41,330 nucleotides of DNA, from positions 1-41,330 of the IMG/VR virus record IMGVR_UViG_3300044986_000457; one strand, given 5' to 3'. The position numbers and the translations under genes were made by a program. Below, one piece after another: positions 1-41,330 of this stretch. A model generated the notes under the pieces. It worked only from the letters and a program-made list of their open reading frames with translations. It was not told the DNA's origin and ran no database searches. This stretch comes from a virus. Numbering within the stretch: the stretch's first letter is position 1; each line of letters opens with the position of its first letter.

Positions 1-560
1 GGTGCGGACCTGCACGATGCGGGGCGGAGCGCCCTCCTTCTTCGCGGCCTCGGTGATGGCCCACAGGACGCTGCCCTTGGATGCCTTGACCGTGCCGAAC
101 AGGGCGGTGTCCCACACGAAATAGGTGTCGCCGTTCTCGTCCTTGACCTTTACGAACGGGGCGGAGTTCTTGCCCGCGACGCCCTCGTCGATGTACTTGG
201 GGACGATCTCGACCCACTCGCCGTCCGCGGCTGCGACGGATTCCTGACGCGGCTTGGGAACGACCGTCACGGGAGCGGCAACCGGGGCGGGAGCGGGAGC
301 GGGCGCACCGCGGGCCTCGGACGGACGGAACGGCTCGCGGCGCGGCTCCGGCTTGCGCTCGGTGCGGTCGCGGCGGTCGCCCTCGCCGTCATCGTCCTCG
401 TCACCGACGATCCCGACGATCGCGGCGAGCGCATAGCGGCGCAGGTAGGTGATCGCGCTTCCCATCTGCTGCACCGTCGCGTTGTTCGGGAGCGGGAACA
501 TCGCCGTGTCCTCGACCAACTGGCCCGACGAGTGGATCAGCGCGGTCGTGACGGTCACCT
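1..560. repeat. Left copy of the diverged terminal overlap
   Basis: Bases 1-560 match bases 40765-41330. I count 20 substitutions and one 6-base insertion in the right copy, which adds one Ala-Pro unit to a repeat in the encoded protein. Nineteen of the 20 substitutions fall at third codon positions of the ERF gene. Positions 434-560, exactly 127 bases, are identical. Divergence this patterned is not expected of a replicated phage terminal repeat. It looks like an assembly that closed on itself through two strain variants. Confidence 0.9.
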
Positions 561-762
561 TCCCGTCCTCCATGCTGACGGTCTGCACGGGCGCGATGCC
601 GTGCTTCGCGAGCGGGACGCGGATCGCGTTCAGGATGCTGCCGAGCGTGGCATACCTGTTCTTGAAATGCGGGTTCACTCGGTCGAGTTCGGCGTTGCGG
701 ATTTCGAGGTTGGCCTTGGAGAGCGCGGCTGCGATCTCCCCGATGTTGTCTGTGCGAAGCAT
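1..762 (-). CDS. erf: ERF-family single-strand annealing protein (runs off the left edge)
   Basis: This is an ERF-type recombinase mediator, which anneals complementary single strands behind a 5'-3' exonuclease in phage recombination. The visible 254 codons contain an N-terminal ERF core with the motif NPHFKNRYATLGSILNAIR near residues 24-42, followed by an Ala-Pro-rich linker and an acidic C-terminal region. The gene has no stop in this copy. The missing C-terminus (about 16 residues, ending EIPF) is present in the right-hand copy at 40714-41330, giving a protein of about 270-272 residues. The start at 762 is supported by GGAGACTGACC directly upstream, which lies inside the last codons of the exonuclease gene. 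Its stop is 2 bases away, so the two are co-translated. Pairing with a RecE-type nuclease supports the assignment. Confidence 0.88.
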   Translation of the reverse strand, partial: MLRTDNIGEIAAALSKANLEIRNAELDRVNPHFKNRYATLGSILNAIRVPLAKHGIAPVQTVSMEDGKVTVTTALIHSSGQLVEDTAMFPLPNNATVQQMGSAITYLRRYALAAIVGIVGDEDDDGEGDRRDRTERKPEPRREPFRPSEARGAPAPAPAPVAAPVTVVPKPRQESVAAADGEWVEIVPKYIDEGVAGKNSAPFVKVKDENGDTYFVWDTALFGTVKASKGSVLWAITEAAKKEGAPPRIVQVRT

Positions 763-764
763 GG

Positions 765-1589
765 TCAGTCTCCGGTAGGTGCGAGAAGGTCGGTCTTTGC
801 GTATGCGGGAATGCGGATCTCGACGACATCGTCGGACCATCCGCGGCACGGTTCGTCGAGGAAGGTCTTGTACAGTTCCGAGAGTCCCGGCAGGCGGGCA
901 TCGGCAAGGTCGAGATCCTCGACGTTCAGGCCCGCGCACATGCAGGCATGCGGCGGGTTCTTCTCCACAACGATCAGCACGACGCTGTTCACCTCCTTGC
1001 CCGCGAGGCGCATGAACTCGCGGTAGAACGCGAACTGGGTCCAGTAGCCGAAGTGCCACGATGACTTCGCGAACTCCTGCGGGGAGGCAAGACCGCCGTG
1101 GGTCTTGATGTCGATGATCGTTCCCGTGGATTCGATCCACCCGTCGAGGCGTGCCTTCGCGGGGATGCCGAACATCTCGCCGCGCAGCGTGAGTTCAACG
1201 TCATCGCCGCATGCCGCGATGAGTTGGCGAGCCGCTTGGTGCGACATGATTCCGCCGCGCATCTCATCGACGAGGTAGCCCTCGTCCTTGGTCAGCACCG
1301 TGCGTCCTTCGGCGATCTCCTTGAACTTCTCCCACTCCTCCTTCCCGGCCTTCGTGCGCTTGTCGATGTCAGGAGCGACGACGAACGATGCGTCGTACGC
1401 GCTCGGGGTGAGGACGAGGCAGTGCAGTGCGCGACCGATGCGAAACGCGGCGGTGTCCTCGTCGTTCTCGCGCTCGGCCTGCAAGTGCAGCGGCGTCGCT
1501 CTGTCGAGCGTCTTCAGTGCGGAGGCGGACATCAGGTTCCAAGAGTGGTACTCACCCTCGGGGATTCCGCGCAGGATCTCAATGGTCAT
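765..1589 (-). CDS. recE: RecE-type exonuclease (PD-(D/E)XK, DUF3799-like)
   Basis: Predicted 5'-3' double-strand exonuclease of 274 residues, which would produce the single strands used by the ERF protein. The sequence shows the family pattern: EYHSWNLMSASALKTLD near the N-terminus, GRALHCLVL, VVAPDIDKRTKAGKEEW, then the catalytic block KARLDGWI and IDIKTHGG, followed by HFGYWTQFAFY. The D...(E/D)xK catalytic pair is visible in the last-named region. I chose ATG 1589 because GAGGAGAACTGCC precedes it. A longer frame from 1664 would cross the promoter. It is the first gene of the minus-strand recombination operon. Confidence 0.9.
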   Translation of the reverse strand: MTIEILRGIPEGEYHSWNLMSASALKTLDRATPLHLQAERENDEDTAAFRIGRALHCLVLTPSAYDASFVVAPDIDKRTKAGKEEWEKFKEIAEGRTVLTKDEGYLVDEMRGGIMSHQAARQLIAACGDDVELTLRGEMFGIPAKARLDGWIESTGTIIDIKTHGGLASPQEFAKSSWHFGYWTQFAFYREFMRLAGKEVNSVVLIVVEKNPPHACMCAGLNVEDLDLADARLPGLSELYKTFLDEPCRGWSDDVVEIRIPAYAKTDLLAPTGD

Positions 1590-1636
1590 GGCAGTTCTCC
1601 TCGAAATGGACACGGCGGAATTGCCGTGCGGCGTGT

Positions 1637-1673
1637 ATGGTAGATAGTGTTTCGGCCCCGTCAAGGGGTCGAA
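1637..1673 (-). promoter_or_regulatory. Promoter of the recombination operon with overlapping palindrome
   Basis: On the minus strand TTGACG (1664-1659) is followed after 16 bases by TACCAT (1642-1637), giving a predicted start near 1629, about 40 bases before recE. The -35 box lies in an imperfect palindrome at 1651-1673 (TTCGGCCCC, GTCAA, GGGGTCGAA; one G/T mismatch). This is a plausible operator. The -10 box is weak (4 of 6 consensus bases), so an activator or a repressor-balanced promoter is possible. Confidence 0.5.
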
Positions 1674-1694
1674 AGGGAAAGTGGCAAGATTTTT

Positions 1695-1961
1695 TTACTT
1701 GTCGATCCGGCGGTAGCCGAGCCGCCAGAGCAGGCGGGCCAGTTCCTTGCTTGCCTCGGCCACCCGCTCCTCGGTCCAGTTAGGCTCGATGCAGTGCAGG
1801 GCTTCGTGGATGATGGTGTCGAGGAGTTCCTCGTCCTGCTGCCATGTGCCGATGCGGATGCGCCTCCCCTCGGCCTTGCCCGGATCGACCATGTCTCCGT
1901 AGTCGCGCAGTTGCGGCACGAAGCGGAGGGTCCACCACTTGCTGTTCAACTTAACGCGCAT
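1695..1961 (-). CDS. Small HExxH-motif protein (putative metallopeptidase-like)
   Basis: An 88-residue protein containing TIIHEALHCIEP, an HExxH zinc-site pattern, followed by a helical C-terminus with ELARLLWRLGYR. Short phage proteins of this kind resemble the zinc-binding core of SprT/metallopeptidase-like families, but activity is not shown. ATG 1961 is preceded by AGGAAGGACAG, a good ribosome site. An upstream start at 2078 would overlap the metallophosphoesterase gene. It lies 50 bases downstream of that gene, probably in one transcript. Confidence 0.65.
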   Translation of the reverse strand: MRVKLNSKWWTLRFVPQLRDYGDMVDPGKAEGRRIRIGTWQQDEELLDTIIHEALHCIEPNWTEERVAEASKELARLLWRLGYRRIDK

Positions 1962-2011
1962 CTGTCCTTCCTGAACGGCCAGTTTCCGCGGAGCGTGTCC
2001 TTCAGGGACGG

Positions 2012-2908
2012 TCAGTGCGCCGGGAAGAACTCCGGGCGCAGGGAATACCTCGACTCGCCGTTTACGATGTTCACGCACAGCGACAACTTCATCTCGACCG
2101 CGCCGATGATCTCTGGGGTGCGGCCCTGCTCGACGTGGAAACCAGCGAACCCGTCCTGATACTCGTCCTTGTACGTCCCCACCCTGACATGGTGCTGGAT
2201 GTCATGGACGATTCGTGTGCCGGCCTTGTCTGACACGATTCTCTCGCGTGCGAGCGGCATGACCCACTGCTTGTGGACATGGCCCTGCACGATCACGTCG
2301 GCGTCGGGGATCACCGCCGCCTGCCTGCGCACCTTCAGGGTGTCGAACGACATGAGCGCGGCACCGCCGGAGCCGTGAAAGTACTTGAGTTTCAGGGAAT
2401 ACCTGTGCGTTCCGACGGCGCACCGGAAGATGACCCACCCACCGTAGCCGCCGGGATGCACCTTGATTTTCGACATCATCGACATGCGCTCGCACAGGCG
2501 CTCGGTCAGGTTCGTCTCGACGTTCTTCAGCACCGCCGTCTCATGGTTTCCCATGCCGATCACGACGCATGACTTCGCGTAAGGCGCATAGAAGTCGGCG
2601 GCGTGCCTCACGATGGAATCGAAGTAATCACTTGCGGTCGCGTGTTCCTCGCGGATTCCCTTCTTGCTGCGCCGTGGGTCCGCCTTTCCCTCCATAGCGC
2701 AGAACAGGTCACCCACGTCGATCCAGCCTCCGCCGCACTTCTGTATGCGGTCGAGATGCTGCTTCTCCATGTCGTGATTCGCGTGGGGGTTGTCGTGGTG
2801 AGCGTCCCCACGAAGCAGAAATCGCCAAGAGTCCGTGACACTGTCGGCCTTGAGTTCAACGATGTGGATGTTTCGAGCCGCTGCTGTCACGGACCATGAC
2901 GGTTTCAT
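2012..2908 (-). CDS. Metallophosphoesterase (calcineurin-like)
   Basis: A 298-residue protein with the metallophosphoesterase motif series in order: RGDAHHDNPHAN, DVGDLFCAM, GMGNHET, YFHGSGG and QGHVHKQW. These supply the Asp, Asn and His metal ligands of the family. Phage relatives act as DNA exonucleases, phosphatases or nucleotide phosphodiesterases; the substrate cannot be told here. The start is uncertain: ATG 2908 (MKPSW) has no clear Shine-Dalgarno, but longer frames run into the upstream hairpins. Transcription would come from the minus promoter at 3063-3090, through a 148-base leader holding two hairpins. Confidence 0.82.
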   Translation of the reverse strand: MKPSWSVTAAARNIHIVELKADSVTDSWRFLLRGDAHHDNPHANHDMEKQHLDRIQKCGGGWIDVGDLFCAMEGKADPRRSKKGIREEHATASDYFDSIVRHAADFYAPYAKSCVVIGMGNHETAVLKNVETNLTERLCERMSMMSKIKVHPGGYGGWVIFRCAVGTHRYSLKLKYFHGSGGAALMSFDTLKVRRQAAVIPDADVIVQGHVHKQWVMPLARERIVSDKAGTRIVHDIQHHVRVGTYKDEYQDGFAGFHVEQGRTPEIIGAVEMKLSLCVNIVNGESRYSLRPEFFPAH

Positions 2909-2934
2909 GGCTTTGCAAACTATCACCGCGGGAT

Positions 2935-2975
2935 GAATAAACAACGGCCCCCGGCGCATTTGCGCACGGGGGCCG
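2935..2975 (-). terminator. Intrinsic terminator-like hairpin in the metallophosphoesterase leader
   Basis: Positions 2945-2975 form a very strong hairpin: nine base pairs (CGGCCCCCG / CGGGGGCCG) with an inner GCGC/GCGC stem. On the minus strand it is followed by TTGTTTATTC, a T-rich tail. It lies between the predicted promoter (start near 3056) and the start codon at 2908, so it would act as a leader attenuator and not as an end-of-gene terminator. Confidence 0.65.
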
Positions 2976-3010
2976 CTTCCGGGGGCGTGGAAAGCCCGCG
3001 TATCGGCGCA

Positions 3011-3032
3011 CTGCACGGCACGAACCGTGCAG
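3011..3032 (-). promoter_or_regulatory. Leader hairpin 1
   Basis: A perfect 8-bp inverted repeat (CTGCACGG / CCGTGCAG) with a 6-base loop, 35 bases upstream of the terminator hairpin in the minus-strand leader. It could be an RNA recognition element for antitermination or an operator. No family is recognised. Confidence 0.5.
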
Positions 3033-3062
3033 CCTCGTCAGAGAACCGACCGGGGCGAAAGA

Positions 3063-3090
3063 AATCTACCACGGCCCCTTGCGCTGTCAA
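3063..3090 (-). promoter_or_regulatory. Minus-strand sigma70-like promoter
   Basis: TTGACA (3090-3085), a 16-base spacer, then TAGATT (3068-3063), reading toward the metallophosphoesterase gene. The -35 box is a perfect consensus. It directly abuts the -35 box of the opposing promoter at 3079-3084. Confidence 0.6.
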
Positions 3091-3106
3091 GTTCCGCGTG
3101 TATGAT
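3079..3106 (+). promoter_or_regulatory. Plus-strand sigma70-like promoter
   Basis: TTGCGC (3079-3084), a 16-base spacer, then TATGAT (3101-3106), reading toward the DUF1376-type replication gene. The leader would be about 100 bases. The -10 box has 5 of 6 consensus bases. Confidence 0.55.
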
Positions 3107-3212
3107 TCCGGCCCGAGCGGGTGGAACTGCTCGACATCCTGACAACCGGGCGTGGGGCGGGGTCGCTTTCCACCCGCTCCCCCGCTCCACCCCGGTAACT
3201 TTGGAGACTGCC

Positions 3213-4070
3213 ATGAAACTGCCTTGGTTCTCGATGTACCCGACGGACTTCCTCGTCAGCACGGCGAGCCTAACCCCAGTGCAGGGTTGGGCTTACACGC
3301 AACTGCTCATGTACATCTGGTCGAACGGCAACATACCGGACGACCATGAGGCATGCGCCCGCATGACGCGATGCGACCTGTCCGCGCAGGATTGGGCCGT
3401 GCTGCGATCTCGTTTCGTGGAGGCGGGAGACAAGATTCTCACGCACCCGCGTCTCGAAAAGGAACGAGACGAGGCTTCCGCCCGGTCAGGCAAGGCGCAG
3501 GAACGTGCCAAGGCGGCGGCGTCGAAGCGGTGGAGCAAGCCCGAAGCACTGGACAAGCAATGCTCCGAGCATGCTACGAGCATGCCCTCTACAACCACAA
3601 CCACAACCACAGACACCCCCCTACCCCCCACCGACAAGGCGACCGTCACCGATCGGGGGGGTGGTGTCACGAAAGTCAAGTGGTCGCCGACCACCGATCA
3701 GGTCGATCGCCTCGCCCGGTCGAACCCGACCGTCGCGACGAGGATCGAACGCGCCCGCAGCGGCGACCTGTGGGCGCGGGACGAGAAGGGAAACCGCCGT
3801 CAGGTGTCTGCTGACGAGGTGCTTTCCGACGCCCGCACGATCGCGCAGAAGGCGATCGGAGACGAACTCGAAGCGGTGCTGCGCGACCTGTGCGAGAAGG
3901 GACTGTCGCCCCGCGAAGCCACCGCGCTGTGGCGCGTGTGGTTCGCCAACTGGGTCAAGACCGGGACGAGGCCGCGGGCGGCGATGGCCGCTGAACTGGC
4001 CGACAAGAGCATCCGCAACCACGTCGCGGTGTGGAAGAAGCGGGCCGCGGGAGGAGACGCTACTGGCTGA
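3213..4070 (+). CDS. DUF1376-type replication/replisome organiser protein
   Basis: A 285-residue protein. Residues 1-110 have the DUF1376 pattern (PWFSMYPTDFLVSTASLTP, AYTQLLMYIWSNGNIPDD, then a basic SARSGKAQERAKAAASKRW helix), common in phage replication modules. A low-complexity linker follows (a run of Thr, then DTPLPP), then a helical C-terminal half of unknown fold. The role is inferred to be replication initiation or helicase loading, as no other replication initiator is visible. ATG 3213 is preceded by TTTGGAGACTGCC, a shortened form of the early-gene leader. The linker DNA holds repeat element A. The 3' end overlaps the convergent giant gene by 11 bases. Confidence 0.75.
   Translation: MKLPWFSMYPTDFLVSTASLTPVQGWAYTQLLMYIWSNGNIPDDHEACARMTRCDLSAQDWAVLRSRFVEAGDKILTHPRLEKERDEASARSGKAQERAKAAASKRWSKPEALDKQCSEHATSMPSTTTTTTTDTPLPPTDKATVTDRGGGVTKVKWSPTTDQVDRLARSNPTVATRIERARSGDLWARDEKGNRRQVSADEVLSDARTIAQKAIGDELEAVLRDLCEKGLSPREATALWRVWFANWVKTGTRPRAAMAAELADKSIRNHVAVWKKRAAGGDATG
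3556..3629 (+). repeat. Repeat element A (iteron-like, within the replication gene)
   Basis: In order: AGCAATGCT, then CGAGCATGCTA and CGAGCATGCC, then three ACAACC repeats, then CCCCCCTACCCCCC. The same order is found at 30705-30785 on the minus strand. In this gene the ACAACC block is read as poly-Thr; in the terminase gene it is read as Tyr-Asn-His-Asn-His. Clustered repeats inside the linker of a replication protein recall the lambda O/ori layout, so an origin is a reasonable inference. Confidence 0.7.
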
Positions 4071-7000
4071 TCCTGCGCTGAATGCGCTCCCGGATCTTTT
4101 CGGGCGTCATGCTCTCGCGACGACGTTCGATTCGCTCCCTGATCTTCTCCTGCGGCGTCTTCTCGCTTTCGGGGATGAAGTCCTTGACGAACTCGTACAG
4201 GCCGTACATCGGGAACCCAAGGTATTGCGTCAGCGCGAGCGTCGCCGGGATGATCCGGACGAGGACAGGCAGGTCATCGGCGGTCATCTCCCGCCCGGCC
4301 TGCTCGATCGGCCTGCCGAGAAGCGGGGCGAACAGCGGCCTGCGGTACTGCATTCCCTGAACGACCTGCCCCATGATGACTCCGGGGATTCCTGCCGTGG
4401 ACGACAGGATTTCGGAGGCAAGCCTCGCGGGGATCTTCTTCGACTCCTCCTTGAACTTCTTCTCCTCCTCGTCAGTCGGTTCGTCACCGCCGAGAAGCCC
4501 GGCAATGAGCGACACCATGTACCCGACCGTGACGAGAGACGCCGAACCGATGATGGTGCTTGCCGCGGCGTTGCCGCCGATGGCCGCGGCAGTCTCAAGC
4601 CTGCGATCACCGGACAGGTAAGCACGGCGAATCTGGTTCCGGGCCTTCAACGGGTCGCTGGTGAACGGCAGGAGCAGCCTCCAGCCCTGCTGGCCCTTGA
4701 CCCGCGACGTGGCCGCGAAGAACGTGTCGTCGAACTCGTCGCTCGCGTTCTGCGTCCTGCGGAAGTCGCGTTCCGCACGCAGAGCGGCCTCGCGCAGCGC
4801 GTCCTGCCCGGTCAGCACGCCTTCGTCCTCGACCTCCGCGAGACGCGCCTCGACGGCGGTGAGCATGATCTGCTCGTCCATGTAACGAAGCGCGTCCACG
4901 GCGGCGGCGATCATCAGGTTCGCGCCGTTTCCAGCATCCTTGAAGTTCTCGAACGCATCGGTCAGTTGCGCGGCGGCAAGGTTGTTCCCGGTCGCACGGA
5001 GCGAGTCGATCGACGCCTGCCAAGCGGTCGATACCTTCACTCGGTCGGCGTCGGACAACGACCCGCTGATGATCGAGCGCATGTGCAACTGGTGCCGTCG
5101 GTTGAAATACCCGTTCACGGCATGGATCTCGTCGATCCGGGCGTTCCACGACTGCGGCGTCCGCGGCTTCGTGGACCTCGCCACCCCGCGTGCCATGTAC
5201 TCGACGGGAATCTCGCTCATCAGGCGGATCTGACCGCCGACGACCACCTTCCCGAGAGTTCGCGGTCGCATCGCGAGGATCGCGCCCGTGATGTTGTTGG
5301 TCAACTTGTCGATCAGCGTCGGGTTGCTGCGTGCCGTCGCGCCGACTCCGTTCGAGAAGATGGCGAGCAGTCCCTCCGCCGTACCCCTGCCCATCTGCAT
5401 GTCAAGACCGCGGACGACCGCCGGATCGGAAAGCACCGTGGCGGCATCCCGGTACGGCTGCGCCATGTGGATCATGTCGAGCGACACCTGAACGTGCCGC
5501 TCCCACGTCTGGAACGCATCGCTGTACAGCAGCGGCTTCATCGTCCCGCCGATTCGTGCCTGCGCGAAACCTACGCTCGTAAGCGCACTGCGCACAAGGT
5601 TTCCAGCCGTCTGCTGCAAGACGTTGGCGTCAGCCTTCATCTGCGTCTCGCGGACTCTGGGCCAGTAGTTGTTCACCACCGGGGGCATGTCGCCTTCGAC
5701 GAGGAACACGGACTCGAACACGCGGTCGCGGACCTGCGTTTCGAGGATGTTCTTCATGGCATCGACGAGTCCGCGTTCCTCCGCGGAAAGACCGGAACGG
5801 ATGGCCGCGATGTCCTGCTGCGTCGGGTAGAACTCCCGCGTCGTTCCGGAATCGTGGAACTTGATCGACTGACCGCGCTTGCCAGCAACGGACGGGAACA
5901 GGGACAGCGTCTCGTCGTCCATCGCGGCGATCGAAAGGATCGTCCCAACTGGAACGGTAACGTCCTCGCCACCGAACTGCACCGTTCGCACCTGCGCCGA
6001 CGCCTGACCGAGCAGTCCGTTCTTCAGCGCATAGTCGGAGATGCTCGAATACCCCGCGGCCTCAAGCGCGGGGACGATCTGGCGGAGGATCGACGCATGC
6101 TCAAGCGACGCCTCGCCCTTCCCGGCCTGCGCCTTCGACAGCAGTTCGTTGATTACCCCGGTGGACGTTCCCTCAAGTTCGAGCATGAGGGTGTAGATGT
6201 CGCTGTTCGCCCGTGCGATTCGCCTTGCGATCGACAGGCGCGGGGGAAGGTCAGAACGCTCGCGTTCCTCCAGCGTCGGTCGCCCGGACATCGCGTTGAC
6301 GAGATCGTTCCGGAGCGCGTCATACCTCGCGATCCGCTGTGCGCGTTCGACGAGATACCCATTTCGGTCCAACTGGTACAGAAGCGTCGCCTGCTCGACC
6401 TTCGACGCCGCATCGACGACGGCAGCGTAGATGTCAACCGCGTTCTCGATGGCAGGGCCGATCGGGCCAGCCTTCGGTCCCTTGCCGGGAGTCACCACGG
6501 CACGGATTCGGCGACCGCTCGCCGTGCGCAGCCCGGCCTCCGCCGAATCGAGCAGGGCCTCGACTCGCTGGCGCGTCGCATACCTCATGCCGCGCTTCTT
6601 CAACTGCTTTCGCAGCCTCGCGATTGCGGCAATCGACTCGTTCACCTCCGCATCGACGGCCAACTTGACGGCCACGATGGCGATTCGGTTCGCCTGTTCG
6701 GGCGTCTTGACGTTCGCGATGCGGACTGCAAGAGGACCGCGCAGTTTCTCCGGAAGCATCCGGGCCGCGTCCCTCGCGATGGCCTGCGCGGCATCGCGGA
6801 CATCCTCCGCACGTTCCGCACGCTCCTGCATGACTTTCCGCAGGTTGAACAACTGGTTCTGGAGGACATCCTCGCGGCGTGCCATGCGCTTGAGGACCTG
6901 CCTGCGGCCCTCCATGACGCCCTGAATGCGTCCCTTCGCAAGACCCATCCCGTACGCGAAGTCGATCGCACGCTGCGCCGCCGCCGAATCGGACTTGATC

Positions 7001-10000
7001 TGCGCACGGGCCTCGCGCAACGCAGGAATGGCCTTGTCGAGACGGGCCTGAACCTCGTCGAGACGCTGGCTCAACTTCCGCACCTGACGGCGCTCGACCT
7101 GCTGGCCGCGCACCTCTCCAGCCAGCAGGCCCTCGTTCCTTCCGATCGCGTAGGCCCAGTCGATGGCACGCTGCGCCGTCCGCTCCGCGTCAGCGAGCCG
7201 TTCCTCAAGGCGCTCGCCGCGGCGCAGTGCCGACAGTTCGGTGCGCATCTGCTTGACAGCGGCCTGCGAAGCGTCGAGTTTGCTAGTCACCTTCGCCATG
7301 TCGCGCTCGACTGCCGCAACGTCCTCCTGCGCAGCCTGACGCTCAAGTTCAAGGCGCATCTTGGCACGGGTCGCCTGAAGCGTCTTCTGCTCGGCGATGC
7401 GTTCCGCGGTGACGAGTCTGCGCTCAAGGACGCGGACCTCGCGAAGCGCGTTCGCACGCTGCGCAGCGGTCACGTTCTGGACATCGCGGACCTGTCGCTG
7501 GAGATCCGCAATCTGCTTGCGCAGCGAATCGACTTCGGAATCCTCGTCGGAGGCGCGGGCCATCGAGATGCCGGGAGTAGACACATCAGGAACCCGTCCT
7601 TCTTGCCATGTCCAAGAAGGCATTAGGCCTGACTTTTGCGTTGCAAACGTGGTGTCCTCAACGGCGGCAGTCCTGTTTGCCTCTCCATGTGGTCCATAAT
7701 TGAGCCAACTATTTTGACCACGGGTTTCCGATGTGAGAGCGCCGACCGCGCTTCCGGTAAACAATCTGACATGCGCCTGCCACGCATTTTCTTCGCCGTC
7801 TGCCCGGAAACCTGCGCCTTCAAGACCATGACCAAAAGCATCATGGACTGCACGGAAAAGGTCGTTGGCAAGCACGCGCTTTCGAGGACCGTCTGGAGAT
7901 CCATACGGCCACAATAGGCCAGTTTCAGCAAGAAGCGGGTTGTCGCTTACGTCAGTCGGTTCGGTTCCGAAACCCGCTTCCGACGTAAACACCGCCATGC
8001 GCTTGTTGGACCGAAGATCACGCATTGCGTTCCACGGTTTTCCGTCATATGGATCGGTCGTCTCGTCGTAGAAATAGAACGAGTAACCCGCACGTTCAAG
8101 TGCGCGATATTGCGCCATCGTTTGCTTGATGAGATTTTCGTATGCCTCACGGACGATTGGATCGTTCGGAGCATGCGGCATGGCGTCGTAGGCTGCGGCA
8201 ATCCGTCGCGCACGATCCTCGTCAACCTTGGCGTAATATGCTTGCCGACGTAGCGTTATGCCATTGTCTGCCGCGTATTGTTCGGCAACCGCGACGAGGT
8301 TTGGATCTGGTCCGGTCGCACCCGATACACGCGGCGAACCTTCAAGCGGCGCAAGGCTTCGTACCGTTCCGATCCATCCTCTGTCTCCGGCTGCACGTTC
8401 GATTGTTTGCTCTGCTTCCGCATACTGGCGATCTCCTTTGAGCGAAACTTGCGATGGTACACCAATCTGCACTGGACGGGAAATCAGTCGATCCGTTTCC
8501 TCAATCTCTCGGGCATATGAGACGTTGAGATCCTCGGCCCACAGCAAGGTGCGGGCCAACGGGGAAAGCGTGGCGACTGGCTTGACGCCGCTCACGCGCT
8601 CGACGGCGGCGGCGCGGGATGCCATGTCGATCACGGCCATCGCAGCGGCGACATCGCGGCCCATAAGTCCACGGCGGGCGGCGAACTGGACGAACGGGTT
8701 CAGGACGCCGCGCCCGGTCACCCGTTCCGCGGTGGCACCGAACGCCTCCGCCTCTCCCTCCTGCTGCAAACGGGCAGCGCCAGCCCGTGCCGTGGCGGCG
8801 GGAACGGCGACCTCGACGCCAGCGAGTCCTGCGCCAGCGGCAGCGGCCTGAATGCGGGCAACGGCGTCCATGCGCTGCTTCGACGCGCTCTCGGCCCGGC
8901 CCCGTGCGTACTTGGCACCAGCCTCGTAGATCGGCGCAAGCCCGACGCGGTCTGCGTATGCCTTCGCGATCTCCGGTCGGAACATCTGGATGTCATGGAA
9001 CAGTTCGTGGAACGCCTTGGCGCGGACCTGCGACATGTCCGCGTCGGCGTTCAGGTACACGACTCCCCGAGACTCCATGCTGTGGAACGCAGGCGCACCG
9101 AACTTCTTGTCCTTGCCTCGGAACCACACGACGCGGACACCGAGCGCCTCCATCTCGCGGGTGATCCTGCCGCCCCTCTTTGGTGCCTTGACCTCGTTCA
9201 ACTGGACGCCGCTCGAAGTGCCGATCCCGGACAGGACCGCGGACGGCTCCTGCTGCCTGTACTCCATAGGCATGTCGGAAATCTTCTCGCGCACGGCGTT
9301 GTACGTCGCATCGGCGACCAACCTGTCGGTGACAAGCAGGCGCATCTCCTCGTCCGTCGAGGCGATGTCGCGCTCGATCCCGGCGACGGTCGCGGCGGGG
9401 TCGATCCGCAGGCCCGGAGCGATCTCAAGACCTTCAGCGACACCAGCCTCCTGCGCAGCGGACTCAAGACGAGCCTGCGCCGCCGCGACTTCTGAACGCG
9501 CAGCCTCCAAGTTCGCCTGCCTCTGTTCCGTGGAAACCACGACACGGCCCGGACGGGCCACGCGAGGACGCTTCTGCGCCTCCGATTCGGCCTCCGTGAG
9601 CAATTCCTGCGCGGCACGCAGGTCCTCCGAAGCCTTGTCGAAAGCGGCCTGCGCCTCGGAAACGAGCGTTTCCTTCGCGGCACGCTCCGGTGCGCCAGCC
9701 TCGTATGTGCGCTGCGCATCCCGTGCGCCCGCGAGCGCGGCATCGAGTTCCTGACGGCGTGCAAGCAACTTCTCGACACGCGATTCGATGTCGCTGCGGG
9801 TGTCGGACAGGTCGCGCAGGAAGATCCCGCGTTCCTCCGGTGCCATCCCGTTGAGGCTGTTCAGGGCGACGGACACCTGCGCCTGCTGCGACTCGTCGAG
9901 GTCTTCCGTCCAGTTCGTTCGTGCCTTCTGCGCCTCGGTGTGCATCTGGCGAAGCCGGATCTCGGCGTCATTCTCCGGTCGGAACGCCTCGCGCCTGTTG

Positions 10001-11238
10001 ACGATCGCCTTGCGTGCCACCGCACCGCCGACCGCCCCGACGCCGCCGACGCCGCCAGCGGCAGCGCCGACGAAAGCGGCGTACACGCCGTTCTTCAGGT
10101 CATCGGACAGCGGTGCCTCGGTGAACGGGGATTCGAGGATTGCGGTCGCCAGTTCCTCCGCGCCTTCCTCGGTTCCGGAGATGGCGACGATCTTCCCGGC
10201 GTTGCCAAGGAACCCGCTGCCGATCCGCCCGGTGGCGTTGGTCGCACGGGCGAACGCCTCGGTGCCAGCCTGACCAGCCTTCGACGCGAGCGCACGGGCG
10301 ACGAGCGGCTGTCCAGCCTCCGAAAGACGGGCAATGACCGCACGGCCCGGCTTCGTCGCCGCGATGCTGCCAGCGACCTTTCCGACGGCCTTGGCACCGA
10401 CTCCTGCTCCGATCACCTCCACCCCGGTCTGGATGGCCGCGGATGCCGTCGCCCGCCTGCGCATCTCGCCAAGGTCGAACTGGGACAGTTCCTTGCCGGA
10501 AAGGGCATCCTCGGCCCGCTTGGCGTCCAGTTCGTCCATGTACGCCAACTGGCCCCCGGTCCATGCGGACAGTGGAATCAACGCTTGGCTGGCGATGGCC
10601 GCTGCCGCGGGAACCTGCCCGGTGGCGACCGCCCCGGCAACGCCCAAGAACTGCGGGATGCTCTGCCCGACGCCACGGGCGACCTCCCCGGCGAACCCCT
10701 GCTCCTGACCAGCAGCCATTCCAGCCGCAGCGCCACGGGCCGCGACCTGTTCCGTCCGCAGGTCCTCGACCGACAGGCCGCTTCCGGACGGCTCAAGCGC
10801 CTGCGACACGCCACGCGCCATCAGGGTCTTGACCGGGCGTGGCAGCGACCCATAGGCCATCGGGAACGTGACGGCCAAGAGCGGGTCCAGCACAGACTCG
10901 ATGAACTGCGCACGGAGTCCGGGGGTGGCGACCGCCTGCGCGGCCTGCGTCATCTGCGTGCGAAGACCGCGCTCGATCTCGCGAGGCTCAAGCCCGAGAG
11001 TGGCAACCTTTGCCGCCGTCGGCAACTTCGGGATGAGCAACTGGTCCTCGTACTCACGGGCAGCGATGCCCATGATGTCCTGCTCCGACGCCGCCATGCC
11101 GGGCGCTGCGCCCGGCTCAACGGAAGCAACAGCCGACGAGATGCGCTCGAACGGGGACGACGCGGCCTGACCGACCTCGATCCCTGCCGTCTGCGCTGCC
11201 TTCGAGATGCGGTCGAGAGCGGACTGGAATGTCGTCAT
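4060..11238 (-). CDS. Giant internal-virion/polyvalent protein (2392 residues)
   Basis: The largest gene, last in the structural operon, probably packaged and ejected with the DNA. Visible parts in order: an Ala/Gly-rich N-terminal region with hydrophobic stretches (about 130-420); coiled coil (about 430-640); an HExxH zinc-site region, FHELFHD with His744, Glu745 and His748; a mosaic module (about 903-1206) with AVHDAFGH at 1130-1137 and RGQNSWLNYGPH near 1165-1176; long coiled coil (about 1215-1500); a large helical region; a membrane-like stretch near 2222-2248; and a basic tail. The mosaic module is encoded by lower-GC DNA (48-50% in sampled lines) than its surroundings (67% in a sampled line). 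The HD..GH and RGQNSW patterns occur in phage polyvalent proteins; their activity is unknown to me. The start follows the preceding stop by 3 bases. Confidence 0.8.
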   Translation of the reverse strand: MTTFQSALDRISKAAQTAGIEVGQAASSPFERISSAVASVEPGAAPGMAASEQDIMGIAAREYEDQLLIPKLPTAAKVATLGLEPREIERGLRTQMTQAAQAVATPGLRAQFIESVLDPLLAVTFPMAYGSLPRPVKTLMARGVSQALEPSGSGLSVEDLRTEQVAARGAAAGMAAGQEQGFAGEVARGVGQSIPQFLGVAGAVATGQVPAAAAIASQALIPLSAWTGGQLAYMDELDAKRAEDALSGKELSQFDLGEMRRRATASAAIQTGVEVIGAGVGAKAVGKVAGSIAATKPGRAVIARLSEAGQPLVARALASKAGQAGTEAFARATNATGRIGSGFLGNAGKIVAISGTEEGAEELATAILESPFTEAPLSDDLKNGVYAAFVGAAAGGVGGVGAVGGAVARKAIVNRREAFRPENDAEIRLRQMHTEAQKARTNWTEDLDESQQAQVSVALNSLNGMAPEERGIFLRDLSDTRSDIESRVEKLLARRQELDAALAGARDAQRTYEAGAPERAAKETLVSEAQAAFDKASEDLRAAQELLTEAESEAQKRPRVARPGRVVVSTEQRQANLEAARSEVAAAQARLESAAQEAGVAEGLEIAPGLRIDPAATVAGIERDIASTDEEMRLLVTDRLVADATYNAVREKISDMPMEYRQQEPSAVLSGIGTSSGVQLNEVKAPKRGGRITREMEALGVRVVWFRGKDKKFGAPAFHSMESRGVVYLNADADMSQVRAKAFHELFHDIQMFRPEIAKAYADRVGLAPIYEAGAKYARGRAESASKQRMDAVARIQAAAAGAGLAGVEVAVPAATARAGAARLQQEGEAEAFGATAERVTGRGVLNPFVQFAARRGLMGRDVAAAMAVIDMASRAAAVERVSGVKPVATLSPLARTLLWAEDLNVSYAREIEETDRLISRPVQIGVPSQVSLKGDRQYAEAEQTIERAAGDRGWIGTVRSLAPLEGSPRVSGATGPDPNLVAVAEQYAADNGITLRRQAYYAKVDEDRARRIAAAYDAMPHAPNDPIVREAYENLIKQTMAQYRALERAGYSFYFYDETTDPYDGKPWNAMRDLRSNKRMAVFTSEAGFGTEPTDVSDNPLLAETGLLWPYGSPDGPRKRVLANDLFRAVHDAFGHGLEGAGFRADGEENAWQAHVRLFTGSAVGALTSETRGQNSWLNYGPHGEANRTAAVEDTTFATQKSGLMPSWTWQEGRVPDVSTPGISMARASDEDSEVDSLRKQIADLQRQVRDVQNVTAAQRANALREVRVLERRLVTAERIAEQKTLQATRAKMRLELERQAAQEDVAAVERDMAKVTSKLDASQAAVKQMRTELSALRRGERLEERLADAERTAQRAIDWAYAIGRNEGLLAGEVRGQQVERRQVRKLSQRLDEVQARLDKAIPALREARAQIKSDSAAAQRAIDFAYGMGLAKGRIQGVMEGRRQVLKRMARREDVLQNQLFNLRKVMQERAERAEDVRDAAQAIARDAARMLPEKLRGPLAVRIANVKTPEQANRIAIVAVKLAVDAEVNESIAAIARLRKQLKKRGMRYATRQRVEALLDSAEAGLRTASGRRIRAVVTPGKGPKAGPIGPAIENAVDIYAAVVDAASKVEQATLLYQLDRNGYLVERAQRIARYDALRNDLVNAMSGRPTLEERERSDLPPRLSIARRIARANSDIYTLMLELEGTSTGVINELLSKAQAGKGEASLEHASILRQIVPALEAAGYSSISDYALKNGLLGQASAQVRTVQFGGEDVTVPVGTILSIAAMDDETLSLFPSVAGKRGQSIKFHDSGTTREFYPTQQDIAAIRSGLSAEERGLVDAMKNILETQVRDRVFESVFLVEGDMPPVVNNYWPRVRETQMKADANVLQQTAGNLVRSALTSVGFAQARIGGTMKPLLYSDAFQTWERHVQVSLDMIHMAQPYRDAATVLSDPAVVRGLDMQMGRGTAEGLLAIFSNGVGATARSNPTLIDKLTNNITGAILAMRPRTLGKVVVGGQIRLMSEIPVEYMARGVARSTKPRTPQSWNARIDEIHAVNGYFNRRHQLHMRSIISGSLSDADRVKVSTAWQASIDSLRATGNNLAAAQLTDAFENFKDAGNGANLMIAAAVDALRYMDEQIMLTAVEARLAEVEDEGVLTGQDALREAALRAERDFRRTQNASDEFDDTFFAATSRVKGQQGWRLLLPFTSDPLKARNQIRRAYLSGDRRLETAAAIGGNAAASTIIGSASLVTVGYMVSLIAGLLGGDEPTDEEEKKFKEESKKIPARLASEILSSTAGIPGVIMGQVVQGMQYRRPLFAPLLGRPIEQAGREMTADDLPVLVRIIPATLALTQYLGFPMYGLYEFVKDFIPESEKTPQEKIRERIERRRESMTPEKIRERIQRRISQ

Positions 11239-11241
11239 GGT

Positions 11242-12948
11242 TCACCGGGTCTGGAGTTCGGCGACGAGCCTGTAGATCTGCTGCAAGGCTGCTCGGTTCT
11301 CTGGGGTCGGATTGGCCGCAAGCCGTTCCGCAGTGTCCGCGAGATAGTCAAGCACGGGAACACCCTCGGGGACATTGATGCCGAGTTCCGCCGCACGGGC
11401 AGAAAGTTCGATGTCCTCCGCCGCAGCACGCCTTGCGGTCGGGCGCGGGGACGCAACGGGCCGTTCGCCACGAAGGATCGCGGACTCGCCACGGATCTGT
11501 TCCGCCTCTGCGGCGGTCTTCTCCGCAACGGCAGCGCCACGCTCCGCCTCGATCGGGGTCATGGCGCGGGTGCGCTCCGCCTTGGACCCGGCCTCCTCGA
11601 CCTGCGCGAGCAGCCGATCGCGCTCCGCTGGCGCGAGCATGGCGATCCTTTCCGCGACCGCCTGAATGCGGGCGGATTCCGCGGGTGCCATCATGCGCGT
11701 CCGCTCCGCCGCGGCCAGCCGCGATTCCGCGCCAGCCATCGTCGCGTACGGCCTTGCACGCTCCGTCTCCAACTTCGCCTCCTGCATCGCCATCTCCGCC
11801 TCGCGGGCCCGCTCGCCGCGCTGGAAACGAGATGATGCACCAGCGACCTGCTCGCTGAATCCGGAAGGAGCGAGCATCACCGGACGGCTGGAATGGGTCA
11901 TGCGGTCATTGATGACCTGCGACATGATCTGAATGTCGGCAGGGCTGAAAGGCATCGACCAGCCGATGTTGCGTGCAAGCGTCTGCGCCTGCTGCATGAG
12001 CATCGGGATTCGGTTCTGCGGGGCGATGGAGTTGATGTTGTCGAAACCGACGGTCTGGATCGACATGTCGGCAAGGTCGTCGAGCGCACCGGGATTCGCC
12101 TGCGAGAACCAGAACGACGGGAAACTCGCCATCCTAGCGACGTTCGGCGCTGGCGGGATGAGGAACCCGAACCGCTCGATGTTCTTCTTCTTGCGCTGGA
12201 GATCGAGCACGCGGGTCATGCGCACCTCCTCCGGAAGCGCATTGTTCGATGCAACGCCCTCGATCTGAAGGTCAAGACCGTCAATCTCCGTGGTGACGAA
12301 GTTGTCGGCCAGTCCTTGCGTCATCTGCATCTGCCTGTCGTCGATGACCTTGCGGAGTTCTGCCTGCAACTTGCGCTGCTCGTTCTCGTCCTTCTCCTGC
12401 ATGCGTCGGTACACGTCCTGAACCAGCGCATACGTCTGCGGGGCGTTCTCCTCCATGCCGATCTCCGCGAACTCGCGGAAGCCGGGGGCAATCGCCTCAA
12501 GTTCCTTCGTCATGTCCGCGATGGCCGGGCGGAGACGCTGCGCATCGCGCTGGTTCCGCATCTTCTTCGCCATCGAGACACGGGCCTCCGCACGCTGCTG
12601 CATCGCCGCGAACCACTTGTCGGGAGACAGCCGGATGGCCTGCCGCATCCCGTTCTGGTCGGTGAACAGCGCGGCAGGGGTGCCGTCGGGAAGCGTCCCG
12701 AAGTCCATCGCCTCAAGCCCGGTGTAATAGCCGTTGTCGAGAGCCTGCTGGACAACGTCGAACGATGCGTACGGGGCAATCTGCTTGGAACCGCGGGCGT
12801 CCATCGCGGCCTTCGCGATGGATTCGTCGTCGTACAGCGGATCGAACTCCTCCTGCGGTGCGGGAGGCTGCTGGAATCCCTCGTTCAGCGTGAGCGGCTT
12901 CTGCTGCGAGAAGTCGGTCGGAGGTTCCTGCGACGGGAAGGCGGTCAT
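11242..12948 (-). CDS. Internal-virion-like protein with Ala/Glu repeats
   Basis: A 568-residue, mostly helical protein of unrecognised family. The N-terminus is Pro/Gln-rich. The middle is coiled-coil-prone (about 100-220). Residues about 400-520 hold repeats of the type MMAPAESARI, MLAPAERDRL and AMTPIEAERG, separated by charged helix. Its place between two other small structural proteins and the giant protein suggests a component of the ejected or internal core. ATG 12948 has GGAGG seven bases upstream and overlaps the previous stop by 4 bases (ATGA). Confidence 0.7.
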   Translation of the reverse strand: MTAFPSQEPPTDFSQQKPLTLNEGFQQPPAPQEEFDPLYDDESIAKAAMDARGSKQIAPYASFDVVQQALDNGYYTGLEAMDFGTLPDGTPAALFTDQNGMRQAIRLSPDKWFAAMQQRAEARVSMAKKMRNQRDAQRLRPAIADMTKELEAIAPGFREFAEIGMEENAPQTYALVQDVYRRMQEKDENEQRKLQAELRKVIDDRQMQMTQGLADNFVTTEIDGLDLQIEGVASNNALPEEVRMTRVLDLQRKKKNIERFGFLIPPAPNVARMASFPSFWFSQANPGALDDLADMSIQTVGFDNINSIAPQNRIPMLMQQAQTLARNIGWSMPFSPADIQIMSQVINDRMTHSSRPVMLAPSGFSEQVAGASSRFQRGERAREAEMAMQEAKLETERARPYATMAGAESRLAAAERTRMMAPAESARIQAVAERIAMLAPAERDRLLAQVEEAGSKAERTRAMTPIEAERGAAVAEKTAAEAEQIRGESAILRGERPVASPRPTARRAAAEDIELSARAAELGINVPEGVPVLDYLADTAERLAANPTPENRAALQQIYRLVAELQTR

Positions 12949-13514
12949 CGGTTTCCTCCAAGCATCATCACGCGCTGCGCAGCGGTGGATGGCGGGAGCA
13001 GCATCGACGGATATCCGCCGACCTTGATGTCGAACAGTTCAGCGGCGCTCGGAACCTCGCGTCGTGCGACTCCTGCGGAGATGCCCTCGAACGCAGACTT
13101 GACCGGACGCATCATGGCCTCGCCGCCCGGAGCGATAGACGCGGACTGCACCTCCATCGGAGTGGGACGGCCAAGTGCCTCAATGTCCATCTTGGTCTGC
13201 GCTTCCGACATGGCGGTCTTTCGCTGCTCCTCGCGGCTTGCTGCGATGTCCTCGACGGCGATGTCGCGGCGGATTCCTGCCTGAATGCCCGGCATTGCGG
13301 CGGACATCGCCGCGCCGAACGAGGCGTACGGGTTCTGCGGGTTGTACGTCTGCAACCCCGCTCCGAGTCCGACGAGGAACCGGGAGCCGACCTGCGCGGC
13401 ACCGGACAGGAACTTGTCCCATCCAGACGGACCCATGCCAGCCATCTGGCGGGCCTGCCGCTCCGAAGTCGGTGCGTCGAGGTCAATGTCGCTAGTTGCA
13501 AGTGGTGATCGCAT
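12945..13514 (-). CDS. Structural protein of unknown function (189 residues)
   Basis: An Ala/Gly/Met-rich protein with a glycine-rich hydrophobic patch (FLVGLGAGLQTYNPQNPYA, about 46-64) followed by a charged helix. No family is recognised. The ribosome site GGAGGACGGTGAAAC precedes ATG 13514, and the stop overlaps the next start by 4 bases. From position it is probably an internal or tail-associated virion protein. Confidence 0.65.
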   Translation of the reverse strand: MRSPLATSDIDLDAPTSERQARQMAGMGPSGWDKFLSGAAQVGSRFLVGLGAGLQTYNPQNPYASFGAAMSAAMPGIQAGIRRDIAVEDIAASREEQRKTAMSEAQTKMDIEALGRPTPMEVQSASIAPGGEAMMRPVKSAFEGISAGVARREVPSAAELFDIKVGGYPSMLLPPSTAAQRVMMLGGNR

Positions 13515-13517
13515 GTT

Positions 13518-14594
13518 TCACCGTCCTCCACCGCCGAACGCGCTTGCGAACGGACTCAAGATGTTTCCTGCTCCCTGACCGATTCCTTCGGCGATCGCAC
13601 CGATTCCGGCACCGAGCAGCGCACCGCCGAGCATCTGTCCCGATTGCATGTCCATCATCGCCTTCTGCGTCTCCGCCGCATAGCGTGCTTCGATCGGCCT
13701 CGTCATAAACCCGAGAGACTGCTGAAGTTGCGCAGCGCGAGCCGCCTGTGCGGCAGACGTGTACTGCTGGTATTGTCCGCTCTGGTATTGCGAACTCGCA
13801 AGCCCGGCACCGAACTGCGCCTGTGCCTGCTGTGCCTGAAGGTTCGCGAGGTTCGACGTGAGCGCGGTCTGCCCCGCAAGGGACGTTCCGAGAGCCTGCT
13901 GCTCCATCCCGGCAAGGGACTGCGCAAGGCCTCCGCGTGCGGCAAGGGATCCGGCAGCGGCCTGCGCCTGCATGTTCGCGATCGTGTTCGCCTGCGCCAT
14001 CTGCGCCGCATAGAGCGTCTGCGCGTACTGTTCCTTGACGGCACCAGCCTGCAACGCGCCCTGCGCGGCAACCGCGCTGATCGCGCTCTGGCCGAACGTC
14101 GTGTTGGAAAGCCCGGTGAGCATGGACGACATCGTCTGGCGTGCGACAGCCGCATCGGTCTGCTGCTGGAGCAGCGCGAGCGTGGACTCGCGACCAGCCT
14201 CAAGCGTCTTGTACGCCTCGCCGCCCATCTTGCGGAACTCTGCCTGCGATGCGGCGAGCGCCTTCTCGTATTCGGTGATCCTGCCTCCCATCTCCGCGCC
14301 GAACGCACCGCGGATTCCGGCGGCACGCTGCTCGAACTTGGCGAGGTCGATCCCGGTGCGCTTCGCGAGGTCCTCCCGCGTCTGCTGCATCTGCGTGGCG
14401 TACTTCGACATCGTCTCGTCGAACGACTTCTTGTACAACTCCGCGTTCGCGGTGCGCTCCTTCAGAAAGGAGTCGATCAACTTCCCGTACTCCGTCTCGG
14501 AGAACGTACGAGCCTTGGAGTACCCCTCCTCCATCGTCTTGATGGCTTGGAAGTAGTTCTTCTTCCCGCCAAAGAGGTTGTCGAAAAGTCCCAT
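13518..14594 (-). CDS. Internal-virion-like Ala/Gln-rich protein (358 residues)
   Basis: Begins MGLFDNLFGG, then long amphipathic helices. Residues 130-290 are rich in Ala and Gln with repeated AQA-type segments. It ends in a glycine-rich hydrophobic stretch (QMLGGALLGAGIGAIAEGIG) that could insert in a membrane. This composition is typical of podovirus internal or ejection proteins, although no sequence family is certain. Its start overlaps the nozzle stop in a TAATG coupling at 14594. Confidence 0.7.
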   Translation of the reverse strand: MGLFDNLFGGKKNYFQAIKTMEEGYSKARTFSETEYGKLIDSFLKERTANAELYKKSFDETMSKYATQMQQTREDLAKRTGIDLAKFEQRAAGIRGAFGAEMGGRITEYEKALAASQAEFRKMGGEAYKTLEAGRESTLALLQQQTDAAVARQTMSSMLTGLSNTTFGQSAISAVAAQGALQAGAVKEQYAQTLYAAQMAQANTIANMQAQAAAGSLAARGGLAQSLAGMEQQALGTSLAGQTALTSNLANLQAQQAQAQFGAGLASSQYQSGQYQQYTSAAQAARAAQLQQSLGFMTRPIEARYAAETQKAMMDMQSGQMLGGALLGAGIGAIAEGIGQGAGNILSPFASAFGGGGR

Positions 14595-16786
14595 TAGTAG
14601 GTTCCCTTCACGTTCTTCGTGTGGCTGACAGGCTCGATGAGGACTGCCATCCTTTCAAGCGCCCACGGTACGCCATAACTCTGAATCTGCACATACGCCG
14701 CCTGCCCTCTGATCCGGCAACGCTTGGAATCGTTCCTGCCCGGCAACAGTTCATCAGCGAAAGACGTGATGACCGTCGAGGAATACACCGCTCCGCCGAT
14801 CTTGTACCGCGGGGCGACCTTGTTCGTCGGAAGTGCCGGAAGCGGAAGCGGCGTCAGCGCATAGAACTCCGGAGCGTAGTAGGTGTACGTCCCGGACGGC
14901 GACTGTGGGGTGGTGTCTGGGTAGGTTTCGTCGCGGCGGTACATGTTGTAGTCCGCCGGGTTGAGGTGCTGGATGCGCCAGTCAACCGCTCCCGGATCCG
15001 TGTTGTAGACGCGGTTCTGGCCCTTGGTGTATGTCCTCGCTCCGGGATCCTGAATCAGCGTGTCGCTGGTCGAGTAAGTTCCGGCAATCGGCGTCTCGTA
15101 GAACAGGTCGAGCGCAGACGTGAACGATGGGTTTCCGGAACTTGGCTGGACACCACCCTCGTATCCGGCGACAGGATCGGACGTGAAATCCGCGGTGCCT
15201 CCACCATCAAGCGAGAACGCAGGGGCATCCATGTCCTCAACCACGTTGACCGACACAAGGCTTTGGCCGATTGCGTCTTCGGCAGTTTCCCCGGAACGAA
15301 TCGACAGGAACGGCCCGGTGAGCCTGTCAATGGGGGTGGAGAATGCTGGATCATCCTGCGAGATGTCCATAGACATCTCGACCCTGATGTCCTTCATCAT
15401 CACTTCCGCGAGGTTTGGCTGCACGACTGGGCCGAAGATCAGGTTGCTGTTGATCCTCTGCGTAGCGGCCTGCGCATTCGTCACGGTGAGTCCAAGAGAC
15501 TTGTACCCGGTTGCTGCCTGACCATCGACGCCAGACGTGAGATCGCGGTCAAACCAAGCGATGTACCCCTGTGCGCTTCCGAACGCAAGGATCGGGGCGC
15601 GGGCGTCACCAAGAGGAAACTCCCCGGCGCAAGTCGGGGCGCGGAACATCGCCCACCCGGTCTGGATGGGCCAGAACGAATCGGTCGGCTGGTTGTACAG
15701 GAGATGGACGCTGCTGTCCGGAAGATCGGTTCGAGACAGCATTACGTGGACGTTCTGCGCCTCCGCGTCATATCCAAGGACGCAGTTCAGGGCATCGAAA
15801 TCCTGCTGCTGGAAGTACGAATCAAGCCGCCCGCCAGTCACTCGACCGCTCTTGGTGACCTGAAACTCGTTCGGGACAACGCGATACATTCCATCCTGCG
15901 CCATCAGATAGATCACCTGCGAATCGCTCGAACACCATGCACGTTCGCTGATGATGCCGACGGAACGCGACAGTTCGATGATCCTCGCCCCATCCACGAC
16001 CGGGTCTGCGGTCAAGTAAGAAAGCCCGTGTCTGGTCGCGAACATCAGCCCGCTTTCGCCTACAGGAATCAGCGCGACGATCGGCTCTCCGGGAACTCCA
16101 AACTGCGTAGACGATGATCCTGCTATTGCATCGTGAGGACTTGCCGCTGTCGGATTCCAGTCTTCAGGATCATTGATGTGGCAAAGAAACCAGTTGTTCG
16201 CAGACTCCGTGAAACCGCTCATCGCAAGCCTGCCGCCGAATCGAACAAGAAGATTTGCGCGAGCGCCAGATTCGTTTCCGGGACTTCCGTGACCGGAAGC
16301 AGGCCTGATTTCGCTTTCCGGTCCAGACCACTGAACTACCGATGGAGTTGCAACCGTGATGTCAACCTTTCGATAGCAGGTTCCGTCTGCAATATAAAGA
16401 TACTGGCCGAACACAGCGGTCCCGACGTACCCCGTCGACTTGATCTTGCGGGTCGACGACTGCGTGAGTTTCGTAGGAGTCGTCTCTCCGGGGTCGATCT
16501 TCCAGACCTCGCCGCCAGCGATGACGAAGCAACGCTGCTTGAGTACACCTCCGACGAATGCGTCGGCTCGGATGATCGCCTGCACCTCGCGGGTCACAGC
16601 CGGGGAAGTGTCGTTGAACTCGAACGCACCGAGAAGCGGCCTGCGCTGCCCAAGACGCAACTTGCCCTTGAATGCGTCGTACGGAACGACATTCAATGCG
16701 TCAACGGTGAACCCGCTTGGCAACGCGGAATACGCGCTGTCCACGTTGATGCCGCGGTACGGGAGTGCGACGGAGACGTATGGCAT
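14594..16786 (-). CDS. Tail nozzle/tubular protein B-like
   Basis: A 730-residue, beta-rich protein that begins MPYVSVALPYRGINVDSA and carries NVVPYDAFKGKLRLGQRRP near residue 35. It contains many repeated strand-turn units with Trp and Gly, as expected for a beta-propeller. Position and size match the nozzle (T7 gp12-type) of short-tailed phages, which extends the tail and contacts fibres. Sequence evidence is moderate and the call leans on gene order. Its start shares the last base of the fibre stop at 16786. Confidence 0.65.
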   Translation of the reverse strand: MPYVSVALPYRGINVDSAYSALPSGFTVDALNVVPYDAFKGKLRLGQRRPLLGAFEFNDTSPAVTREVQAIIRADAFVGGVLKQRCFVIAGGEVWKIDPGETTPTKLTQSSTRKIKSTGYVGTAVFGQYLYIADGTCYRKVDITVATPSVVQWSGPESEIRPASGHGSPGNESGARANLLVRFGGRLAMSGFTESANNWFLCHINDPEDWNPTAASPHDAIAGSSSTQFGVPGEPIVALIPVGESGLMFATRHGLSYLTADPVVDGARIIELSRSVGIISERAWCSSDSQVIYLMAQDGMYRVVPNEFQVTKSGRVTGGRLDSYFQQQDFDALNCVLGYDAEAQNVHVMLSRTDLPDSSVHLLYNQPTDSFWPIQTGWAMFRAPTCAGEFPLGDARAPILAFGSAQGYIAWFDRDLTSGVDGQAATGYKSLGLTVTNAQAATQRINSNLIFGPVVQPNLAEVMMKDIRVEMSMDISQDDPAFSTPIDRLTGPFLSIRSGETAEDAIGQSLVSVNVVEDMDAPAFSLDGGGTADFTSDPVAGYEGGVQPSSGNPSFTSALDLFYETPIAGTYSTSDTLIQDPGARTYTKGQNRVYNTDPGAVDWRIQHLNPADYNMYRRDETYPDTTPQSPSGTYTYYAPEFYALTPLPLPALPTNKVAPRYKIGGAVYSSTVITSFADELLPGRNDSKRCRIRGQAAYVQIQSYGVPWALERMAVLIEPVSHTKNVKGTY

Positions 16787-18429
16787 CAGGCGGTTCGCAA
16801 GGCAATGAAGTAGACATTAGGACCAATGCTGGATACGTTGATTGTGCTGCTTGTGCTGGTAACTGCTGTCTGAAAACCGACTGAAACGTCACCGATGAAA
16901 AGAACGGTCCACGTTCCAGTGACGGAGCGCAGGAAATATGACGGTCCAGAAAGAACTACCTGCAATGCACCGGACAAAGTTTGCGAAATGCCCCCTGAAT
17001 TGTCGGCCTTTCCAAATGAAATAGATCCAACTTGGTTGATCGCAACAGAAGCATAATCAGTCTTCGTTTCGTCAGCCATGTTTCCGTATGCAAGCCATGC
17101 CTTTGTCGCAATGGTCCCCAACTGCGTCACGGCTCCGGTTGCATTACGTCCAAGCACTGCGCCACCGGCAGTATTGATGTCCGCAAGAGCATTATGCGCA
17201 ATCGTGTTGAGCGTGATGTTTCCGAGCGTCGGCTTCAGCGTCCCTAGGACATGAAGTGTCTGCGGAGATGGAACGAGGACTTCAGAACCGCTGGTTGACT
17301 GACATCGGAGCCGTTCCGTTCCATCTGTCCTCAACTGCACCTGCGTAGCACCAGTCGATACGTTACTTGGATCGGCGTCAAGCGTGATACCGCCGTTCGT
17401 ACTGGTTGTGTACGTCGCATAGGCGGTTGAGGCTTGGTTTGGGTCAGTGATGATCTGAACACTTCCGGAGTTCTTCAGGTGCAGAATCGAACTCGGAGAT
17501 GTTTCCCCGATGCCGACCTGACCGGACGAGTTGATCGTCACCGCAGTCGTTCCATCTACGGCAAGCCGCATGGTCGATGTGCTTCCGGTGTTCGCTTGGT
17601 CGGCGGAAATCAGCAGCGACCCAGTCGTGTTGTCTGCGTTGATTTGCGAATATGCGGCAGCGGCACTGTCCTTGAGCCTGATGATCGGGCTGGTTCCTTC
17701 GATGTGCAGAATCTCCGATGGGCTGGTCGTCCCGATTCCGACGTTTCCGCCAGCGGCGATGGTCACACGATCAATGTTGTTCGTGCCGAACGTGAGCGTC
17801 GAGTTCTCTGCGTTCGTGATCGACGCGGCGTTGCTGCTCGTAGAAATCGACAGTCCGCCCGATCCTCCGGTCGTCCCGGAGTTGACGAGGTTGATGTCGG
17901 CGGTCGTCGTCGAGGAAACGACATGGATGCTCGAAGCGGGAGACGCCGTCCCGATTCCGACCTTGTTGTCGGACAGCACCGTGACCTGCGGGGTTGCCGC
18001 ATTGTCGATGACGAACTGGATCTTCGAGGCGTTCGACGTTCCGCTTGCGTTGCCTGCGTCCGCGGAAATGACGATGGTTCCGTCGGTGTTGCTGGTCCCG
18101 ATCTCCGAGTAGATGCCAGCACCGGAATCGGTGTCACGCATGCGGATGATCGGGGCGGCATCCTCGATGTGCAGGACGGCGAGAGGAGTCTCCGTCCCGA
18201 TGCCAACGCGGTCATTGGTCTGGTCTACGCAGAGCGTCTCCTTGTCGAGCGCCTTGCTGCCCTTCAGGTACGGGAACTGGTATGGAAGCGTCTGCCACGA
18301 AGTCGTCCCGTCACCGACCTTCCAGTTCCCGGTGTCCAGTTCATACCCGATCTCACCTTCGAGGAGCGTCGGGTCTGACGAAGTCCAGTTTGCCGCGGTG
18401 CCACGGCGGATCTGCAACTTGATTGCCAT
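16786..18429 (-). CDS. Tail fibre with Mtd-type N-terminus and four VGIGT repeats
   Basis: A 547-residue fibre. The N-terminus (KLQIRRGTAANWTSSDPTLL, then GEIGYELDTGNWKVGDGTT) matches the attachment domain seen at the N-terminus of many phage fibres, including the major tropism determinant. Four repeats of about 75 residues follow, each opening with VGIG(T/E)xxP and a LHI/IHV strand, near residues 73, 155, 229 and 303. The C-terminal tip (about 430-547) is probably the receptor-binding part. It is encoded by lower-GC DNA (42% in the 60 bases at 16981-17040). ATG 18429 is preceded by GAGGAAAGG. Confidence 0.82.
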   Translation of the reverse strand: MAIKLQIRRGTAANWTSSDPTLLEGEIGYELDTGNWKVGDGTTSWQTLPYQFPYLKGSKALDKETLCVDQTNDRVGIGTETPLAVLHIEDAAPIIRMRDTDSGAGIYSEIGTSNTDGTIVISADAGNASGTSNASKIQFVIDNAATPQVTVLSDNKVGIGTASPASSIHVVSSTTTADINLVNSGTTGGSGGLSISTSSNAASITNAENSTLTFGTNNIDRVTIAAGGNVGIGTTSPSEILHIEGTSPIIRLKDSAAAAYSQINADNTTGSLLISADQANTGSTSTMRLAVDGTTAVTINSSGQVGIGETSPSSILHLKNSGSVQIITDPNQASTAYATYTTSTNGGITLDADPSNVSTGATQVQLRTDGTERLRCQSTSGSEVLVPSPQTLHVLGTLKPTLGNITLNTIAHNALADINTAGGAVLGRNATGAVTQLGTIATKAWLAYGNMADETKTDYASVAINQVGSISFGKADNSGGISQTLSGALQVVLSGPSYFLRSVTGTWTVLFIGDVSVGFQTAVTSTSSTINVSSIGPNVYFIALRTA

Positions 18430-18447
18430 TGCGTTTACCTTTCCTCG

Positions 18448-18558
18448 TCAGAACTGGCGCTTGGAACGCAGGACGTACCCGGCGACGAAGCCGACGACGC
18501 CGCACAGCACGGCAAAAAACACGGAACCGAGGAACGACGAGAAATCAGCGAGCATCAT
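18448..18558 (-). CDS. Tiny single-span membrane protein
   Basis: About 36 residues: M(M)LADFSSF, then a hydrophobic span (LGSVFFAVLCGVVGFVAGYV) and a basic end (LRSKRQF). Start codons at 18558 or 18555 follow AAGGAGAAG. It overlaps the upstream lipoprotein gene by 14 bases. Its size and neighbours suggest a role in lysis (holin-like or a pinholin) or an accessory membrane protein. No family is recognised. Confidence 0.6.
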   Translation of the reverse strand: MMLADFSSFLGSVFFAVLCGVVGFVAGYVLRSKRQF

Positions 18559-19036
18559 TCTTCTCCTTGGCCTTCCGGGCCTTGCGGAAGGCTGAATCGA
18601 ACTCCGGGTCGGACGCCCTGCGGGCGGCGACGTATTCCCTGACGGACTCCTCCTTCGAGGGGTCCATGACATCGACGGCAAGCGAGGCGTCCACGCGCTT
18701 CGCACGCGGGATCCATCCGATCGCCACGCGGATGGCCGTCCCGATCCCCGTCTGCCACAGGATGATGACCACGGCGACGAAAATGATCGCGAGGAACGCC
18801 CACCCGAGCAGGCCCATCCATGCGGGGATCTGGTCCTCGACCTTCGGAAGTTCGGCATGGATGCCAGCCGCGAGGTCGTAGATGGAGTTTCCCTTGGACT
18901 CCAGCCTGCCGTCCCCGGTTTCCTTGCCGATGGCGACAACGTCCTTCGCCTCGCGCTGGATGGCGCTGGCGTTAGCCGCGATCCGCTCGGAAGCGGAGCA
19001 TCCGGCAAGCAGAAGGTTAGCGGCGATCAATCTCAA
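18545..19036 (-). CDS. Lipoprotein with internal membrane span (unimolecular-spanin candidate)
   Basis: 163 residues from a TTG start at 19036, supported by GAGG six bases upstream; it overlaps the previous gene by 20 bases. The N-terminus has a lipobox (LLLAGC, Cys13). A helical periplasmic-type segment of about 50 residues follows, then a membrane span (about 69-90, MGLLGWAFLAIIFVAVVIIL) and a charged tail of about 70 residues. An N-terminal outer-membrane lipid anchor plus an inner-membrane span in one chain is the layout of a u-spanin, which joins the two membranes at lysis. The long cytoplasmic tail is unusual for that class, so the call is tentative. Confidence 0.55.
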   Translation of the reverse strand: MRLIAANLLLAGCSASERIAANASAIQREAKDVVAIGKETGDGRLESKGNSIYDLAAGIHAELPKVEDQIPAWMGLLGWAFLAIIFVAVVIILWQTGIGTAIRVAIGWIPRAKRVDASLAVDVMDPSKEESVREYVAARRASDPEFDSAFRKARKAKEKNDAR

Positions 19037-19235
19037 GGTTTGCCTCGATCTTGTGCAGGCGCTCCGCCATCGCCTCCTGCTGCGTGACCACGCGCATGAG
19101 GAGACGGTCGTGGTGAATGAAGGCAGCGAGCACGCCACCGCACACCGACAGGGTGATTCCGACAATGGCGATCCAGTCTCGGGCGGACAGTCGGACGGTG
19201 GTATTCGTATGCTCGATGGTCATTTTTCGTCTCAT
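19017..19235 (-). CDS. Small membrane protein, N-in with coiled tail
   Basis: A 72-residue protein with a polar N-terminus, one hydrophobic span (WIAIVGITLSVCGGVLAAFI, about 21-40) and a C-terminal coiled-coil-like tail (MRVVTQQEAMAERLHKIEAN). It resembles small phage proteins that sit next to lysis genes, but no family is certain. ATG 19235 overlaps the previous stop in TGATG. An inner ATG at 19223 (MTIEH) is the alternative. Confidence 0.65.
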   Translation of the reverse strand: MRRKMTIEHTNTTVRLSARDWIAIVGITLSVCGGVLAAFIHHDRLLMRVVTQQEAMAERLHKIEANLEIDRR

Positions 19236-19537
19236 CAGATGAACACGCGGTACGGAATCCCCGGCGTCGGGGTGAACGTCGGCAGCGCCTCGACCTGCTC
19301 CTCGGTCAACTCGAAGGTCACGCGGAGGTTGGCGTGGTAGCGGTTGTCTCCGGGCCTGACGATGTTGCCGTCGATGTCGTAGGACGGCGGGATCGGCCCG
19401 ATGCGGTCGAGCGCGACCCCTGCCACGGGCAGCACCATGACCTCGCCTTCCTCGTCGGTGCGTTCCTCGGCCAGCCCTGCTGCGATCAGGGCATCGTCGA
19501 GGTCGGATTCGGTGGTTGAGCGGAGTAGGTAGTCCAT
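19235..19537 (-). CDS. Conserved-type small phage protein (100 residues)
   Basis: Acidic N-terminus (STTESDLDDALIAAGLAEE), then IGPIPPSYDIDG and GDNRYHANLRVTFELTEEQ. The PGDNRYHANLR pattern is common in small phage proteins placed beside tail genes. Function is unknown. It starts 1 base after the stop of the receptor-binding gene, so translation is probably coupled. Confidence 0.65.
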   Translation of the reverse strand: MDYLLRSTTESDLDDALIAAGLAEERTDEEGEVMVLPVAGVALDRIGPIPPSYDIDGNIVRPGDNRYHANLRVTFELTEEQVEALPTFTPTPGIPYRVFI

Positions 19538-19538
19538 G

Positions 19539-21464
19539 TCAGGTGGTAAGTGATTGGAGTTGCGCGTTCGGGAGGCGGGTCGGGTAGTACTTCAGCGACC
19601 TGATATGGCCGTTCTTGAAGTAGATATCCAACGGGCTGCTGACGAAATCACCGCCGACGACTAGTTGCGTAAGTACTCCTGCGCCTGCAAGTGATCCGGC
19701 TGTATCCGTTGCAACAGAGCCGCCATTGGCAACGATTGCGAAGTTGTTTGTATCCCACGCATACGCCATCTTGTACACCGTATTCAGAGGCGGCGCGTAT
19801 GCGCTGTCAGCCGCTCCCTGAAACGAAGACGGCCCACCAACGGTGGTCAAGAGATACTCGTTGGATGCACCGCCAACCTTGAAACCCATCCGGACGTAGT
19901 TGTTGGTAGTCCCGTCGCTGATGTTTGCAGTCAGGTTTTGCGTGTTGCTCTTTGTAATGTCAGACACGGCAACGACTGTTCCGGCCCCGGTGCTAAACCA
20001 CGAAGTGAAGTTCGCTCCAGTTGCGTAGCAATGGTCGTAAGCCCTCGTCGCCGTGCTCGCGCCCGTGGGGATGTAGGAGGAGGCACCGGAGCCTGCTTCT
20101 AGTTGTGCGCCCCAGATCAGCAAACTGCGATCAAGTTCAAATGATGCGGTTTGCGCGTACACATACATAGTTGTGCTTGTCGCGCCAATGTTTCCGGTCG
20201 TAGTAAGTTGAATTTTAGTCCACTCTGTGAGCGATAGGCCGGAAACCGTGCATAGCCCAGTACCGGACACGCTTCCCGGTCCAGAGATTTTTGAAATTGA
20301 AACAGTCTGGAATGCTGTCGTATAGATCCCGACTTGTATTTGGGTGGTCGTAACGGAGTTGAATACAGATGCGCGAACCCAAAACGAGAACGTATATGGC
20401 GAAGTCGATACCGTTGTCACGGTCTGGGAAAGCGGACCACTTCCAGAAGTTTCTCGGAATTGGAACGATGACGATCCGCCAGCGGGATTCGTTTCCGTGA
20501 CGGTTGCGCCACTATTGCCGTTCAATCCCCAGTTCGTTGTTCCACCGCTCGTTGCAAACGACTCGCTCCAGCAAAGCAGGTTCACCGCCTGACCCTCCAC
20601 CAGCAGCCCCCTCGGAGCCAGCGTGGTCGGGTCGTAGTCGAAGCGGGGGGCTTGGTAGGGAGCGGTGGTTGTCGCACGGTATTCAAGTGCGTTCGCTCCG
20701 ATGGAAACCTGTGCGCCCCACACCCAGACACTTGCTGCGCTGTTCGTGAAAGAACGGTCAACAGTATCAGGGCCGTTTGCAACCCACAGCCAGATTCCCA
20801 TCTGGTCATCGTTTGCGTCAACGCGAGTAAGGCCGACCGTCATCTGACATCTATACCAGCCGTTTCCGACCGGGCTTGCAGATGCACTCACAAGTGTCCA
20901 ACCGACATCCTCCGCACCTGACACGACTCCGTCGGTCAAGTTGAAGTTTCTGGTGACCCCACGCGATTCGATGTTGTTGGATACCTTGAGCGAACAGAAG
21001 TTCGATCCGTTTGCCTTGAAGTACGCAGACAGCGTGACCGTCGAAAGCCCGTTGGTTGAAAGTGCCGTAGATCCGGTTGTTCCGTTTGACTGAAGCACGC
21101 GATGCGTACCGGAAACGCCGTCCGACTTGAGCAAAAGCCCGGTACTGGTTCCGTCAGGAGCCGTGGTCGTGTTCGCCGTGTTGAGTCCGCTGGTCGTGGT
21201 GTCAATTCTGAACTTCGACCATGCAGCAACGGTGTAATCCTGACTGCGCTGCAACAGGTTGGCATCGGCAAACTGCACCAACCCCTGCGAGTTGATGAAG
21301 GTGGCGTTGGTGCTGCGCGTGAACGTCAGGCGCGGGTCGAGGACGCCCGTGGTGAAGTCCAGCGAGAGCGTGGAGCCGTCGCCGCCCTCAACTGGCATGG
21401 TGCGCTGACGGCACCGCTCCGCCGGATCGGAACCGAGCAACCATGTGCGGTTTCGTGCGTGCAT
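19539..21464 (-). CDS. Receptor-binding/carbohydrate-binding virion protein
   Basis: A 641-residue, Ser/Thr/Gly-rich beta protein. It opens with LSLDFTTGVLDPRLTFTRST and NLLQRSQDYT, a pattern seen in many phage adsorption proteins. Two lectin-like sandwich modules are suggested by the repeated endings GAQVSIGANALEYRATT (about 250) and GAQLEAGSGASSYIPTG (about 460). A third beta domain ends the protein. Base composition is lower than in head genes (43% in the 60 bases at 20161-20220), as is common for host-range genes. Its start overlaps the previous stop in TGATG. Confidence 0.75.
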   Translation of the reverse strand: MHARNRTWLLGSDPAERCRQRTMPVEGGDGSTLSLDFTTGVLDPRLTFTRSTNATFINSQGLVQFADANLLQRSQDYTVAAWSKFRIDTTTSGLNTANTTTAPDGTSTGLLLKSDGVSGTHRVLQSNGTTGSTALSTNGLSTVTLSAYFKANGSNFCSLKVSNNIESRGVTRNFNLTDGVVSGAEDVGWTLVSASASPVGNGWYRCQMTVGLTRVDANDDQMGIWLWVANGPDTVDRSFTNSAASVWVWGAQVSIGANALEYRATTTAPYQAPRFDYDPTTLAPRGLLVEGQAVNLLCWSESFATSGGTTNWGLNGNSGATVTETNPAGGSSSFQFRETSGSGPLSQTVTTVSTSPYTFSFWVRASVFNSVTTTQIQVGIYTTAFQTVSISKISGPGSVSGTGLCTVSGLSLTEWTKIQLTTTGNIGATSTTMYVYAQTASFELDRSLLIWGAQLEAGSGASSYIPTGASTATRAYDHCYATGANFTSWFSTGAGTVVAVSDITKSNTQNLTANISDGTTNNYVRMGFKVGGASNEYLLTTVGGPSSFQGAADSAYAPPLNTVYKMAYAWDTNNFAIVANGGSVATDTAGSLAGAGVLTQLVVGGDFVSSPLDIYFKNGHIRSLKYYPTRLPNAQLQSLTT

Positions 21465-22006
21465 CAGATGTGGCCGATGAGGACGTTTGCGGTGGGAGCG
21501 CTAGCCGCAGACATGGCGATCTCGACGAGTTCAGCGCCGCACAGGTCAACCACGATGAATCCACCGTGCGCCGCTGCCGTGTTACCGTTGTAAATCTTGC
21601 AGTCACCGAAGTTCTTGACGTAGGTGAGTCCGAGCGCCATCGACGTGCCGTTGATCGTCGTGTTCGCAGCCCCGGCGGTGACCGTGCAGGTCGTCAGAAG
21701 TTGCGGACGCCACACGTCGTCGCCTCCCTTATTCCAGCCGATGACGTGCAGGACGAGTGATCCGCTCCCGACGCTGCTTGCCGTCTGGATCTTGGCATAG
21801 TTGAGCGGAGCGCCGACGATGATCCGGCTTCCTGCGTAGTTGTTTCCGACAACGTCGGCAAGGCTCGTCGGGGTCGTCGTGGTCGCCAACTTGACCGTCA
21901 GGTTCGCGGAAGTCGGAAGCGTGATGTTGCTGGTGAACCCGATGTTGAGCGGGGCCGCAAGCGTGCGCGTGGCGGTGATGGTCGGTGACAGTCCAAGGAG
22001 GCTCAT
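21464..22006 (-). CDS. Beta-rich structural protein (180 residues)
   Basis: Contains many Thr, Ala and Val strands (IGFTSNITLPTSANLTVKLA, VTAGAANTTINGTSM) and little helix. Position between the head-tail adaptor and the receptor-binding protein suggests a capsid decoration, head-fibre or tail-base component. No family is recognised. AAGGAACAACC precedes ATG 22006. Confidence 0.6.
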   Translation of the reverse strand: MSLLGLSPTITATRTLAAPLNIGFTSNITLPTSANLTVKLATTTTPTSLADVVGNNYAGSRIIVGAPLNYAKIQTASSVGSGSLVLHVIGWNKGGDDVWRPQLLTTCTVTAGAANTTINGTSMALGLTYVKNFGDCKIYNGNTAAAHGGFIVVDLCGAELVEIAMSAASAPTANVLIGHI

Positions 22007-22015
22007 GGTTGTTCC

Positions 22016-22735
22016 TTACGAGGGGTTCTGCACTGGGTTGAGGATCACGAAGCCGGGTCCGTTGCGCGTGGACGTGCGCCACAGGTTCGGCTGCACTTGA
22101 CCAAAATGGTTCTGCACCATTCCATCCTTCTGCTTCGCGGCACCGAAGATCGGGCCAGCCTCGATCTCCGCGAACCGCTGGCTCTGCCCACCGTCCTCGT
22201 ACGACTCCGCGACTGCGCGGACGTACGAGATGAGCGTCGCCTCGACGTGCTTCGGGATGGAGATGACGGTGCTGTCAGCCGTGTCGCTCGCAACGCTAGT
22301 CCACCCGGTGCGGTACAGAACCTTGAGCGCCTCGATGCTCGTAGGCGTCGGGTACAGTTCGAGGCGGTAGGACTGCGTCGGTGCGGCCTGCGTCGGAACA
22401 ATCGTCTTGACGTAGGCACGCCACGTCAGGTCAGGAAAGTTCGTCTGCCGGGCAGTCTCGACCTCCTCCGGGGACTGGATCCACAGCGGTTGGTCCTGCT
22501 TCCAGACCTGCGTGAGTTCCGCAAAGTCAGACGGAAGCGCGACATACGCCTGCGATACGACGGTATTGACCGTCGTGGTCGCCTCGCGGAACTTCCACGG
22601 GTGGGTGAACAGGTGTTCCCCGGAAATGTTGACGATCTCCGCCTGCCGCTGCGCGACGGTCTGGCCCGACGCGGTGGACGGGCGACCGCCGATGGCAAGC
22701 AGGACGTGGTTCTTGAGATCGCCGTAGGTGAGCAT
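22016..22735 (-). CDS. Head-tail adaptor (gp4/gp11-like)
   Basis: A 239-residue protein from ATG 22735. It has a helical N-terminus with AEIVNISGEHLFTHPWKFRE, the strand segment YVALPSDFAELTQVW, and a helical end with YVRAVAESYEDGG. The pattern fits the adaptor that joins the portal to the nozzle in podoviruses, and gene order agrees. A GTG start at 22747 would lie inside a perfect hairpin, so ATG 22735 is preferred, although its ribosome site is weak. Confidence 0.7.
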   Translation of the reverse strand: MLTYGDLKNHVLLAIGGRPSTASGQTVAQRQAEIVNISGEHLFTHPWKFREATTTVNTVVSQAYVALPSDFAELTQVWKQDQPLWIQSPEEVETARQTNFPDLTWRAYVKTIVPTQAAPTQSYRLELYPTPTSIEALKVLYRTGWTSVASDTADSTVISIPKHVEATLISYVRAVAESYEDGGQSQRFAEIEAGPIFGAAKQKDGMVQNHFGQVQPNLWRTSTRNGPGFVILNPVQNPS

Positions 22736-22743
22736 GGGTAATT

Positions 22744-22771
22744 CCACTTGGCGGGTTTCCCCGCCAAGTGG
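22744..22771 (-). promoter_or_regulatory. 12-bp hairpin with GAAA tetraloop between head genes
   Basis: A perfect 12-base inverted repeat, CCACTTGGCGGG / CCCGCCAAGTGG, around a 4-base loop. In the minus-strand mRNA the loop is GAAA, a stable GNRA tetraloop. There is no T-run after it, so it is probably not a simple terminator. It could set mRNA stability or processing between the abundant capsid genes and the adaptor. Confidence 0.7.
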
Positions 22772-22788
22772 TGAAGTGTTGCATCAGA

Positions 22789-23301
22789 TCACTGGATGTC
22801 GCGCTGGAACCAGAGGCTGCTGTTGACGAGCACGTCAATCAGGGCGGAACTGGCAGCAGTCACCGATCCGAGTGCGATCGCAGCCGGGTACACGCTGGTC
22901 ACGCCAGCGGCATTGCCGAACATGCCAGCGTCGTCTTCGGGCGCAAGCGGCGTTCCGAGGCCGACGTTGGCAGTGGTCGCATAGACCATTGCCTTGACGA
23001 CGCCGCCGAACTGCACCTCGACGTAGGTGTCGTCTGCACCCGCGTTGGAAAGCAGGCTGGTGACGACACCGATGTAGCCGCACTGGTCATTCACGTTGCC
23101 GTCAGCCTTGACGACGGACGAGAACGGGGAACCTTCGAGGCTGGCGACGGTGTCAAGCGGGGGGTACACCGCTTCCGTGTGTCCGAAAGACGTGATGACG
23201 ACGTCACCGACCGCGAGGGCGCTGCCCTGACGGTTGACGCAGCGGGTCTTGGTGCCGACGGGCTGGAGGCCGACAGCACCGTTGTTGGGAGCGAAAATCA
23301 T
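22789..23301 (-). CDS. Capsid decoration/head-stabilising-type protein
   Basis: A 170-residue, beta-rich protein. The first half has KTRCVNRQGSALAVGDVVIT, and strands continue with VEVQFGGVVKAMV and VGLGTPLAPEDDAG. It follows the major capsid gene, where many phages encode a decoration or minor head protein. AAGGAAGGACACACAAC precedes ATG 23301, a strong ribosome site that fits high expression. The family assignment rests mainly on position. Confidence 0.6.
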   Translation of the reverse strand: MIFAPNNGAVGLQPVGTKTRCVNRQGSALAVGDVVITSFGHTEAVYPPLDTVASLEGSPFSSVVKADGNVNDQCGYIGVVTSLLSNAGADDTYVEVQFGGVVKAMVYATTANVGLGTPLAPEDDAGMFGNAAGVTSVYPAAIALGSVTAASSALIDVLVNSSLWFQRDIQ

Positions 23302-23364
23302 GTTGTGTGTCCTTCCTTTGTTTGTGAGTGAGGTGGCGAGACGAATCCCGCCCCCGTTGGATCA

Positions 23365-24618
23365 TCAGTCAGCGACGTTCACGGGAGCGATGATGCCGTG
23401 ACGCTGGCGGCTGTTGCAGAACAGGTTCCACCAGCAGTCGACGGGCTGCACCCAAGTGAACGGCTGGTTCGGGTGGCGCATCACGTCGTGCTTCTTCATG
23501 TAGCGCGTCGAGTGGAAGATCGGGGTGAGGTACTGGCCGTTGACGAACCAGTAACGCGCACCCTTGTCGATCGTCGTGGAGCCAGTCTCGCTGCCACCGG
23601 AGGTGGTGACGATGGTAGCGGCATCGCGACCAGCCTTGGTGTCGGCGACGGTGGCGTTCCCGTTCGGGTAGATCGCCGCGTCGTCGAGGTTCGCGCAGTA
23701 CTCCAGCGGGATGCCCGAGAAGGTCGGGGTGCTGTAGGCGCTGTCCTGCGGGCTGACGAGCATGTCGTTCGAGGCACGCAGGGCACGCTTGTACTGGTTG
23801 ATGCCAGCACGCGAGCACAGGATCATCTGGCGGTTGAGGTTCGTCTCCTCGAAGTACTGGCGCTGCGTCAGCGGAGCCTTGAACTGCACCTTGAGGTACA
23901 TCTCGTCGAACGCCGGGAACAGACCGCCGACCTGACGGGTGCCGCTGTTGAAGCCGCTGAACGTGTACGAACCGGGAACGAAGTTGTGATCGAGCGCACG
24001 GTCGTAGAACGAGATCTGGTTCGACCAGCGACCGTCGGTGTCGGGGTCGATGCCGAGCACGTTCGTCCAGCCGATCGGGCGACCGCCGCGCTCACCGAAA
24101 GTGGTGACCGCGCCGATGTCCTCCGTGATGAACGCGGGCAGGCCGTAAGGCTCCTTGCCGCCCGTCTCCATGTTGGAGTAGTTGCCCTGCGAAGGCGCCC
24201 ACAGGTCGTTCTCCATGCCGTTCAGCATGGAGGTCCACATGCGCATCTCCTTGATGCGCTTGAGGCGCTTGTACATGACCTTGGCATCGCCGTCGTTGAG
24301 TTCGACCTCCTGATCGGTCCACGACATGTAGTCCATGCTGAACCGCCACGGGGCCGACAGGGTGTCGGTGACCTGCGGGTTCGACCAAGTGAACGTGTCG
24401 TTCGGCTGGTACTTCTGGTAGGTGGAGGCGTCGTCGAAGACGATCACGTCCTTGATGGACGTGCCGCCCTGAACGAGCGTCTCGCTGGCCTTCTCCTTGA
24501 GGAGACGGGAAAGGACGTAGTTGTTCTTGACGGCCTCGTTGATGACGGCGTCGGCGGACTTCAGGTACGCAGGCCCGGTGGACTGCATGAAGTCATTGAA
24601 CTGGGTGATGGAAGGCAT
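23365..24618 (-). CDS. Major capsid protein
   Basis: A 417-residue protein with an N-terminal helical arm (FNDFMQSTGPAYLKSADAVI), a long helical spine region and a beta-rich C-terminal half with NRQMILCSRAGINQYKRAL and GIPLEYC. Position after the scaffold and before the decoration protein, together with size, supports an HK97-fold major capsid protein. AAGGAGCAAGGCAC precedes ATG 24618. Confidence 0.85.
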   Translation of the reverse strand: MPSITQFNDFMQSTGPAYLKSADAVINEAVKNNYVLSRLLKEKASETLVQGGTSIKDVIVFDDASTYQKYQPNDTFTWSNPQVTDTLSAPWRFSMDYMSWTDQEVELNDGDAKVMYKRLKRIKEMRMWTSMLNGMENDLWAPSQGNYSNMETGGKEPYGLPAFITEDIGAVTTFGERGGRPIGWTNVLGIDPDTDGRWSNQISFYDRALDHNFVPGSYTFSGFNSGTRQVGGLFPAFDEMYLKVQFKAPLTQRQYFEETNLNRQMILCSRAGINQYKRALRASNDMLVSPQDSAYSTPTFSGIPLEYCANLDDAAIYPNGNATVADTKAGRDAATIVTTSGGSETGSTTIDKGARYWFVNGQYLTPIFHSTRYMKKHDVMRHPNQPFTWVQPVDCWWNLFCNSRQRHGIIAPVNVAD

Positions 24619-24630
24619 GTGCCTTGCTCC

Positions 24631-25536
24631 TTACTTTCTGGTCGCTGTGCGGAGGCGGGTGCCGCCGCCAGACATGATCTGGTCAAGGATCTCGTCGTCC
24701 TCGTCCCGAGGCGGCGGCTTGACAGGCGCGGTCGTCCCCTTGGGGGCGGTCGGCTGGCTTGCCTTCGCGTTCGGCTGCGATGACGGCTGCGATCCAACGA
24801 TGGCCGAGTAGGCCGCTGCGGCGAGTTCGTCGACGCTGGCGTACCCTCCCGGCTTCGCAGCCCCGAGTTCCGACATCTTCGTCAGCACCGCCTCGTAGGG
24901 AGGTGCCTTCGTCCCGTAGCGGGAACGAAGCGAATGGTCGGCCACGCGGGCCTGCGCAAGCAGCAGTTGCTCCTGCAACTGCGCCTGCTGCTGCTGGAAA
25001 GCCATGCGGACGGGTGCGACGAGGTCCTCGCCGTACGCCTCCGCCATCTGCGCGAACGGGTCATTCGCGGGCTTGGCATCCGCCGCAGGCGTGTTGTCCT
25101 GCTTCGGCGCTTCCGCTGGTTGCCCCTTCGCCAGTTGCTCCTCCAACTGCTTCATGCGACCGCCGTACGAGTCAACGTCCTTCTGGCGCTTCGCCGCGGA
25201 TTCCGCCCACTTGAGCAGGATCTCCGGTGAAGCCGAGGCGATGACCTCGTCGGGTACGCCGTCCCTCTTGAGGACCTTGGCGACCACGTCACGGTCGAAG
25301 GCGGGCGCATCGGGTTCCGTCTCTGGCGAGGAGGGGGAAGCGGACGAATCCACGTCAGCCTCCTTGTCGTCGTCGGACTCGATGCTGTCGAGCAGTTTCG
25401 CGAGGACGGCGTCGTCATCGTCGATCGGTTCGGCCATGCTGGCCTCGATCTTGTGCGAGTCGTCCTGCTTGGGCTGCTCCTCCGTCCCCGCGGACGGAGT
25501 CTCGGCCTGCACGATGGGTTCAGCGTCGCTGTCCAT
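24631..25536 (-). CDS. Scaffolding protein
   Basis: A 301-residue, strongly acidic protein with a disordered N-terminus (many Asp and Glu, about 1-85), a helical middle (AFQQQQAQLQEQLLLAQARV) and a Pro/Lys-rich basic C-terminus ending in an Arg/Lys tail. This layout and the place between portal and capsid genes are typical of podovirus scaffolds, whose basic end contacts the capsid lattice. GAGGACTGAC precedes ATG 25536. Confidence 0.8.
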   Translation of the reverse strand: MDSDAEPIVQAETPSAGTEEQPKQDDSHKIEASMAEPIDDDDAVLAKLLDSIESDDDKEADVDSSASPSSPETEPDAPAFDRDVVAKVLKRDGVPDEVIASASPEILLKWAESAAKRQKDVDSYGGRMKQLEEQLAKGQPAEAPKQDNTPAADAKPANDPFAQMAEAYGEDLVAPVRMAFQQQQAQLQEQLLLAQARVADHSLRSRYGTKAPPYEAVLTKMSELGAAKPGGYASVDELAAAAYSAIVGSQPSSQPNAKASQPTAPKGTTAPVKPPPRDEDDEILDQIMSGGGTRLRTATRK

Positions 25537-25537
25537 G

Positions 25538-25840
25538 TCAGTCCTCTGCTCTCACATAGCCGCCGCGGGAGGCAACGTTGCGTTCCTCGCGTCGGCTGTG
25601 GATGATCGGGTGTCCCTGCGCGTCGCACTTCACGCCCGGCATGTTGCGGGGAAGCGCGTGGCTGACGTAGGGATAGGTGTTCCGGGTGAAGTTCGGGCTG
25701 ACCTGCGTCCCGCTCGGGACGCGGGTGACGGTGCCGAACAGCGGATGCTCGTAGGACGAGCCGATGCCCGGCGCTTCCCGCATGGGAAGGACGCACTCGA
25801 TGATCTTCCCGTCCTTGGTGCTGAACTCGTACGCTGGCAT
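25538..25840 (-). CDS. Small conserved-type protein (FmdB-like N-terminus without Cys pairs)
   Basis: A 100-residue protein beginning MPAYEFSTKDGKIIECVLPM. This resembles FmdB-type zinc-ribbon proteins, but the paired cysteines are missing; only single Cys residues remain. Function is unknown. Its start overlaps the portal stop in TGATG, and its stop is 1 base before the scaffold start, so it is co-translated with the head genes. Confidence 0.6.
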   Translation of the reverse strand: MPAYEFSTKDGKIIECVLPMREAPGIGSSYEHPLFGTVTRVPSGTQVSPNFTRNTYPYVSHALPRNMPGVKCDAQGHPIIHSRREERNVASRGGYVRAED

Positions 25841-27609
25841 CAGGCCCTCGCCGCAGAAGCCGCGATCGCCGCCTGCGCACGGGCAGGGACGACCGGAGCC
25901 TCACCCGTAGGAGAAGGTGCCGGGCCACCGGAAACAACACCCCCCTGCATCCCGCCCTGCGGGGCGGACGGGGCCTGCTGCATCTGCTTCAGCACGGACT
26001 CGTCGATGAAATCCTGCATCTGCGGGACGTTCTGGGCGTCTCCGAGGAACGAGAGCAGGTCGCGCCACTTGACCCACGGCATCGCCGGGATCGCCTGCGC
26101 GGCCTGCGTGATGACCTGAAACGTCTCGATGGCACGCTTCTGCGCCAGCATCTCGCTGGTGCGCTCCATGCTGTAGGCGTCCACGTCGATCTGCATGTCG
26201 TCCCACGTCCCGACCTTCAGCCCGCCTTGGAACACGGGATCCTCCATGCCAGCCGCACGGGCATCCTCCCCTCCGACCGGAAGGACGACCCGTGCGTCGT
26301 GGAACATGTACCAGCCGACGTTGCGGAAGACGGTGTCCATCGCGTCCTGAAACGCACGCTTGAGGTGCGCGATGCGCATGGTGCTGGCGGATTCGGCGAC
26401 CGCCACCTCCGTCGCCGACGCGCTTCCGGCGATGTTTCCGCGCATGGCGTCGGACATGCCGAGCGCACGGTCAAGGCGGTCCTTGGCGACCTCGACGGAC
26501 TGGATGTGCTGGTTTGTGCTGCCGCCGACCTCGACGGGCTGGAGGCTGCGGGCGTCGAGTCCAGCCTCCGCGAAGACGTACATGTCGGGTGCGTTCACGA
26601 CATCCTGAAGGAACTTCGGGTTCTTCGCGTCGCCGACGAGGATGCGCTTGTACCGCTTCTGGTTCTCCTGCTGGCTCAACGCGAGGTCGTTCGCGTACTG
26701 GATCTGGTCGCGGCAGGCGACGATCGGCGACATCGGGTACGGGTCGTTCGGGACGCAGAACGCTCCGAAGACCGTGTACGGGCCGTTCGCCGGGCCGTAG
26801 TAGGGGAGCGGCTGGCGGATGAACTCGCACTGGCAGTCGTTGGAACCGCCTTGGTACTTGGCGACGGTGTAGATCGTGCCGTTGAACAGCGCGGAGTCCA
26901 TCGCCTCGTCGATGAGTTCGGCGGCTGCGTCTGCCATCTCCGGGACCCATATCTCGTAGATCGCGAGTTCGCGCCTCTCCGGGATGTCGCGGCTGTCGCG
27001 CAACTCGTCGACGCCGTTGTTGGTCGCAAGGCGCTCGATCGCCTCCTTGTTCCACGTCTCGTCGAGTTCGGCGCGTCGGAGCAGGTCCTCCTTGTCGCAG
27101 ACCCAGACGTGGCCCATGAAGCGGGCCTCCTCCCAGTGCATCGCGGCAGGGTCGATGATGAACCGCTCCGGGTCGATCCTGTAGACGCGGGGCAGGTACG
27201 GGCCGCTGCCGTCCCAACTGCGGTCGTGGCCGCGAGGCTCGTTCACCGTCATGCTCACGCCCCAACCGAGCAGCATGTCGGTGGCGATGCGCTCGATCGT
27301 GCCGCGGAGCCTCGTCATGCGCGACCACCTGTTGAGCGCTGCCTTGATCGCGACGCAGGCGGTGCGCTGCACGGACGGGCGTGCGCTCGTCACGCGCACC
27401 TTCGGGTTGTCGTGGATGATGCGCGGAAGGACCATGCTGACGTACGCATGGACCGCGTTCTCCGGGTGGTTCGCCCCGTAGCCGTCGCGGTATCCCTGAC
27501 CGCAGAACCACTCGCGGAGTTCCTTCGGCGTCTGGAAGTGCTGGTCGCGGAACCACTCCGCACGGTCGATCTCGTCGCGGATGTTGGCGATGTTGCCGAA
27601 GTCAAGCAT
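25840..27609 (-). CDS. Portal protein
   Basis: A 589-residue protein, the dodecameric head-tail connector through which DNA enters and leaves. It has an N-terminal helical region (ELREWFCGQGYRDGY), a wing/stem region with RIDPERFIIDPAAMHWEEAR, the typical crown/stem helix pattern DLALSQQENQKRYKRIL, and a Gln/Pro/Ala-rich C-terminal tail. Length and location between terminase and scaffold agree. The start overlaps the preceding gene by 8 bases. Confidence 0.85.
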   Translation of the reverse strand: MLDFGNIANIRDEIDRAEWFRDQHFQTPKELREWFCGQGYRDGYGANHPENAVHAYVSMVLPRIIHDNPKVRVTSARPSVQRTACVAIKAALNRWSRMTRLRGTIERIATDMLLGWGVSMTVNEPRGHDRSWDGSGPYLPRVYRIDPERFIIDPAAMHWEEARFMGHVWVCDKEDLLRRAELDETWNKEAIERLATNNGVDELRDSRDIPERRELAIYEIWVPEMADAAAELIDEAMDSALFNGTIYTVAKYQGGSNDCQCEFIRQPLPYYGPANGPYTVFGAFCVPNDPYPMSPIVACRDQIQYANDLALSQQENQKRYKRILVGDAKNPKFLQDVVNAPDMYVFAEAGLDARSLQPVEVGGSTNQHIQSVEVAKDRLDRALGMSDAMRGNIAGSASATEVAVAESASTMRIAHLKRAFQDAMDTVFRNVGWYMFHDARVVLPVGGEDARAAGMEDPVFQGGLKVGTWDDMQIDVDAYSMERTSEMLAQKRAIETFQVITQAAQAIPAMPWVKWRDLLSFLGDAQNVPQMQDFIDESVLKQMQQAPSAPQGGMQGGVVSGGPAPSPTGEAPVVPARAQAAIAASAARA

Positions 27610-27898
27610 GGTGCTTCATCCGTGCCTTGTCGTTGTCGTTCCGCATCGAGGCGACCTTCGCCTCAAGCGCGGACACGCGGGACATCAGCGCGACGACCTG
27701 CGCGGTGTCCTGCTGCGGGACGCTAGCGGGCGCGGGGACGTTTCCCGACACCTGCCGCAGCACCCTCTCCCCCTCGACCGGGTCAAGGTCGATCTTGACC
27801 CCGGTGGCGAGGGAAACCCGGACGCGCCCGCCGATCTCGTCGATCTGCGCGATCGAGTCGACCGGGAAGTGCGTCTGCCTGACCTTGAGGAAGTTCAC
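27602..27898 (-). CDS. Small coiled-coil protein before the portal
   Basis: 98 residues from a GTG start at 27898, which overlaps the previous stop (GTGA). It has a beta-rich N-terminal half (RVRVSLATGVKIDLDPVEG) and a C-terminal coiled coil (VVALMSRVSALEAKVASMRN). Function is unknown. A longer reading from 27994 would cover the neighbouring small gene and lacks support. Confidence 0.6.
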   Translation of the reverse strand: MNFLKVRQTHFPVDSIAQIDEIGGRVRVSLATGVKIDLDPVEGERVLRQVSGNVPAPASVPQQDTAQVVALMSRVSALEAKVASMRNDNDKARMKHHA

Positions 27899-28023
27899 CG
27901 CTTCTTGCCCTTCTTGGCGGGAACCTTGCAGGAAACCCTGCATCCGTACTTGCGGCACAGCGCGACCCCGCCGAAACCGCCGAGGACGATGCACGCGACG
28001 CAGAGAGCGACGTTCTCGATCAC
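27895..28023 (-). CDS. Tiny membrane protein with Lys-rich tail
   Basis: A 42-residue protein from GTG 28023: a hydrophobic, Cys-containing span (VALCVACIVLGGFGGVALC), then RKYGCRVSC and a tail of Lys and Arg (PAKKGKKR). It has overlapping GTGA junctions on both sides. No family is recognised. Four Cys residues besides the span are notable for such a short protein. Confidence 0.6.
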   Translation of the reverse strand: MIENVALCVACIVLGGFGGVALCRKYGCRVSCKVPAKKGKKR

Positions 28024-28151
28024 TTCTTGCCCTTCTTCTTGGCGCGTGCGGGAAGGCGCTTCATGGACTTCGTCTTGGAAGCCATCTCCTTCGCGATGCG
28101 CGGGTGCTTGGCGAACATGAAACCCTGCTGTGCCTTGGACTTGAACGGCAT
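28020..28151 (-). CDS. Tiny basic protein, DUF3008-like
   Basis: 43 residues, opening MPFKSKAQQGFMFAKHPRIA and ending in a Lys-rich tail. The MP(F/A)KSKAQQ(R/G)FM opening matches the small phage proteins grouped as DUF3008. Function is unknown; nucleic-acid or virion binding is plausible from charge. It starts by TGATG overlap with the gene before. Confidence 0.7.
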   Translation of the reverse strand: MPFKSKAQQGFMFAKHPRIAKEMASKTKSMKRLPARAKKKGKK

Positions 28152-28261
28152 CAGTAGCCCTTGCCCTTCGACATCTTCTTCCCGGTCTTCTTGGCGTAGG
28201 ACTTGGCAGCGGCCTTGCCCTTCGCGGTGTACGGGAACGACTTCTTTCCGACCTTCGGCAT
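28151..28261 (-). CDS. Tiny lysine-rich protein (MPKVGKK type)
   Basis: 36 residues, MPKVGKKSFPYTAKG then AAAKSYAKKTGKK; about a third of residues are Lys. Similar short proteins are common in phage head modules. Function is unknown. Both ends overlap neighbours by TGATG, so the ribosome probably passes through the chain without leaving. Confidence 0.7.
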   Translation of the reverse strand: MPKVGKKSFPYTAKGKAAAKSYAKKTGKKMSKGKGY

Positions 28262-28392
28262 CACTTGCCTTTCTTCCAGCCGCGCTTCATTGCGGCGTAC
28301 TGCTTCGCGCTCACGGTTGACTGCGACTTGGGGCGCGAGATCCCGAGACGCTTCCGACGGTTGATGTTGCCCACCAACGAGTTCTTCGCCAT
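28261..28392 (-). CDS. Tiny basic protein (MAKNSLVGNINRRKR type)
   Basis: 43 residues: MAKNSLVGNINRRKRLGISR, then KSQSTVSAKQYAAMKRGW and a Lys tail. This pattern recurs in phage genomes next to terminase or portal genes; no function is established that I know of. The stop overlaps the next start (TGATG). Confidence 0.7.
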   Translation of the reverse strand: MAKNSLVGNINRRKRLGISRPKSQSTVSAKQYAAMKRGWKKGK

Positions 28393-28393
28393 G

Positions 28394-28627
28394 TCAGCAC
28401 CCCCACCTTGCCCGAGCGGCCTTGCCGCGCTCGCCCTTCCACGACCTGCTGCGGGCGCAGAACGACTTGTGGCGCGGATTGTCCTTGTCCTTCGTCGGGG
28501 CCTGCAACTTGCTTCCGGTCGCACGGTTGTACTTGGCCCGGCCCTTCGCCGTCAGGCCAGCGCCCTTCGACACCGGGAGTTTCTCGCCCCTGCCGACCGA
28601 GAGGTTCGGCCCACGCTTCCTAGCCAT
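28394..28627 (-). CDS. Small basic DUF6321-like protein
   Basis: 77 residues with RKRGPNLSVGRGEKLPVSKG, then LTAKGRAKYNRATGSKLQAP and a Cys/Arg-rich end containing SFCARSRSW. The PVSKGAGLTAKGRAKYN pattern is a well-known phage small-protein signature. ATG 28627 is favoured over 28630 because it has better spacing from AGGAGG and overlaps the previous stop in TGATG. Confidence 0.75.
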   Translation of the reverse strand: MARKRGPNLSVGRGEKLPVSKGAGLTAKGRAKYNRATGSKLQAPTKDKDNPRHKSFCARSRSWKGERGKAARARWGC

Positions 28628-28914
28628 CATTCCTCCTCGTCAAGCGCCGGGAGGAACGACCACACCGGGGTCGACTCGCCGACGTACGCGCAGACGATGT
28701 TGCACTCAAGGTGCTCGATCGCATCGTCGTAGTCCATGCCTTGGTCGTTCACCAAGACATTCACGACGCGATGGGTGTCATAGACCACGCGGTAACTCCC
28801 GGTCTTCAAATCCCGCGTTATGCCGATGACGGCGTCGTCGAGTCCGTCGGCGAACATGGTCGTCACCTCGTTCTCGTCGCACCAGTCACGGACGCGCTCT
28901 GCGTTGGCGATCAT
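28627..28914 (-). CDS. Small acidic conserved-type phage protein
   Basis: A 95-residue acidic protein with GLDDAVIGITRDLKTGSYRV, then GMDYDDAIEHLECNIVCAYV and GESTPVW. The GMDY(D/E)(D/E)A..(H/Y) and A(Y/W)VGE.TP patterns are frequent in phage proteins of unknown function. GGGAGGTGTTCCG precedes ATG 28914, and its start overlaps the terminase stop (ATGA). Confidence 0.7.
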   Translation of the reverse strand: MIANAERVRDWCDENEVTTMFADGLDDAVIGITRDLKTGSYRVVYDTHRVVNVLVNDQGMDYDDAIEHLECNIVCAYVGESTPVWSFLPALDEEE

Positions 28915-31280
28915 CGGAACACCTCCCAGTGCTTCAAAAGGTCCCCTGCCGAGCCTTCAGGATACACCTCATGCTCCTGACCCGGAACTGGCGCGTCGTC
29001 AATCGCCATCCACGCCAGCGCGAGCGCGATCACCCGGTCGCCGTGGTTCTCCCTCGCCCCGGTCGACTCGTCGCGGAGCCTGCCGGGGATCACCCTTCCG
29101 TTCCCGTCGAGGACGTAGGCCAGCATCTCGTCGAGCGTCCCCGTGCAGGGAACGATCACCTCGCCCTGCTGCACCGCACGCGACAGGTTGCCGAGCAACA
29201 GCCGCTTCGACTGCTCGCTCGACACCCACCCCACCCTGTCGATGATCCCGTGCGTCGTCTTGCCCTCCTTGCGCGGCTTCCACACCCGGTGGAAACGCTG
29301 CGCCTCGAAGTCGCGCTGGAGGCTCTGGCCGGGTCCGTTCACCTCCCACGCCACCACCGCCTCCCTGAACGCACCACGGCACACGTCGGCGACCTCCGCC
29401 GCCAAGTCCGCGGGCGTGATGTTGGCGTCGACCATCATCGCCACCATCTGCCGCGTCCCCGCGTCCAAGACCGCGACCGCGCTGGCATGGTTTCCGGTCC
29501 CGTACGCAGGGTCCATGCCCACCGCATACGAACCGACCTCGTCACCAGCCCCCCAAAGACGCCACCGCCCGGTCGGGCTGTCCACCCACCGACCAGACAC
29601 CCAGTTCGCACGCCGCGGTTCCCGCCCGAACTCCCTTCGGTGCGCAGTCACCGCCACGCTCGGGAAGAACGCCGCCCCGGCACCCATCGCCTCCGCGAAC
29701 ACGTTCTGCGCCAGATCGACCTTGTCGCGCTTGCGCAACTGGTCGCCAAGCCACGGGGTCCAGACGTAAGTGCCTCCGGTGGTGCCAGTAACGGTTCCGT
29801 CGAAGTCCACCCGAGTCTCCGACCCCACCGCCTTCTCCGGGTGGTGGTAATACAGCATCTCCACCAACTCCGGATTGCCAGTCCCACGCGCCTCCTGCAC
29901 CAACTTGTCGTACCGCGTCCCGTACCCGATCGGGGTGGAAAGCGCGATGCGGCAAGAGGTTGTGTCGGAAGCAGACCGCCACGCAGCCTCGTCGTCCTCC
30001 AGCGCCGCGAACTCGTCGAACAGCACGAACGTCCGCCGACCGCCACGACCGATGTGCGCACCGCTCGCCTGACCCGCGATCGTCGCACCGCTCGACGGAT
30101 GCCGAAGCACCATGTGCTGGCGGAACGACCCACCCTTGCGCATCTGGTCAGCCGTGCATGGCAACACCCACGACGGCTGGCTGCTGATGATGTAATCGAC
30201 CTTCCAGAACAAGGAATCAGGGTCGCCAGTCCGGTCCACGTTGTCCTCAACACGCGACACCAGCAGGCTTTGCCACCCGTGGAACAACCACCCCCACGCA
30301 GCCAAGCCCACCACCAGCCACGACGCACCCATGTCGCGGCTCTTGCGGATCACCACGTCACGACCGTCCTTCACGCAACCACCCAACCGCCGGATCGCCG
30401 ACACCTGAACAGGCCACGGAATGAACGGAACGTCACGCACCAGCGCAGGACGCTCCCGACCGTCAGGACCCGTCTCCTTCACCCGGTACGTCCACGCAGT
30501 CAACGCCAGCCACGCAGCAGGATCCTCCCGGAACAGCGCCACGAAGTCAGCACGTTCCTGCGCGTTCGACGAAGAAACAATGTACTCCCGGAGCAACATC
30601 AACTCACCCAAGTCCGTCGGCCACGAAGGGGTCCCAAGGGGATCCGTACCAAAGGACCCACCGGGGGATCCGTACGAAGACCCTGCCCCTCCCACCCCCC
30701 CTCCGGGGGGTAGGGGGGTTGGTATGTGGTTGTGGTTGTAACGGGCATGCTCGACGCATGCTCCAAGCATGCTCGTAGCATTGCTCGAAGCATCCTGCTT
30801 CTTGCGAGGAACAGGAGGCAAAGTCTCGGTAGTCAAGCAAAGCCAAGGACTTGCGTTCGCAGGCGGACGAAACGCTATGTCGCCCTTGTTCCCGGATGGC
30901 AGTTCCGGGATCGGAGTGCGCGGAGAAACCCATGCTTGCGGCATGCTCGGAGCATCGGAAGGCAGAGGGGAGTGGGACTCCGACGCAACGGGCAGGCCGG
31001 GGGATCCGGACGCAGGAACCCCACCCCCCCCACCCCGCTTTCGCCCCCCGCCACCCCCCCGCGCCGCCCGCTTGGCCGCACGGCGCTTGGCGTCCCGTTC
31101 GCGCTGGTAGGTGACGGCCCGCATCGTCGCCGCCCCGACCTCCGCAAGCGTTGGAAGCCCGCCGGGGTGCGCCTCAAGCCACGCCGCCCAAACGGCCCCG
31201 CCCGCCTTGCGCGCAGCGGCACGAGCGGCAAGCCAAACCCGGTCCATCCCCTTCGATCTTGCGTCTTGCTTACGCGGCAT
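28911..31280 (-). CDS. terL: Terminase large subunit with long N-terminal extension
   Basis: A DNA-packaging motor ATPase/nuclease of 789 residues if ATG 31280 is used. The ATPase half has a variant Walker A (IRKSRDMGASWLVV, about 308-321) and Walker B (RTFVLFDEFAAL, about 410-421). The nuclease half has GMDPAYGTGNHA (about 587) and DRVIALALAW near the end. Residues 1-85 are Arg/Ala/Gly-rich. Residues about 85-225 are a Pro/Gly/Ser linker with internal repeats that contains repeat element B. ATG 30599 (MLLREYIV), behind GGTGAG, would give a 562-residue protein of normal TerL length. The upstream part could then be a separate or non-coding regulatory segment. The start at 31280 overlaps the TerS gene by 11 bases. 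Confidence 0.85.
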   Translation of the reverse strand: MPRKQDARSKGMDRVWLAARAAARKAGGAVWAAWLEAHPGGLPTLAEVGAATMRAVTYQRERDAKRRAAKRAARGGGGGRKRGGGGGVPASGSPGLPVASESHSPLPSDAPSMPQAWVSPRTPIPELPSGNKGDIAFRPPANASPWLCLTTETLPPVPRKKQDASSNATSMLGACVEHARYNHNHIPTPLPPGGGVGGAGSSYGSPGGSFGTDPLGTPSWPTDLGELMLLREYIVSSSNAQERADFVALFREDPAAWLALTAWTYRVKETGPDGRERPALVRDVPFIPWPVQVSAIRRLGGCVKDGRDVVIRKSRDMGASWLVVGLAAWGWLFHGWQSLLVSRVEDNVDRTGDPDSLFWKVDYIISSQPSWVLPCTADQMRKGGSFRQHMVLRHPSSGATIAGQASGAHIGRGGRRTFVLFDEFAALEDDEAAWRSASDTTSCRIALSTPIGYGTRYDKLVQEARGTGNPELVEMLYYHHPEKAVGSETRVDFDGTVTGTTGGTYVWTPWLGDQLRKRDKVDLAQNVFAEAMGAGAAFFPSVAVTAHRREFGREPRRANWVSGRWVDSPTGRWRLWGAGDEVGSYAVGMDPAYGTGNHASAVAVLDAGTRQMVAMMVDANITPADLAAEVADVCRGAFREAVVAWEVNGPGQSLQRDFEAQRFHRVWKPRKEGKTTHGIIDRVGWVSSEQSKRLLLGNLSRAVQQGEVIVPCTGTLDEMLAYVLDGNGRVIPGRLRDESTGARENHGDRVIALALAWMAIDDAPVPGQEHEVYPEGSAGDLLKHWEVFR
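30705..30785 (-). repeat. Repeat element B (within the terminase linker)
   Basis: Read on the minus strand: AGCAATGCTACGAGCATGCT, then two further GAGCATGC units, then TACAACCACAACCACA, then ACCCCCCTACCCCCC. This repeats the order and most bases of element A at 3556-3629. One more GCATGC site lies nearby at about 30950. A C/G hairpin (CCCACCCCCC against GGGGGGTAGGG) borders it at about 30690-30717. Confidence 0.75.
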
Positions 31281-31800
31281 CGTCGCTAGACCCCGGTTGC
31301 AACCCCTCCAGAATGCCCCCATTCGCGTCCGCATCGTCGGGATGGGGCAACGCCGCCAACGGAGCAACGGACGCGCCTACGCGCCTTGTAGCGGCAAACC
31401 GGGCGAGGAACTCGACCGCCCGCGATGCGCTCCCATCGTCAACCCGCAACGCACCGCCGCCCGCCCCGGTCACTTCCACCCGCTGCGCCGTGTCGCGGTA
31501 CCGGGCAGGGCGCAGGGCGCGTAGGCGGATTTGAAGCGCAGACAACTGCACCGCGTTGCCGCGTTCCTCGCCTTTCGCGATGCGGTCGAGCGTTGCTTCA
31601 TGCGCGTCCGCGATTTGCTCCTCCGCCTTCTCGCGCAATTTACGATATTGGGGGTCGGAAGCCTGCCAATCGCAGGGGGTTGCGTTGCTGATCCCGCACT
31701 CGCGTATCGCCGCCTGCCATCCCACAATCGGCCACAACGCGAGAAACTTCCGCTGTAGTGCGCGAGTTTCTTCCGCGTCGGGGTGCGGTGCATCTTCCAT
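31270..31800 (-). CDS. terS: Terminase small subunit
   Basis: A 176-residue protein. It has an N-terminal helix-turn-helix (WQAAIRECGISNATPCDWQA), then a coiled helix with DPQYRKLREKAEEQIADAHE, and a C-terminal region with LRALRPARYRDTAQRVEVTG. These are typical of phage small terminase subunits, which recognise the packaging site and load the large subunit. It is the first gene of the structural operon. The only ribosome site visible is GCGGGA directly before ATG 31800, and this lies inside a hairpin. Confidence 0.8.
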   Translation of the reverse strand: MEDAPHPDAEETRALQRKFLALWPIVGWQAAIRECGISNATPCDWQASDPQYRKLREKAEEQIADAHEATLDRIAKGEERGNAVQLSALQIRLRALRPARYRDTAQRVEVTGAGGGALRVDDGSASRAVEFLARFAATRRVGASVAPLAALPHPDDADANGGILEGLQPGSSDDAA

Positions 31801-31828
31801 TCCCGCAAGGCTTTACACTCATGCGGGA
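31801..31828 (-). promoter_or_regulatory. Inverted repeat at the terS start
   Basis: TCCCGCA (31801-31807) pairs with TGCGGGA (31822-31828). In the minus-strand mRNA the pairing would hide GCGGGA immediately before the terS ATG. As DNA it could be an operator. Either way it sits where late expression could be held off. Confidence 0.5.
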
Positions 31829-31870
31829 AACAATTTGAGGAAATCCGGCGAAATTGCTGATGCTCCCCCC

Positions 31871-31898
31871 TTGCGTTTCCCGATTTGTAGGGTATCAT
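31871..31898 (+). promoter_or_regulatory. Early promoter 1
   Basis: TTGCGT (31871-31876), a 16-base spacer, TATCAT (31893-31898). The predicted start is near 31906, about 40 bases before the first early gene. The opposite strand carries the structural operon, for which I see no clear consensus promoter in the same gap. Confidence 0.5.
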
Positions 31899-31945
31899 CA
31901 CTCACGCGGCACCGTGCCGCCTCACCTCTCACCGGAGACTCTGCC

Positions 31946-32383
31946 ATGTCCACCTACCCCCCCGTTCCGCTCACCCTCTCGCCCGAAGCCGCGCACCGCG
32001 TCCACTTCCTCGCGCTTGAATCCGCCGGACGCGCATCGCTGACCTACGCCAGTCACCTACTGGCCGCCCGCACCGCCGCGTACCGCGACCGCGTAGCCGC
32101 GCTGCCGTGCGGGGAGCAGGATGCGGAAGCGGATCGAACGGAGTGGAAGCGCGCCGATGCCGTCACCGCGTGGGAAATCGCCAACGCCATCGGCCAGTCC
32201 ATCCGCGAGGTCTACACGGACACTTGGAACGTCGAGCGGATGCTATGCGCGGCGGAACAGTGCCGGGATCTATGCGACCTGATTCAACTTTCCGACGATG
32301 AAGCCCTACACGGCGCGTACACCCGCGCCATCAGCGAATGCGCGGATAAGTTGGACGGGATGCGTTCCGCGCTCCGCATCTGA
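31946..32383 (+). CDS. Early protein 1 (145 residues, unknown)
   Basis: First gene of the plus-strand early operon. It is a helical protein with LSPEAAHRVHFLALESAGRA and a Trp/Glu-rich middle (WKRADAVTAWEIANAIGQSI), three Cys and an acidic end. No family is recognised. ATG 31946 follows the exact leader GGAGACTCTGCC. An upstream reading (from 31556) would cross the promoter region and is rejected. Confidence 0.7.
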   Translation: MSTYPPVPLTLSPEAAHRVHFLALESAGRASLTYASHLLAARTAAYRDRVAALPCGEQDAEADRTEWKRADAVTAWEIANAIGQSIREVYTDTWNVERMLCAAEQCRDLCDLIQLSDDEALHGAYTRAISECADKLDGMRSALRI

Positions 32384-32464
32384 CCCGTACCCCGCACCTA
32401 CCCCCCGCGAGGGGGGCTAGTGCGCGGCACTGGCCGCCATTCAACCCCTTACGGAGACTCTGCC
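32384..32464 (+). promoter_or_regulatory. Intergenic leader module 1
   Basis: Contains a CCCCCC-GCGA-GGGGGG hairpin (32401-32416), then GCGGC-ACTG-GCCGC, then CATTCAACCCC and GGAGACTCTGCC directly before the next ATG. The order of C/G hairpin, GCGGCAC hairpin and leader recurs in the next two gaps. Confidence 0.65.
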
Positions 32465-32821
32465 ATGAGCCACTACTACGCCCGCATTCCGACATCCGCC
32501 CGCCGCACCATCGCCACCGCCCGCGGCCATAAGTCTACGGGCATCGCCGCCGAAGTTCTGACCGCCGAAGGCGGGGTGCGCGTGAGCATCCGCAATATCG
32601 ACGGGCGCGATATCGTCACCGTCGAGCGCGTCGGCAACCCCCATACGGGCGGGCGCATCGGTGCCGGGTCCATCGTCGCCCGGTTCGATATGGCTGACCC
32701 CAACGGATACCCCCGCTACGGTGCGGCGGAACCCGCGCCCGCCCCGGCGGTCACCTTCACCCCCTACCCGGTCGCTGCCACTTGCCCCGCCACTGGCGCG
32801 GAGTACGGGACCGCCGAATAA
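32465..32821 (+). CDS. Early protein 2 (118 residues, unknown)
   Basis: Basic N-terminal half (YYARIPTSARRTIATARGHK), a beta-rich middle (GGVRVSIRNIDGRDIVTVER) and a Pro/Ala-rich tail. No family is recognised. It has the exact leader GGAGACTCTGCC in front and lies 81 bases after early gene 1. Confidence 0.65.
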   Translation: MSHYYARIPTSARRTIATARGHKSTGIAAEVLTAEGGVRVSIRNIDGRDIVTVERVGNPHTGGRIGAGSIVARFDMADPNGYPRYGAAEPAPAPAVTFTPYPVAATCPATGAEYGTAE

Positions 32822-32915
32822 CGCGGTACCCCCCGTCGTCCTCCCGGTGCGCTCGCATCGGGGGGCGAACGGGCGGCACCGTGCCACCCATTCAACCCCT
32901 ACCGGAGAATCTGCC
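32822..32915 (+). promoter_or_regulatory. Intergenic leader module 2
   Basis: Contains a CCCCCCG...CGGGGGG inverted repeat, then GGGCGGCACCGTGCCACCC (inner stem GGCAC/GTGCC), then CATTCAACCCCTACC and GGAGAATCTGCC before the next ATG. It shares the same order and most bases with module 1. Confidence 0.65.
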
Positions 32916-33197
32916 ATGCCGAAGCCTACGCCCGAAGTTCTCGCCGCCCGCTACGCCCGTGCCGTTCACAAGTGGCACGATGCCCAACGCGCCATGTTTC
33001 GCGCCGAAAAAGCGATGCGTGACGCGGCAATCGCCGCCGTCCCGCTCCCGCCGGGTTCCGACCGTACCGCGCACTACCGCTATGCCGACTTCATCGAAAG
33101 CGAGTGCCGCAACGGCGGACTCGGCCCGACCTACATGACGCTTTCCGACTTCCTTCCGTCGCTCACCGCGTTCGCGCAGGAATCTTGCGCCGACTAA
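32916..33197 (+). CDS. Early protein 3 (93 residues, unknown)
   Basis: Helical N-terminal half (LAARYARAVHKWHDAQRAMF) and a C-terminal part with YADFIESECRNGGLGP. No family is recognised. Leader variant GGAGAATCTGCC. Confidence 0.65.
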   Translation: MPKPTPEVLAARYARAVHKWHDAQRAMFRAEKAMRDAAIAAVPLPPGSDRTAHYRYADFIESECRNGGLGPTYMTLSDFLPSLTAFAQESCAD

Positions 33198-33287
33198 CCC
33201 GTGCCACCCGCCGCGCTCCCTCCCCGGAGGGGGCCGGACGGGCGGCATTGGCCGACCCTTTCGCACCTACTTATCGGAGATTCTGCC
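33198..33287 (+). promoter_or_regulatory. Intergenic leader module 3
   Basis: Contains CCCTCCCCGGAGGGGG, then GGGCGGCATTGGCCGACCC (stem CGGC/GCCG), then a short spacer and GGAGATTCTGCC. It is the third occurrence of the hairpin-hairpin-leader order. Confidence 0.6.
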
Positions 33288-33896
33288 ATGACTGTTACCG
33301 CTACCGCGACCGTCCGCATCCCGACCGCCATTCACGCCGCCGCCGCGCCGAAGTCCCTGCCCCGTGCACGGTTCTCGCCGGATACCGTGGCGGTGTACGC
33401 CTCGGATGGCGAAGCCATGATCGCCGCGACCGATGGCAAGATGCTCGCCGTCGTGCCGACCGTCGCACCCGGCGCGTCCGGGCGCACCATCCTGCCCGCC
33501 GCCGTCGTGAAGTCCGCCCGCCCGTCCGCCCGCAAGCGCATCGCGGCGGTGATCGACTTGGACGCGAACGCCTTGCCCGATGCGTTCTTCCCACCGATTG
33601 ACGGCGTGATGGCGTTGAGCATGAATCACCGTCGCGCCGTGCACCTGAACGCGGCGATGCTTTCCCGGCTTGCCGATGCGCTCGGCGCGGCGGACGGCAC
33701 CGTTACCCTGCTCATCGACCCCGATTCGGCGCGTCCGATCGTCGTGATGCCGTACGAGGACGGGGAACGGAGCGAGGACGGCGCGGTCGGGTTGCTGATG
33801 CCGATGGTGCACAAGCGGGCCGACAGCGTTCATGCTGCTGCGGCGACCGACCGCCTGAATGCCGCCATCGAACTGGCAAAGCGGGCGACCGCGTGA
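33288..33896 (+). CDS. Sliding-clamp-like (DnaN-like) protein
   Basis: A 202-residue protein. The segments RFSPDTVAVYASDGEAMIAA, TDGKMLAVVPTVAP and LNAAMLSRLADALGAADGTV resemble the repeating fold of DNA polymerase III beta clamp domains as found in short phage relatives. It is shorter than a bacterial clamp (about 370 residues), so it would hold fewer domains per chain. This is a family-level resemblance, not a proven clamp. Leader variant GGAGATTCTGCC. Confidence 0.5.
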   Translation: MTVTATATVRIPTAIHAAAAPKSLPRARFSPDTVAVYASDGEAMIAATDGKMLAVVPTVAPGASGRTILPAAVVKSARPSARKRIAAVIDLDANALPDAFFPPIDGVMALSMNHRRAVHLNAAMLSRLADALGAADGTVTLLIDPDSARPIVVMPYEDGERSEDGAVGLLMPMVHKRADSVHAAAATDRLNAAIELAKRATA

Positions 33897-34044
33897 CCTA
33901 CCCGGCGGGCGCGATGCGACCGCGCCCCGCCGACCCGTACAGAACCCGTACAAAAAAATCTGATTTACCCACTTGACAGAATCGGAATTGGTGATAGAAT
34001 ACACACACCTAGCCGCACTCGCGGCGCAACCCGGAGACTCTGCC
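33897..34044 (+). promoter_or_regulatory. Early promoter 2 region
   Basis: A GC-rich imperfect hairpin (CGGCGGGCGCG against CGCGCCCCGCCG) follows the clamp-like gene. A direct repeat ACCCGTACA and a poly-A run come next. Then TTGACA (33973-33978), a 16-base spacer and TAGAAT (33995-34000) form the best promoter in the window. GCCGC-ACTC-GCGGC and the exact leader precede the next ATG. Confidence 0.7.
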
Positions 34045-34290
34045 ATGAACCGCGACTACCTCACGAACCGCACCAAGTACGAGCGTTTCCGTACCGCCAT
34101 CGTTGTTTCGCGCACATTCACCCACAACGGGGAGAATGACCTGCACCCCGGCGAGATTGTCGGCATCCGTTTCCTGCGGCATCGACTCAACCCAGTCAAC
34201 CGCCGCCCGGAACCGTTGTACGCGGCCACTTCACCGTCCGGCGCGGAGTGTCTTGTGTCGGGTTTCAACCTCCGCGACTTCTGCCTCTGA
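34045..34290 (+). CDS. Early protein 5 (81 residues, unknown)
   Basis: A basic protein beginning MNRDYLTNRTKYERFRTAIV, with a beta-like HPGEIVGIRFLRHRL segment. No family is recognised. It is the first gene after early promoter 2, with the exact leader GGAGACTCTGCC. Confidence 0.65.
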   Translation: MNRDYLTNRTKYERFRTAIVVSRTFTHNGENDLHPGEIVGIRFLRHRLNPVNRRPEPLYAATSPSGAECLVSGFNLRDFCL

Positions 34291-34318
34291 CCCACCACCC
34301 CTAACCGGAGCCTCTGCC

Positions 34319-34549
34319 ATGAACACCCCGACCGTCGTTTCCATGCCCGCCCGCTATCCCGGCACCGCCGTGGACGGCACTCGCGTCAAGCGCGGCGCAC
34401 CCATCGCATGGTGCCGTGCGACCAAGCGCGTACTGTCCGCCGACCCGAAGCGCATCGCCGCGCTCGTCGCTGACGCGGAAGCCGCCGCCGCACCCGATTG
34501 TTTCGACATGATGTACGAGGACGCTTGCGCCGCCCGCTGCGGCTTCTGA
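34319..34549 (+). CDS. Early protein 6 (76 residues, unknown)
   Basis: Contains RVKRGAPIAWCRATKRVLSA and a C-terminal helix ending in DMMYEDACAARCGF. Four Cys are present but no clear zinc pattern. Leader variant GGAGCCTCTGCC. Confidence 0.6.
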   Translation: MNTPTVVSMPARYPGTAVDGTRVKRGAPIAWCRATKRVLSADPKRIAALVADAEAAAAPDCFDMMYEDACAARCGF

Positions 34550-34573
34550 CAATCACCCCCAACGGAGAACGCC

Positions 34574-34897
34574 ATGCCGACCAAGCCCACGCCGCTGCAC
34601 TTGTCGCCCGCTGATATTGATACTGCGATACTCGCGCTGACAACCTACGCCATCCCTGCACTTGAGGAACTGGCCGCTGTCGGAAGGTTGCGCGGCGACG
34701 ATCTTCCGCAATTCCGCACCGCGCTGCGCAACCTCAAGCGGCACCGTGCCGACCGAGCGATCGCGCTGCGCGACTGGAAGCGAGAGCATCCCGAGTGGAC
34801 ACGAACCGAGAACACATGTTCGTGCACCGAATGCGGGTACACGATCCAAGGCGACAATCCGCCCGTCGAATCTGTCTGCGCACTTTGCTACCACTAA
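34574..34897 (+). CDS. Early protein 7 with C-terminal zinc ribbon
   Basis: A 107-residue protein: a helical N-terminal two-thirds and a C-terminal CSCTECG...CALC pattern that fits a four-Cys zinc ribbon. It probably binds nucleic acid or protein. The leader here is the shorter form GGAGAACGCC. Confidence 0.65.
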   Translation: MPTKPTPLHLSPADIDTAILALTTYAIPALEELAAVGRLRGDDLPQFRTALRNLKRHRADRAIALRDWKREHPEWTRTENTCSCTECGYTIQGDNPPVESVCALCYH

Positions 34898-34912
34898 CCA
34901 AAGGAGAACGCC

Positions 34913-35107
34913 ATGAACAAGTGCAACTTTCTCACCTTTGACCAAGCCAATTCTGAAGGAAATGAGGTATGGCTTGATGTTGTTGGAGGATCGTCGATCT
35001 GCATACGGAGAACAGACGATGGAATCCGTGTCGATCTTTTGACGCAGATAGGACATCGAACCGCGACCACTCACGCATCTTGGAACGAACTTCACGACAC
35101 CGAATAA
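34913..35107 (+). CDS. Early protein 8 (64 residues, low GC)
   Basis: A small acidic protein (MNKCNFLTFDQANSEGNEVW, then DVVGGSSICIRRTDDGIRVD). No family is recognised. The first 60 bases after the start are 43% GC, far below neighbours, suggesting recent acquisition. Short leader GGAGAACGCC. Confidence 0.6.
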   Translation: MNKCNFLTFDQANSEGNEVWLDVVGGSSICIRRTDDGIRVDLLTQIGHRTATTHASWNELHDTE

Positions 35108-35128
35108 ACATAACCAAAGGAGAACGCC

Positions 35129-35434
35129 ATGCCGTCACGAATCACCGAGTCCGACCTTTACGCCGCCGTCGCCCGCCTCAATGAGATCATCCACGGGGAA
35201 CCGAAGCCCGCGCACGACGCGCCCGGCGCGTACTTCCTGCAAGGGGCATATGGCGGGTGGCAATTGCAGCGCAACGCCCCGAACGGGCGCGGATGCGAGT
35301 CCGTCACCTCCGGGTATGTGAGCAAGCCCGCGCTGTACGAACTCATCTACGCTTACCGCAAGGGGTACGCGACCGCCATGCACGACCGCCATGTCGAAGT
35401 GTTCGGCGCGGCGACCGCGCCCGCCATCGACTGA
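35129..35434 (+). CDS. Early protein 9 (101 residues, conserved phage type)
   Basis: Begins with ITESDLYAAVARLNEIIHGE and has GAYFLQGAYGGWQLQRN and SGYVSKPALYELIYAYRKGY. The combination of G.Y.L..AYGG..L.R and SK..L is common in small phage proteins of unknown role. Short leader GGAGAACGCC. Confidence 0.65.
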   Translation: MPSRITESDLYAAVARLNEIIHGEPKPAHDAPGAYFLQGAYGGWQLQRNAPNGRGCESVTSGYVSKPALYELIYAYRKGYATAMHDRHVEVFGAATAPAID

Positions 35435-35435
35435 C

Positions 35436-35463
35436 TTGACACCGTTCCGTTTCGTGATACACT
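35436..35463 (+). promoter_or_regulatory. Early promoter 3
   Basis: TTGACA (35436-35441), a 16-base spacer, TACACT (35458-35463). It overlaps the gap after early gene 9. The predicted start near 35470 leaves a leader of only about 16 bases, almost entirely the GGAGACTCTGCC motif. Confidence 0.6.
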
Positions 35464-35485
35464 ACCACCACAAGGAGACTCTGCC

Positions 35486-35854
35486 ATGATGAACACCGAC
35501 CGACTGCTTTCCGTGTTTTCCGAGATCGGGAAGAACGCCGCCGACATGCGCGGGTGCGGGCAACTCGCCCGCGTCACCGCCTACGCCATCCGGGACATGC
35601 TTCCCCCGTCACCCGAACCCGATGCGTCCGCGTTCGTCGCCTACGCGGAGGACTACGCGATGGCCGTCCACTACCACGCCGCGCTCGTCCATGCGGAGGA
35701 CATCGGAAGGTGGTCAATCGGCAACTCCGTCGATCCGAGCCTCGCGGTCGCGGAGGCAAGCCATGCCCGCACCCATGCGTCCGCGCAACTGATCGGTGCA
35801 TGGAAGGCGATCACCGCAACGGAGTGCTGCGGCACGGCGAAGGGAGGCAAGTGA
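35486..35854 (+). CDS. Early protein 10 (122 residues, unknown)
   Basis: A helical, His/Ala-rich protein (RVTAYAIRDMLPPSPEPDAS, then YAMAVHYHAALVHAEDIGRW). No family is recognised. Exact leader AGGAGACTCTGCC, first gene after early promoter 3. The stop overlaps the next start in TGATG. Confidence 0.65.
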   Translation: MMNTDRLLSVFSEIGKNAADMRGCGQLARVTAYAIRDMLPPSPEPDASAFVAYAEDYAMAVHYHAALVHAEDIGRWSIGNSVDPSLAVAEASHARTHASAQLIGAWKAITATECCGTAKGGK

Positions 35855-36069
35855 TGCCGCGCACTGCCCGACCAAAGCCCGAGCCGACCATCGCGTATGA
35901 GTTCATCGTCACCGTTCGATCCTGCCCGCACGATCCGACCGATCCGTTCGACCATCAGTGGTACACCGTGTCAGCGCAGGACGAACTCACTGCCCGCGCC
36001 GTGCTGACCGACATATGGCGTGACCGTTCCGACCTCATCGCCATCACGCTCTGCCCTATCTGCCCGTAA
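35854..36069 (+). CDS. Early protein 11 (71 residues, unknown)
   Basis: Mixed alpha/beta, with EFIVTVRSCPHDPTDPFDHQ and WYTVSAQDELTARAVLTDIW. The second half resembles small phage proteins that handle modified amino-acid patterns, but no family is certain. It starts by TGATG coupling and has AGGGAGGCAAG upstream. Confidence 0.6.
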   Translation: MPRTARPKPEPTIAYEFIVTVRSCPHDPTDPFDHQWYTVSAQDELTARAVLTDIWRDRSDLIAITLCPICP

Positions 36070-36093
36070 CCACCAACCGAAGGAGACTCTGCC

Positions 36094-36486
36094 ATGAAGA
36101 ACACGCTGCTCATCGAACTCAAGACCGACACCGGAATCGAACTCGCCGTGTCCATCCGCAAAGGCGGTGCCATCCGCATCGTGGACGCGAACATCCCCAA
36201 GCGACAGCCGCACCGCGTCCTGATCGACACCGACGAGTACCGGGAAGGCGGCGATCCGCTCGGGGTGCTGACCGTGAAGAACATCGCCCGCTTCTCGTAC
36301 ATCATTGACACCGCAGGGTTGGACGGATCGGTGCAGGACTTGATGATCGAATCCATCCGCGAGTCAGTCGCCGCGCTGCTCCTCAACGAAACGAGTGCCG
36401 CAGCGCATGAGTACGGTCGGGCATTGCACGACTGCATCATCGCGTCCATCAACATCGTCCCACCCGGTTCGACAGTCACCGCCTGA
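36094..36486 (+). CDS. Early protein 12 (130 residues, unknown)
   Basis: A beta-rich first half (NTLLIELKTDTGIELAVSIR) and a helical second half (DGSVQDLMIESIRESVAALL). No family is recognised. Exact leader AGGAGACTCTGCC. Confidence 0.65.
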   Translation: MKNTLLIELKTDTGIELAVSIRKGGAIRIVDANIPKRQPHRVLIDTDEYREGGDPLGVLTVKNIARFSYIIDTAGLDGSVQDLMIESIRESVAALLLNETSAAAHEYGRALHDCIIASINIVPPGSTVTA

Positions 36487-36506
36487 CAAACGAAGGAGAC
36501 AATGCC

Positions 36507-36770
36507 ATGAGGATCAAGCAGACCGACATCAAGTTCCGCGAGGACGCGAGGGATTACCTGTATGCGTCCATGAGCATCGAAGGCACCCCATTCCATGTGG
36601 AGGCGATCAAGGTTCACCCGCTCGGAACGGAGTCGGTGCAGACCGCGACCACCGAGCAGAACGACCAGTTGCTCACCGACAGGCTAGGCAAGGATGGGCC
36701 GTTCCACACAGTCAAGATCGACGAGTGGCCCGGAGACTGGATCGTCGTCATCACTCCGTACCGATACTGA
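36507..36770 (+). CDS. Early protein 13 (87 residues, unknown)
   Basis: A compact alpha/beta protein (RIKQTDIKFREDARDYLYAS, KIDEWPGDWIVVITPYRY). No family is recognised. Leader variant GGAGACAATGCC. Confidence 0.6.
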   Translation: MRIKQTDIKFREDARDYLYASMSIEGTPFHVEAIKVHPLGTESVQTATTEQNDQLLTDRLGKDGPFHTVKIDEWPGDWIVVITPYRY

Positions 36771-36792
36771 TTACACTCAACAGGAGGACACC

Positions 36793-37044
36793 ATGATTCC
36801 AGTTACCAAGACCGTGAGCGAATGGCTCAAGAACAAGAGCATCACGCCGATGATGCTGACCATAAACATCGACTCGGCTTCGTCCGTTGCGCTGCGCCAT
36901 GCGGGGTACGAACTGTTCCGCACCGACCCGGACAACGAGGCGGAGTACGCCCGCGCCGCCGATGCTTACGAGGAAGCGGAGCGCGTGTTCCTTGACATCC
37001 ACGGCGGCACCGAAGTGACCCGTCAGGTGGAGGTGGCGGCATGA
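36793..37044 (+). CDS. Early protein 14 (83 residues, unknown)
   Basis: Acidic, with VSEWLKNKSITPMMLTINID and a helical end (YARAADAYEEAERVFLDIHG). The ribosome site is AGGAGGACACC, without the conserved leader. It overlaps the next gene by 4 bases (ATGA). Confidence 0.6.
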   Translation: MIPVTKTVSEWLKNKSITPMMLTINIDSASSVALRHAGYELFRTDPDNEAEYARAADAYEEAERVFLDIHGGTEVTRQVEVAA

Positions 37045-37385
37045 AGTGCGCGATCATCGCGGCGGCGGCGTTCTGCGGAACGGCAAGCGCGGACTTCCTC
37101 ATCGCTATCCCAAACGGGTTCGTGTGGGACGGCGGGAGCGCGGTGCGGACGGCCAACGGTTGGGTCGGCTCCGGTTGGGAGCGTTTCCCCGGCGTGAACC
37201 CGCCGTGGAACTCCATCGGCGGCGAGGCGGAGCGAGTCGCGGTGCAGACCGTGCTTTCGCAGCCGATCCCGGCAGTCGCCATGCCGTGCGAACCGACGCG
37301 CCGCCCCGCCAGTGCATCCGCCCGCATCAGCGGTTCGATCAGGGTTGCGGGCGAATCCGTGCGGTTCTCCATCGACCCCGTGTAG
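37041..37385 (+). CDS. Secreted early protein 15
   Basis: A 114-residue protein with a clear signal peptide (MKCAIIAAAAFCGTASA, cleavage near Ala17). The mature part has FLIAIPNGFVWDGG and NGWVGSGWERFPGVNPPW. It would be exported to the periplasm. Exclusion, envelope modification or a lysis aid are all possible; no family is recognised. GGAGGTGGCGGC precedes ATG 37041. It is the last gene of the early operon. Confidence 0.65.
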   Translation: MKCAIIAAAAFCGTASADFLIAIPNGFVWDGGSAVRTANGWVGSGWERFPGVNPPWNSIGGEAERVAVQTVLSQPIPAVAMPCEPTRRPASASARISGSIRVAGESVRFSIDPV

Positions 37386-37457
37386 ACTCTCCGGTGACTC
37401 TTGGCAGAGTCTCCTCTTGCACCCCCCGCCCCGGCAGAGGCGGGGGGTGTTTCTTTT
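37386..37457 (+). ncRNA. Candidate sRNA-like 3'UTR with anti-leader seed
   Basis: The 3' end of the early transcript holds GGCAGAGTCTCC (37403-37414), the exact reverse complement of the leader GGAGACTCTGCC found before early genes 1, 2, 5, 10 and 12. It lies partly in a hairpin GACTCT-TGGC-AGAGTC (37396-37411), with a competing AGACTCT at 37384-37390. The intrinsic terminator follows. A seed against ribosome sites plus a T-rich terminator is the layout of many bacterial 3'UTR-derived sRNAs. Function is inferred. Confidence 0.55.
37420..37457 (+). terminator. Intrinsic terminator of the early operon
   Basis: A perfect 11-bp stem CACCCCCCGCC / GGCGGGGGGTG with an 8-base loop, followed by TTTCTTTT. 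It is the strongest terminator in the window and ends the plus-strand early operon. Confidence 0.9.
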
Positions 37458-37480
37458 CCCGCCGTACCCTACCCTCCGGG

Positions 37481-37514
37481 CGCGGCCATGCGGGTTCGAC
37501 TCCCGCTCGGGCAG
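37481..37514 (+). other. tRNA 3'-end-like remnant
   Basis: GCGGG-TTCGACT-CCCGC (37490-37506) is a perfect T-arm with the TTCGANTC loop consensus, followed by TCGGGCA in the acceptor position. No matching 5' acceptor, D-arm or anticodon arm lies upstream, so it is not a full tRNA gene. Such 3' fragments are typical of phage attachment sites, but no integrase gene is visible. Confidence 0.4.
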
Positions 37515-37580
37515 GGGCAGAAGGGTGAGAGCCACGCCCCCCTGCACGGCCACCGATGAGGTAACGGAAACCTGCCGCCG

Positions 37581-37616
37581 GGACAGGCGAACGAGCGAAG
37601 CGCGTTCGTGCTGTCC
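37581..37616. other. Strong hairpin in the operon gap
   Basis: GGACAG pairs with CTGTCC, and the inner CGAACG with CGTTCG, with a small internal bulge and the loop AGCGAAGCG. No T-run follows, so a structured RNA or processing site is more likely than a terminator. The strand is unknown. Confidence 0.45.
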
Positions 37617-37763
37617 ACCGGGGCAAAGGTGCTACACCTGTCCACAAGTGTGGCGGATTCGCTCCACGGAAACGCATACGGACGCACCATTTCGGTTTCA
37701 CGGTGGCTTCCGTTCGCCAAAACGCATACGAATCGGCTAATCAACCGCACTTGAAAGCAACCA

Positions 37764-37780
37764 TGTCGATCCCATCGACA
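37764..37780. repeat. Palindrome beside the HNH gene end
   Basis: TGTCGAT-CCC-ATCGACA, a perfect 7-bp inverted repeat starting 2 bases beyond the HNH stop. The downstream minus sequence is only modestly T-rich, so it is a weak terminator or protein site. Confidence 0.4.
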
Positions 37781-37782
37781 GG

Positions 37783-38277
37783 TCACGATAACGAGTACGC
37801 AACTTCCACTTTCTTGAACTTTCCGACAATCACCCGCCAGTCGATCACGGTGCCGCGTCTTGGTCGGTATCCAATCCTCGCACCCTTGCGGGCATTCTCC
37901 TCGGACTTGAGGTACTGGAGGTTTCCGGGGCGGTGCTTCCCTCCCCGTGCGAGGGGACGAATGTGATCGACCTGATACCCATCAGGGCAAAGACGGTAGA
38001 TCATGGTGACGAGCGCGGCATCTTCCGGAGACAGGTGCGTGTCCCGTTTACGCGCCCTCCGTGCCGCCTCCGTGGCCCGCCTGTTCCGGCGGTGCCGTTC
38101 TTGGTTCGCGTCCTGCCAAGCCCGCACGGAGGCTTTGCGCCGCCCTGCGTGGCGTTCCACATACCTCCGCGAGTAGACGCGGTGCGCCTCGGCGTGGCCG
38201 GAACGGCATCGGTCGCACCTGCACCCCTTCCGGTAGGCGACGAGCACGGTGTTCTCGGGATGGATGCAGTCAGACAT
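37783..38277 (-). CDS. HNH endonuclease with N-terminal GCRC Cys motif
   Basis: A 164-residue protein. The C-terminal HNH motif is YQVDHIRPLARGGKHRPGN followed by LQYL. The N-terminus has YRKGCRCDRCRSGHAEAHRV, a GCRCxxC motif, and the middle is very Arg-rich. HNH enzymes of this type act in phage packaging or as homing-like nucleases; with the terminase on the other strand, a role in packaging is possible. The start ATG 38277 overlaps the previous gene by 8 bases. It is the last gene of the recombination operon. Confidence 0.8.
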   Translation of the reverse strand: MSDCIHPENTVLVAYRKGCRCDRCRSGHAEAHRVYSRRYVERHAGRRKASVRAWQDANQERHRRNRRATEAARRARKRDTHLSPEDAALVTMIYRLCPDGYQVDHIRPLARGGKHRPGNLQYLKSEENARKGARIGYRPRRGTVIDWRVIVGKFKKVEVAYSLS

Positions 38278-38692
38278 ACCGGAACCTGTCGATGGGAATG
38301 TGCAGCACCGCCTCGGTGTCCATCGGATCGTTCCGGTCGGTGCGACCGCCGTGCGCGACAAGCCCGTTCGACATGGCCTCGGGGATCATCGCGTACCCAG
38401 TGCGATCCTGCCACGACACGACGAGGACGGCGGCGACCGAGCGTTCGTCCGCCTCGCGCCTCATGTCCTCCATCTTCCGAAGCGAGATCATGTAGGTCGG
38501 GTAGGTGGACGAATTGCACAGGCGGCACTTGACCTCCGCGATGGCGACCACCTGCCCATCGCGCACCACCTCGTAGTCCCACGCGCAGAGCGGCGGAGTC
38601 TCCCGTGCGTCCGTCCCGGTGGCGGCGCACACGCGGGCCATCGCCGTGCGCTGCCTTGCCCGGTCGTGTTGGGTTTCGTACCTCGGCCTCAT
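38270..38692 (-). CDS. PD-(D/E)XK-like nuclease
   Basis: A 140-residue protein with DYEVVRDGQVVAIAEVKCR, a D...(E)xK-type catalytic strand, then YPTYMISLRKMEDMRREADE and VAAVLVVSWQDRTGYAMI. The pattern agrees with small phage PD-(D/E)XK nucleases, probably acting on branched or replicating DNA beside RusA. ATG 38692 overlaps the RusA stop (ATGA); longer frames are rejected because they cross that gene. Confidence 0.6.
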   Translation of the reverse strand: MRPRYETQHDRARQRTAMARVCAATGTDARETPPLCAWDYEVVRDGQVVAIAEVKCRLCNSSTYPTYMISLRKMEDMRREADERSVAAVLVVSWQDRTGYAMIPEAMSNGLVAHGGRTDRNDPMDTEAVLHIPIDRFRYV

Positions 38693-39108
38693 GCCCTGTC
38701 GATCCTTATGACGACCGCCCGGTCGCAAAGGCGGGCGGCGCGTTCCGTGCGGAAGGTGATCGACCGGACGACCGAATCGTCGTGCCACACGCCCGCGTCG
38801 GTCAGCCCGTCGATGTACGCCTTGGTGCGTCCGCCGATGTTGTCGGGGTCGGGGAGTCGGCCCCGACCGCGCCATGTCACGGTCAGGGCCGCTCCCTCCA
38901 CCTTCTGCCACGATGCGAATGCCCGCATCTCCTCCGTGGCGAGCGTCGCCGCCACATGGCGGTCGTGTTTCGCCGCCCGGTGACGCACCCGCCAGTGGCA
39001 TCGTGCGTTCGCTCCGGGCATCATCGGCGGCGGCAAAATCAGGACGAGGCTGTCAGCAGTTCCGTCGTTTCGTCCGCGGTCAGCCAGTCCATGATCTTCT
39101 CGGCGCAT
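38689..39108 (-). CDS. rusA: RusA-like Holliday junction resolvase
   Basis: The family motif LPDPDNIGGRTKAYIDGLTD with AGVWHDDSVV is present, with the conserved Asp residues of RusA. An N-terminal strand LVLILPPP and HWRVRHR fit the fold. The start is uncertain: ATG 39108 has AAGG upstream and keeps the first strand (139 residues) but overlaps the gene before by 70 bases. ATG 39024 would cut the strand. RusA resolves junctions formed by the RecE/ERF pathway. Confidence 0.75.
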   Translation of the reverse strand: MRREDHGLADRGRNDGTADSLVLILPPPMMPGANARCHWRVRHRAAKHDRHVAATLATEEMRAFASWQKVEGAALTVTWRGRGRLPDPDNIGGRTKAYIDGLTDAGVWHDDSVVRSITFRTERAARLCDRAVVIRIDRA

Positions 39109-39398
39109 TCCCTTGCCTTTCGTGATGGCATCGCCATGCCCTTGTCCTCGACCGTGATCGACCGGGATCTGTTCCCGTTCGTCAGCGTGATCGTCGTGAA
39201 GCGTTGGTCGAACAGCCCGCCGTTGCGAACGAGCGTAGCCATCGCCCGGTCGTTCGTCTCGGTGATCGCCTGCGCGACGGCAAGCGCATAGATCGACGGG
39301 CATTCGATGTCGGCATGGACGGGGAAGTCGGCCAGCCCCTCCATGATGATCCGGCCCTCATCGAACCAAGCGATTCGTATGTTCCAGTGTGGATTCAT
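39039..39398 (-). CDS. Unknown protein in the recombination operon (119 residues)
   Basis: Mixed alpha/beta with WNIRIAWFDEGRIIMEGLAD, SIYALAVAQAITETNDRAMA and a basic SRKARECAEKIMDWL helix. No family is recognised. ATG 39398 overlaps the previous gene by 41 bases; TTG 39407 behind AGAAGG is an alternative. Confidence 0.6.
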   Translation of the reverse strand: MNPHWNIRIAWFDEGRIIMEGLADFPVHADIECPSIYALAVAQAITETNDRAMATLVRNGGLFDQRFTTITLTNGNRSRSITVEDKGMAMPSRKARECAEKIMDWLTADETTELLTASS

Positions 39399-39678
39399 CG
39401 GGTTCAAAAACCTTCTTGTTGTTGCGGCAAACGCTCTTTCCTTCGAGCGCGTCCATGCGGTAGTTCTGGAAGTTCCCGAGAAGCCTGCGGGCGCGTCGCG
39501 CCTGCATCCCCCTCGGGGTGTTCGCCGCCTGTTGCAGAACCATCAGCAGCAGCAGCACGATCTCGTCAAGGGAGGCGGCGATCTGATGCGCCTTCGCCTC
39601 CCGGTGTTCTGACGCTATGCGGAGTTTCTTCTGCAACGCGATGTTGTGTTCAAGGTCTTCCCGGCTGTGGTAGATCAT
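39358..39678 (-). CDS. Helical protein of unknown function (106 residues)
   Basis: Mostly helical, with LEHNIALQKKLRIASEHREA, a Leu-rich LDEIVLLLLMVLQQAAN and a basic GMQARRARRLLGNFQNYRMD. No family is recognised. GGGAGGCGACG precedes ATG 39678. The hydrophobic stretch is probably a buried helix, not a membrane span. Confidence 0.6.
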   Translation of the reverse strand: MIYHSREDLEHNIALQKKLRIASEHREAKAHQIAASLDEIVLLLLMVLQQAANTPRGMQARRARRLLGNFQNYRMDALEGKSVCRNNKKVFEPDESTLEHTNRLVR

Positions 39679-39850
39679 CGTCGCCTCCCTTGGCGTTTAG
39701 CCCATCTGCCCGCATCCCGAGCGCGATGAACCTTTCGATCAGTTCCTTGATCGGACGGCCTTCCTTTGCCGCCATTTCCCTGATCTCCGCGATCAACGCC
39801 GCGGAGATCCACACGCTTCCGTTCACGCGATGCCAGTTCTTGCTCGGCAT
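39650..39850 (-). CDS. Ribbon-helix-helix-like DNA-binding protein
   Basis: A 66-residue protein: a short strand GSVWIS, then helices AALIAEIREMAAKEG and RPIKELIERFIALGM, as in Arc/CopG-type regulators. TGATG coupling and GGGGGGAAGGG support ATG 39850. It lies in the same frame as the helix-turn-helix reading that begins at 40213. It could regulate the operon. Confidence 0.6.
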   Translation of the reverse strand: MPSKNWHRVNGSVWISAALIAEIREMAAKEGRPIKELIERFIALGMRADGLNAKGGDDDLPQPGRP

Positions 39851-40213
39851 CAGCCCTTCCCCCCGTACTCCATTCGTTCCCGCAGTGCATCGTTCTCCGA
39901 CACCAGCGCCGTGTTGCGGTGCGCCAGCATGTCCGCAGCCGCCTTCTCCTTGCGGAGATCCATGAGCAGCCGCTCCAGTTCCTTCGCCGCATCCCGGCAG
40001 ACCTCGTCGCCTCGGTCGGCCCGACGCCAAAGGCTTGCCAACAGGTCGGCCATCCTTGCCGATTCGAGCATGAGTCCTCCTCAAGTGGATCCTAGAAACC
40101 GTGGTCGTGCTGCACTTGAACTGCCGTGCGATGTCAGCGACCTTCATCCCGGAGTCAACGAGACTCCGTATCTGAACGACATATTCGGGCGGCAGTGGCG
40201 TGGTCTTGTTCAC
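39650..40213 (-). CDS. Helix-turn-helix reading frame that runs on into the RHH gene
   Basis: The GTG start at 40213 overlaps the previous stop (GTGA). Residues 1-50 form a clear helix-turn-helix (SGMKVADIARQFKCSTTTVS). After about residue 55 the sequence becomes Gly/Arg low complexity while another gene (39850-40071) is read in a different frame. No stop occurs before the RHH gene. Either a long fusion of HTH, linker and RHH is made, or the HTH gene has lost its stop. Only the HTH part is well supported. Confidence 0.4.
   Translation of the reverse strand: MNKTTPLPPEYVVQIRSLVDSGMKVADIARQFKCSTTTVSRIHLRRTHARIGKDGRPVGKPLASGRPRRRGLPGCGEGTGAAAHGSPQGEGGCGHAGAPQHGAGVGERCTAGTNGVRGEGLMPSKNWHRVNGSVWISAALIAEIREMAAKEGRPIKELIERFIALGMRADGLNAKGGDDDLPQPGRP
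39850..40071 (-). CDS. Coiled-coil protein nested in the HTH-RHH frame
   Basis: 73 residues with continuous heptad-like helix (KELERLLMDLRKEKAAADML, then NTALVSENDALRERMEYGG). AGGAGGACTC before ATG 40071 is an excellent ribosome site, and the stop couples to the RHH start (TGATG). No family is recognised. Confidence 0.65.
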   Translation of the reverse strand: MLESARMADLLASLWRRADRGDEVCRDAAKELERLLMDLRKEKAAADMLAHRNTALVSENDALRERMEYGGKG

Positions 40214-40413
40214 AGTCCAGCCTTCTTCCGTGCGGCGGCGAGCATCTCGTCACCGATCCACTCGCGGTACAGGCCGAGCATCCGGTTTGCCGACGAGAGA
40301 TCGTCGCGCAAGTTCGCTATCTCGTCCATCGCGGCGACGATCGTTGCCTTGTCGCGCGGAGTGACGTTCTCGATCCGTGCGAGCCGTTCAAGGATTTCCG
40401 CCTTGCCTTGCAT
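40210..40413 (-). CDS. Small coiled-coil protein (67 residues)
   Basis: Helical, with AEILERLARIENVTPRDKAT and EIANLRDDLSSANRMLGLYR. No family is recognised. GGAGCGCGAAG precedes ATG 40413, and the gene overlaps the Cys-motif gene by 26 bases. Confidence 0.6.
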   Translation of the reverse strand: MQGKAEILERLARIENVTPRDKATIVAAMDEIANLRDDLSSANRMLGLYREWIGDEMLAAARKKAGL

Positions 40414-40705
40414 CTTCGCGCTCCTTGCGTCGTTTCCTGTACCTCGCCACCGCGTCGGCCTGTCCTCGGCAGCAGCGAACGCACCTGCACCCGTATTGAT
40501 ACCCGGTGTACGGCTTGTTCTCCGGGAAGGAGCAGGAACGGCGAGATGTCAGTTTCGCCGCCCTGCTTGCCTTCCTGCGGTGGATCGTCGCGTAGCACCG
40601 CTCCCGCAGGGCATCCGTGCATACCGAGCATCGGCAACCGTGCCGATACGAGTAGTTGCAGGAGTACCCGCTGACCGGGCAATACTTCTTCTTCTTCTTT
40701 GCCAT
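40388..40705 (-). CDS. Double GCRC Cys-motif protein
   Basis: A 105-residue, very basic protein beginning MAKKKKKYC. Two units of one motif are present: YRHGCRCSVCTDALRERCYA near residue 20 and YQYGCRCVRCCRGQADAVAR near residue 69. Each is followed by an Arg-rich helix. The same motif starts the HNH protein at 37783-38277. Zinc and nucleic-acid binding are plausible. It starts 8 bases after the ERF stop. Confidence 0.65.
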   Translation of the reverse strand: MAKKKKKYCPVSGYSCNYSYRHGCRCSVCTDALRERCYATIHRRKASRAAKLTSRRSCSFPENKPYTGYQYGCRCVRCCRGQADAVARYRKRRKEREDARQGGNP

Positions 40706-40713
40706 TGGTCACT

Positions 40714-41330
40714 TCAGAACGGGATTTCGGAATCGGGTTCGCTGCCGGGTTCCGCGGGCGGGGCGGTGCGGACCTGTACGATGCGGGGAGGAGCGCCCTC
40801 CTTCTTCGCGGCCTCGGTGATGGCCCACAGGACGCTGCCCTTGGATGCCTTGACCGTGCCGAACAGGGCGGTGTCCCACACGAAATAGGTGTCACCGTTC
40901 TCGTCCTTGACCTTCACGAACGGGGCGGAGTTCTTTCCCGCGACGCCCTCGTCAATGTACTTCGGGACGATCTCGACCCACTCGCCGTCCGCGGCTGCGA
41001 CGGATTCCTGACGCGGCTTCGGCGCGACCGTCACGGGTGCGGCAACCGGGGCGGGCGCGGGCGCGGGCGCGGGCGCACCACGGGCCTCGGACGGGCGGAA
41101 CGGCTCGCGGCGCGGCTCGGGCTTGCGCTCGGTGCGGTCGCGGCGGTCGCCCTCTCCGTCATCGTCCTCGTCCCCGACGATCCCGACGATCGCGGCGAGA
41201 GCGTAGCGGCGCAGGTAGGTGATCGCGCTTCCCATCTGCTGCACCGTCGCGTTGTTCGGGAGCGGGAACATCGCCGTGTCCTCGACCAACTGGCCCGACG
41301 AGTGGATCAGCGCGGTCGTGACGGTCACCT
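40714..41330 (-). CDS. erf: ERF-family protein, C-terminal part (right-hand copy)
   Basis: This is the C-terminal 205 codons of the same gene found at 1-762, here with its true end (EPGSEPDSEIPF). It runs off the right edge without its own start: the ATG at 41328 is an inner Met. Compared with the left copy it differs by one Val/Ala change and one extra Ala-Pro pair, and is otherwise silent. Joined at the overlap, the two give one ERF gene of about 270 residues. Confidence 0.85.
   Translation of the reverse strand, partial: VTVTTALIHSSGQLVEDTAMFPLPNNATVQQMGSAITYLRRYALAAIVGIVGDEDDDGEGDRRDRTERKPEPRREPFRPSEARGAPAPAPAPAPVAAPVTVAPKPRQESVAAADGEWVEIVPKYIDEGVAGKNSAPFVKVKDENGDTYFVWDTALFGTVKASKGSVLWAITEAAKKEGAPPRIVQVRTAPPAEPGSEPDSEIPF
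40765..41330. repeat. Right copy of the diverged terminal overlap
   Basis: Partner of bases 1-560, with 20 substitutions and a 6-base insertion. Its last 127 bases are identical to positions 434-560. Removing one copy gives a closed map of about 40.77 kb. Confidence 0.9.

Follow-up and report, generated by a model that had tools for sequence, protein, structure and literature searches.

A candidate 3′UTR-derived antisense RNA complementary to the shared leader of early genes in a phage operon

The small RNAs OppZ and CarZ of Vibrio cholerae derive from 3′UTRs and repress their own operon (PMC7398697). Antisense regulation by phage-encoded RNA is known from the c4 RNA of P1 and P7 (reviewed in PMC12197685). 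A leader shared by many phage genes was described in the cluster K mycobacteriophages, in which the 13-bp conserved SAS, including the Shine-Dalgarno sequence, precedes 11–19 non-structural genes; its role is unknown (PMC3203893). The SAS is conserved beyond the needs of ribosome pairing, and one inverted copy was noted in the K1 phages without explanation (PMC3203893). The locus described here has a leader repeated before the early genes of a phage and its complement at the end of the same operon.

The window analysed, that is the whole stretch of DNA, is IMG/VR virus record IMGVR_UViG_3300044986_000457, positions 1 to 41,330 (41,330 bases). Small genes of the early type form an operon on its + strand (31946–37385), which ends with an intrinsic terminator, and minus-strand genes face this operon across the terminator. 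Judging from sequence resemblance, the facing genes include one for a RusA-like resolvase and another for a likely HNH endonuclease. Two strong σ70-like promoters lie inside the operon (33973–34047 and 35436–35488), each just upstream of a gene with the exact leader. In the related contig L017, similar TTGACA modules and a GCCGG...CCGGC 5′UTR hairpin before leader genes were seen by eye. The relatives of the last operon gene that were found in bacterial genomes all come from planctomycete MAGs, and planctomycete hosts are therefore suggested for the phage. These MAG relatives (L189–L193) carry neither the leader family nor the element described below.

The leader GGAGACTCTGCC is present on the + strand in exactly five copies, and the ATG of an ORF is directly next to each of them (Table 1). 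The leader is present on early genes and on almost no structural genes. A different leader, GGAGAACGCC, precedes three genes (34574, 34913 and 35129). In PHROG, the product of gene 4 weakly matched a DNA polymerase processivity factor. Two minus-strand genes distant from the early operon (window 762 and 1589) have the leader-like starts GGAGACTGACC and GGAGAACTGCC, unlike the structural genes checked.

According to the original prediction, the operon 3′UTR carries an exact reverse complement of this leader, extending with its flanks to 13 nt for genes 1, 2 and 5 and to 14 nt for genes 10 and 12 and differing by one base from the leaders of genes 3, 4 and 6; it was proposed to lie within a small hairpin, with a strong terminator following at once. 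We confirmed all of these points. The anti-leader is the sole exact reverse complement found, and it is located between the last stop codon of the operon and the terminator. The leader of gene 4 can pair with the element over its full length through a G-U pair. Pairing would also include the A of the ATG; the following U would be mismatched with a U. The fold of the 3′ end was far better than that of shuffled sequences (z = −4.0). No promoter-like site was found directly upstream of the element. A search of 37380–37660 against Rfam produced no match above the gathering score, and the best score (P6, 23.4 bits; gathering score 50) covered the GC-rich terminator only. The element was also considered as the ribosome site of a reverse-strand gene; this was rejected, as all types have CCAAG instead of CCATG and no start codon is adjacent.

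Table 1 Positions of the leaders, the anti-leader element and related features (window coordinates unless a contig or phage is named)
Feature	Position	Strand	Remarks
Leader GGAGACTCTGCC, gene 1	31934..31945	+	ATG 31946
Leader GGAGACTCTGCC, gene 2	32453..32464	+	ATG 32465
Leader variant GGAGAATCTGCC, gene 3	32904..32915	+	
Leader variant GGAGATTCTGCC, gene 4	33276..33287	+	
Leader GGAGACTCTGCC, gene 5	34033..34044	+	ATG 34045
Leader variant GGAGCCTCTGCC, gene 6	34307..34318	+	
Leader GGAGACTCTGCC, gene 10	35474..35485	+	ATG 35486
Leader GGAGACTCTGCC, gene 12	36082..36093	+	ATG 36094
Leader variant GGAGACAATGCC, gene 13	36495..36506	+	ATG 36507; two changes; net pairing −12.9 kcal/mol
Sigma-70-type promoter-like site, TTGACA-16-TAGAAT	33973..34000	+	upstream of gene 5
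Sigma-70-type promoter-like site, TTGACA-16-TACACT	35436..35463	+	upstream of gene 10
Last operon gene, motif FPGVxPPWN	37041..37385	+	element after its stop codon in 7/7 element-bearing contigs
Longer alternative local hairpin (AGACUCUCCGG / UUGG C AGAGUCU)	37385..37412	+	predicted lowest-energy fold in window
5′ arm of short conserved hairpin, TGACTC	37395..37400	+	pairs with 37407–37412; compensatory changes in relatives
Hairpin loop UUGGCA (UUGG = YUNR/U-turn motif)	37401..37406	+	loop GGC complementary to GCC before AUG
Anti-leader GGCAGAGTCTCC	37403..37414	+	exact reverse complement of GGAGACTCTGCC; duplex scans
Intrinsic terminator stem-loop	37419..37450	+	U-rich tail to about 37458
Element sequence, window			...GTGACTCTTGGCAGAGTCTCCTCTTG
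Element sequence, L017 and L019			...AGTCTCTTGGCAGAGACTCCCCTTGG
Element sequence, L039 and L040			...GTGACTCTTGGCAGAGTCTCCAGTTC
Element sequence, L041			...TAGGCCTTGGCAGAGGCTCCAGTAG
Element sequence, L037			...AACGCCTTGGTCGGCGTTCTCCCC
Inverted SAS, Anaya (JF704106)	L217 39871 (about 59870)		
Inverted SAS, Angelica	L218 38635		
Structured RNA members	L017 7350–7522; L037 4391–4560; L047 13241–13422		
Structured RNA members	L019 6368–6539; L041 10774–10938; L075 7683–7868; L078 7680–7869; L039 8430–8621; L040 11438–11627	−	

In a scan of the whole + strand, the 3′UTR proved to be the strongest duplex partner of the leaders in the window (z −5.2 to −6.6); the scan was restricted to one strand because on both strands the leaders match their own reverse complements. 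None of 3000 hairpin-preserving shuffles of the window element reached the observed mean pairing energy, and when the lineages were treated separately, the observed leader pairing was reached by 0, 2, 2, 0 and 0 of 3000 shuffles. The duplex prediction against the leaders, which had been proposed as a check, gave net cofolding energies of about −15 to −19.5 kcal/mol for 7 of the 11 leaders tested, the cost of opening the local hairpin of the element being counted. Two further leaders were near −11 and −13 kcal/mol net. Random operon stretches yielded −3.2 ± 3.4 kcal/mol, and one single stretch reached −16.3 kcal/mol.

Related phages were found by pattern and protein scans of IMG/VR. The element is present at exactly the same place, after the FPGVxPPWN gene and before the terminator, in seven contigs including the window, and occurs in four sequence types. 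An IMG/VR scan for CTTGGCAGAGNCTCC returned 106 stretches; among the matches listed in context, only the family members are situated between the last operon gene and the terminator, and the rest look like chance. In the local hairpin, 4 of the 6 pairs are changed on both sides (covariation 0.44 vs 0.19 for shuffled sequences), and the UUGG loop is invariant in all seven contigs. The element is a stem-loop with a YUNR loop whose bases are complementary to the target, the loop GGC or GGU matching GCC or ACC of the leader.

The covariation of leader and 3′UTR, also named beforehand as a check, was observed in contig L037. Orthologous early-gene proteins of L037 and the window are 91% and 96% identical in the two alignments made, but the early leaders of L037 are different (GGAGAAC(A)CGACC; GGAGAACCGACC, GGAGAACACGACC or near variants), and the leaders were therefore replaced in concert. 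Leader evolution is thus collective and uncoupled from that of the genes (window 31934–36506 vs L037 86–3736). The L037 element is correspondingly replaced and reads GGTCGGCGTTCTCC, in which GGTCG complements CGACC and GTTCTCC complements GGAGAAC. Both loop and arm track the leader, and compensatory changes preserve the local hairpin. The loop changed from GGCA to GGUC alongside the change of the leader from UGCC to GACC, and two of the changed bases lie in the loop, free of the constraint of the local hairpin. With its own leaders, the L037 core element pairs at a mean of −22.4 kcal/mol, whereas the elements of the other phages reach only −10 to −13 kcal/mol with the L037 leaders. The L037 element gave −15.6 to −16.5 kcal/mol with the leaders of the window, L017 and L040 and −20.6 kcal/mol with the single L041 leader.

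In L039, L040 and L041, most leaders start with ACTGGAG, and the elements of these contigs end with CTCCAGT instead of CTCCTCTT. This gain of a flank is a second, independent change outside the hairpin. GGAGCCTCTGCC, which is a leader in L017 and that of window gene 6, is exactly complementary to the L041 element. The L017 and L019 element has one mismatch to the leaders, in the centre of the duplex, which is traded for a better local stem. Many leaders of L039 and L040 have drifted in mid-sequence (GGAGACTGCC, GGAGAACCTGCC), and the core element is unchanged. The pairing of leader and 3′UTR looks selected, since leader and element change together, shuffles match the pairing in only 0–2 of 3000 cases and UUGG is always kept. 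On comparative evidence, which spans the four known element types, the base-pairing hypothesis has passed a test that it could have failed. The interpretation given in the original prediction is thereby supported in part, namely for the pairing.

Further relatives (L074/L076, L075/L078, L047 and L043/L044) have shared leaders of their own and no element after the corresponding gene. Their shared leaders are GGAGACCCTGACC, GGAGACCTGACC and GGAGATACTGAC. When the rest of the operon strand of these relatives was searched for an anti-leader, nothing convincing emerged; the strongest matches were leaders of genes on the other strand. As the shared leader persists in four related lineages that lack the element, the leader is independent of the element and has some reason of its own. 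The element itself was gained or lost in one branch.

Directly 3′ of the terminator, an unrelated structured RNA was noticed (window 37455–37637, + strand). It defines a new family of structured RNAs, about 170 nt in length, with a multi-branched junction. A T-arm-like hairpin (GCGGG-TTCGACT-CCCGC) is present in several members, together with a long 3′ hairpin, and a conserved TAnCCT upstream resembles a −10 box. A model built from five phages recovered the RNA in five held-out contigs (L039, L040, L047, L075 and L078; E 2e-17 to 5e-23). In the alignment of ten sequences, which is model-fitted and favours pairing, 95.9% of cells pair and 32 of the 43 pairs are changed on both sides; in an unfitted alignment of five sequences, both sides are changed in 19 of the 43 pairs. 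Rfam contained no match to this RNA. The identity of the T-arm-like sequence as a tRNA or tmRNA was rejected, as ARAGORN found neither.

Among the described systems, OppZ and CarZ come closest to the locus in function. As in these, an antisense sequence lies in the 3′UTR, after the last stop codon and ahead of the intrinsic terminator of the operon itself, and is complementary to translation starts of the same operon, the complementarity to these ribosome sites being conserved in relatives. In the case of OppZ and CarZ, this arrangement gives negative feedback. The locus differs from them in belonging to a phage of probable planctomycete hosts and in its extensive complementarity. Moreover, about nine leaders share one target sequence here, so that one RNA could hit the whole operon. 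Antisense RNAs with U-turn (YUNR) loops are established. Like the hairpin antisense RNAs of plasmid copy control and toxin-antitoxin systems, the element is a short hairpin with a UUGG loop and exposed bases complementary to the start region of the target. These RNAs lie opposite a single target, whereas the element lies on the same strand as its many targets, at the operon end, 1–5 kb downstream of them. The likeness to c4 RNA consists in a phage RNA which pairs, here by prediction, with phage sequences to block expression; c4, however, has one defined target region and a role in immunity and no repeated-leader regulon.

As a leader phenomenon, the SAS is the closest parallel; the likeness concerns a conserved leader with a Shine-Dalgarno sequence ahead of many phage genes, plus one inverted copy. 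The sequences and the phages are unrelated and this is an analogy only: the 13-bp GGGATAGGAGCCC, which defines the SAS within 3–9 bp of start codons, is not found in the window leaders, which have another sequence and belong to another phage group. In Anaya, Angelica and six further phages (eight of those fetched), a strong intergenic hairpin with compensatory stem changes carries the inverted SAS in its loop. No mapped terminator adjoins the inverted SAS, and the loop is not conserved across all SAS-bearing subclusters; Pixie and ShedlockHolmes, which bear the SAS, have a different hairpin loop. The inverted SAS hairpin may be regarded as a parallel to the anti-leader element, not as a proof.

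We propose, with a probability of roughly 60%, that the element is part of a 3′UTR-derived antisense RNA which exerts collective negative feedback on early-gene translation, similar to OppZ and CarZ and aimed at the repeated leader. Complementarity, position, the conserved local hairpin and the way in which loop, arm and flank follow the leader from relative to relative are features of the sequences themselves; we infer production and stability of the RNA, its action in trans, its repressive effect and the timing. The 3′ end of the transcript (about 37385–37458) would consist of the hairpin with the U-turn loop, a single-stranded CUCC tail and the terminator, and would probably be released as a small RNA or remain as one once the mRNA has decayed. 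Since there is no promoter-like site directly upstream of the element, biogenesis must rely on processing. The loop GGC would first meet the GCC next to the AUG of the early leaders, and pairing would then spread into GAGNCUCC, over the Shine-Dalgarno GGAG, so that the ribosome would be excluded. Each complete operon transcript would add one copy of the RNA, and early translation would therefore fall collectively as transcripts reach the operon end. Several points speak against the antisense reading. One RNA copy per transcript would face about ten leaders, and the complement is predicted to lie largely inside a stable local hairpin. The related lineages that have a shared leader and no element, and the mid-leader drift in L039 and L040 and central mismatch in L017 and L019, also count against it.

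The same sequence evidence would be expected if the 3′UTR paired in cis with leaders on the polycistronic mRNA to which it belongs, so that translation is damped or the two message ends are brought together, with no separate small RNA; a single element per transcript, without a promoter of its own, would suit this as well. We nevertheless regard such an arrangement as unlikely. It is weakened by the fact that one element per molecule covers only one of about ten leaders; in addition, U-turn loops typically serve recognition between two molecules, and the intramolecular route was excluded for OppZ (PMC7398697). The concerted evolution of the leaders, which were replaced on orthologous genes, means that an inverted leader copy, functional only as a hairpin before the terminator, might have followed passively through leader-homogenising recombination or gene conversion. 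A converted copy would, however, be identical to the leader, whereas the element keeps CCAAG vs the CCATG of the leader in all four types and maintains its own local hairpin even where this departs from the leader (L017, L037), together with the UUGG loop; passive conversion is weakened by these features and seems to us quite unlikely. The inverted dead copy suggested as an alternative in the original prediction is unlikely, as hairpin, UUGG loop and pre-terminator position were kept across the four sequence types despite sequence change.

Two further explanations are very improbable. Leader and 3′UTR hairpin might both be sites for one regulator (a protein or a host RNA) in a decoy or sponge arrangement, or the 3′UTR might activate instead of repressing. 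The 5′ arm of the hairpin indeed resembles part of the leader (GACTCT), so that both strands of the motif occur within the hairpin, but the L017 arm is AGTCTC, which is not the sense sequence of the leader, and it is the complement strand that is better conserved. The least probable explanation is that the hairpin merely stabilises the transcript or assists termination. Its position directly before the terminator and the compensatory stem changes agree with such a function, but the match to the leader would then be a coincidence, whereas in each lineage the loop and the unpaired tail fit the leader, which shuffles achieved in 0–2 of 3000 cases, and the L037 element is retargeted.

In a wider and more tentative picture, one anti-leader RNA at the operon end would silence the entire early regulon by acting at the ribosome. 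Leader and anti-leader would coevolve as lock and key, and a phage could exchange the key and all its locks at once; the hairpin with the inverted SAS in the K1 phages could be an independent instance. Common leaders in front of many early genes of a phage were described in 2011 as the SAS of cluster K, without a function. If the antisense reading is true, a co-evolving anti-leader RNA would give a function to such shared phage leaders. It would also be a natural antisense design with one seed for many targets, and would provide the phage with a built-in, RNA-only timer of early genes for which no regulator protein would be needed.
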